A stretch of 40,164 nucleotides of DNA from the NCBI GenBank assembly GCA_902782465.1, contig CACZNH010000022.1:1-40164 (forward strand). Direction: 5' to 3'. Positions 1-40,164 of the stretch are shown piece by piece. Below the pieces are notes generated by a model. It did no database searches. It saw only the letters and a program-made list of their open reading frames with translations, and was not told where the DNA came from. Source of the DNA: an uncultured Bacteroidales bacterium. GTDB lineage: Bacteria > Bacteroidota > Bacteroidia > Bacteroidales > Muribaculaceae. The translations under genes and the position numbers were made by a program. Every line of letters begins with the position of its first letter. The first letter of the stretch is position 1.

Positions 1-145
1 TAATATTATATGTATAATAATAAAAATTTTATAATTAATTTGCTTAATTTCCCGCCCGCAGGGCGGTTATAATCCTTGCAATTGAATTATGACACGGCCC
101 CTCGTTTATAACTAATCAAGAGATCAATCGTCACTCAAGAAAATA

Positions 146-169
146 ACTCCTAACTTCTCACTCCTAACT
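146..169. repeat. Short heptad tract in an AT-rich 170-bp edge region
   Basis: The trinucleotide ACT recurs at 146, 153, 160 and 167, exactly every 7 nt, just beyond the stop codon of the reverse-strand gene that ends at 171. The same 7-nt period is found in six other intergenic tracts of this window. The rest of 1-170 is very AT-rich and holds a small GC hairpin (52-57 against 61-66, three-base loop) not followed by a clear T-run on either strand. No gene is visible here. Confidence 0.6.
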
Positions 170-170
170 A

Positions 171-1187
171 TCATTCATAGCTTCGGTCAATCATTTCGGA
201 GCAGCGGTGGGTGAGGATGTGGATGCCGTCGTAGTAGCTCTCCAGGTCGTGAATCAGCGTGCTGTCGTTACTGAAGTCCTTGACATGTTCCTGGCCCATG
301 ATTTCGCACAGCGCGGCATGGTCGATGAGCGACATCGGCTGGCTGCGGAAGCGTGGCGGCACGATGATGATATACTCGATGTGGTTCTTGTTGAGCAGGT
401 CGGCAATCTCGCGCAGCACCGGCTCGTTGCTGGCATCGATGCTCAGCTGCATGGGATTGGGATGCGGCTGCATTTCTACGAGCCAGCGCCTTTCGTTATA
501 GTACTTCTCGGGGTCGCCCAGAATGATGGAGTCCAGGCCACGGCTGGAGTCCTCGTTGAGCACCTCGTCGCGTCCGCTGGGAATGGTCGCCATCTTGCCG
601 TCCTCGACGAGTTTGCTGCCCAAGCCGGGCCATGGAGCGATGTTGTAGAGCATCATGTAGGGGTCACGGAAGGCGTTGAAGTGCACAAAATGGAAGTGTA
701 GTCTCGACACCAGTGGCGACACATCGTAGTGCGGCACATAGGGCATCTCGTTCAGGCGCTGTTGGCGCTGGAACATCTCGTCCTCCATGATGAACAGGGC
801 GTGGCGCACATTGAAGCCGTGGTCGATGAGGTAACGCAGCTCGTCGCGGATGCCTGTGAGCGTGTTGGCGCCTGCGGTAAAGTGATAGACGCTGGCATCG
901 GGCGGCAGGTGGCGTTTCCAAGCCTCGGCGGTGAAGTTGCTGGAGATGGAAGAGCCGAAGATGAACGAGTCGTAGTGGTATTGCGGGTCGTAGTATTTCA
1001 GCCCCTCGATGGCAACGTAGCGCTTGTTGGGGATGCGCTCAAGGCTGTCGCCGGGGGCAATGGAGATGCCGTTATAGGGCCTAATGACCTTGAACGGGTC
1101 CAGCGCGGCATACAGTGCGACATAGGCCGCCACGGGCGACAATGCCAGCAGCGAGCGCAGGATGAACTTTTTGAGACCCGGTTTCAT
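171..1187 (-). CDS. SGNH-like exported protein, partner of MBOAT acyltransferase
   Basis: A 338-residue protein with one hydrophobic N-terminal segment (about residues 10-30, inferred signal anchor), so probably periplasmic. A serine in a GSSIS motif (residues 78-82) follows a hydrophobic strand, and DGIH near the C-terminus (D320, H323) resembles the Asp-x-x-His of SGNH/GDSL hydrolases such as DltD- or AlgX-type partners of membrane O-acyltransferases. It follows the MBOAT gene by 9 nt in the same direction, which is the usual arrangement of an O-acetylation pair: the MBOAT moves the acyl group across the membrane and the SGNH protein attaches it to a polymer. The ATG at 1187 was chosen; a GTG six bases upstream is an alternative. 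The polymer acylated cannot be deduced. Family assignment is inference from motifs and context. Confidence 0.75.
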   Translation of the reverse strand: MKPGLKKFILRSLLALSPVAAYVALYAALDPFKVIRPYNGISIAPGDSLERIPNKRYVAIEGLKYYDPQYHYDSFIFGSSISSNFTAEAWKRHLPPDASVYHFTAGANTLTGIRDELRYLIDHGFNVRHALFIMEDEMFQRQQRLNEMPYVPHYDVSPLVSRLHFHFVHFNAFRDPYMMLYNIAPWPGLGSKLVEDGKMATIPSGRDEVLNEDSSRGLDSIILGDPEKYYNERRWLVEMQPHPNPMQLSIDASNEPVLREIADLLNKNHIEYIIIVPPRFRSQPMSLIDHAALCEIMGQEHVKDFSNDSTLIHDLESYYDGIHILTHRCSEMIDRSYE

Positions 1188-1196
1188 CGTCACAGT

Positions 1197-2594
1197 CTAG
1201 AATTGGAAGTAGATGAACTGCATGTTGCGGTCCAGACTGGCAATCGAGATGCCTGCCAGCAGTCCCCAGTAGATAATCCAGCGCACCACGGTGGGGAAGG
1301 GCAGTCGCTTGAGCGGGAATTCCTGCTTGCGGCCCAGCCACTCGATGATGAAGAACGGGATGATGAAGAACAGTGGCTGCCCGAACACGGGACGCACGCT
1401 CCACGAGCCGTTGACGATGACGTCACAGATTTCCCTGAGGTGTGTGAAGCCGTTGGAGCGGAAAATCAGGAAGACGGCGGCAAATATCAGGAACGTCAGC
1501 AGACAGCGCGGCAGGTCGCGCAGTGTGGCGTGTTCGCTGAGTTTTTTCTTAGGCATGAAGATGAAGGGCAGCAACAGCAGGCCGTTGACGGTGCCCCAGA
1601 TGACGAAGGTCCAGTTGGCGCCGTGCCACAGGCCCGAGAGCGAGAACACAATCATCGTGTTCAGCGCTGTGCGCCATTTGCCCAGTCGCGAGCCGCCCAG
1701 CGGGAAATAGACATAGTGCCTGAACCAGGTCATCAGCGAGATGTGCCACCGCTGCCACAGCTCCTTCATGTTGCGCGAGAAGAACGGATAGCGGAAGTTG
1801 GGCTGCAGCTTGATGTTCATCAGCCTTGCCGAGCCGATGGCGATGTCGCTGTAACCCGAGAAGTCGGCGTAAATCTGCACGGCAAACAGGATGGCCGCCC
1901 AAATCATGCTCCAGGACTGGTAGTAGTAGGGGTTATAGAGCAGCTGGTCAACGTAGTAGCCCACGTTGTCGGCGATGATGACCTTCTTGGCAAGACCCCA
2001 CAGGATTTGCCGCATGCCGATGACGGCGTTGTCATAGTCAAAGGTCTTCTTGCGCAGGAACTGCGGCAGCAGGTTGATGGCGCGCTCGATGGGGCCTGCC
2101 ACCAGCTGCGGGAAGAAGGCGATGAACACGCCGAAGGCCACCGGGTTGCGCGTCGCCTTGATGTCGCCACGATACACGTCCACCGTGTAGCTGATGGCCT
2201 GGAACGTATAGAACGAGATGCCCACCGGCAGCAGGATGTTCAGCGTCGGCCAGTCAGGATTGAAGCCAAACAGCCCCAGCAGATGCACGAAGCTGTCGCG
2301 CATGAAATTCAGGTACTTGAACACCGCCAGGATGCCCGCGTTGAGCACGATATTGGCGGCAGCCCAGCTCTTGTCGTGGCACGAGCGGTCACCGCGCATC
2401 ATCAGCGCCGACCCCCAGGTGGTGAACGACGTGAGCACGATGAGGCCCAGCAGGCGCCAGTCCCACCAGCCATAGAACACATAGCTGGCGACGAGCAGGA
2501 ACAGGTTCTGCCATTTCAGGTGGTTGCGCAGCCCCCAGTAGATGAAAAACACCAACGGGAGGAACAACGCGTAGGTATAAGTGTCAAATTGCAT
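1197..2594 (-). CDS. MBOAT family O-acyltransferase (AlgI-like)
   Basis: A 465-residue polytopic membrane protein of the membrane-bound O-acyltransferase family, similar in layout to alginate O-acetyltransferase AlgI. Visible family motifs are NMKELWQRWHISLMTWFRHY followed by FPLGG in the middle, and SGLWHGANW with the presumed catalytic histidine towards the C-terminus. Many hydrophobic segments flank these. The open frame extends further upstream, but the ATG at 2594 (protein start MQFDTYTYALFLP) is preferred because a good promoter lies at 2619-2650, inside the longer frame. It is the first gene of a two-gene operon with the SGNH-like partner. Likely role: transfer of acetyl groups to an exported or surface polysaccharide; the substrate is unknown. 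Confidence 0.92.
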   Translation of the reverse strand: MQFDTYTYALFLPLVFFIYWGLRNHLKWQNLFLLVASYVFYGWWDWRLLGLIVLTSFTTWGSALMMRGDRSCHDKSWAAANIVLNAGILAVFKYLNFMRDSFVHLLGLFGFNPDWPTLNILLPVGISFYTFQAISYTVDVYRGDIKATRNPVAFGVFIAFFPQLVAGPIERAINLLPQFLRKKTFDYDNAVIGMRQILWGLAKKVIIADNVGYYVDQLLYNPYYYQSWSMIWAAILFAVQIYADFSGYSDIAIGSARLMNIKLQPNFRYPFFSRNMKELWQRWHISLMTWFRHYVYFPLGGSRLGKWRTALNTMIVFSLSGLWHGANWTFVIWGTVNGLLLLPFIFMPKKKLSEHATLRDLPRCLLTFLIFAAVFLIFRSNGFTHLREICDVIVNGSWSVRPVFGQPLFFIIPFFIIEWLGRKQEFPLKRLPFPTVVRWIIYWGLLAGISIASLDRNMQFIYFQF

Positions 2595-2617
2595 AACGTT
2601 CAGTATCGTAACAAATG

Positions 2618-2689
2618 GCAAAGGTAGTGCAAGTCGAGCGGAGAACCAAACAAAAATCCATTTTTGTTTGTTATCCCGAGACGCAGCCC
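2618..2689 (-). repeat. Promoter-bearing dispersed repeat, MBOAT copy
   Basis: Read on the reverse strand: head GGGCTGCGTCTCGGG (2675-2689), a perfect 10-bp inverted repeat with a 2-nt spacer (2648-2669), the 14-nt block CGCTCGACTTGCAC (2627-2640), then the -7 box TACCTTTG with no gap. The same order is found before coaX (10085-10165) and in decayed form at 14202-14260, 14604-14661, 33064-33121 and 35931-35952. Confidence 0.7.
2619..2650 (-). promoter_or_regulatory. Bacteroidota-type promoter for the MBOAT operon
   Basis: On the reverse strand, TACCTTTG (2619-2626) matches the -7 consensus TAnnTTTG, and TTTG (2647-2650) is the -33 box, 20 nt apart. Transcription would start about 20 nt before the ATG at 2594. 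The -33 box lies in one arm of a perfect inverted repeat (2648-2657 against 2660-2669). Confidence 0.8.
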
Positions 2690-2791
2690 ACTTTGCCCGA
2701 AAATGGCGAAACCACCGCAGGGAAAGACAGCTGATGCGACAAAATGCCACGTTGTGGGCCTTAGGCATGGTTTTTGCTCGTTTTTTGGTCG

Positions 2792-3937
2792 ATGTTTATC
2801 TATACTTATACCGATGTTGAGGGCAGCTCGTCGCGTCAGGTGGCGGGCGAGATTGACCATGTGCTGAAGCCTGCCTTTGGCGACAGGCCCGGCGTGAACT
2901 GCCGCCAGTGCACGGGTCCCCGCCTCAATGCCCGCATGCTTCAGGAGTATGAGGCTGCCCGCAACGAACTCGTCAACGGCATCATCACCGACGAGATGGT
3001 GCAACTTGTGGAACTGGGGCAGTATTCCGTGGGGCTGAACGTGAAATCACCCTGCGGACTGACATTATGTCATGCCGTGCAGGGCAACACCGCCTATTCC
3101 CGCATCGACATCGAGGATATGCACTATCACCAGCAGTGGAGTGGGGCGCCGATGGAGTCCATCGACCGCAGCCGCATCGTGGAGGCATCGCGCGTGTTCC
3201 TGCAGCATGCCCCCGAGTGGAAAGAGCGCATCGCCGAGGCCTTCAAGAACGACAGTAAGGGCGTGAAAATGCGCAATATGGCGCTGAACAATATGGATGC
3301 CTACCTGGCCCGTTACTTCGACGGCACGGGCATCACCTACCATTTTGACAAACGCCATGCCGACGGCCACAAGGCGCGCCTGCTGGTTCGCCTCAACTCC
3401 TACAAGACCCTGGACCTGCCCATTCCCCACGATGACTTCATCAACCACCTGGACCTGGTAAAGCCCTATATGGTCGAGTTTGCCTATATGGCTCGTGACG
3501 GCCGCTTTACCGTGCGCGGCGAGGTGCGTGACGACTGGCAACAGGCGCCGCGTCCCGATACGGCCGACGATGAGCCCGCAGCACCGCAGCACGGCATCAA
3601 GGGCTGGCTGCACCGCCTGGTTAGCGGCAGCGACGGCAAACCTGCCCCCGAGGCCCCGAAAACGGCCTTGCAGCAACAGGTGGACGAGCTGATGCAGGGC
3701 AAAAGCCTGCAGTATCACCTCACCGAGGATGAGGAGGAAGGACGCCGCGAACTGCACATCCGCCTGAACCGCGGCAAGTCGATGATTATCGACCTGAATC
3801 AAGGTGGTGACGTCAAGTCGCGCATCACGCATGACCTGGCCTATGTCTCGCGCCTGGTGGAATTGGGCAAGCTGTTCCCCTACCGCCTCATCGGTCCCCG
3901 CAAGAAAATCGACTGGATCACCGCTGAAAGGCATTAA
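2792..3937 (+). CDS. Unrecognised protein with internal duplication, next to MoxR/VWA pair
   Basis: A 381-residue soluble protein with no signal peptide or membrane segment; I do not recognise the family. It contains CRQC near residue 39 and two similar segments: about 181-235 (YHFDKRH then RLLVRLN and LDLPI) and about 306-365 (YHLTEDE then ELHIRLN and IIDLNQ), so part of the protein is a tandem duplication. A charged and proline-rich stretch joins the copies. The ATG at 2792 is used; a TTG lies 18 nt upstream. It is followed by a MoxR-type ATPase (95-nt gap) and a VWA protein in the same direction, which suggests that it is a third, possibly client or adaptor, component of that unit. That role is inference. 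No convincing promoter was found before it. Confidence 0.8.
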   Translation: MFIYTYTDVEGSSSRQVAGEIDHVLKPAFGDRPGVNCRQCTGPRLNARMLQEYEAARNELVNGIITDEMVQLVELGQYSVGLNVKSPCGLTLCHAVQGNTAYSRIDIEDMHYHQQWSGAPMESIDRSRIVEASRVFLQHAPEWKERIAEAFKNDSKGVKMRNMALNNMDAYLARYFDGTGITYHFDKRHADGHKARLLVRLNSYKTLDLPIPHDDFINHLDLVKPYMVEFAYMARDGRFTVRGEVRDDWQQAPRPDTADDEPAAPQHGIKGWLHRLVSGSDGKPAPEAPKTALQQQVDELMQGKSLQYHLTEDEEEGRRELHIRLNRGKSMIIDLNQGGDVKSRITHDLAYVSRLVELGKLFPYRLIGPRKKIDWITAERH

Positions 3938-3942
3938 GGAGA

Positions 3943-4028
3943 ATAGAAGCTATAGAAGCTATAGATACTATAAGGCTGACAACTGAGGACTAAGGACTAA
4001 AAACTAAAGACTAAAAACTAAAGACTAC
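3943..4028 (+). repeat. Two tandem arrays before the MoxR start codon
   Basis: Three 9-mers (atagaagct, atagaagct, atagatact) occupy 3943-3969. Six 7-mers of the form RRACTAA occupy 3987-4028: ggactaa twice, then aaactaa, agactaa, aaactaa, agactac. The ATG follows at 4033. The A-rich array would form the unstructured leader immediately before the start codon. Confidence 0.85.
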
Positions 4029-4032
4029 AATA

Positions 4033-5103
4033 ATGGCTATCACCATCAACACGGGCGACCTCAAGACGATACTTGAGACCACGCCATCGACACAAAACAT
4101 CCTGCTCGTGGGTAAACATGGCATCGGAAAGAGTGAAATCATCACCCGCCACTTCGAGGACCAGGGCATCCCCGTCATCGCCCTGTTCTTGGGGCAGATG
4201 AGTGACCCGGGCGACCTCATCGGTCTGCCCAACAAGGACGAGACGACCGGCAAGACCGAGTTCATGCCGCCCTACTGGTTCCCCATGGACGACAAGCCCG
4301 TGGTGCTGTTCCTGGACGAGATGAACCGCGCCCGTCCCGAAATCCTGCAGTCGGTCATGGACCTGTCGCTTAATCGCAAGCTGGCAGGACGCTCGCTGCC
4401 CCCCGGCAGCCGCGTCATCGCTGCCGTGAACGACGGCGAGGAGTACCAGCTCACCGACCTGGACCCCGCCCTGGTGTCGCGCTTCAACGTGTATTTCTTC
4501 AGCCCCACGGTGGGCGAGTGGCTCTTCTGGGCCAAGCAGCACGATATCGACCAGCGCGTCATCAACTTCATCGAGGAACACCCCGACGAGCTGGAGAAGA
4601 ACGTGGATATCAACAAGGGCACCTTTGACAAGACGCCCGACCGCCGCGCCTGGGTGCGTGTGTCGGGTCTGCTCAAGGCCAGCGGCAACATCACTGACAT
4701 GAACCGCCTGGCCAAGATAATTACCGGTGTCATCGGCGCCCGCTCGGCATCGATGTTCATCCAGTCGCTGAACCAGAGCCGCATGCTCACCGCCCGCGAG
4801 GTGCTGAGCGACTTCGGCGCCTGCCAGCGCGACCTGGCGTCCTACACCATGCCGCAGATGGCCATCATCAATGAGGGCATCTACCAGGTGCTGGAGCTGG
4901 GTGTGGACAAGAAGGCCGCCGAGGTGGTGGGCCGCAACCTGGTGCGCTACATCCAGTGGATGCTGAACAACGGCCGCCAGGAGGCCATTGCCCATTTCGC
5001 CTCGTTCTTTGAGAACGCCACCTATCCCAATGCCAACGCCTTCATTATGATGGACTGCCGCGAGGCCTTGGCATTGATTAACCAGATGATAGCCAACCTA
5101 TGA
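4033..5103 (+). CDS. MoxR-type AAA+ ATPase
   Basis: A 356-residue cytoplasmic AAA+ ATPase of the MoxR group. Walker A is GKHGIGKS (residues 27-34) and Walker B ends in LFLDE (D95, E96), followed by MNRARPE, where the RA pair is typical of MoxR proteins. A segment reading PPGSRVIAAVND follows, as expected for the sensor 1 strand. MoxR ATPases act as chaperones that remodel or activate partner proteins, usually with a VWA-domain protein encoded next to them. Here the last four bases (ATGA) overlap the start of such a VWA gene, so the two are translationally coupled. The substrate is unknown; the gene upstream is a candidate. Confidence 0.92.
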   Translation: MAITINTGDLKTILETTPSTQNILLVGKHGIGKSEIITRHFEDQGIPVIALFLGQMSDPGDLIGLPNKDETTGKTEFMPPYWFPMDDKPVVLFLDEMNRARPEILQSVMDLSLNRKLAGRSLPPGSRVIAAVNDGEEYQLTDLDPALVSRFNVYFFSPTVGEWLFWAKQHDIDQRVINFIEEHPDELEKNVDINKGTFDKTPDRRAWVRVSGLLKASGNITDMNRLAKIITGVIGARSASMFIQSLNQSRMLTAREVLSDFGACQRDLASYTMPQMAIINEGIYQVLELGVDKKAAEVVGRNLVRYIQWMLNNGRQEAIAHFASFFENATYPNANAFIMMDCREALALINQMIANL

Positions 5104-6290
5104 CCGTCGGCGAGCGCATAAAGACGATTTCGCAGGACTGGTTCCTCACCGAGCCGCTCATCTTTGCCGTGCTGTGCACCCATGCGCTGAAACGTAACGA
5201 CAACATGGGCTGTGACATGCGCTGCGGCAAGGGACTCATCGAGTACAACCCCGAGCGGCTGGAAGGCTTCGACGACAACCAGCTGGCCCTGCGCCTCAAG
5301 GCCGAGGTGGTGCGCATCATCCTCAAGCACCCCTACCAGCGCCAGCCCTACAACCCGCGTCGCGACGTGATGCGCCTGTCGAGCGACCTCACCCTGTGTG
5401 ACAACCTCGACGGGATGGACACCATCGGGCTGGAGCCGCCCACCATCTTCGACATCCCGCGCGACCAAGCCTTCGAGCAGTACTACTCGCTCATGGCGGG
5501 TCAGGTCATGCAGCTGGAAGAGAATGCCGACGGCGACGGCGTGCCCCTGGACATGGACCTGCCGGGCAAGGTCAGTGGAGATAGCAACGACCTGACCGAC
5601 AGCCTGCTGGATGCCGATGCCGGAGCGTCGCTGTGGGAGGAGGACGAGCTCATGAGCGAGAAGGTCAACCACGAGATTGAGACCGCGCAGCGCACCAACC
5701 AGTGGGGCTCGCTGGGCGGCGACCTCAAGGCCCTCATCGAGAGCACCCTCATCAGCAAGCAGAACTTCCGTGCCATCCTGAGCCAGTTCCGTGCCAGCAT
5801 CCTGAGCACCAAGCGTCACCTGACGCGCATGCGCCCCAACCGCCGTTACGGCTTTGACGCCATGGGCAGCCAGTATGCCTACAGCACCCACCTGCTTGTT
5901 GCCGTTGATGTGAGCGGCAGTGTCCCCGACGAGGACATCAAGAAATTCCTGGCCGTCATCAACCGCTTCTTCAAGCAGGGCATTGAGCGCATCGACGTCA
6001 TCGAGTTTGACAGCAAAATCACCACCGAGAAGCCCATCAGCCTCAAGCAAGCGACGGGCAGCATCCGTGTCACCGGCCGTGGCGGCACCAATTTCCAGCC
6101 TGCCATCGACTTTTACTACGAACACGAGGAATATGACGGCCTGGTCTTCCTCACCGATGGCTATGCCGCCATGCCCAAACTGCCCGACGACAAGCGCCAC
6201 AAGCCACTGGCGTGGATACTGACCACCCAGGGCGGCAACGAGGAAAACCTCAAGCCTTTCGGCCCCGTTGTACGCATCGCGGGCCTGTAG
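5100..6290 (+). CDS. VWA protein with degenerate DUF2201-type metallopeptidase domain
   Basis: A 396-residue protein with two domains. The N-terminal part resembles the putative metallopeptidase domain of DUF2201 proteins, but the zinc motif HExxH reads AEVVR (residues 68-72); only the following His (H77, in LKHP) and the later SSDL remain. The C-terminal part is a VWA-like domain with an apparently intact MIDAS: DVSGS (270-274), T330 in RGGTN, and D353 in LTDG. VWA domains bind a divalent metal and mediate protein contacts, and they commonly pair with MoxR ATPases. The start codon overlaps the MoxR stop. Likely a non-catalytic or re-purposed partner of the ATPase; loss of peptidase activity is inferred from the missing histidines. 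Confidence 0.88.
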   Translation: MTVGERIKTISQDWFLTEPLIFAVLCTHALKRNDNMGCDMRCGKGLIEYNPERLEGFDDNQLALRLKAEVVRIILKHPYQRQPYNPRRDVMRLSSDLTLCDNLDGMDTIGLEPPTIFDIPRDQAFEQYYSLMAGQVMQLEENADGDGVPLDMDLPGKVSGDSNDLTDSLLDADAGASLWEEDELMSEKVNHEIETAQRTNQWGSLGGDLKALIESTLISKQNFRAILSQFRASILSTKRHLTRMRPNRRYGFDAMGSQYAYSTHLLVAVDVSGSVPDEDIKKFLAVINRFFKQGIERIDVIEFDSKITTEKPISLKQATGSIRVTGRGGTNFQPAIDFYYEHEEYDGLVFLTDGYAAMPKLPDDKRHKPLAWILTTQGGNEENLKPFGPVVRIAGL

Positions 6291-6340
6291 CAAGTTCCGT
6301 TGCCACTGCTAACACAATTTAAGTTTTTTTCGCTCAACAA

Positions 6341-6371
6341 TGTCCTGCAAAAATTGTAATTTTGCAGGACA
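6341..6371. promoter_or_regulatory. Perfect 12-bp inverted repeat abutting the DUF4491 start
   Basis: TGTCCTGCAAAA (6341-6352) and its exact complement TTTTGCAGGACA (6360-6371) are separated by 7 nt. The right arm ends at the base before the TTG start codon at 6372 and overlaps a -7-like octamer TAATTTTG (6357-6364). No good -33 box is seen. It could be a terminator for the upstream operon (no T-run follows), an operator, or a leader hairpin. Confidence 0.6.
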
Positions 6372-6737
6372 TTGGATTTTCTGTCGACATATCACCTGCA
6401 GGGGCTGGTATTGGGCTTGTGTTCATTCCTGATTATCGGCCTTTTCCATCCCATCGTCATCAAGGGGGAATACCACTATGGGCAGCGTTTCAAGTGGGTC
6501 TTCGTGGTGGCGGGCATCGTCCTGTGCGTGGCCTCGTTGCTGGTTGGCAGCCTGTGGCTCTCGTCGCTGATGGGCGTGGGGGCGTTCTCGTGTTTCTGGG
6601 GCATCAAGGAGATGGCCGAGCAGCAGGAGCGCGTACGCAAGGGATGGTTCCCCCGCAACCCGCGCCGCAGCTACCCCTGGGACAAGACCCCGAAGGAAAA
6701 TCCCAATACTGACAACCAAGACACTGAAACCAAGTGA
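6372..6737 (+). CDS. DUF4491 family membrane protein
   Basis: A 121-residue protein with three hydrophobic segments (about residues 9-24, 40-58 and 62-78). It matches what I know of the Bacteroidota family DUF4491: GLVLGLCSFLIIGLFHPIVI at the start, a FSCFWGIKE segment, and RVRKGWFPRNPRR near the hydrophilic C-terminus. Function unknown; inner-membrane location inferred. The start is a TTG at 6372; the family normally begins just before the G-L-G motif, and no ATG is available in frame. Its stop overlaps the GTG start of the next gene (GTGA), so translation is probably coupled. Confidence 0.82.
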   Translation: MDFLSTYHLQGLVLGLCSFLIIGLFHPIVIKGEYHYGQRFKWVFVVAGIVLCVASLLVGSLWLSSLMGVGAFSCFWGIKEMAEQQERVRKGWFPRNPRRSYPWDKTPKENPNTDNQDTETK

Positions 6738-8569
6738 AGAAAGCGCTCAACGCCATATTGCTCATCGTGATGACGCTCGTGCTGGCAGGCACGGCGCCCT
6801 GTGCCGCGCAGAATGTGAGCGGCACGATAACGTGTGCCGGCGTGGGCGTTGCCGATGTTGCCGTGAGCGACGGCTCGGTGGTCGTTCTCACCGATGCCAA
6901 CGGCCACTATTCCTTCACCAGCGACAAGCGCAGCGGCTATGTCTTCTTCTCGCTGCCCAGTGGCTATGAGCCCATCGTGAGTCACGGTTTCAGCCCCCTG
7001 TTCTGGACACCGTTCACATCGAGCGATCCCGCCGAGCACGAGGTGCACGAGTTCACGCTGCGACGTGTGGATAACGACAAGCACATCGTCATCTTCGGTG
7101 CCGACACCCACCTGGCGCGCCGCCTGAACGACATCAATATGTTCAGGACGGGCCTGCTTGTCAGCCTCAACGAGGAGGTGGAGCGTGCGGGCGACGTCCC
7201 CGTCTATTCCGTCCTGCTGGGCGACTTGACGTGGGATGTCTTCTGGTACCAGAACGATTACACCCTGACCCACTTCATGGCCGACATGAGGTTCTTGAAT
7301 TACCCCGTGATGCTGTGGCCCGTCATCGGCAACCACGACCACGACCCGAGCATCCCTGCCAGCGACGCCACCGACTGGGACTCGGCGGCACTGTGGCGCA
7401 AGACCATGGGCCCCAATTACTACAGTTTCAACCTGGGCAAGGTGCATTATGTGGTGCTTGACGATATCGTTTACCTGAACAGTTACAGCCCCAACGAGGA
7501 CTATGCCGACGGGGTGGTGGGCAACCGCAACTATCGAGGCGCCATCACCGACGAGCAGATGGAATGGCTCAAGAAGGACCTGGCGCTCATCGACCGCCAC
7601 ACGCCGCTGGTGGTGTGCATGCACATCCCCGCCTGGAGCATGACTTCGTCGTTCGGCTACAGCGGCCGCCTGGACAATACCTATCCCCTGTGTGCCCTGC
7701 TCAACGAGTTTGACAACGTGCACATCATGAGCGGCCACACCCACAGCAACTACACCATCCGTCCCACGGTCTATTCTCACATTACCGAGCATAACATCGC
7801 CGCCACCAGCGGCTCGCTGTGGTGGACCGCCTCGCTGACGGGTTACCACATCTGTCAGGACGGTGCTCCCGCCGGCTACCTGCGCTGGACTGCCAGCGGC
7901 GACGTTGTGCAGTGGCATTTCAAGCCCATCCACGAGGGTGACAGCCAGGTGCGCCTCTACGACATGAACACCGTGAAAGATTTTTACCGCACCAATTCCG
8001 CGATGCGTGGTATCCTGCGGGATTATCCCTCGCGGGTAAATTATGGGAATATCACGGACAACACGGTGATGTTCAACGTGTTTGGCTATAACACCAAGTG
8101 GAAGATTGACATCTGTGAGGGCGAGAAACGGCTGACCTGGACCCGCGTTTACACCGAGGACCCCTTCCACACCCTCACCTACGACGTGCCGCGCTATGCC
8201 GCCGTGGGCTATTACAGCACCTCTTACACGACCAACAACAGCACCCACCTGTTCAGGGCACAGGCCACGACCTCTGACCAGCCCATCACGGTGAGGCTGA
8301 TAGACGAGTTCGGCAACATCTACCTCAAGTCCATCAATCGGCCGCATCCCTACAGCCTGGAGATGGAAAAGGCCGAGACCACTCCGACCGTGGGCGACGT
8401 GAATGGCGACGGCAACGTGAATGTGGCCGACATCAACCTCGTCATCGGTTACCTGCTGGGAGATGCCCTCCAGCGCTGCCCCCTGCTGCTGCTGGCCGAC
8501 TGCAATGGCGACAACTCCATCAACGTTGCCGATGTGAATGTAATGATATCAAAGATTATCAACAATTGA
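6734..8569 (+). CDS. Secreted calcineurin-like phosphoesterase with C-terminal dockerin-like pair
   Basis: A 611-residue secreted protein starting at GTG with a signal peptide (cleavage likely after CAAQ). It has a carboxypeptidase-regulatory-like N-terminal domain (about 30-100), then a metallophosphoesterase core with the usual metal ligands: GADTH, GDLTWD, GNHDHD, CMHIPA and SGHTHSN. A beta-rich C-terminal domain follows. The last 60 residues hold two dockerin type I-like calcium loops, [20 protein letters not shown] and [17 protein letters not shown]. It probably removes phosphate from an extracellular or periplasmic substrate; the dockerin-like tail may anchor or stabilise it. The start overlaps the DUF4491 stop, and trmD follows after 7 nt, an odd pairing of a surface enzyme with a tRNA enzyme. 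Confidence 0.9.
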
Positions 8570-8576
8570 AAAAGAT

Positions 8577-9260
8577 ATGCGAATAGATATACTCACCGTA
8601 ATGCCCGATGCGCTTGAGTCGCCGTTGCACACCTCCATCCTGCAGCGGGCACAGGACAAGGGACTGGTGGAAATCCATGTCCACAACCTGAGGGACTGGA
8701 GCCTGCGCAAGCACCGCAAGGTGGATGACTACCCCTTTGGCGGCGAGGCGGGCATGGTGATGCAGATTGAGCCCGTGTGGCGCTGCATGGAGGAGCTGAA
8801 GAGCCAGCGCGAGTATGACGAAATCATCTTCACCTCGCCCGACGGCGAGCAGCTGGACCAACCCATGGCCAACGCCCTGTCGCTCAAGGAGAACATCATG
8901 ATACTGTGCGGCCACTACAAGGGCGTGGACTACCGTATCCGCGAGCATCTGATTACCCGCGAAATCACTATCGGTGATTATGTGCTCACAGGCGGGGAAT
9001 TGCCTGCCGCCGTCATTGCCGACGCCGTGGTGCGCCTGCTGCCCGGTGCCATCGGTGACGAGCAGAGCGCCTTGAGCGACTCGTTCCAGGACGGACTCAT
9101 CGAGGCGCCGGTCTATACGCGCCCCGAGGTGTTCAACGGCTGGCATGTCCCCGAAATCCTGCTCAGCGGCCACCAGGCCAAAATCGCCGAGTGGAAGATG
9201 CAGATGTCACTGGAACGCACCAAGCGCCTGCGCCCCAACCTGCTGAAAGACAAAGACTAA
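8577..9260 (+). CDS. trmD: tRNA (guanine37-N1)-methyltransferase
   Basis: A 227-residue SPOUT-class methyltransferase of normal length. It places a methyl group from S-adenosylmethionine on N1 of G37 next to the anticodon, which prevents +1 frameshifting. Seen in the sequence: N-terminal [36 protein letters not shown], and the knot region [20 protein letters not shown] followed by [17 protein letters not shown] with the catalytic-loop aspartate. Only 7 nt separate it from the phosphoesterase gene, so it is probably on the same transcript. Confidence 0.97.
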
Positions 9261-9286
9261 CGAATGGCCACGCCAAGGCGAGGCCC

Positions 9287-9328
9287 AAAAACTAAAAACT
9301 TACAACTTAAAACTTACAACTAAAAACT
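9287..9328 (+). repeat. Heptad tract before the DivIC/FtsB-like gene
   Basis: Six consecutive 7-mers, each ending in ACT (aaaaact, aaaaact, tacaact, taaaact, tacaact, aaaaact), fill the intergenic space and stop 9 nt before the ATG at 9338. Same period and position as the tracts before the MoxR and PBP genes. Confidence 0.85.
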
Positions 9329-9337
9329 TAAAATAAT

Positions 9338-9646
9338 ATGGCCCTTTTCAACATGCAACGTCCCAAGTGGATACCGCGGTGGCTGAATATCCCGCTGCTG
9401 ATATTTTTGGGTTTTGTGGTTGTGCTGCTGTTCTTCGGCGACAACAACTACATGAAAATCAGCAAGTACCGCTCCCAGATTAATGACCTCAAGAGTCAAA
9501 TCAAGAACAACCAGGACTCGGCAGCGATGTACGAAGCCAAGGTCAACGAACTGAATACCGACAACGAGTCGCTGGAGCGTCTTGTGCGTGAGAAATATGG
9601 CATGAAACGAACCAACGAAGAGGTGTATATCACCGATATCCCCTGA
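9338..9646 (+). CDS. Septum formation initiator family protein (DivIC/FtsB-like)
   Basis: A 102-residue single-pass protein: a short basic cytoplasmic N-terminus, one membrane segment (about 17-35), then a coiled coil (about 40-80) and the motif ERLVREKYGMKRTNEEVY, which is typical of DivIC/FtsB family divisome proteins. In the family, this protein joins FtsL and FtsQ/DivIB to regulate septal peptidoglycan synthesis. The ATG at 9338 gives the expected length. The next gene starts 7 nt after the stop. Confidence 0.88.
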   Translation: MALFNMQRPKWIPRWLNIPLLIFLGFVVVLLFFGDNNYMKISKYRSQINDLKSQIKNNQDSAAMYEAKVNELNTDNESLERLVREKYGMKRTNEEVYITDIP

Positions 9647-9653
9647 TAGCGCT

Positions 9654-10031
9654 ATGAGCATGAAACAAGAACACAGAATCGCCCTGTCCAACGGCCTGGT
9701 AGCCGTCGGCTTGCTGGTCATGGTTGTGATGGCCGTCATGCCGTTGCTCAACCTCAATCAACAGTGGATGCGCTGGGCATTTGCCGCCGGCGCCTTTATT
9801 GTGCTGATGGGACGAGCCCTGGGCCTGCGTCGCGACGTGTCGTTGCGTGCCCGCCGCCTCTATCACCTGCTGGTCACCAGCGCCTTGCTGTACTGCGCCA
9901 GCGCCGCGATGATGTTTTACTCGAGCGGCACCAACGACTGGATTGCCTTCCTGCTCGGTGGTGTGGTCATGCAGCTTTACGCGTCGTGGATGATTGACCG
10001 CGAGGCCAAGAAATCGGCAAATAGCGACTAG
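9654..10031 (+). CDS. Small four-segment membrane protein, function unknown
   Basis: A 125-residue protein with about four hydrophobic segments (residues 12-32, 40-55, 70-90 and 95-113), joined by short basic loops, and a charged C-terminus. I do not recognise the family. It sits 7 nt after the DivIC/FtsB-like gene and is likely co-transcribed, which allows a guess at an envelope or division role, but nothing in the sequence proves it. Transcription seems to end or be renewed after it, since the coaX promoter lies in the next 140 nt. Confidence 0.75.
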   Translation: MSMKQEHRIALSNGLVAVGLLVMVVMAVMPLLNLNQQWMRWAFAAGAFIVLMGRALGLRRDVSLRARRLYHLLVTSALLYCASAAMMFYSSGTNDWIAFLLGGVVMQLYASWMIDREAKKSANSD

Positions 10032-10084
10032 GACCGCATGAATTTTTTGTGGTTTACTAGGATTTGACTAATTTTAGATAAATT

Positions 10085-10165
10085 AGGCTGCGCCTCGGCA
10101 ATGCCAATAAAGAGGGCATTTTCTGCCCATTTTCTTGCCATTTCGCTCAGCTTGCACTAATTTTG
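10085..10165 (+). promoter_or_regulatory. coaX promoter inside the promoter-bearing repeat
   Basis: Head AGGCTGCGCCTCGG (10085-10098), an inverted repeat AATGCC/GGCATT (10100-10105 and 10115-10120), the 14-nt block CGCTCAGCTTGCAC (10144-10157), then TAATTTTG (10158-10165) as the -7 box. CTTG at 10134-10137 is a near -33 box at 20 nt. Transcription would begin only about 5 nt before the coaX ATG, giving a nearly leaderless message. Confidence 0.75.
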
Positions 10166-10173
10166 CGCTTTTA

Positions 10174-10926
10174 ATGAAAGGGAATCTGACGATTGACATC
10201 GGCAACACCTCGGTCAAGGTGGCTTATTACCTCGGCACGAAACTCGTGGCGACAACCCGTTTTGCGGGCAGTGACGGGCAGGTGTTGGACCGTTTTATCA
10301 GCACCTATAAGCCCGATACCGCCATCCTGTGCAGCACGGCATCGCCTGCTGTGACGCAGGATATCATCGGCCAGGTGGAAAGGCGTTGCCGTCGGGTGCT
10401 GCAGTTGACGCACGAGACCCCCATGCCGATCAGCCTGGCTTACCGCACGCCCCACACGCTGGGACGTGACCGCATCGCTACGGCGGTGGCAGCGTGGTGC
10501 CTTGTCAAGGACAGCGATGTGCTGGTCATTGACGCCGGCACGGCCATCACCTACGACCTGACGCTTGCCGACGGCAGTTTTGTCGGCGGTAACATCGCAC
10601 CGGGGTTGAAACTGCGTTTTGCCGCGCTGCACGAGCACACGGGACGCTTGCCGCTGGTGAACGCTGACGGTGAGATGCCGCTGGTGGGCTATGACACCCC
10701 GACTGCCATACGCAGCGGTGTGCTGTGGGGTGTGCTGGGCGAGGTCAGGAACTATATCGCCACGCTGTCCCAGGAGCATCCCGGGCTGAAGGTTTTCTTC
10801 ACCGGCGGTGACGGCAAGTGGCTGCACTCCCGTCTCGACGGTGTCATCGCAGAGTATTATGAACATTTGGCGGCTGAAGGACTCAACCGCATCCTATTAT
10901 ATAATCAAGCTAATGAGAATATTTAA
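10174..10926 (+). CDS. coaX: Type III pantothenate kinase
   Basis: A 250-residue ASKHA-fold kinase that phosphorylates pantothenate, the first step of coenzyme A synthesis. Seen: TIDIGNTSVK (phosphate loop), TLGRDRIATAVAAW, VIDAGTAITYDL and GGNIAPGLKLRFAALHEHTG followed by LPLV, and a late FTGGDG. The type III family lacks feedback inhibition by CoA. The ATG at 10174 was chosen because the family starts a few residues before DIGNT and the promoter lies just upstream. Its end overlaps the next gene by 14 nt. Confidence 0.95.
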   Translation: MKGNLTIDIGNTSVKVAYYLGTKLVATTRFAGSDGQVLDRFISTYKPDTAILCSTASPAVTQDIIGQVERRCRRVLQLTHETPMPISLAYRTPHTLGRDRIATAVAAWCLVKDSDVLVIDAGTAITYDLTLADGSFVGGNIAPGLKLRFAALHEHTGRLPLVNADGEMPLVGYDTPTAIRSGVLWGVLGEVRNYIATLSQEHPGLKVFFTGGDGKWLHSRLDGVIAEYYEHLAAEGLNRILLYNQANENI

Positions 10927-12157
10927 GAAAATATCACTAGTACTGGCTGTCGTGATGATGGGTTTCACCACGGCTCATGCCCAGATTATCACCACACCCT
11001 ATTCCAAGATGGGCTACGGTATGATCAACGACAACGTGTCCAGCATCCAGCGTGCGATGGGTGGCGTGGGTTATGCCATGCGTGGCGGACGCATCGTCAA
11101 TGTGATGAATCCGGCTTCCTATGCCAACGTGGACTCGCTCACCTTCCTGTGGGATGTGGGCGTGGACCTGTCCAACCTGTGGAGCAAGGAGGGAGACGAT
11201 AAGGGCTATAACTTCGGTGGCGGCCTGGATTACCTCACTGCTCAGTTCAAGATTGCCAAGGGACTGGGCGGCTCGTTCGGTCTGGTGCCCTATTCCCAGG
11301 TGGGCTATGCCTACGGCGGCGACATCAACGGCGGCACCGAGTCGCGCAGCGGTGGCGGCGGGTTCAACCAGCTGTATGTCGGTCTGGGTTACGAGCCGTT
11401 CAAGCATTTCACCGTGGGCTTCAATTTCGCCTATCTGTTTGGCGCCACCAACAACACCACGTTGATTTCCTCCACCTCGACCAGCTACTTTGTCCGCAAC
11501 ATGAAACTGCGCGACTGGAACACGCAGGTGGGTGTGCAGTACAGCCTTCCCATCGCCCGTGGTCGTGACATGCTCACCGTGGGCCTCGCCTGGCAACCCA
11601 AGAAGTCCTTCCATGGCGAGACATGGGGCACAAGCTATGACAGCCAGGACAGCAAGGTGGACACGATTGGTTTCACCAAGATGAAGGGCAACTATGAGCA
11701 GCCGACGTCGATAGGTGCCGGTGTGAGCTACATCTGGGACCGCCGACTCACCGTCGAGGCCGATTACACCTACCAGAAGTGGAGCAGTGCCAAGTATCAT
11801 CCCATCGGCGGCTATGAGTCACAGACGATGCAGTTCGATGACCGCTGGAAAGCCGCTGTCGGCTTGCAGTACACGCCCAACCGCCGTGGCACCTATGTCG
11901 GTGCGATGTCGTTCCGTGCCGGCGCGTTCTATAACCACGACTATCAGAACTTCAACGGCAACAACGTGCGTGACTATGGCGTGAGCATCGGTGTGGGTCT
12001 TCCCGCCTCCCTGCCCAGCCGCACCACCATCAACCTAGGCGTCGAGTGGCGCCACCGCGAGACCAGTCCCGTTCATCTCATTACCGAGAACTACCTGAAC
12101 ATAACGCTGGGCGTGAACTTCAATGAATTGTGGTTCTGGAAGAACCGCATTCGCTAA
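10913..12157 (+). CDS. Outer-membrane beta-barrel protein (OmpP1/FadL-like)
   Basis: A 414-residue protein with a signal peptide (MRIFKKISLVLAVVMMGF, cleavage near AHAQ) and repeated amphipathic, aromatic- and glycine-rich strands through to the end, where the last residues (ELWFWKNRIR) follow a typical barrel terminus. The N-terminal part after the signal (TTPYSKMGYGMI) fits Bacteroidota outer-membrane proteins often found beside coaX and lptC. It may be a transport channel for hydrophobic compounds, but the substrate is not evident. The start overlaps coaX by 14 nt and lptC follows after 5 nt, so the three are one operon. Confidence 0.8.
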   Translation: MRIFKKISLVLAVVMMGFTTAHAQIITTPYSKMGYGMINDNVSSIQRAMGGVGYAMRGGRIVNVMNPASYANVDSLTFLWDVGVDLSNLWSKEGDDKGYNFGGGLDYLTAQFKIAKGLGGSFGLVPYSQVGYAYGGDINGGTESRSGGGGFNQLYVGLGYEPFKHFTVGFNFAYLFGATNNTTLISSTSTSYFVRNMKLRDWNTQVGVQYSLPIARGRDMLTVGLAWQPKKSFHGETWGTSYDSQDSKVDTIGFTKMKGNYEQPTSIGAGVSYIWDRRLTVEADYTYQKWSSAKYHPIGGYESQTMQFDDRWKAAVGLQYTPNRRGTYVGAMSFRAGAFYNHDYQNFNGNNVRDYGVSIGVGLPASLPSRTTINLGVEWRHRETSPVHLITENYLNITLGVNFNELWFWKNRIR

Positions 12158-12162
12158 GTTGT

Positions 12163-12765
12163 GTGAGAAGTCTGGTTCAAATAGTGTTCCTGGTGTTGTC
12201 CGTCACGGCGGTGTTCACGTCGTGCAAGGATGATTCCACCGCTGTCGTGAGCCATCCCACCAATCCCGAGTTAGTGCCCACGATGACCACGAGTGATGTC
12301 CAGACCATCATCAGCGATTCCGGCTTCACCCGTTATCGCATCACCTCACCGCTGTGGAACATGTTTGAAGAGGCCAAGCGTCCGCACTGGACCTTCCCCA
12401 AGGGCGTGAAATGTGAGGAGCTGGACAATAAATTCAATACGGTGACTTCTATCCAGTGTGATTCGGCCTACTTCGACAAGGATAATGCCTTGTGGACGCT
12501 GACGGGTAACGTGCGCATCTCCAACGCGAACAACGACCTGATTCTCACTGACCAGATGAACTGGGACCAGCGTAACCACCAGATGTACAGCGACGCCTTT
12601 ATCCACATCGAGAAACAGGGCCGCATCATCGAGGGCTACGGCTATGTCTCCAATGAACGGCTGACAACCTACCAGCTGCGTCAGGTCGAGGCCATCTTCC
12701 CCATCGATGAGCGTCGCATGCCACATCCCGGCAGCGGCAACAGCCCGCGGCGCCCGATGCAATGA
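12163..12765 (+). CDS. lptC: LPS export protein LptC
   Basis: A 200-residue protein whose N-terminus (signal followed by FTSCKDD, Cys at about residue 21) looks like a lipoprotein. The rest matches LptC/YrbK: a beta-rich domain with SGFTRYRI, WTLTGNVRI and HIEKQGRIIEGYG. In the Lpt bridge, LptC passes LPS from the inner-membrane ABC transporter LptBFG to LptA. The start is uncertain; GTG at 12163 gives a normal signal, while a GTG at 12130 would extend into the upstream gene. It is preceded by the barrel protein and followed by the CNNM/CBS transporter, a gene order I know from Bacteroides. Confidence 0.85.
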   Translation: MRSLVQIVFLVLSVTAVFTSCKDDSTAVVSHPTNPELVPTMTTSDVQTIISDSGFTRYRITSPLWNMFEEAKRPHWTFPKGVKCEELDNKFNTVTSIQCDSAYFDKDNALWTLTGNVRISNANNDLILTDQMNWDQRNHQMYSDAFIHIEKQGRIIEGYGYVSNERLTTYQLRQVEAIFPIDERRMPHPGSGNSPRRPMQ

Positions 12766-12803
12766 ACTAAGACTGTAAAATAACTTTTATAGAGATATCA
12801 ATT

Positions 12804-14090
12804 TTGGACTCGTTTATATCGTCACTGGTAATAGCCCTCGTCGCACTGCTGTGCTCCGCTTTCTTCTCGGGCATGGAAATCGCCTTTGTTAGCTCCAACA
12901 AGGTGCGTGCCGAGATTGAGATGTCGCGCGGTGGCATCATCAACCGCATCCTCAATGTGTATTACCGCAACCGTGAGGTCTTCCTTTCCACTTTGCTCAT
13001 CGGCAACAACATTGCCAACATCATCTACTCCATAGCGATGGCACAGTTGCTGACATTGCCGTTGAAGCAGTGGATTACCGACGATGCCCTGCTCCTGTTG
13101 ACGCAGACGGTGATAGCCACATTGGTTATCCTGATTTTCGGCGAGTTTGTTCCCAAGACCATCTTCCGCATCAACCCCAACTACTCGTTGCGCACAGCTT
13201 CCATCCCGCTCTATATGGTCTATTGCGTGCTGTATCCCGTCTCACGCTTTACGGGCTGGCTGTCGGCAGCGCTGATGCGGCTGTTCGGCATCAAAATCAA
13301 TAACCGTCACGTCAGGCTGCTCACGGTCGATGAGCTGGACGCCTACCTGCAAGAGAACATCGACAAGCACGAGGACGAGAACAAGACCGTGGAGCGTGAG
13401 GTGAAAATCTTTGAGAATGCGTTGGACTTCAGCGACACACGCCTGCGTGACTGCATGGTGCCGCGCAACGAGATTGTCGCCGTAGATGTTGATGACACCA
13501 CCCGTGAGGACCTTGTGAAACTGTTCACCAAGTCGGGCTTGTCCAAGATTGTCGTCTATAAGGAAAACATCGATAATGTCATCGGCTTTATCCAGGTGAG
13601 TGAGCTCTTTGTGACCAATATCGATTGGAAGACGCGTGTGAAGCCCGTCCTGTTCGCCCCTGAGACCTTGTTGGCCCGCAAGATGATGCAGCAGCTCATG
13701 GGCGAGAAGCGTTCTATGGCGATTGTCCTCGATGAGTTCGGTGGCACCAGCGGCATGGTGACGCTTGAAGACCTGGTGGAAGAAATCTTCGGTGAGATTG
13801 AGGATGAGCACGACCGCAACAATCTCGTGGCACGCCAGTTGAGCGAGAACAGCTATGAGTTTGCCGGCCGTATGGAAATCGAGGAAATCAACGAGCGTTT
13901 CCATCTGGACATCCCTGAGAGTGATGACTACCAGACCATCGCCGGTTATCTGCTGGACCAGAATGGCGCCATCCCCAACGTGGGTGAGGTGTTTGAGCTG
14001 CCGCCGTACCGCTTTACCGTGGAGCGCAAGACAGCGGCCCGCATCGAGCTGATACGCGTTGACGTCATGGAGCAGGAGGGCAAGAAATAA
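12804..14090 (+). CDS. CNNM/CBS-domain transporter (CorC/hemolysin family)
   Basis: A 428-residue membrane protein: an N-terminal CNNM (DUF21) domain with about three to four membrane segments (SAFFSGMEIAFVSSNKVR, then IGNNIANI and FGEFVPK), a pair of CBS domains (VPRNEIVAVDVDDTTREDLV; KNIDN-type region; LDEFGGTSGMVTLEDLVEEI) and the CorC_HlyC transporter-associated domain at the end (DDYQTIAGYLL). Family members are implicated in magnesium or cobalt export and are often annotated as hemolysins. The start is a TTG at 12804; the family start MDSF-type N-terminus supports it. Last gene of the coaX operon; a tRNA promoter follows. Confidence 0.9.
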   Translation: MDSFISSLVIALVALLCSAFFSGMEIAFVSSNKVRAEIEMSRGGIINRILNVYYRNREVFLSTLLIGNNIANIIYSIAMAQLLTLPLKQWITDDALLLLTQTVIATLVILIFGEFVPKTIFRINPNYSLRTASIPLYMVYCVLYPVSRFTGWLSAALMRLFGIKINNRHVRLLTVDELDAYLQENIDKHEDENKTVEREVKIFENALDFSDTRLRDCMVPRNEIVAVDVDDTTREDLVKLFTKSGLSKIVVYKENIDNVIGFIQVSELFVTNIDWKTRVKPVLFAPETLLARKMMQQLMGEKRSMAIVLDEFGGTSGMVTLEDLVEEIFGEIEDEHDRNNLVARQLSENSYEFAGRMEIEEINERFHLDIPESDDYQTIAGYLLDQNGAIPNVGEVFELPPYRFTVERKTAARIELIRVDVMEQEGKK

Positions 14091-14149
14091 CGCCGAATGA
14101 CGTCATTTGGTTAAAAAAACGGCTCTCGTATCAAAAAAATGCCAAAATA

Positions 14150-14182
14150 TTTGCAGGATTGCACAAGATTGTAGTATCTTTG
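14150..14182 (+). promoter_or_regulatory. Promoter for tRNA-Asp
   Basis: TTTG (14150-14153), 21 nt, then TATCTTTG (14175-14182), a full match to the Bacteroidota -33/-7 consensus. It gives a leader of about 85 nt before the mature tRNA. Confidence 0.8.
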
Positions 14183-14186
14183 CAGC

Positions 14187-14269
14187 GCATTTCCCGAATG
14201 CAGGTTGCGTCTCAGCCATAGAAAGTAATCTTTCATGGCGTTCGACTTGCACTGCATTTCCCGAATGCA
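14187..14269 (+). repeat. 16-bp direct repeats flanking a decayed promoter repeat
   Basis: GCATTTCCCGAATGCA occurs at 14187-14202 and again at 14254-14269; each copy can fold into a 6-bp hairpin. Between them lies a copy of the dispersed repeat: GGTTGCGTCTCAG, a stem CCAT-GAAAG/CTTTC-ATGG, and the block CGTTCGACTTGCAC (14239-14252), followed by TGCATTTC in place of the -7 box. This whole segment is in the tRNA leader. Confidence 0.75.
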
Positions 14270-14273
14270 ACCA

Positions 14274-14350
14274 GGTGTGTTAGTTCAGTTGGTTAGAATA
14301 CCTGCCTGTCACGCAGGGGGTCGCGTGTTCGAGTCACGTACACACCGCCA
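14274..14350 (+). tRNA. tRNA-Asp (anticodon GTC)
   Basis: A 77-nt cloverleaf with encoded CCA. Acceptor GGTGTGT (14274-14280) pairs with ACACACC (14340-14346), the discriminator is G and CCA is at 14348-14350. The anticodon stem CCTGC/GCAGG holds the loop CTGTCAC, so the anticodon is GTC for aspartate. The T-arm GCGTG/CACGT has the usual TTCGAGT loop. Confidence 0.96.
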
Positions 14351-14353
14351 GAG

Positions 14354-14384
14354 GAGCTGCCTTTAACGAGGCGGCTCTTTTTTT
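14354..14384 (+). terminator. Rho-independent terminator after tRNA-Asp
   Basis: Stem GAGCTGCC (14354-14361) with GGCGGCTC (14370-14377), one U-G pair, 8-nt loop, followed by seven T. Confidence 0.88.
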
Positions 14385-14406
14385 GTCATGCGGTGTCCGC
14401 TAACCA

Positions 14407-14711
14407 GTCCCGTTAGGGACGGCAAGGGCATAGGCAGGAATGCAGTGAGGCATAGACGAACGGAATTCCTGTTCAATACGGCTCACCACAAGCATTTTTA
14501 GTCCCATCGGGGCGACAGTAACTTCTAACACACAACCTGTCGCCCCGATGGGGCTATGTTATTGGATGGTTCATAAACAGGAGTGGAACTTCACGCGAAG
14601 ATTGGCTGTGCCTTAGCTATTGGTTGCAAGCATCCATTGCATTCGGCTTGCACAACCTTTGTGCTTCGCTCCACCCCTGCCTATGAACTGCCAGCCCTAC
14701 GGGCTTAAAAG
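14407..14711. repeat. Quasi-palindromic REP-like intergenic element, copy 1
   Basis: This fills most of the 470-nt gap before the next gene. The centre is a perfect 16-bp inverted repeat (14503-14518 against 14537-14552, CCCATCGGGGCGACAG). The outer arms are related in inverted orientation: cataggcagg near 14430 and its complement near 14680. The right end, 14663-14711, is a near-perfect reverse complement of 40025-40073 (two differences in 49 nt). A decayed copy of the promoter-bearing repeat (14604-14661) interrupts the right arm. No coding potential is seen. It resembles REP/BIME-type elements common in Bacteroidota. Confidence 0.75.
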
Positions 14712-14748
14712 AGACAAAACATCCTTCTCGTTGAACTCACGTGAATGT

Positions 14749-14784
14749 AAATAAAGGCAGAGACCCGCGATTGGGGCCTCTGCC
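14749..14784 (-). terminator. Terminator of the dockerin protein gene
   Basis: GGCAGAG (14756-14762) pairs with CTCTGCC (14778-14784), with further C-G pairs inside; on the reverse strand it is followed by TTTATTT (14749-14755). Confidence 0.85.
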
Positions 14785-14823
14785 ATTAGGATTGTCTTAC
14801 GGTGCTATACCGCTGGTGGTGTG

Positions 14824-16905
14824 TTACTCATCACCAGGCCAAATACCGTTCAAGAGGAAGTCAATCAGAGATGAGATGTCACCGATGCTGATTACACCAT
14901 CCAGGTCGCAGTCAGCAGACTCATTGGTAACGTCAGGATAAGATCCGTTCAGAACGAAGTCGATCAGAGCGGAGATGTCACCGATGGTTACAGCACCATC
15001 ATTGTCAACATCACCACGGATGTGCTCGGCAGTCTCGGTCTCGGTTACGGAGATGGGCATGATCTGAACAGCATTGTTGTAGTAGCTTACCATACCCTCA
15101 ACATCGTAGGTCTTGCCTTCCTCGATCTCAGGATAGGTGATGTCAAACTGGTTGTAGATAGCCATACCGTCGGCGGTGTAGAGATACTTGGCATCCTCAC
15201 CAGCGGTCAGGGTCAGGCCCTTCACGATAACGCGCTCGTTGATCGTCTCGGTGGTCAGGTCAGCCTCGGCATACTCGGTAGCCTCGATGGTTACCAGTTC
15301 AGCGTCGCTGGCGGTCACGTTCTTGGGATACTGATACTCTTTGATGGCACCACGGAACAGATAGAACTGAGCGGTCCAGCCGGGATTCAGGGTAGCACCC
15401 ACAGCCATGGTGTCAACCTCGCTGCCGTAGATCAGACCATAACCGGTCTCATCCTTAACCCACAGGTTGCTCTTGTTCTGGTAAACAACAACTACGTTGC
15501 CGTTGAAGATGAAATCGGTCTTGTTGGGCAGTGCGTTAGCCTCGCCGATGTTTTCAACCTCGGTGCGCTTGGTGTACACCTGCTCAACAACATTGCTGGT
15601 CTCACCATTGAGCTCGGCATAAGCCTTAACGGTAGCGGTCTCGGTCAGGGTGATAACACCATTGTACTCCTGATAGTCTGCACCATTGATGCTGTAGAGG
15701 ATGGTAGCACCCTCGGTCTCACAGGTGATGGTAATCTCCTGGGCACCGACGAAAATGCAGCCCGCGGGAGCGATCACGGGATCAGCAACCACGATAGTGG
15801 GAATCTCGTCGTCGAGCGTGACGATGATCTCGGTGCAGCGAACCTGAAGGTCACTAGCGGTGAAGGTGATGTCGCGGGTCAGACCTTCCCAGATGCCAGT
15901 CTCCTCGTTGAGACCAGCAGCCTCAGCGAAGCCGGTAGCGGGATTGGACTCGGTGGTAACGAACTCAATCTTGCGGATGTTGCCGGCGGTGGTGGTGAAC
16001 TGGATGGTGCGGCCCTTGTAGATGCGGTACTGGTATTCGATGCCAGTGGTGTCACCGTTCTCAATGGTGTAGTACTTGTAAACCGAACCGTAGAACTTCA
16101 TGGTCACACCGTCCTTGGTGATGGTCTGCCAATCTGCGGTACCGAAGTCGATCTCGGGAACGCGGTCGGTCTCGGGCAGGAAGTTGACGGTAGTGGTCTC
16201 CTCGGCAGGCTCAACCTTGGTGTAAGTAGCATAAACGAAGTCGGTCATCTGATCACTCCAGGTGGTGTAAGCAGCCAAGCTCTTGGTCTCGTTAATGGTG
16301 ATTTCACCGCTCTGGAGGAAGTAACGCTGGGTGGTGTAGTCCACCTCGCCATCAACAACGTCATAGACGTAGATGGAAGCGTTCTCGGTGGGACAGGAAA
16401 CGGTCACCGTGAGCTGGTCGTTGAAGGTGGTGCCGTCAACGGGGCTGAATACAGCATCGGCCAGCGTCACAACGGGAGCCTCACCATCGATAGTAACGAC
16501 GATCTGGGTTGCACGAACCTGCTGAGTCGCACTGAAGGCGATCTCGGTAGCGCTGCCGCTCCAGGTACCAATCTTACCCTCGTAGGAGTAGGTGCCGGTT
16601 TCAGTGCTCCAGCAACCAGGGCCGTACTTGGTCGTGTTGTTGGCGGTGCAGGTGAACTCGATACCCGTGATGTTGCCAACGGTTGACGAGATGGTCGTCG
16701 TTGAGCCAGCATAGAAACGATACTGAGTCGTGTTGAACGCTGCATCAGTGCAAGAGATGGTGACGCCGTCCTTAGAAACTACATCGGGAGTGCCATTGGA
16801 ATCGGTGGAGCCGTTGTCAGTACCGATGCTGAACGTCACGGTTGTAGCGGCCATTGCCGACAGGGTCAGCATAGCCAACGTGAGGAGAGAAAATAATTTC
16901 TTCAT
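14824..16905 (-). CDS. Large secreted protein with chitobiase-like repeats and dockerin-like tail
   Basis: A 693-residue secreted protein with a signal peptide (MKKLFSLLTLAMLTLSAMA). Two related beta modules lie at about 20-145 and 240-370 (each with VTFS or VNFLPE starts, a KDGVT segment and IVVTIDGE or IIVTLDDE ends). Two segments resemble the chitobiase C-terminal-like beta-sandwich (TEGATILYSING with YTKR, and CPTENASIYVYD). An OB-fold-like part follows (about 480-620, LWVKDETGYGLIY). The last 60 residues are a dockerin-like pair, GDVDNDGAVTIGDISALIDF and DCDLDGVISIGDISSLIDFL. No catalytic domain is recognised, so a binding or structural surface role is likely. It has its own promoter and terminator. 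Confidence 0.85.
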   Translation of the reverse strand: MKKLFSLLTLAMLTLSAMAATTVTFSIGTDNGSTDSNGTPDVVSKDGVTISCTDAAFNTTQYRFYAGSTTTISSTVGNITGIEFTCTANNTTKYGPGCWSTETGTYSYEGKIGTWSGSATEIAFSATQQVRATQIVVTIDGEAPVVTLADAVFSPVDGTTFNDQLTVTVSCPTENASIYVYDVVDGEVDYTTQRYFLQSGEITINETKSLAAYTTWSDQMTDFVYATYTKVEPAEETTTVNFLPETDRVPEIDFGTADWQTITKDGVTMKFYGSVYKYYTIENGDTTGIEYQYRIYKGRTIQFTTTAGNIRKIEFVTTESNPATGFAEAAGLNEETGIWEGLTRDITFTASDLQVRCTEIIVTLDDEIPTIVVADPVIAPAGCIFVGAQEITITCETEGATILYSINGADYQEYNGVITLTETATVKAYAELNGETSNVVEQVYTKRTEVENIGEANALPNKTDFIFNGNVVVVYQNKSNLWVKDETGYGLIYGSEVDTMAVGATLNPGWTAQFYLFRGAIKEYQYPKNVTASDAELVTIEATEYAEADLTTETINERVIVKGLTLTAGEDAKYLYTADGMAIYNQFDITYPEIEEGKTYDVEGMVSYYNNAVQIMPISVTETETAEHIRGDVDNDGAVTIGDISALIDFVLNGSYPDVTNESADCDLDGVISIGDISSLIDFLLNGIWPGDE

Positions 16906-16964
16906 AAAAGCTTGTAATGAATTAAGAAGTTAATGAAATATGTTAATAAACAAAAATTGTTCAT

Positions 16965-17034
16965 TTAAAGCGCTTTAAGTAAGCGAGGTCCATTTCACGC
17001 TGCAAAGGTAGTGATAAATATTATCTTGTGCAAT
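16965..17034 (-). promoter_or_regulatory. Promoter with downstream 14-bp palindrome
   Basis: Reverse strand: TACCTTTG (17003-17010) as -7 box and ATTG (17031-17034, one mismatch) as -33 box, 20 nt apart. The leader of about 90 nt contains the perfect palindrome TTAAAGCGCTTTAA (16965-16978), a candidate operator. Confidence 0.7.
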
Positions 17035-17047
17035 AGTTTTATCGCTT

Positions 17048-18829
17048 TTAATTGTTGAGCAACATGTCGATGAGATGGCTGATGTCGCCGATGGTTATTT
17101 TCTTGTCCTTGTCACAGTCGGCGTTGTACATCACCATGCCGCTGCTGTGATTGTTCAACAGATAGTCAATCAGCGCAGTCACGTCACCGATGCTTACAGA
17201 GCCGTTGCCATCCACGTCGCCATTAACCAGCTCATCAATGGGACGGAATTGCATGTCACCGAACCAGTTCCACACGTCGGTGCTCAAGTAGGTGTTAATG
17301 GCATCTCTGGGAACATATACTATGGCCCTTGCCCGTGTAGCTGGATCGAACGTTGAACCATCGATTTCGGGAGGTGTGGTCGCTTCACAGACGATGGTCG
17401 TGAGGTCATTCATGTTGTAGAATGCCATCCCCTTGATTTGTGTAACCGTTGCGGGAATAGTGATGCTGCTCATCTGATATTGCCAGTAGAACGCTGAGTA
17501 GCCAATTGCGGTGACGCTCTCGGGGATGAACGTTCTGGGGCATCCTGAGATGAGGGTGTTGGTTGCTGTCTCGATGATGGCGTTGCAGCCCTCACGTGAG
17601 TCATAGGTGGTGTTGCCGCTGGCAACTTCCATGCTGGCAAGTTTATCGCAGCCGGCAAAGGCGGCCTCGCCGATGCTGGTTACCGATGCCGGAATTTCTA
17701 CACTTGGCAGGTTGGAGCAGTAGCTAAAAGCGTAATTGCCTATGGATTGGATGTTATTGTTCAGTTGAATACTGGTTAACCCGTTGCAGTAGGTAAAGGC
17801 ATAGGGGCCGATGTCGGTGACCGAAGTGGGAATCTTGGTGACATTGCATCCGGCAACGAGCTTATTGGTGGCCGTCTCGATGACAGCGTTGCAGTTGTTG
17901 CGGGAGTCAAAGGTGGTGTTGCCGCTGGCGACTTTGATGCTCGACAGGTTTTGGCAGTTGGCAAAGCACGAACCCCAGACGTGGGTTACCGATGCCGGAA
18001 TATTGATACCGACAAGCCCGTCTTGGTCTCTAAACAAATAGCTTGCGATGGCAACAGTACCCTCGCGCAGGGAAATGGTCGTGCCGCTGGGCATGGTCCC
18101 GATGTATCGATAGGCTATGTTGCCGGCATACATGAGGCCGTCGGGCTGATTGTCCAGCCATGGGGTGCCTTTAAAGGCATCAGAGTCGATATAGGTTACG
18201 GAACTGGGGATGGTGACGTCGGTGAGGCTGGTGCAGCCACTGAATACATACAGGTAGATGTCCGTCACCGTGTTGGGTATGACGATGCTCTCCAGCGATG
18301 TGCATCCCATGAAGAGCCCGGCACTCATGCCCAAGAGACCTTCAGACAGGTAAACGTGTTTCAGCCCCGTGCAGTTCTGGAACACCTGACCCGCAGTATA
18401 TGCTACCGAGCCGGGAATGGTGATTTCGGTCAGACCGGTACATTGAAGGAACGCAAAGGTGTCGATGTAGGTCACCGAGTTGGGAATGTTGACGTCGGTA
18501 AGGGCTCGGCTATTATAGAACGAGGCGTATCCGATATTTGTCACCGTGTTAGGGATATTCACGGCAACAAGGTCGGTGCAAGCCCTGAAAGCGGAACTAC
18601 CGATTTCGGTCACCCTGTAGGTCGTGCCGTTGTAGGTGACATTAGCCGGGATATTGATGCTTCCGCTGTAGGAGTTATAGTTGTTGTCCTTGTACGTCAC
18701 GCTCACGGTGCCGTCGCCCGTGATGTAGTAATAGATGGAGCCTACCTTGAAATCATAGGCCGATGCGTTGTGGGGCACAATCACTGCGATGAACAACAAT
18801 AATGCCGAGAAAAAAGTCGTCTTTTTCAT
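17048..18829 (-). CDS. BspA-like leucine-rich repeat surface protein with dockerin-like tail
   Basis: A 593-residue secreted protein: signal peptide (first 24 residues, ending NASA), then many LRR_5-type repeats of about 23 residues with the pattern IPxSVTxIGxxAFxxCxxL, as in Treponema/Tannerella BspA-like adhesins. Two inserts of the form SGNTT-DSR-CNA-IETATN interrupt the repeats at roughly 300-330 and 390-420. The end is a dockerin-like pair, GDVDGNGSVSIGDVTALIDY and DCDKDKKITIGDISHLIDML. BspA-type proteins bind host or bacterial surfaces. It starts 35 nt after kdtA and no separate promoter is evident, so it may be at the end of the surE-gltX-kdtA transcript. Confidence 0.9.
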   Translation of the reverse strand: MKKTTFFSALLLFIAVIVPHNASAYDFKVGSIYYYITGDGTVSVTYKDNNYNSYSGSINIPANVTYNGTTYRVTEIGSSAFRACTDLVAVNIPNTVTNIGYASFYNSRALTDVNIPNSVTYIDTFAFLQCTGLTEITIPGSVAYTAGQVFQNCTGLKHVYLSEGLLGMSAGLFMGCTSLESIVIPNTVTDIYLYVFSGCTSLTDVTIPSSVTYIDSDAFKGTPWLDNQPDGLMYAGNIAYRYIGTMPSGTTISLREGTVAIASYLFRDQDGLVGINIPASVTHVWGSCFANCQNLSSIKVASGNTTFDSRNNCNAVIETATNKLVAGCNVTKIPTSVTDIGPYAFTYCNGLTSIQLNNNIQSIGNYAFSYCSNLPSVEIPASVTSIGEAAFAGCDKLASMEVASGNTTYDSREGCNAIIETATNTLISGCPRTFIPESVTAIGYSAFYWQYQMSSITIPATVTQIKGMAFYNMNDLTTIVCEATTPPEIDGSTFDPATRARAIVYVPRDAINTYLSTDVWNWFGDMQFRPIDELVNGDVDGNGSVSIGDVTALIDYLLNNHSSGMVMYNADCDKDKKITIGDISHLIDMLLNN

Positions 18830-18864
18830 AATGATAATTTTTTTCGGGTTGATAAATGATTCTG

Positions 18865-20118
18865 TTATTGCGTCGGCTGTGCGGGATGCTCACCCATGAT
18901 GTCGTCATAGATGAGCTGCGTGCCGCCCAGGTGGGACTGGATGTACTCACCGGCAGCGCGGCCGCACTTGAGTCGCAAGGGTTCATTCTCGAGCAGGGGG
19001 TCCATCGCTGCCGAGAACGAGTCGGCATCGTGGATGCTCATGGCACCGTCCAGGGCTATTAGGTCGCTGGCCTCTTGGAACTTGTGGTGCTTGGGACCGA
19101 AGATGACGGGGATGCCATAGACGGCCGCCTCGTTGATGTTGTGGATACCGGCACCGAAGCCGCCGCCCACATAGGCTGCCTGCCCGTAACGGTACAGTGA
19201 CGACAACAAGCCGAAACTGTCGATAATCAGACAGTCAACACTCTTCAGGTTCTGTGGCGTCGCCTCGCTGTAGAAACGTGCGGGACGTGCGAGCTTGGAC
19301 ATGAGCACATGCAGGCGGTGACGGTCAAACTCGTGTGGCGCGATGATGAGTTTCATGTCGCGGTGGGCGTTGAAGTAGGGGATGACGATGTCCTCGTCAG
19401 GGGGCCAGGAACTGCCCATGACCAGAGTGAACTTGGCATCTTCGACAAACTTGGCCACCAGCGGGAACTCACGTGCGGCGGCCCGCACGTCGGCGACGCG
19501 GTCAAAGCGGGTATCGCCTGCCACCACCACGTTGTCGATGCCGATGCCGGCCAGCAGTTCACGCGATTGCTCGTTCTGGACATACAGGGTGTTGAAGCAC
19601 TTGAGCATCTTGCGGAACATGCCACCCCAGGGGCGGAAGAAAATCTGCCCGGGGCGGAAGATGGCCGAGATGATGTAGGTGGGGATGCCGCGGCGCTTGA
19701 GGGCGCTCAGGTAATTGCCCCAGAACTCGTATTTGACAAAAATTGCCATCGAGGGCTTGACGATGTCCAGGAACTGCTTCACGTTGTTGGGCAGGTCAAA
19801 GGGCAGATAGACCACGGTGTCCACCATGCTGAAGTTCTTGCGCACCTCATAGCCCGAAGGCGAGAAGAACGACAGCAGGATGCGTGCGTCAGGGTGCTCG
19901 CGCTTGATTCTTTCAATCAGGGGGCGGCCCTGCTCAAACTCGCCCAGCGACGATGCGTGAATCCAGATATAACCGCCAGCGGGGTCGAGTTTGCGCTGCA
20001 GGGTGCGGAAACACCGACGCTGCCCGCGCAGCATCAATTTGGCTTTGGGGTTGCGCACGGCTGCGATTCTCACAGCGTTGCGATAGGTGGCTATGCCCAG
20101 GTTGTAGAATGGATCCAT
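18865..20118 (-). CDS. kdtA: Kdo transferase (3-deoxy-D-manno-octulosonic acid transferase)
   Basis: A 417-residue GT30 glycosyltransferase of normal length that adds Kdo from CMP-Kdo to lipid IVA, at the inner face of the inner membrane. Seen: IWIHASSLGEFEQGRPLI with the acceptor-side Glu, LLSFFSPSGYE, VKYEFWGNYL, VAGDTRFDRV, MGSSWPPDE and the C-terminal YVGGGFGAGIHNINEAAVYG followed by PVIFGP. The N-terminal hydrophobic anchor is short here. The ATG at 20118 is directly preceded by a heptad tract. Also called waaA. Operon neighbours are an outer-membrane protein and gltX upstream. Confidence 0.95.
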   Translation of the reverse strand: MDPFYNLGIATYRNAVRIAAVRNPKAKLMLRGQRRCFRTLQRKLDPAGGYIWIHASSLGEFEQGRPLIERIKREHPDARILLSFFSPSGYEVRKNFSMVDTVVYLPFDLPNNVKQFLDIVKPSMAIFVKYEFWGNYLSALKRRGIPTYIISAIFRPGQIFFRPWGGMFRKMLKCFNTLYVQNEQSRELLAGIGIDNVVVAGDTRFDRVADVRAAAREFPLVAKFVEDAKFTLVMGSSWPPDEDIVIPYFNAHRDMKLIIAPHEFDRHRLHVLMSKLARPARFYSEATPQNLKSVDCLIIDSFGLLSSLYRYGQAAYVGGGFGAGIHNINEAAVYGIPVIFGPKHHKFQEASDLIALDGAMSIHDADSFSAAMDPLLENEPLRLKCGRAAGEYIQSHLGGTQLIYDDIMGEHPAQPTQ

Positions 20119-20153
20119 TTTAGTCCTTAGTCCTTAGTTTTTTTGTCCTTAGT
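20119..20153 (-). repeat. Heptad tract before the kdtA start codon
   Basis: On the reverse strand, ACT-based 7-mers (ACTAAGG, ACTAAGG, ACTAAAA) run straight into the kdtA ATG; one more unit lies at 20151-20153 after a run of A. The tract makes up the whole gap between the upstream stop codon (20149) and kdtA. Confidence 0.75.
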
Positions 20154-21237
20154 AGAGGGAGGTGAGGTGGCCTTTCTTGAGCCACTTGCGGTCGTGCCTG
20201 TTTTTCCACAGATGGTTGTCCATGTAGAAACGGCAGGTGAGCTGTTGCCAGAACCCGGTCGTCTTGTCGGTGGCATGGAGCATGACGGTGAGATTCAGGT
20301 CAACAAAGCGGTTGCTCACGATGTGGGCCGTGAGGTCGGTGCGGCTGTACACCTTGTTGTTGTAGTACGGGTCACCCAGGTTGAGCTGGCTCCCGTACAG
20401 GGGGTAAAGCGGGAAAAGGCGTTGGCCGGCATAGAACGTCTCGTCGAGCTGCAGCCAGTGCCAGCGGGCCGTGGCCGTAGCCAGGAAACCTGCCTGGTTG
20501 TGCCATCGCTCCTCACCGCGGTTGCGCTCCATTGTGATGATGGCTCCCGCGTCCACGCGCAGCGAGTCGAGTGCCGTGCGGTGCGAGAAATCCAGGCCCG
20601 CCATCGGGTTGATGAGCAGGTCGTCGTTGACATACTCTCCCACGGCATGGCTGATGGATTTGGCCAGGTGGCTGTATTGCAGGTGGCCACCCAACCTCAG
20701 GGGGGCGGCAACCAGCCAGTCGGTATTGAACAGGACGGTGAAGGCCTCGCGCTGGTGCTCGGTCTGCATCTGGCGCCAGTCCACCGCCACCTCGGCATAA
20801 CCGGCCGGCTTGATGAGCTGCGCCATGACGCCGCGCAGGTTGGGCTGCACATAGTTGAGCGAGTCGCTCCACATGTAGCGGGGTGCGCGCTGCACCATGA
20901 GTGAACGGGGCATCAGGCCAGCGGTGACGTGCCACCCGTCGGGGCGGTTATAGCGGTAATAGAGCGTGGGCAGCACCTTGTAACCGCTCAGGTCATCAAT
21001 CATGGGCTGGTACCACACGACACCGCCCTTGAGCTGGTGCTCGCCGTTGAACATCGATATGCCCAGTTCGGGCGCCAGACGGGTGAACATGAAGGTCTGG
21101 TCGGGCGTGTAGTCGTCGTTGCCGCCCTCGCGGTTGTTGACGACCATGCTCGCGTCAATGCTCCATTCCACCTCCTGGGCCACGGAGGGCACAGCGGTCA
21201 GCAGCAGGGTCAATATGGCATAAAGCCACTTACGCAT
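20149..21237 (-). CDS. Putative outer-membrane protein, function unknown
   Basis: A 362-residue protein with a signal peptide ([20 protein letters not shown], then QEVEW). The remainder is rich in alternating hydrophobic and aromatic strands (for example [36 protein letters not shown]) ending in [20 protein letters not shown] and HLTSLY, which suggests an outer-membrane beta-barrel. The family is not recognised. The ATG at 21237 overlaps gltX by 8 nt; a longer frame lies upstream inside gltX but lacks a signal at its own start. The position between gltX and kdtA hints at an envelope function. Confidence 0.78.
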
Positions 21238-22771
21238 CCTGGGCAGGGGCTTGGATATTCTTGATGCCGGCATCGAGGCGGGCGAGGGTTTCCTCGCGGC
21301 CCAGCAGTCGGGTGATTTCAAACATGTGTGGGCCACGGCACTCGCCGACGACGGTCAGGCGGAAGGCGTTCATCACGTTGCCCTTGTGGTAGCCGTTGCT
21401 GTCAATCCAGTTCATGACCAGGTTCTCGGTGTCCTCGACATCGTCCATGTCGGCATTGTCGAGCAGGCCGGCAAGCTGGCGCATGAGTTCGGGCGTCTCG
21501 GGTTTCCAGCGCTTGCGGATGTCCTTCTCACTGTAGCTGGTGGGGCGCTGGAAGAAGAAATCGGCTTGATTCCACAGGTCGCTCACAAAGTTGGCGCGGC
21601 TCTTGACCAGCCCCACTGCGCTGGCGATGTACTCGTCGCTGTAGTCGGCCAGGTTCACGCCATGCTGCTCCAGCACGGGCTTGAACAGCTGAGCCAGCTC
21701 ATGGTCGTCTATATTCATCAGGTACTCGTGGTTGAACCACTTGCCCTTCTCAAAGTCAAACTTGGCACCCTTGCGGGAGCAGTGGTCGATGGAGAATTCC
21801 TTGATGAGCTCGTCCATCGAGAAAATCTCGCGGTCGTCACCGGGATTCCAGCCCAGCAGGGCCAGGAAGTTGACCACGGCCTGGGGCAGGTAGCCTGCCT
21901 CGCGGTAGCCGCTGGAGCGCTCACCGCTCTTGGGGTCGGTCCAGTCGAGGGGGAAGACGGGGAAGCCCAGACGGTCACCGTCACGCTTGCTCAGCTTGCC
22001 CTTGCCGTCGGGCTTGAGCAACAGGGGCAGGTGTACGAATGCGGGCATGGTGTCCTCCCAGCCGAAGGCCTGGTACAGCAGCACGTGCAGCGGGGCGCTG
22101 GGGAGCCATTCCTCGCCACGGATGACGTGTGACACCTCCATCAGGTGGTCATCCACGATATTGGCCAGGTGGTAGGTGGGCAGGTCGTCGGCGCTCTTGT
22201 AGAGGACCTTGTCGTCGAGAATCGACGAGTTGATGGTTACGTCGCCGCGCAGCAGGTCATGAACCACCACGTCCTGGTCGGGCTCAATGCGGAAGCGTAC
22301 CACCCATTTGGCGCCACTGTCCATCAGGGCCTTGACCTCGTCGGCAGGCAATGACAGCGAGTTGCGCATCATGCCGCGCGTGCGGGCATCATACTGGAAA
22401 TTCTTGATTTCCTGGCGCTTGGCTTCCAGTTCTTCGGGGGTGTCAAAGGCGTAGTAGGCCTTGCCTGCGTCGATGAGCTGCTGGGTGTACTTGCGGTACA
22501 GGTCACGGCGCTCGCTCTGCTTGTAAGGGCCGTAGTTGCCGCCCTCGCGCACACCCTCGTCGATGCCGATGCCCAGCCACTGCAGGGCCTCGTTGATGTA
22601 CTCCTCGGCACCGGGCACAAAGCGGGTGCTGTCGGTGTCCTCGATGCGCAGAATCATGTCACCGCCGTGCTGGCGGGCAAACAGGTAGTTATACAGTGCT
22701 GTGCGTACGCCGCCGATGTGCAGCGGGCCCGTGGGTGATGGCGCAAAGCGCACTCTTACTCGTCGTTCCAT
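21230..22771 (-). CDS. gltX: Glutamyl-tRNA synthetase
   Basis: A 513-residue class I aminoacyl-tRNA synthetase that charges tRNA-Glu. Seen: the HIGH motif in [20 protein letters not shown] (His at residue 18), the glutamate-binding start of the fold, [20 protein letters not shown] followed by VIRGEEWL, and the KMSKS motif as KLSKRDGD. The C-terminal anticodon-binding domain is present and complete. It is followed by the outer-membrane protein with an 8-nt overlap and preceded by surE 53 nt upstream. Confidence 0.97.
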
Positions 22772-22824
22772 ATTGATGTTTGTCTTTATATATTTATTAA
22801 TGTATGTTCAGTAAAAAATGGTTT

Positions 22825-23598
22825 TTAGAGCAGCAGGTCGGCAATCTGTTGCATCGAGGCATAGTCGGTCTGGTCAACATGAGTGGGTGTGACCGTCACA
22901 TAGCCTTGTTCCAGCCAGTAGTAGTCGGTGATGCCTCTGCCGTTGTCGGCCATTTCAAAGTCGCCTGTCAGCCAGTAATAGTCGCGGCCCGTGGGATGCA
23001 CACGGTGTTCCCACTCGTTAATCCATCGTCCCATATCGCCAATAGTGACCTTCATGCCATTGAACGGACCATTCATCTTGGGAATGTTGACGTTGAGGCA
23101 CACATCCTTGGGCAGCCCGCTTTGCAGCACCCGTTCGGTGATGTGCTTGACAACGGGCTCACAGACGCTGGTGTCGGCATTGGGGCCATAGTCACCAAAG
23201 GAGAACGCCACCGAGGGCACACCATGCAGTATGCCTTCAAACACACATGCCATTGTGCCGCTGTACAGCGTGTTCAGGCCATTGTTGTAGCCGTGGTTAA
23301 TGCCGGCAAGCACCAGGTCGGGCATGTGGTCGGCCATGAGTTGGCTCAAGGCCAGCTTGACGCAATCGGCAGGTGTTCCCGTGGCAAGATAGACCGTGTA
23401 ACCCGGCTCATCGACAATGCGTGTCGTGATGACGGGTTTCACAAACGTGATGGCACTCGACATCCCGCTCTGGTGAACAGCGGGAGCCACGACAAACACG
23501 TCACCGATGGTGCGTGCCACCTTGATGAGCGACTGGATGCCGTTGTAGTTGAAGCCGTCGTCGTTACTGATGAGGATGAGAGGTCGCTTGTTGTCCAT
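22825..23598 (-). CDS. surE: 5'/3'-nucleotidase SurE
   Basis: A 257-residue survival protein E phosphatase acting on nucleoside 5'- and 3'-monophosphates, using a divalent metal. Seen: ILISNDDGFNYNGIQSLI with the metal-binding Asp pair, VVAPAVHQSGMSSAIT, LATGTPADCVKLAL, LVLAGINHGYNNG and YSGTMACVFEGILHGVPSVA, all standard. The ATG at 23598 is about 30 nt below a good -7 box (23628-23635). It is the first gene of a run surE, gltX, outer-membrane protein, kdtA. Confidence 0.96.
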   Translation of the reverse strand: MDNKRPLILISNDDGFNYNGIQSLIKVARTIGDVFVVAPAVHQSGMSSAITFVKPVITTRIVDEPGYTVYLATGTPADCVKLALSQLMADHMPDLVLAGINHGYNNGLNTLYSGTMACVFEGILHGVPSVAFSFGDYGPNADTSVCEPVVKHITERVLQSGLPKDVCLNVNIPKMNGPFNGMKVTIGDMGRWINEWEHRVHPTGRDYYWLTGDFEMADNGRGITDYYWLEQGYVTVTPTHVDQTDYASMQQIADLLL

Positions 23599-23627
23599 AC
23601 GAATATTATCGTTGTTTTTTTAGACTG

Positions 23628-23750
23628 CAAAGATACTGAAAAATTCCGATTAAACGAGTACAATGAAAGCTAGTTTTCATTGTCGAGCATGAGGAATTTA
23701 TTCAACTCGAAGACAATAGCAAATTAATTTGCTGTTATTGCGACGCAGTC
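23628..23750 (-). promoter_or_regulatory. surE promoter with two-hairpin repeat variant
   Basis: Reverse strand: -7 box TATCTTTG (23628-23635); no good -33 box. Upstream lies a hairpin ACAATGAAA/TTTCATTGT (23660-23668 and 23675-23683), a perfect 16-nt palindrome AGCAAATTAATTTGCT (23718-23733) and the head GACTGCGTCGCA (23739-23750). The same layout precedes relA/spoT at 32757-32880. Confidence 0.7.
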
Positions 23751-23790
23751 TATCTTGCGTGAGTGTAGTGAGCGAAAGTTGCAACTTTTT

Positions 23791-23822
23791 TATGTAAATT
23801 TCGAAGAAAAAGAGTAACTTTG
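23791..23822 (+). promoter_or_regulatory. nagB promoter
   Basis: TATG (23791-23794, one mismatch to TTTG), 20 nt, then TAACTTTG (23815-23822). The leader would be about 30 nt. Confidence 0.72.
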
Positions 23823-23858
23823 CCATGTTAAATGTAAATCTAATCAAATACAAGAATT

Positions 23859-24650
23859 ATGAGACTTATCATTGAACCGGATTACGAGAGCGTATCGAAA
23901 TGGGCCGCACGTTTTGTGGCAGGGCGCATCAACGATGCCAATCCCACACCCGAGAAGCCTTTCAAGTTGGGTTGCCCCACGGGAAGTTCCCCACTGGGCA
24001 TGTATCGTGAACTCATCGCCATGAACAAGGCCGGCAAGGTGTCGTTCCAGAACGTGATTACGTTCAACATGGACGAGTACTGCAACCTGCCTGAAGAGCA
24101 CCCTGAGAGTTACCACTCGTTCATGTGGAACAATTTCTTCTCCCACATCGATATCAAGCCCGAGAACGTCAATATCCTGAACGGCAACGCCCCTGACCTG
24201 GTGAAGGAGTGCGCCGACTATGAGGCCCGCATCCAGGCGGCAGGCGGCATCGACCTGTTCATGGGCGGCGTGGGTCCTGACGGACACATCGCTTTTAATG
24301 AGCCAGGTTCATCGCTCACTTCCCGCACGCGCCAGAAGACGCTCACCCAGGACACCATTATTGCCAACAGCCGCTTCTTTGACGGTGACCTGAACAAGGT
24401 GCCCAAGACGGCCCTTACCGTGGGCGTCGGCACTGTGATGGATGCCCGCGAGGTGATGATTATCGTCAACGGCCATGCCAAGGCCCGCGCCTTGCAGCAG
24501 GCCATTGAGGGCGGCGTTTCACACATGTGCACGCTGAGTGCCCTGCAGATGCATCCCCATGCCGTCATCATCGCCGACGAGGCTGCCGTCGATGAGCTCA
24601 AGGTGAGCACCTACCGCTACTTCAAGGATATCGAGAAGGATAACCTGTAA
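23859..24650 (+). CDS. nagB: Glucosamine-6-phosphate deaminase
   Basis: A 263-residue enzyme of normal length that converts glucosamine 6-phosphate to fructose 6-phosphate and ammonia, feeding amino sugars into glycolysis. Seen: [16 protein letters not shown] (substrate phosphate loop), [10 protein letters not shown] with the catalytic Asp, [18 protein letters not shown] with the catalytic His, and [18 protein letters not shown]. It stands alone with its own promoter and a strong terminator, between divergent surE and a convergent lipoprotein gene. Confidence 0.96.
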
Positions 24651-24678
24651 ACCTGCAGGCTCTGTCGTCCATAAACAG

Positions 24679-24732
24679 TTCACCCTATAGACGCTATAGT
24701 ATCGCTATAGAATCTATAGGGTGAATTGTTTT
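24679..24732 (+). terminator. Long-hairpin terminator of nagB
   Basis: A 13-bp stem TTCACCCTATAGA/TCTATAGGGTGAA, a 2-nt mismatch, then a 6-bp stem CTATAG/CTATAG around the loop tatcg (24679-24725), followed by ttgtttt. The symmetry could let it act in both directions. Its CTATAG units resemble the 9-mers at 3943-3969. Confidence 0.8.
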
Positions 24733-24743
24733 GTAGTAGGGGC

Positions 24744-24782
24744 AAAACAAAAGCTGCTCGAGCCTAACGGCGGGAACAGCTT
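24744..24782 (-). terminator. Terminator of the small lipoprotein gene
   Basis: Nine-base-pair stem, 24751-24759 with 24774-24782 (one U-G pair), followed on the reverse strand by TTTTGTTTT (24742-24750). Confidence 0.85.
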
Positions 24783-24811
24783 CAAACGTTCTTGTTGTAA
24801 AGCTCTATTGC

Positions 24812-25039
24812 TTACTCGGCGGGAGCAGCCTCCTCAGCGGGAGCAGCCTCCTCGGCGGGAGCAGCAGCCTCCTCAACAACCTGAGCGGCGCTGTCAACTA
24901 CAGCAGCTGCGCTGTCAACAACCTCTTCCACAACAGCGGTGGTGTCCTCGGTTACCTCAGCCTGCTCGGCATTGTTGTTGGTGCAGGAAATCATGCTAAC
25001 GCTAGCGATAACGGCAAGAGCCAAAACTAACTTCTTCAT
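24812..25039 (-). CDS. Small Ala/Glu-rich lipoprotein
   Basis: A 75-residue protein: MKKLVLALAVIASVSMISCT is a lipoprotein signal with the lipidated Cys at residue 19. The mature part has only low-complexity sequence rich in Ala, Glu and Val, ending in repeats of PAEEAA encoded by an almost perfect 18-bp tandem unit (about 24815-24870). No fold is evident. It has a promoter about 70 nt upstream and its own terminator, so it is a real, probably well expressed, envelope protein. Function unknown. Confidence 0.82.
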   Translation of the reverse strand: MKKLVLALAVIASVSMISCTNNNAEQAEVTEDTTAVVEEVVDSAAAVVDSAAQVVEEAAAPAEEAAPAEEAAPAE

Positions 25040-25112
25040 TTCTTTGTGTAATTTTAAATAATAAAACAATTAATTATCTGTTGTTAAAAACTTTCTGTTC
25101 TCAAAACGGCTG

Positions 25113-25142
25113 CAAAATTAGTACAAAAATTTCACCTGCAAG
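25113..25142 (-). promoter_or_regulatory. Promoter of the small lipoprotein gene
   Basis: Reverse strand: TAATTTTG (25113-25120) as -7 box and CTTG (25139-25142) as an imperfect -33 box, 18 nt apart. The leader is about 70 nt. Confidence 0.65.
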
Positions 25143-25225
25143 CATTTTTGGAAATTTTTTTATTCAGTATTTTGACTTTTTAGAAAATAAGATTAGGATT
25201 TTTGAATATAAACATCTGATAATTA

Positions 25226-25265
25226 GTAGAATAGAATAACGGATGCGAGTGGTGTCGCATCCGTT
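25226..25265 (-). terminator. Terminator of the acyl-CoA synthetase gene
   Basis: Perfect 11-bp inverted repeat AACGGATGCGA/TCGCATCCGTT (25238-25248 and 25255-25265), followed on the reverse strand by the T-rich ATTCTATTCT. A second, smaller hairpin TGCCTG/CAGGCA lies at 25288-25307, with TTTTTG on the forward side. Confidence 0.7.
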
Positions 25266-25321
25266 AAATCTTGTTAATAATGCGTATTGCCTGTCAAGAA
25301 TCAGGCATTTTTGCTCTAAAA

Positions 25322-26983
25322 TCAGTTGCTGTAGAGGTAGCGTTTGATGCTGCGTTTGGGTGTCTTGTCAAACTCGGTTGCCATCAGCTGGATTTTGGCA
25401 ATGCGCTCATAGGGAGCCACGAGTTTGTTAAGTTCGGTGCGGATTTCTTCCATGAGGCCCGGCAGCTTGTCGCGGGTGACGCCCAGCTGGTCCATCGCGT
25501 CATAGTCGGGATAAACGAGCGCCACGAGTTTGCCCTCGCGCATGACCACGAGGCTCTCGCTCACGTAGAGCATATTGTTCAGCTTGGCCTCGATTTCCTC
25601 GGGATAGATGTTCTGACCGCTGGAGCTGAGCAGCATGGTCTTCAATCGGCCCCTAATAAATAATGTGCCGTCGGCATTCAGTGTACCCATATCGCCGGTG
25701 TGCAGCCATCCGTCCTCGTGGAGCACCTTATCGGTGGCCTCGCTGTTGTGGAAGTAGCCCTGCATGACGTTCTCGCCGCGTACGCAGATTTCGCCAGGGA
25801 TGTTCTCGGGGTCGTCGCTCAGGATTTTACACTCCATGATGCCCGGCAGGATGCGTCCCGCGCTGTGGGGCACGAACTCACGCCACGGTGTGTGACTCAC
25901 CAGGGGACCGCATTCGGTCATGCCGTAGCCCACGGTGAACGGGAACTTGATTTTGTACAGGAAGTCCTCGACCTCGGCGTTGAAGGGGGCACCGCCCACG
26001 ATGACCTCCTCAAATGCACCGCCGAAGGCCTCAATGAGTTTGTTGCGGATTTGGCTGTAGATGCGTTTGTCGAGATAGGGGACTGCCAGTGCCCAGCGCA
26101 AGGCACCCTTGCTGATCATGGGCACAATCATCTTGCTGTAGATTTTCTCCAGCACCAGGGGAACGGTAAACACCACGTTGGGCTTGACCTCGGCCATGGC
26201 CTTGACCAGAATCTTGGGCGAGGGGATGCGGCCCAGCAGGGTGATGTGGCCTCCCGTGGCCAGCGGCGTCAACATGTCGAATGCGCAGCCGAAGGCATGG
26301 GCCAGCGGCAAGAACGCCAAGTCTTTAGACCCCTTGAAGTGGAGACCCGAGTTGATGCCATAGACGACGTTGCCAGCCAGGTTGTTGGCGGTAAGCATCA
26401 CGCCCTTGCTGAAGCCCGTCGTGCCCGACGTGTAGTTGATTTCCACCAGCGCTTCGTTCGGAACGTCGGCATAGTGGATGTGGTTGCGGTAGAAACCGTC
26501 GCCATAGAGCTCGTTGAAGGCATCTTGCAGCCCATCCATGGCCTTGCTGACACATTCCTCGTCCTTCTCGGCGAGCAGCTTCATGTCCTCGAGCTGGATG
26601 ACGGCGCGCACGCGCGGCATCTTGTCGAAGTCCATATTCTCCCAGATGCTCTTGCTGATGAAGAGCATCGTTGCCTCGCTGTGGTTGATGATGTGCTGGG
26701 CATCGGTGGGGTTGAACTCCTGCAGGACGGGGACAATCACAGCACCATAGGTAATGGTGCCCATGAAGATGGTCACCCAGTTGGGGATGTTCTTGCCGAT
26801 GAGGGCGATGCGGTCGCCGGTTTTCACGCCGCTGTTCTTGAACAGGATGTGCAACTTGGCGATATTGCGGGCAAAGTCGCCGTAGGTCAGGTTCTCGCCG
26901 GTATTGTAGTCGGTCAATGCGAGCAGTTCCCAGTTGTCGATGAAACTGCGCTCATAAATTTTGATCAGGTTTTCCTTCATCAT
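25322..26983 (-). CDS. Long-chain fatty acid-CoA ligase (AMP-forming)
   Basis: A 553-residue member of the adenylate-forming (ANL) family. Seen: the P-loop YTSGTTGFSKGVMLT, LPLAHAFGCAFDMLTPL, the GYGMTECGPLVS motif, GWLHTGDMG and RGRLKTMLLSSSGQNIYPEE with the hinge region, and the catalytic-lysine end KTPKRSIKRYLY. It activates a carboxylic acid, most likely a long-chain fatty acid, as acyl-AMP and then acyl-CoA. The start at 26983 (MMKENLIK) is preferred over a longer frame because a promoter lies at 27007-27037. It appears to be a single-gene transcription unit with a terminator. Confidence 0.93.
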   Translation of the reverse strand: MMKENLIKIYERSFIDNWELLALTDYNTGENLTYGDFARNIAKLHILFKNSGVKTGDRIALIGKNIPNWVTIFMGTITYGAVIVPVLQEFNPTDAQHIINHSEATMLFISKSIWENMDFDKMPRVRAVIQLEDMKLLAEKDEECVSKAMDGLQDAFNELYGDGFYRNHIHYADVPNEALVEINYTSGTTGFSKGVMLTANNLAGNVVYGINSGLHFKGSKDLAFLPLAHAFGCAFDMLTPLATGGHITLLGRIPSPKILVKAMAEVKPNVVFTVPLVLEKIYSKMIVPMISKGALRWALAVPYLDKRIYSQIRNKLIEAFGGAFEEVIVGGAPFNAEVEDFLYKIKFPFTVGYGMTECGPLVSHTPWREFVPHSAGRILPGIMECKILSDDPENIPGEICVRGENVMQGYFHNSEATDKVLHEDGWLHTGDMGTLNADGTLFIRGRLKTMLLSSSGQNIYPEEIEAKLNNMLYVSESLVVMREGKLVALVYPDYDAMDQLGVTRDKLPGLMEEIRTELNKLVAPYERIAKIQLMATEFDKTPKRSIKRYLYSN

Positions 26984-27006
26984 AACGAATACAGGTTTAT
27001 TAGCTG

Positions 27007-27037
27007 CAAAGGTAATAAAAAACCTCCACACCCCAAT
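27007..27037 (-). promoter_or_regulatory. Promoter of the acyl-CoA synthetase gene
   Basis: Reverse strand: TACCTTTG (27007-27014) and ATTG (27034-27037, one mismatch), 19 nt apart. Predicted leader about 20 nt. Confidence 0.75.
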
Positions 27038-27063
27038 ATTAAAAAGATAAAAAAAGGCTTGGG

Positions 27064-27795
27064 CTAGATGTCGGGGAACTTGAGGGCAGCGATTTGCATC
27101 ATGCGGGAGATGTCGAAGTAGAAGCCGTCGGTGTTCTTGCCGGCGACGGGTTGGACCTTGATGTAGTCGATGCCGCCGTCCAGGGTCTCGTGCTCGGTGG
27201 CGACGAAGCCCAGGAAGTTGATGATGTTATACTCATGCTCGGGGGCGATGACGACCCAGGGCTCTTCCTTGGTGCCGCGCCCGCTGGACATGATGGCAGC
27301 GATGAGGCGGTCGAGTCGGTACTGGCAGACAGCTGCGCGGGCATGTTTTTTCTTCTCCTTGAGGACGTAGATGTAGAAGTTCATCTGGTTCAAGTCGAAC
27401 ATGTTGTCGTTGAGGGACAGCTCGGCATATTTCTCGATGCTGTCACACTCGGCGCGTGAATGCGGCTGCTTGTAATAGAGTTGCTCGACGACGTTGCTGA
27501 AGACGCTCTCGCGGAAGGGGTTGTAGTCCTCCTGGAAGGTGTAGCCGTAGTAGAGGTTGCGCCACGCCTCGATGGTGAGGGTGGTGTCATCGCTGTTGTA
27601 GGCCTTCATCAGCTTGGGGTAGTAATAGATGTTCTCGGGATTCCTGATGACGTCTCTGATGTGGTCAAAATCGACTTTCTTGACCTGGAACTTGTTGGCC
27701 TGGCTGTGGTCGTTGAGCGGTTGCGCCCATGCCGCCGTCGAGAAGATGATGGCGAGGGCGATGGTGAGGATATGTAGGAATCGGTTTTTCTTCAT
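27064..27795 (-). CDS. DUF4919 family exported protein
   Basis: A 243-residue protein with a signal peptide (MKKNRFLHILTIALAIIF, cleavage near AWAQ). The mature part matches my recollection of the Bacteroidota family DUF4919: NPENIYYYPKLMKAYNSDDT, then LYYGYTFQEDYNPFRES. Mostly helical by appearance, with no catalytic motif; function unknown. The ATG at 27795 lies 11 nt after the stop of the membrane protein gene, so it is the last gene of a probable relA/spoT, pgpH-like, membrane protein, DUF4919 run. Confidence 0.82.
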   Translation of the reverse strand: MKKNRFLHILTIALAIIFSTAAWAQPLNDHSQANKFQVKKVDFDHIRDVIRNPENIYYYPKLMKAYNSDDTTLTIEAWRNLYYGYTFQEDYNPFRESVFSNVVEQLYYKQPHSRAECDSIEKYAELSLNDNMFDLNQMNFYIYVLKEKKKHARAAVCQYRLDRLIAAIMSSGRGTKEEPWVVIAPEHEYNIINFLGFVATEHETLDGGIDYIKVQPVAGKNTDGFYFDISRMMQIAALKFPDI

Positions 27796-27806
27796 GCTGA
27801 TGATGG

Positions 27807-28295
27807 TTATAGTATAAAGCCCATGATGGCGATGCACACGATGGAAATCGCTACGATGGCAGGCAGACACTTGGCGGCAAAATAGCGCCAGAAGTGTGTG
27901 GAGGGAAAAAGCATCCACTTGCCGTTGGGGGTGCGGCTGTAGGCAAACTGCCCTATCATGGCTCCCAGGATGACGCCCAGTATCATGATGCGCGGCGCCA
28001 GCAGGATGCCCAGCATTCCGCCAGCCAGAGCGCCGAATCCCACATACAGGTTGCTGTCGCTGTGCCCGTCGGGCTCTCCACTGGGCTGGAGGTAGAACAG
28101 CCCGACGACAATGAGTGTGGCAATGCCCCAAAAGGCGAACGTCATGGGCTTGACATCGATGTAATAGCTCAAGTGCAGCAGTGCCATGCCAATATAGGCT
28201 GGTGCTGCGGCAACCCAACGGGGCCACAGCACAAAAGCTAGTGCTGCCACGAGGCAGATGATTCCTGCAATGAGCAATATGATGTTGAGTGCCAT
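27807..28295 (-). CDS. Multipass membrane protein, function unknown
   Basis: A 162-residue protein with about five hydrophobic segments and short loops; the middle reads GALAGGMLGILLAPRIMILG followed by VILGAMIGQF, a glycine-rich hairpin like that in DUF456-type proteins, but the match is not certain. It ends in a hydrophobic helix (CLPAIVAISIVCIAIMGFIL). It lies 71 nt after the PgpH-like gene and 11 nt before the DUF4919 gene in one direction. Confidence 0.78.
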   Translation of the reverse strand: MALNIILLIAGIICLVAALAFVLWPRWVAAAPAYIGMALLHLSYYIDVKPMTFAFWGIATLIVVGLFYLQPSGEPDGHSDSNLYVGFGALAGGMLGILLAPRIMILGVILGAMIGQFAYSRTPNGKWMLFPSTHFWRYFAAKCLPAIVAISIVCIAIMGFIL

Positions 28296-28366
28296 GAGTG
28301 GTCTGTTATGTCTTTCCTTATTATAATAACACGAAATGGTTGCTGTTTATTGCCCAACGGGCAGGA

Positions 28367-30466
28367 TTATTGTGCCGTGCCGGCGTTGTCCTTGTCGTTG
28401 TTGGGGGGTAGAGTGGCAGTGCCGGTGGTCGCCTCGGTGGTGGCGGGACGGTTGCCGCCGGGGTAGGAGACACGCACATGATAGATGGTGCGCAGGCGCT
28501 CGATGAAGAGTTTCTTGATGGTCTCCACGTCGCTGAAGCTGATGGGCGTTTCACGTAGCAGTCCTTCGGCAACCTGTCCGTCGATGATTTTGCCGACCAT
28601 CGCCGCAATGGCCTCCTCGCTGTGGTCGTTGAGGCTCTTGGTGGCGGCCTCGCAGGCATCGGCCATCATCAGGATGGCGGCCTCTTTGGTCTGCGGGTTG
28701 GGACCGGGGTAGGAGAAGGGCGCACGGTCCACCTCCTGGTCGGGATGGGCTTCGCAGGCCTTGTAGTAGAAATATCGCGTCACGCTCTTGCCGTGATGCT
28801 GGGCAATGAGGTCCTTGATGGCTTTGGGCAGATTGGCCTCCTCGGCGAGTCTCAGTCCGTTGGCGACATGGTCGATGACGATTTTGGCGCTGTCCTCGGG
28901 GCGCACCAGGTGGTCGTGGGGGTTCTCGCCGATTTGGTTCTCGGTAAAGAAGACGGGGTTCTTGATTTTGCCGATGTCGTGATACAGTGCTCCTGCCCTG
29001 ACGAGCTGCATGTTGGCGCCCACCTTGAGCGCGGCTTCACCGCCCAGGTTGGCCACTTGCAGCGAGTGCTGGAAGGTGCCGGGGCAGTTGGTTGACAGTT
29101 TGCGCAGCAACGGGTTGTTGATGTCGGCGAGTTCGAGCAACGTCATCGATGACGTGAAACCGAAAATCCTCTCAATGATGGGAATGATGAGGAAGGCCAT
29201 GAAGAGGATGATGCAGTTGATGAAGAAGTATCCGAAGTAATACTGGTCAATCTTGGTCAGGTCGCCCTCGGTGATGAGTGTCATCGCAATGTAGGTGATG
29301 CAGTAGGCCAGGAAGATGAACATGGCGCATTGCACCAGCTGGGTCCTCTTGGTCAGCTCCTTGACCGAGATGATGGCGATAATGCCCGCAATGAACTGCA
29401 TGATGATGAATTCGGCCTGATGGGCACTGGCGACGAGCGAGCAGATGAGCACCGTCACGATGTGGACAAAGAAGGAGGTGTGGTCATCAAAGAACGAGGA
29501 CACGATGACGGGTACCAGTCCAAACGGGATGACGTACAGCAGGTTGTACTTGAACTTGACGCACAGCAGCACGGCGATGGCAAACAAGGTGATGAAGGAG
29601 ATGAGGAAAATCATCCGTCGCAGGCTCCTGAACACCTGGTTGCGCAGTCGCTTCATGAAGTAGTAGAATGCTGTCATCAGAACGGCGACGATGAGGATTT
29701 GCCCCAGCAGGTTGAGCGTCTCGTCCACGTTGCGCTGCTTGTTGCGCTGCATCTGTTCGTTCTGGTAGCTCTCGATGGCAGCAGCCTTCTGTGGCGTGAC
29801 GATTTCTCCATGGGTGATGATGACCTCGCCCTGTTGTATGGTGCCTGGCGAGCGCAGGGCGTCGCGCAGGTCCTCGCCCATCCATTTCTCATTCTCCTCC
29901 TCATCGACCATCATGTTGGGGACAAGGTAATTGCTGATGTCGACGGCATGCAGGGCCTCTTGTACCGCCACATTGGCCTTGAGGGAGTCGGTGAGCCAGG
30001 TGTAGGCTTGGCGCACGGTTCTCATGTTTTGGGTATCCACCACCTGCAGCTGGTTGTTTCCCACGAGGAAACGGATTTGCTTGCCGGCGCGGATGTCGTT
30101 GGCCGCCTCGTTGTCCACGATGCCGTCATGATAGAGTTTTGCGACAGCGTTCAGCAGCGCCTGTCCGCCAGGTTTCCCTGCCAGTGCTCTGGTGAGCAGC
30201 ACCTGTTGCTGTTCCCACTTCTTGCGGTCGAAGGTGTAGATTTTTGAGAAGTTCTGGGTGACGCTGTCGGTGATATGGCGTCTGGTTTCCTCGTTCAGCT
30301 CGATGTCGTACTGGAAGTTGGCTTCCAGTCTGGAATGTTGCCAGGGTTTGCCGACCTCGAAGCTGTAGAAACGTACTTCCTCGCGGCTGAAGAACAGTGC
30401 TGTGGCAATAAGGATGACCGAGAAAACCAGCAGCACGATGATTGTGATATTGTTCTTACTTTTCAT
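28367..30466 (-). CDS. PgpH-like 7TM HD-domain phosphodiesterase
   Basis: A 699-residue membrane protein. An N-terminal anchor is followed by an extracytoplasmic domain (about 30-260), then about seven membrane segments (about 265-460), and a cytoplasmic HD domain: HSLQVANLGGEAALKVGAN, ALYHDIGKIKNPVFFTENQ and PKAIKDLIAQHHGKSV. This is the layout of the 7TMR-HDED/HD proteins that include PgpH, which hydrolyses cyclic di-AMP. The C-terminus carries a Thr/Ala-rich tail. The gene begins 37 nt after relA/spoT. That it degrades cyclic di-AMP here is inferred from the family. Confidence 0.9.
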   Translation of the reverse strand: MKSKNNITIIVLLVFSVILIATALFFSREEVRFYSFEVGKPWQHSRLEANFQYDIELNEETRRHITDSVTQNFSKIYTFDRKKWEQQQVLLTRALAGKPGGQALLNAVAKLYHDGIVDNEAANDIRAGKQIRFLVGNNQLQVVDTQNMRTVRQAYTWLTDSLKANVAVQEALHAVDISNYLVPNMMVDEEENEKWMGEDLRDALRSPGTIQQGEVIITHGEIVTPQKAAAIESYQNEQMQRNKQRNVDETLNLLGQILIVAVLMTAFYYFMKRLRNQVFRSLRRMIFLISFITLFAIAVLLCVKFKYNLLYVIPFGLVPVIVSSFFDDHTSFFVHIVTVLICSLVASAHQAEFIIMQFIAGIIAIISVKELTKRTQLVQCAMFIFLAYCITYIAMTLITEGDLTKIDQYYFGYFFINCIILFMAFLIIPIIERIFGFTSSMTLLELADINNPLLRKLSTNCPGTFQHSLQVANLGGEAALKVGANMQLVRAGALYHDIGKIKNPVFFTENQIGENPHDHLVRPEDSAKIVIDHVANGLRLAEEANLPKAIKDLIAQHHGKSVTRYFYYKACEAHPDQEVDRAPFSYPGPNPQTKEAAILMMADACEAATKSLNDHSEEAIAAMVGKIIDGQVAEGLLRETPISFSDVETIKKLFIERLRTIYHVRVSYPGGNRPATTEATTGTATLPPNNDKDNAGTAQ

Positions 30467-30503
30467 GTGGTTGTCGGGATATGTTGTTGCGGGTGGACAG
30501 GCT

Positions 30504-32729
30504 TTAACTCATTCGTGTCGCGTTGTTCACACCTTTCACTTTCTTGATTTCGCGGCACAGGTTGGTCACCACCGAGGCATCGCTGATGAGGACGTCCAGG
30601 TCACAACGGAATACGCCCTGGTCGGCAGTGACGTCCATGCGCTTCATGTTGATGGACATGTTGGTCGAGATGATGTTCACGATAGACTGCAGGATGCCCT
30701 TCTGGTCGATGCCCTCGATGTGGATGGTCGCCTGGAAGCGGTCGCTGTGGTCTTCCCACTGCGTCTCGAGCAGACGCGAGCCGTAGCTGGCCTTGAGTCT
30801 TGCCAGGGTGGGGCAGTCCATCTTGTGGACCACTACCTGGTTGTCGTCGGTGAGGAAGCCCACGGTGGCGTCGCCGGGGATGGGATGGCAGCAGTCGGCA
30901 ATCTGATAGTTGCTCACGCCTCCTTGGGTGGTGAGGCGGTAGATGGATTTGGTGTCGATGGCGGTACGGGCATCGCTGGTAGTCTGCTTGGGAGCCTCCT
31001 TGCCGCGGAAGGGGTTTCTCTTCCACCAGGTGACGCGGGAACCTTGTTCCGTCTTGCTCACCAGTTCCTCGTTAAGCGCGATTTCGCCGTTTCCGATCAT
31101 GAAGTACAGCTCCTCCTTGTTGGCAAGACGCTGGCGGGTGATGGCATGGGAGAGAACCTCGTTGTTCAGTTCGATGTTGTTTTCGTTGAGGAATTCCATG
31201 AAGCGTTTCTCGCCATCCTTGATGATGAGGCTGCGCTCGTGGCGCAGGGCAGAGCGCAGGCGGGTCTTGCCCTTGGCGGTGACCAGGAATTTCTCCCATT
31301 CCTGCTTGGGGGTGCACGAGTTGCTGGTCAGGATTTCCACCTGGTCGCCGCTCGACAGCTTGTAGGACAGCGGTACGAGTTTGTGGTTCACCTTGCCGGC
31401 GATGCAGTGTGTGCCCAGGTCGGTGTGCAGGATAAAGGCCACATCGAGCACCGATGCGCCCTTGGGCAGTGTCATGGCCTCGCCCTTGGGGGTGAAGACG
31501 ACAATCTCGCTGGCAAACAGGTTGAGCTTGATGGTGTCGAGGAAGTCGATGGCGTTGGGCTCGGGCTCCTTGAGGATGTCGGTGATGGTGCTCAGCCATG
31601 CCGACAGTTCGTCTTCTTCCTCGCCCTCACCGATTTTGTATTTCCAGTGTGCGGCAAATCCGCGCTCGGCGATGTCGTCCATCTTGCGGCTGCGTATCTG
31701 CACCTCCACCCAGTTGCCGTCGGGACCCATGACGGTGACGTGCAGGGCGCGGTACTTGTTCACCTTGGGGGTGGTGAGCCAGTCGCGCACGCGGTCAGGG
31801 TGCTTGGCATAGACCTCGGTGATTTCGTTGTAGATGTTCCAGCAGATGCGTTTCTCGGCGCTCTCGTCGTCGCACTCGAACACGATGCGCGCCGCGTACA
31901 GGTCATACACCTCCTCAAAGGGGATGTGCTTGGTCTGCATCTTGTTCCAAATCGAGAAGCACGACTTGACGCGCGTGTTGAATTCATACTTGAGCCCCAT
32001 GTTGTCCAGGCGCTCGCGGATGGGAGCCGAGAAGCGGGCGAACAGTTCGTTGCGGCTTTCCTCGCTGTCGGCAATCAGTTCCTTGATGCGCTGGTGTTCG
32101 ACGGGATGGTTGTACTTGAAACTGAGGTCCTCAAGCTCGGTCTTGATGGCATACAGGCCCAGGCGGTGTGCCAGCGGGGCGTAGATGTATAGCGTCTCGC
32201 CGGCAATCTTGTACTGCTTGTTGGCAGGCATCGACGACAGGGTGCGCATGTTGTGCAGGCGGTCGGCCATCTTGATGAGCACGACGCGGACATCCTCGCT
32301 CATGGTGAGCAGCAACTTACGGAAGTTCTCGGCTTGCAGCGACGCCTTGTCGCCGAAGATGCCGCCCGAGATTTTGGTCAGACCGTCCACGATGCGGGCA
32401 ATTTTGGTGCCGAACTGCGCCTCGATGTCCTCGACAGTGTAGTCGGTGTCCTCGACCACGTCATGCAGCAGCGCCGCACTGATGCTCGTTGAGCCCAGGC
32501 CGATTTCCTGAATCACGATGGTGGCCACGGCGATGGGATGCAGGATGTAGGGCTCGCCGGAGCGGCGGCGGATGCCCTTGTGGGCCTCGCGCGCAAACTT
32601 ATAGGCCTTGTCGATAATCTCCACTTTCTTGCGGTGATTGCTTGACAAATAGAGGTTTAACAGGTTCTGATAGGCCTGGTCAATCATCTGGTCTTCCTCT
32701 TCGGGCGTTATGTTACTGTTCTGCATCAT
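30504..32729 (-). CDS. Bifunctional (p)ppGpp synthetase/hydrolase (RelA/SpoT)
   Basis: A 741-residue long RSH protein. The HD hydrolase domain has H50, PYILHP and LLHDVVEDT (H89-D90, E93-D94), so hydrolase activity looks intact. The synthetase domain has FEEVYDLYAARI, NKYRALHVTV and VEVQIRSRKMDDIAERGFAA followed by HWKYK. A TGS domain (GEAMTLPKGASVLDVAF) and a C-terminal ACT domain (from about 665) follow, with ADCCHPIPGD in between. It makes and degrades the stringent-response alarmones. Two-hairpin promoter repeat upstream; PgpH-like gene directly downstream. Confidence 0.95.
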   Translation of the reverse strand: MMQNSNITPEEEDQMIDQAYQNLLNLYLSSNHRKKVEIIDKAYKFAREAHKGIRRRSGEPYILHPIAVATIVIQEIGLGSTSISAALLHDVVEDTDYTVEDIEAQFGTKIARIVDGLTKISGGIFGDKASLQAENFRKLLLTMSEDVRVVLIKMADRLHNMRTLSSMPANKQYKIAGETLYIYAPLAHRLGLYAIKTELEDLSFKYNHPVEHQRIKELIADSEESRNELFARFSAPIRERLDNMGLKYEFNTRVKSCFSIWNKMQTKHIPFEEVYDLYAARIVFECDDESAEKRICWNIYNEITEVYAKHPDRVRDWLTTPKVNKYRALHVTVMGPDGNWVEVQIRSRKMDDIAERGFAAHWKYKIGEGEEEDELSAWLSTITDILKEPEPNAIDFLDTIKLNLFASEIVVFTPKGEAMTLPKGASVLDVAFILHTDLGTHCIAGKVNHKLVPLSYKLSSGDQVEILTSNSCTPKQEWEKFLVTAKGKTRLRSALRHERSLIIKDGEKRFMEFLNENNIELNNEVLSHAITRQRLANKEELYFMIGNGEIALNEELVSKTEQGSRVTWWKRNPFRGKEAPKQTTSDARTAIDTKSIYRLTTQGGVSNYQIADCCHPIPGDATVGFLTDDNQVVVHKMDCPTLARLKASYGSRLLETQWEDHSDRFQATIHIEGIDQKGILQSIVNIISTNMSINMKRMDVTADQGVFRCDLDVLISDASVVTNLCREIKKVKGVNNATRMS

Positions 32730-32756
32730 GAGTCGTGTTCGGTTTGATTTAAACTA

Positions 32757-32880
32757 CAAAGGTAGTGTAAAATTCCGATTAAGCGAGAACAATGAGAGTT
32801 TATTCTCATTGTCGAGCGTGAGGAATTTATCTAAGCCGAGCGAAATGCCAAATATATTTGAGCATTTCCAAGGCACAGCC
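32757..32880 (-). promoter_or_regulatory. relA/spoT promoter with two-hairpin repeat variant
   Basis: Reverse strand: -7 box TACCTTTG (32757-32764), no clear -33 box. Hairpin ACAATGAGA/TCTCATTGT (32789-32797 and 32804-32812), then GAAATGC/GCATTTC (32842-32848 and 32862-32868) around the palindrome CAAATATATTTG, then head GGCTGTGCCTTGG (32868-32880). A second TACCTTTG lies at 32896-32903. Confidence 0.7.
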
Positions 32881-32914
32881 TACCTTAGCCGAAGGCAAAG
32901 GTAGTAATTTATTT

Positions 32915-32949
32915 AGTTTTAAGTCCTAAGTTTTAAGTTTTAAGTTGGC
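32915..32949 (-). repeat. Heptad tract upstream of relA/spoT
   Basis: On the forward strand AGT (ACT on the reverse) occurs at 32915, 32922, 32929, 32936 and 32943, exactly every 7 nt. It runs into the left inverted end of the repeat at 32945. Confidence 0.75.
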
Positions 32950-33196
32950 ATCCGCATTCCTTTGCCTCACGCTAAGACGCTAAGATTCTTAGTCGGCCTG
33001 GCGGCCGAGAAATCACTCAAATGGATACAAATCGAGCAAATCAATGAAAATATTTGCATAATCTTGGCGGCGCCTCTTCCAACGAAGTAAGCTTCATGGC
33101 TTTCGGCTTGCACAAGATTTGTTGGATTTGTCCCGATTTGTAGGATTTGGCTTCGCCGCTAAAGGTTCGTAGTTTAAACCCGAATGCGGATGCCAA
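32945..33196. repeat. MITE-like 252-bp repeat with 15-bp inverted ends, copy 1
   Basis: Perfect terminal inverted repeats: TTGGCATCCGCATTC (32945-32959) and GAATGCGGATGCCAA (33182-33196). Inside, a CGCTAAGA tandem, CTAAGATTCTTAG palindrome, a CGGCC/GGCCG hairpin, and a decayed promoter-bearing repeat (33064-33121, block CTTTCGGCTTGCAC at 33100-33113). The left 60 nt are nearly identical to 35815-35884. No open frame of note. This and the relA promoter repeat account for the 488-nt gap 32730-33217. Confidence 0.75.
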
Positions 33197-33217
33197 ATGC
33201 TAACTGCTGATAGCTAA

Positions 33218-34534
33218 CTACCCTTGTCCCTGGCTGGGCGGGCGGATACCCAGGATGGGCGAGGCGACGTTGAGGCGTCGGCGCCAGTTCCAGGTGTCGG
33301 TGAGCAGCCACACGTAGCCGCCGCTGATGGTGATTTCGTTGACGGGGCCCACGTCGCTGGGCATGCGCAGGATGCCGCGCACGCGCCCGTTCTGGTCACA
33401 AATCTGTATGCCCAGGTTGGTGACGGCCCACAGGTTGCCGTTGCCGTCAAAGGTGATGGTCTGAATCTCCAGCGGGCGGCTGTCGTCGTTGTGGAGCCAG
33501 TAGAAGGGTTCGCCACAGGTGGGCTGGCCGTCCTTCAAGAGGTATTGCCATACGGTGCTGCCCGGTGTGGTGGGAATCATTGCGATGTTGGTCAGGTCGG
33601 GATAGATGATACGCGTTACGGGCTTGCCCTTCATCCCCTCGCTGGCACGTTCCCATCCCAGATCCTCGGCATTGAATAGCTCTTGCAGGAAGTCGTTGCC
33701 GGTCTTCCCTGCCGTGGGTGCTGCAGGCCAGTCGCGCCACATCCACTCCATCACCTGCGGGAAAATCTCGGTCGAGCGCGTCACGTTGTGCCCGCCGTCG
33801 CTCCAGTCCATCTGCACGTCATAGCCTGCAAACTCCAGGGCGCTGGCCAGCATCTGGTTGCCTTCGTACCAATGGCCGAACAGCGGGTTCCACGCGTCGT
33901 TGCTGCCGTCCTGGATGAAGATGCGCAGGGGCTGCGGCTCGGTCTTGCGCACCAGGGCCTGCAGGTCGTTGCCGCCGCGCATGGCCACAAAGGTACCCAC
34001 ACCCGTGAATACCTTGCCGAACAGGTCGGGACGGTGCCAGGCGGCATTGAACGCCGCGATGCCGCCGCTGCTCAACCCGAATATCATGCGGTCCTGAGGC
34101 TGGCGTGACAATTTGATGGCCTTGCCGCGTGAGGTCTTCATCTTCTCCACAGCGGGCAGCAGCTCGGTCTCCAGGAAGCGGGCAAACAGGCCTGTCGTGC
34201 TGTCAAACTCGTAGCAGCGGTTGTAGCGCAGCACAGTGCCTTCGTCGTCACGGATGACGCCCGGCTGCAGGAACACGCCGATGGTGCAGGGCATCTTGCC
34301 CGCGGCGATGAGCGAGTCCATGACCTGCGGGGCGCGGCACAGCACGCCGTCGAGCCCCACATACAGTGCCGCCTCCTTCTTGCCGTTGTACTGGTCGGGG
34401 ACATAGACCTGGAAGGTGTGCACCGTGCCGGGGTAAATCTCCGACTGTTCCAGCACACCGTCGATGAGCACATGGCCCGCATTGGCTGCCAAAGCAACAG
34501 TCAGGTATAAATAAAGAATCAATCGTCGTGTCAT
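33218..34534 (-). CDS. Secreted esterase with C-terminal propeller-like segment
   Basis: A 438-residue secreted protein with a short signal peptide (MTRRLILYLYLTVALAANA). Residues 20-290 are an alpha/beta-hydrolase of the enterochelin-esterase/CE1 type: nucleophile elbow FGLSSGGIAAF, acid-side DGSNDAWN and catalytic His in DGGHNVTRS. The C-terminal 120 residues contain repeats of the SMP-30/gluconolactonase-propeller kind (ITFDGNGNLWAVTNLGIQIC, then ITISGGYVWLLTDT), too short for a whole propeller. It may act on ester-linked decorations of plant or host glycans; the substrate is unknown. ATG at 34534 fits the promoter at 34565-34596. Confidence 0.85.
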   Translation of the reverse strand: MTRRLILYLYLTVALAANAGHVLIDGVLEQSEIYPGTVHTFQVYVPDQYNGKKEAALYVGLDGVLCRAPQVMDSLIAAGKMPCTIGVFLQPGVIRDDEGTVLRYNRCYEFDSTTGLFARFLETELLPAVEKMKTSRGKAIKLSRQPQDRMIFGLSSGGIAAFNAAWHRPDLFGKVFTGVGTFVAMRGGNDLQALVRKTEPQPLRIFIQDGSNDAWNPLFGHWYEGNQMLASALEFAGYDVQMDWSDGGHNVTRSTEIFPQVMEWMWRDWPAAPTAGKTGNDFLQELFNAEDLGWERASEGMKGKPVTRIIYPDLTNIAMIPTTPGSTVWQYLLKDGQPTCGEPFYWLHNDDSRPLEIQTITFDGNGNLWAVTNLGIQICDQNGRVRGILRMPSDVGPVNEITISGGYVWLLTDTWNWRRRLNVASPILGIRPPSQGQG

Positions 34535-34564
34535 ATTCGTCAAGATGTGTTGGTTATGTAGCCG

Positions 34565-34596
34565 CAAAACTAACAAAAAACTGCCAATCCCGCAAA
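34565..34596 (-). promoter_or_regulatory. Promoter of the esterase gene
   Basis: Reverse strand: TAGTTTTG (34565-34572) and TTTG (34593-34596), 20 nt apart, a full consensus match. Leader about 27 nt. Confidence 0.82.
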
Positions 34597-34650
34597 TATG
34601 GCGCAAAAACAAGACGTGCGCCCCCGTTTGGGAACGCACGCTCGTATTTT

Positions 34651-34692
34651 AGTTCTTAGTCTTTAGTCCTTAGTTCTTAGTTCTTAGTCAAT
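34651..34692 (-). repeat. Six-unit heptad tract
   Basis: AGT on the forward strand at 34651, 34658, 34665, 34672, 34679 and 34686, exactly every 7 nt (ACTAAGA, ACTAAGG type units on the reverse strand). It lies upstream of the esterase promoter and after the NlpC/P60 gene. Nearby are small perfect hairpins at 34713-34724 (GGGCGTTAGCCC) and 34738-34752. Confidence 0.8.
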
Positions 34693-34760
34693 TTAGCCAT
34701 ACACTATACACGCGGGCGTTAGCCCGAAACCATACACAGCGCTGAAAGCGCTTGCCCTCC

Positions 34761-35294
34761 TTAGAGGACTCGGCAGGCGCCCACGTAACGGCGGCTGTAG
34801 TAGGACTCGGTGTTCTTGCTCTCGGTCACACCGCTACTGCAGGCCGAGTGGATGAAGTGGAAGGTGTTGTCGTCGTTGACCTTGGTGACGATGCCCACGT
34901 GGCCCACGCCACCGCGGCCCGAACGGCCCTGGAAGAACACCAGGTCACCAGGCTGCAGGTCGTTCTTCTTCACGCGCACGCCGTCCGAAATCTGACCCCT
35001 CGACGAGCGGTCGAGCTGGATGCCGAAGCGCTTGAACACGTAGCTGGTAAAGCCCGAGCAGTCAAAACCGCGCGGTGACGATGCACCATAACGATAGGGC
35101 GTACCGCGGAAACGGTATGCGTAGTTGATGACTTGGTCGACGATGCTGTTGCGGCTGTTCTGTTCCAGCTGTTCAAGAACAGTGCCCTGTCGGCGCGTTT
35201 CCAAACGCTGCGCCTGGGCGGTGAAACCTGATAAGGTGATTGCAATAATGCTTAGTAATACCGATAAACTTATTTTACTTTTGATAAAACTCAT
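34761..35294 (-). CDS. NlpC/P60 family peptidoglycan endopeptidase
   Basis: A 177-residue exported C40 cysteine peptidase that cuts stem peptides of peptidoglycan. Signal peptide at the N-terminus (to about AQAQ). The NlpC/P60 domain has all catalytic parts: FDCSGFTSYVF (Cys), GVGHVGIVTKV (first His) and TFHFIHSA (second His), plus LQPGDLVFFQG. The protein is a single-domain version with no SH3 or LysM part. A good promoter lies 130 nt upstream, and the leader carries a 7-bp hairpin TTCACGC/GCGTGAA (35322-35339) shortly before the start. Confidence 0.93.
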   Translation of the reverse strand: MSFIKSKISLSVLLSIIAITLSGFTAQAQRLETRRQGTVLEQLEQNSRNSIVDQVINYAYRFRGTPYRYGASSPRGFDCSGFTSYVFKRFGIQLDRSSRGQISDGVRVKKNDLQPGDLVFFQGRSGRGGVGHVGIVTKVNDDNTFHFIHSACSSGVTESKNTESYYSRRYVGACRVL

Positions 35295-35424
35295 ATATAA
35301 ATAATTTGGAGGACTGGAAGTTTCACGCCCCAGCGTGAAGGCTTCGTTATCGGGTCTTCAGTCTTTAGGATTTTTTAAACTCCTAATGCCTGACGCTAAC
35401 CCGTGCGCCCATAGTTTGACGATG

Positions 35425-35456
35425 CAAAGGTACTTCAACCCGAGAACCCGACCAAA
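35425..35456 (-). promoter_or_regulatory. Promoter of the NlpC/P60 gene
   Basis: Reverse strand: TACCTTTG (35425-35432) and TTTG (35453-35456), 20 nt apart. The leader is unusually long for this window, about 125 nt. Confidence 0.82.
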
Positions 35457-35814
35457 CTAGTTAAACACTTGTAAACATTTACCGAAAATGACGTTTTTAA
35501 CACATTGTTCCACGCAAACTCCCTGCCTGTAAGGGCTCACAGAGGGTCGTAATGTTTAAATTTTGGAAATTAAAAATGAAAAAGTTTACACTTTTTAACA
35601 ATAAATGGCATCCTATAAGATTTATTTTTTAGATTTTTGCCACAAAAACCGATGGTCAAGACAAGAAAATTGTCATTCAAGTTAGCATAATGCAATCCAA
35701 AACCCCCTTTTTATGAAAAAAGTGATTTCCGCGCCCTCACAGCCCCATTTTCACGCTTATGCCCGCCGTGGAACATCGCGATTTTCCCCTTCACGCTTTC
35801 ATCTAACAACTGTT
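35457..35814. other. AT-rich intergenic stretch without recognised gene
   Basis: About 360 nt between the NlpC/P60 promoter and the MITE-like repeat. It contains a perfect 7-bp hairpin AAAAAGT/ACTTTTT near 35579 and a 26-codon open frame (35552-35632) for a basic, aromatic peptide, for which there is no supporting evidence. No promoter or known RNA could be assigned. Confidence 0.5.
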
Positions 35815-36018
35815 CCGCATTCCTTTGCCCCACGCTAAGGCGCTAAGACGCTAAGATTTTTAGTCGGCCTGGCGGCCGAGAAATCCAACAAATCGCATCC
35901 AATCCAACAAATCTTGTGCAAGCTTCATGGCATTCAGTTTGCACAATCTTTCTCGCCCGTAGGGCGACTCTAATACTCGACAAAGAAGACATCCGCAGCC
36001 CCGTAGCAGGGAATGCGG
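35815..36018. repeat. MITE-like repeat, copy 2 (204 bp)
   Basis: Inverted ends CCGCATTCC (35815-35823) and GGAATGCGG (36010-36018). The left 70 nt match copy 1 at 32953-33013, with one extra 9-bp CGCTAAG unit. Inside are ATCCAACAAATC twice (its complement is in copy 1) and a decayed promoter block CATTCAGTTTGCAC (35931-35944). It ends 44 nt from the lipoprotein stop codon at 36063. Confidence 0.75.
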
Positions 36019-36062
36019 ATGCCCATCAGAATAATCTAGTGTTCGTTTTTGGGGAAGTGAGG

Positions 36063-36554
36063 CTAGTTGGTGATGACGTAGCCTCCACTTGAGGGCAGAA
36101 CACGGTACTGGCGCATGCCCACCTTGTTCTTGATGGCGACGCCCTTGACCGGACCGCCTGCATTCATCAGGGGGTCGAAGTGGGATTCGCAGCGGGGACA
36201 TACGGCCTCGAAGTTGTCGGCACTGATGGAGAGGGTGACGTTCTGCGACGCCTCGACGGGACAGGCCAGGTCATAGGCCATGGGTCCATCCATGCCCATC
36301 ATCAGCAGCACGCCGCCGAAGCCGGTGTAGGTGTTGACGTTGAAGGGGAAGTTAGCGGGGATGCCCTTGGCGCGGTCAAAGATGCGGTAGTCGCCCATGC
36401 CGTTCACTCCGTAGGTGTTCCACAGGGCATAGTTGCCCAAGTCGATGCGCACGTTAAAACTTGGCACTGCCTTGTTGTCGATGTGCTCACAGGAACTTGC
36501 CAGCCCCAGCATGAGGAGCGCTGCCGATATAAGTGAGAATCTGTAAAACCTCAT
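36063..36554 (-). CDS. Lipoprotein with degenerate Rieske-like motif
   Basis: A 163-residue lipoprotein (MRFYRFSLISAALLMLGLAS, then SCEH; lipid Cys at 22). The mature part is beta-rich. Two segments recall a Rieske [2Fe-2S] domain: ACPVEA (in place of C-x-H) and, about 20 residues later, VCPRCESHFDPL (in place of C-P-C-H-G-S-x-F-D), followed by GGPVKGVA. The histidine ligands at the usual sites are missing, and the three Cys could bind another metal or none. The ATG at 36554 is chosen for the signal peptide; divergent from the glycosyltransferase gene. Family assignment is tentative. Confidence 0.75.
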   Translation of the reverse strand: MRFYRFSLISAALLMLGLASSCEHIDNKAVPSFNVRIDLGNYALWNTYGVNGMGDYRIFDRAKGIPANFPFNVNTYTGFGGVLLMMGMDGPMAYDLACPVEASQNVTLSISADNFEAVCPRCESHFDPLMNAGGPVKGVAIKNKVGMRQYRVLPSSGGYVITN

Positions 36555-36600
36555 AATTCCATATGTTATTTTTTTATTAAACGTAAAAAATGCCCATTTG

Positions 36601-36632
36601 ATTGTGGAATACCGAAGAAATCTATATTTTTG
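36601..36632 (+). promoter_or_regulatory. Promoter of the glycosyltransferase gene
   Basis: ATTG (36601-36604, one mismatch), 20 nt, TATTTTTG (36625-36632). Leader about 22 nt. TTTG at 36597-36600 is too far (24 nt). Confidence 0.72.
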
Positions 36633-36657
36633 CATCGGTAAAACGAAACTTACAGGC

Positions 36658-37407
36658 ATGGAACCTCTATTCACCATCATCACCGTCACGTGGAATGCGG
36701 CAAGCGTTATCGGCCCCACAGTGGGCAGTGTCGAGCGGCAGACCTGCAGCGATTATGAGCTGTTGGTCATCGACGGCGCGTCCACCGACGCCACGCTGGA
36801 CATTGTCGGGCAGGCGTCGATTGCCTCGCTGCGGGTGTTCAGTGAGCCGGATAAGGGCCTGTATGACGCGATGAACAAGGGCATCGCCCGCGCTCGCGGA
36901 CGTTACATCATGTTCCTGAACGCCGGCGACACGCTGGCCGATGACACCGTGCTGGCACGCCTGAAGCAGTTGACAACAGGAAATCCGGGCGTCATCTATG
37001 GCCAGACGCAGCTGGTGGACGAGCGGCGCAATGTGGTGGGACAGCGCCACTTGACTGCCCCCAAACGCCTGACTGCCGCCAGTTTCCTGAACGGCATGGT
37101 GGTGTGCCACCAGGCCTTTGTGGCGCGTCGCGACCTGGTGCCCGAGTATGACCTGCAATACCGGTTGAGTGCCGACTATGACTGGTGCATCCGCGTGCTG
37201 CAGGCTTCGCCCGCCAACGCCTATGCCGGCGACAAGCCCATCATCAGCTACCTGGCCGAGGGTATGACCACGCGCCACCACCGCGCCTCGCTGATGGAGC
37301 GTTACCGCATCATGTGCCGCCACTATGGCACCGCACGGGCCACGCTGGCCCACCTGGGGTTCATCCCCCGCTACCTGAAACGCCGCCTGCACGGCAGCAA
37401 GCAGTGA
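36658..37407 (+). CDS. Family 2 glycosyltransferase
   Basis: A 249-residue GT-A fold enzyme of the WcaA-like GT2 group. Seen: FTIITVTWNAASVIGPTVGS, ELLVIDGASTDAT with the nucleotide-binding Asp, SEPDKGLYDAMNKGIARARG and YIMFLNAGDTLADDTVL (NAGD in place of the usual DxD, common in this subgroup), and a late YRLSADYDWCIRVL. No membrane segment. It probably adds a sugar to a lipid-linked or surface glycan; donor and acceptor unknown. The ATG at 36658 agrees with the promoter. The class A PBP gene follows 92 nt later. Confidence 0.9.
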   Translation: MEPLFTIITVTWNAASVIGPTVGSVERQTCSDYELLVIDGASTDATLDIVGQASIASLRVFSEPDKGLYDAMNKGIARARGRYIMFLNAGDTLADDTVLARLKQLTTGNPGVIYGQTQLVDERRNVVGQRHLTAPKRLTAASFLNGMVVCHQAFVARRDLVPEYDLQYRLSADYDWCIRVLQASPANAYAGDKPIISYLAEGMTTRHHRASLMERYRIMCRHYGTARATLAHLGFIPRYLKRRLHGSKQ

Positions 37408-37461
37408 GGCAATAGGCATTAGGTGTTAGGAATGAGGTATTTTTCAGGCGACAGTAATCGT

Positions 37462-37496
37462 ACTTAAAACTTAAGACTAAAAACTTACAACTTGAA
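37462..37496 (+). repeat. Heptad tract before the PBP start codon
   Basis: ACT at 37462, 37469, 37476, 37483 and 37490, exactly every 7 nt, ending 3 nt before the ATG at 37500. Just upstream, TTAGG-type units (cattagg, tgttagg, aatgagg) also repeat with a 7-nt period. Confidence 0.82.
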
Positions 37497-37499
37497 TAT

Positions 37500-39929
37500 A
37501 TGAGCGAAAAGAAAACCGGAAATATCATCTCCCGCAACTGGCACCGCTTCAAGGTGTGGTACAAGGGGCTGTATCGTGGCCGTCCGTGGTGGGTGAAGAC
37601 GCTGGCAGGCCTCGGGACGTTCATCGTCCTGTTCCTGCTTTATCTCATTGCCGTTGACGTGAACCTGCTGTGGCTCTTCGGCAAGTCGCCCAGCACCTAC
37701 AGCATCATGCATCCCCGCAATCCCGAGGCGAGCTACCTGTACAGCGCCGACGGCAAGACCATCGGCAAGTACTATGACGAGAACCGCACGCCGGTGCCCT
37801 ACGACTCCATCAACCCGCAGTTCTTCAAGGTGCTCATCGATACCGAGGACGAGCGATTCTACCTGCATCACGGCATCGACTTCGGTGGCCTGGGAGCTGC
37901 TGTCAAGGACATGGTGCTGCATGGCCGTCCCCGTGGCGCCAGCACCATCACGCAACAGCTGGTGAAGAACATGTTCCGCACCCGCAGCGACTATTCCACT
38001 GGCCTGCTGGGCTACATTCCCGGCGTGAAAATGCTCATCATGAAGAGCAAGGAGTGGATAATCGCCACCAAGCTGGAGATGTTCTACAGCAAGCAGGAAA
38101 TCCTCGAGATGTACGCTAACACGGTGGACTTCGGCAGCAACGCCTTCGGCATCAAGACGGCGGCCAACACCTATTTCAAGACCACGCCGCGCAACCTCAA
38201 GCTCGAGGAGAGCGCTGTGCTCGTGGGCCTGTTGAAGGCTACCAGCACCTATAACCCGCGCATCAACCCCAAGAACAGCCTGCGTCGCCGCAACCAGGTG
38301 CTCAAGAACATGAAAGAACGCGGTGACTTGACCCAGCACCAGTATGACTCGGTGTCGTCGCTGCCCATCGACCTGAAATATACCATCGAGACCAACTATG
38401 ACGGCGTGGCACCCTACTTCCGCGAGACTGTGGCACGCGAAATCGATGACATCGCCAAGGCCCATGGCTTGAAGCTGGACCTGGAACGCGACGGCCTCAA
38501 AATCTACACCACGCTCGATTCCAAGATGCAGGAGTATGCCGAGCAGGCTGTGAGCGAGAAGATGAAGATTGTGCAGCAGAACTTTAAGAGCCATTGGGGC
38601 GACAACGACTGCTGGCTCGACGACAACAACCAGCCCATCGCCAACTTTGTCGAGGATAAGGCCCGTAACACGCCCATCTACCACGAACTGCTGGCCCGCT
38701 ACCCCAACGACCTGGACTCGGTGAATTACTACATGAACCAGCCCCACACGGTGCACCTGTTCGACTATGAGAACGACTCGCTCTACATGGAGATGAGCTC
38801 GATGGACTCGGTGCGCTACATGCTCCACTTCATGCACTGCGGCTTCATCGCCATGGAGCCGAGCAATGGCCACGTCAAGGCGTGGGTGGGCGATGTGGAC
38901 TTCGACACGTGGAAGTATGACAAGGTGCGCGCCAAGCATCAGCCGGGTTCCACGTTCAAGCTCTTTGTCTATGCCATGGCAATGGAACGGGGACTGGTGC
39001 CCTGTGACCGCCGCTTGGACGAATACATCGACACCCTGGTATATAATGAGGATACGCAGGAGATGGAGCACTGGAGGCCGACTAACGCCAACGGCACCTT
39101 CAGCGGCGCCGACATGACGCTGCGCAGCGCCTTTGCCCAGAGCATCAACAGCGTCACCGTGCGCGTGGCGCGTGAGGTGGGCTTCAGCGAGATAGCCCAG
39201 CTGGCACGTGACATGGGCATCAAGTCGCCCATGGATCCCAAGCCGGCCCTGTCGCTGGGCGCCAGTGACGTCGATTTGATGGAGCTGGTCAACGCCTATT
39301 GCACCGTGGTCAACGACGGCATGATGCATGACCCCGTCATCGTCACCCGCATCGTGGACCGTGACGGCAAGGAGATTTACCGTGCCCCTGAGCATCAGGA
39401 ACGGGCCATGAGCTACCGCTCGGCCTGGCTCATGCAGCAGATGCTCATGGCCTGCCGCACCGACGCCGGAGGCACTGCCATGGCCCTGAACGGATACATA
39501 ACGCGACCGCTCTACGACGTGGACCTGGGCGGCAAGACCGGTACCAGCAACCGCCATGCCGACGCATGGTTTGTCGCCGTGTCGCCAGGACTTGTGTGCG
39601 GCTCGTGGGTGGGTGGCGAATACCGCCAGATTCACTTCCGCTGGGGTGCCTTGGGACAGGGCAGCCGCACGGCATTGCCCATCTGTGGCCGCTTCCTGCA
39701 GCTCGTGTTGAGCGACCCGCAGTTCCAGAAGTACCACCAGCGGTTCCAACCTGCCAAGGAACCCATTGCCGCCGACCTGTATTCGGGCTGCATGTCCATC
39801 GCTCCCGTCGAGGAGTTTGACTCGACGATGCTTGATTTTGACGAGGACTCGCTGAACATCCCGTTGACCGACGACTTCATCCCCGACGAGAAACTCGAGG
39901 AACCCTCGGCCGTCCCCGATTCGGTATAA
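37500..39929 (+). CDS. Class A penicillin-binding protein (PBP1A-like)
   Basis: An 809-residue bifunctional peptidoglycan synthase. One N-terminal membrane anchor (about 35-54). GT51 transglycosylase domain with the catalytic Glu in TEDERFYLHHGID (E116) and RGASTITQQLVKNMF, and a second motif KQEILEMYANTVDFG. Transpeptidase domain with STFK (S484), SINS as the SxN motif, and KTGTSN (K679). The end is a short acidic tail (about 60 residues, DEDSLNIPLTDD). It polymerises lipid II and crosslinks stem peptides in the periplasm. Start ATG at 37500 follows a heptad tract; promoter not seen, so probably read from the glycosyltransferase promoter. Confidence 0.95.
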   Translation: MSEKKTGNIISRNWHRFKVWYKGLYRGRPWWVKTLAGLGTFIVLFLLYLIAVDVNLLWLFGKSPSTYSIMHPRNPEASYLYSADGKTIGKYYDENRTPVPYDSINPQFFKVLIDTEDERFYLHHGIDFGGLGAAVKDMVLHGRPRGASTITQQLVKNMFRTRSDYSTGLLGYIPGVKMLIMKSKEWIIATKLEMFYSKQEILEMYANTVDFGSNAFGIKTAANTYFKTTPRNLKLEESAVLVGLLKATSTYNPRINPKNSLRRRNQVLKNMKERGDLTQHQYDSVSSLPIDLKYTIETNYDGVAPYFRETVAREIDDIAKAHGLKLDLERDGLKIYTTLDSKMQEYAEQAVSEKMKIVQQNFKSHWGDNDCWLDDNNQPIANFVEDKARNTPIYHELLARYPNDLDSVNYYMNQPHTVHLFDYENDSLYMEMSSMDSVRYMLHFMHCGFIAMEPSNGHVKAWVGDVDFDTWKYDKVRAKHQPGSTFKLFVYAMAMERGLVPCDRRLDEYIDTLVYNEDTQEMEHWRPTNANGTFSGADMTLRSAFAQSINSVTVRVAREVGFSEIAQLARDMGIKSPMDPKPALSLGASDVDLMELVNAYCTVVNDGMMHDPVIVTRIVDRDGKEIYRAPEHQERAMSYRSAWLMQQMLMACRTDAGGTAMALNGYITRPLYDVDLGGKTGTSNRHADAWFVAVSPGLVCGSWVGGEYRQIHFRWGALGQGSRTALPICGRFLQLVLSDPQFQKYHQRFQPAKEPIAADLYSGCMSIAPVEEFDSTMLDFDEDSLNIPLTDDFIPDEKLEEPSAVPDSV

Positions 39930-40024
39930 TCCTGTAAATCAATAGTGTCCGCTAAAAAGAGATACAGCAAGCACAGATCATTAAGTTTCAATGCTATAAT
40001 TGTGATTTCTCAAAAAGGGGCTTG

Positions 40025-40164
40025 CTTTTAAGCCCGTAGGGCTGGCGGTTTATAGGCAGGGGTGGAGCGAAGCGTAACCCCTGTTTACATAACATTCAAT
40101 AACATAGCCCCATCGGGGCGACAGATTGTATTTCAAGGAATTAGTGCCGCCCCGACGGGGCTAT
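40025..40164. repeat. REP-like element, copy 2 (cut by window end)
   Basis: 40025-40073 is the reverse complement of 14663-14711 with two differences. It is followed by CATAGCCCCATCGGGGCGACAG-like sequence (40104-40124) and a partly complementary arm 40147-40164 that ends at the window edge. Unlike copy 1, no promoter-bearing repeat interrupts this arm. The 95 nt between the PBP stop and the element include GTGTCCGCTAA (39945-39955), also found at 14393-14403 near copy 1. Confidence 0.75.

Follow-up and report, generated by a model that had tools for sequence, protein, structure and literature searches.

A dispersed hairpin element with a sigma-ABfr-type promoter layout that appears to insert and stack at Bacteroidales promoters

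Correia repeat enclosed elements of Neisseria consist of an inverted repeat with a conserved core, can create promoters at either or both ends and show evidence of mobilisation, according to PMC2649163. Within the Bacteroidales, the BrickBuilt MITEs of Porphyromonas gingivalis are intergenic, had promoter activity in E. coli reporters and include one copy before argS; they are made of 23-nt direct repeats with a leader and a tail, and the relevant passages of the source report no repeat matches outside P. gingivalis (PMC4596501). REP, BIME and REPIN sequences are dispersed hairpin units that also occur in clusters (excerpts of PMC6006769), and REPINs are described as persisting for long times in a passage of PMC8049555, which also cites mobile promoters as short promoter repeats copied within genomes (Matus-Garcia, Nijveen and van Passel, 2012).

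The element described here was found in a 40,164-nt stretch of DNA from an uncultured Bacteroidales bacterium, referred to as the window, and belongs to a dispersed family of palindromic units of 66-90 nt. Each unit has the order GGCGAAGGTAGGCTGCGCCTCGG, an AT-rich hairpin and CGCTCGGCTTGCACTACCTTTGC, and as a single strand it represents one long hairpin, with outer arms AAGnTAG...CTAnCTT, the head GCC pairing with the tail GGC, and an inner hairpin whose sequence varies freely. Single-strand folds of four sequences were long hairpins with z scores of -3.5, -3.6 and -2.5, and of -1.7 for the coaX copy. The sigma-ABfr consensus, as given in the passage concerned, has a -7 box TAnnTTTG and a TTTG near -33 (PMC7366714), and the 3' half of the element is laid out as a full promoter of this type: TTTG, a conserved spacer ending in CTCGRCTTGCAC, and TAnnTTTG, with 19-20 nt between the two boxes. 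Among intact gene-proximal copies, a TTG precedes the -7 box by 18-21 nt in 25/28 cases of the source genome and 74/87 cases on named contigs, nearly always by 19 or 20 nt. With this spacing, the right arm of the inner hairpin holds the -33 box and that of the outer stem the -7 box. Judged by consensus and spacing, the 3' half appears to be a sigma-ABfr-type promoter. The copies in the window, their parts and the adjoining genes are as follows.

2619..2696, minus strand: complete MBOAT-side element with outer arm, head, hairpin, spacer block and -7 box (covariance model 67 bits, E 3.8e-17)
2676..2688, minus strand: head GGCTGCGTCTCGG of the MBOAT copy, left arm of the middle stem (exact match)
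2639..2676, minus strand: AT-rich variable inner hairpin AACAAACAAAAATGGATTTTTGTTTGG of the MBOAT copy with its flanks (fold and coordinates)
2627..2640, minus strand: 14-nt block CGCTCGACTTGCAC of the MBOAT copy (sequence)
2647..2650, minus strand: -33 box TTTG of the MBOAT copy, 20 nt ahead of the -7 box and within the right arm of the inner hairpin (sequence, spacing statistics)
2619..2626, minus strand: -7 box TACCTTTG of the MBOAT copy, in the right outer arm (sequence)
1197..2594, minus strand: downstream gene for an MBOAT/DltB-like protein (gene call; NCBIfam TIGR04091, E 6.5e-43, under the curated cut-off)
10078..10165, plus strand: complete coaX-side element (covariance model 64.9 bits, E 1.7e-16)
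10086..10098, plus strand: head GGCTGCGCCTCGG of the coaX copy (sequence)
10144..10157, plus strand: block CGCTCAGCTTGCAC of the coaX copy (sequence)
10135..10137, plus strand: -33 box TTG of the coaX copy, 20 nt before the -7 box (sequence)
10158..10165, plus strand: -7 box TAATTTTG of the coaX copy (sequence)
10069..10076, plus strand: TAATTTTA, candidate displaced ancestral coaX -7 box with the last G lost (by-eye comparison with orthologous promoters)
10174..10926, plus strand: downstream gene coaX, type III pantothenate kinase (open reading frame list, start by homology; NCBIfam TIGR00671 above cut-off)
14195..14260, plus strand: copy before tRNA-Asp with the octamer TGCATTTC, not a -7 box, and a flanking direct repeat GCATTTCCCGAATGCA (E 2.8e-12)
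14596..14661, plus strand: non-promoter (GCACAA) copy with octamer AACCTTTG (sequence; model score by construction)
33058..33121, plus strand: non-promoter (GCACAA) copy with octamer AAGATTTG and co-changed outer arm, AATCTTG with CAAGATT (sequence; model score by construction)
32833..32877, minus strand: partial, decayed element before gene 30504-32729 (E 1.3e-5, model positions 12-56)

A sequence-only reading of the window had proposed that the MBOAT and coaX copies share the order head, inverted repeat, block and -7 box. This was borne out by the sequence, the inverted repeats of the two copies differing from each other, and both were recovered by a covariance model built without them (31 copies; 380 kb searched); the model scores of the 14596 and 33058 copies are not independent, as both are among its 31 rows (L316, L317). 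The proposed location of the MBOAT -33 box inside a hairpin arm was likewise confirmed (TTTG, 2647-2650). The block had further been reported at 14239, 14640, 33100 and 35931, each time with a -7-like octamer. It does recur at these places, and the first three copies (14202, 14603 and 33065) also carry the head, but none of the four has a consensus -7 box, the octamers of the three headed copies not fitting TAnnTTTG. The 14195 copy lies between TATCTTTG (14175-14182) and tRNA-Asp, so that the element may be transcribed; in the region 14160-14350 the tRNA-Asp is preceded by an element between direct repeats. An array-like region (32757-32903, minus strand) was observed before gene 30504-32729, with TACCTTTG at 32757-32764 near the gene, a second TACCTTTG upstream at 32896-32903 and the decayed unit 32833-32877 between both boxes.

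Two forms of the element can be distinguished, the promoter form GCACTAnnTTTG (GCACTA) and a second form GCACAAnnTTT without a -7 box, in which the outer arm has changed in step (AATCTTGG with CAAGATT, AAGCTTGG with CAAGCTT). The second form is represented in the window by 14603 and 33065 and, read by eye, by the headless relic at 35931. Since the hairpin persists in this form although the -7 box is lacking, it is conserved also without the promoter, and promoter donation is a property of one form and not of the whole family.

That the hairpin varies in sequence while keeping its shape, as had been suggested, was supported by two analyses. Inner halves paired with their own partner at -11.3 kcal/mol versus -4.8 kcal/mol across copies (z -17; 39 non-redundant copies), the own partner being the best in 25/39. 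The same pairing test for the outer arm against the right -7 box gave a weaker result (z -4.9; own partner best in 0/87). For covariation, 91 candidates with an inner length of 26-36 were thinned to 32 and the headless L123 was dropped, which left 31 diverse units for the alignment, among them 7 of the non-promoter form. Paired cells amounted to 85.6%, compared with 77.2% after shuffling and at most 48.6% after sliding. The covariation score was 0.286 versus 0.129 +/- 0.012 in shuffles (0/500 as high) and 40 cells were changed on both sides versus 11.4, counts that overstate independent events because the shuffles leave the relatedness of the rows in place. Pairs with a two-sided change (9 versus 6.1 shuffled; 14/500 as high) were barely above the shuffles, and further pair types showed no excess (20 versus 18.8; 171/500 as high). 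Columns 6/73, which include an n of TAnnTTTG, were paired as AU in 14 units, GC in 8, CG in 3 and UA in 3. The outer stem was paired in 91.8% of cells of the 31 copies, reflecting the presence of terminal inverted repeats; the third helix was weak (58% paired) and is moved in the RNAalifold fold.

The copy search in the genome and its relatives that had been proposed gave many copies, mostly upstream of genes. The source genome (3.13 Mb, 45 contigs, 94.8% complete) contains 64 places with up to two mismatches to CGCTCRRCTTGCACTA, 15 of them exact, versus 13 for a reversed-pattern control, and 35 places with up to one mismatch to the head versus 3 for the control; 40 stretches were taken around most of these places. 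With one mismatch, the pattern occurred in 34 of 61 genomes, namely 33/37 of the same genus (source genome included) and one from another family, and the exact pattern in 34/198 genomes of the family and 8/30 genera. The covariance model matched at least 22/198 genomes of the order from at least 17 families, with at least eight matches in one genome for six families, the counts per genome being lower bounds based on up to 25 candidates each. At least 117 stretches were found on named contigs, and the 80 titles listed were all Bacteroidales. The named contigs include orthologues of the argS promoter of the source genome (L065, L096), which likewise suggests that this genome belongs to Bacteroidales. 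Dispersal is also reflected by a single hairpin core shared by 20 copies at 15 stretches of the source genome, and by near-identical variable cores at unrelated loci. A GCACAAGCTTTC subfamily of the source genome (L319, L324, L329, L330, L332, L336, L337, L339) lies inside a longer repeat with a conserved right flank; some of its copies are at contig ends, so the assembly may break there.

No element match was detected in the plasmid collection, and exact CTCGRCTTGCACTAYCTTTG was not found in IMG/VR viral contigs. The phage collection gave the pattern in 10 unannotated faecal scaffolds. Scanning of 10/20 listed open reading frames from three of these led to domains in seven (Abhydrolase, Mur ligase, DUF4099 with DUF3945, topoisomerase, RecX and, twice, Calycin_like) and to none in three, and these domains do not support carriage by phage. 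One faecal scaffold deposited as phage (L364, MT835707.1) has the element near DUF4099, DUF3945 and topoisomerase genes, a set typical of conjugative elements, and this context is a possible transfer route. Rfam searches reported only the tRNA in the window, with no element above the gathering score, and no family at any element in 8/40 stretches of the source genome; a SAM-II riboswitch match above the gathering score was observed at L011:1450-1509. Neither the literature searched, as judged on titles and abstract openings, nor a text search with four core sequences led to a published description of the element.

Tandem units are spaced 65-93 nt apart. Upstream -7 boxes were broken in 9/11 units of the source genome and 30/39 named units, compared with 3/31 gene-proximal boxes of the source genome (Fisher p 2.3e-5 versus its own upstream boxes); named gene-proximal copies were excluded, since they had been found via an intact box. 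The spacer block of upstream units, which allowed up to two mismatches in 12 for a unit to be found, had 3-5% mismatch per site. In other families, 19/28 upstream and 3/23 gene-proximal boxes were broken (counted by hand; Fisher p 1.5e-4), based on model hits with preference for arrays in twenty stretches from six genomes of four families (G390, G309, G349, G369, G470, G422), excluding one weak hit of 52 (L357, E 0.002); this set may overlap with the named one, as G390 (L343) shares elements with Barnesiella sp. An55 (L062). The lesions vary (TTTG to TTTA, TTTC or TTTT; TACCGTTG; loss of one n), and 20/78 upstream units overall retained an intact box, so that one live box per array is a tendency.

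Insertion was analysed by comparing the promoters of coaX, argS, dnaN and pgk, for which 59, 96, 87 and 85 of 101 genus genomes had orthologue matches, in 30 orthologous loci of each. At argS, L219 and L221 carry an exact 80-nt insert relative to the empty L226, with both flanks aligning; it is located between TTTTTTG and TACCTTTGCAGTTTG, and TACCTTTGC is now present on both sides. The source genome (L218) has the same element at argS, the left flank failing to align with L226. A decayed argS copy was detected by the model in L245 and apparently, by eye, in L233 and L241. For coaX, one unit is present in the source genome (L158) and two in L160; decayed units were found by the model in L171, L173, L175 and L185 and apparently also in L174, and the model had no match in the remaining 23 of the 30 loci. 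When L158 was aligned automatically with L159, the result did not resolve into one clean insertion; comparison of the promoter sequences by eye indicates insertion at coaX, and the old box of the source genome appears to persist to the left as TAATTTTA. Units at dnaN were found in L248 and L277; in L252, L253 and L270 an A-rich tract of the locus is joined to the right half alone, some 20-25 nt long. At pgk the element was present in L278 only, which has no close empty partner.

In 23 cases the nn of a left TAnnKTTN box was not that of the right -7 box, and here the head arm matched the right box in 18, the left in 1 and neither in 4; where the boxes agreed in nn (55 cases), it matched both in 34 and neither in 21. 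A looser left-box pattern, which also took octamers unlike a -7 box, gave 24 right, 0 left and 8 neither in 32 cases. In most cases, then, the -7 box seems to travel with the element rather than to be a mere duplicate of the target. We did not retain the reading as a MITE with a simple target duplication of 9 bp, since the head arm follows the right box in 18/23 cases where the boxes differ.

Our preferred explanation, at a probability of about three in four, is an amplified palindromic element of the Bacteroidales with a promoter layout, which inserts at promoters and stacks in tandem. In the clearest case, argS, the unit has been placed directly behind the -7 box of a promoter that was already there. 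The -7 box of the element then adjoins the old leader, so that transcription of the gene would start from the element; the old box is left upstream and seems to decay at other loci, such a takeover being perhaps the usual course. Units are also stacked in tandem, with mostly only the gene-proximal box staying intact. The loss of upstream boxes may be selected, and their decay would follow if tandem promoters interfere or give a structured leader. The hairpin probably matters for spread, perhaps via single-stranded DNA.

A broader version, an order-wide class of hairpins of conserved structure that home to live -7 boxes and supply their own promoter while the old one is switched off, could hold, but we would bet modestly against it. 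Takeover is not universal, which also weighs against the preferred explanation: at argS the old box is still intact after the insertion, showing that decay does not follow automatically, the tRNA-Asp copy has no -7 box, and the coaX loci L171, L173, L174, L175 and L185 have a decayed element with a changed box (e.g. CACAAATTTTG) upstream of a kept TAATTTTG, so that takeover is absent or reversed there. If the broader version is true, insertion into promoters of essential genes would be harmless and the element would be kept by the genes it has captured.

How the units are copied may be explained without a dedicated enzyme, by ectopic recombination or template switching in which a unit flanked by two TAnnTTTGC boxes is copied into a TAnnTTTGC box elsewhere. 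The TACCTTTGC on each side of the argS insert, the dnaN half-units joined to the A-rich tract and the tandem spacing fit this explanation, and TAnnTTTGC at both ends together with the half-units would suit template switching or ectopic recombination, perhaps aided by hairpins in single-stranded DNA. Homologies of nine nt are however very short, and such copying alone leaves the order-wide compensatory retention of the hairpin unexplained; we regard it as a tentative alternative with the odds against it.

An unlikely explanation is that the units are REPIN- or BIME-like palindromes that Y1 transposases (HUH, RAYT-type) mobilise in trans, with promoters as a side effect. Hairpin, intergenic location, tandem arrangement and high copy number are all REPIN-like, Y1_Tnp matches were found in 92/101 genomes of the genus, and a Bacteroidetes Y1 subclass is described with atypical repeated structures flanking it in a passage of PMC6006769. 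However, stretches of about 3.2 kb around the 5 Y1 matches of the source genome gave no model match up to E 1, and the 30 best-scoring Y1 loci of the genus gave a strong match in one (L195, about 1.3 kb away) and weak matches in two (E 0.14 and 0.65). Pattern copies also occur in genomes despite no Y1 match (8 in G014, 99% complete; 20 in G028, 78%; 16 in G012, 83%), and the outer-arm nn varies freely (GATAG, GGTAG, AATTAG; also CTTGG) with no fixed GTAG or CGTC tag. Another kind of tandem repeat is present at the Y1 locus L192: at 2009-2240 a Y1 transposase gene is followed by its own 73-bp repeat (GGCTTCGCCTCGGCACTGGGGG...), possibly a RAYT-repeat pair and unrelated to the element. The element does not show those defining features of REPIN/RAYT systems that were examined.

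The genomic placement of the element is in line with the preferred explanation. The next called gene was on the same strand for 27/28 intact gene-proximal copies of the source genome, coaX being the sole exception because the gene caller chose an antisense frame there. Named contigs had 87 such copies outside called genes. Of these, 82 were followed by a called gene, which lay on the same strand in 78 cases; four further copies fell within called genes, and in-gene copies (4/46 in the source genome, 13/143 in others) were excluded from the counts. Gene starts were mostly 5-125 nt downstream, three beyond 1 kb. A scan of ten downstream proteins gave matches that reach a listed NCBIfam cut-off for ArgS, DnaN, SufB, RbfA, glycine C-acetyltransferase and pantothenate kinase, and matches below the cut-offs shown for the phosphoglycerate kinase-like, glutamine synthetase-like, phosphotransacylase-like and MBOAT proteins. 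The cassette postulated at the outset, amplified and donating promoters, is largely supported by its many copies, the argS insertion and the same-strand genes, with donation confined to one form. An A/T-rich inner hairpin directly before a promoter might also suggest a terminator-promoter insulator that ends transcription of the upstream gene; this is very improbable, as 53 upstream neighbours were co-directional and 50 divergent, like the background (241:250), and the element is therefore not positioned as a terminator of the preceding gene. An operator of a common regulator, a regulon signal arisen at many promoters with its conserved head and tail adjoining them, has hardly any chance of being correct in view of filled versus empty argS promoters, near-identical variable cores at unrelated loci, non-promoter copies, compensatory pairing in the variable part and the mixed functions of the ten scanned proteins.

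Compared with the described systems, the inserting palindrome shares an inverted repeat, a conserved core and promoter generation with Correia elements. The latter have an unrelated sequence, belong to another phylum and use other promoter types; unlike them, the element is a short unit that forms tandem stacks and, in the clearest case, is found directly behind a -7 box that was already present. Mobile promoters are reportedly defined by sequence identity, and as with these the same promoter-like sequence precedes unrelated genes within one genome; the element differs by its conserved structure, its insertion at a promoter and the decay of older boxes. From its sequence features, it seems to resemble mobile promoters and Correia elements in its working. 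In contrast to REPINs it does not consist of two inverted REPs, lacks a GTAG/CGTC tag, has a promoter layout in one arm and, at almost all the loci examined, lies far from any transposase gene, a strong match being near 1 of 35 Y1 loci. BrickBuilt elements are similar in being intergenic, MITE-like and from Bacteroidales, but the passages describing them mention no whole-element hairpin with a -7 box in its arm (PMC4596501), and the present evidence does not allow the element to be classed as a DDE-type MITE.

Copies of one small repeat appear to have supplied housekeeping genes (argS, dnaN, sufB, rbfA, coaX and others) with promoters, and this in an order common in the gut and the rumen. Promoter comparisons in Bacteroidales must allow for such insertion, and tandem promoter-like arrays mostly hold one intact -7 box. 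The element would offer a concrete mechanism for regulatory rewiring by the copying of small pieces of DNA, together with natural before-and-after pairs of promoters.
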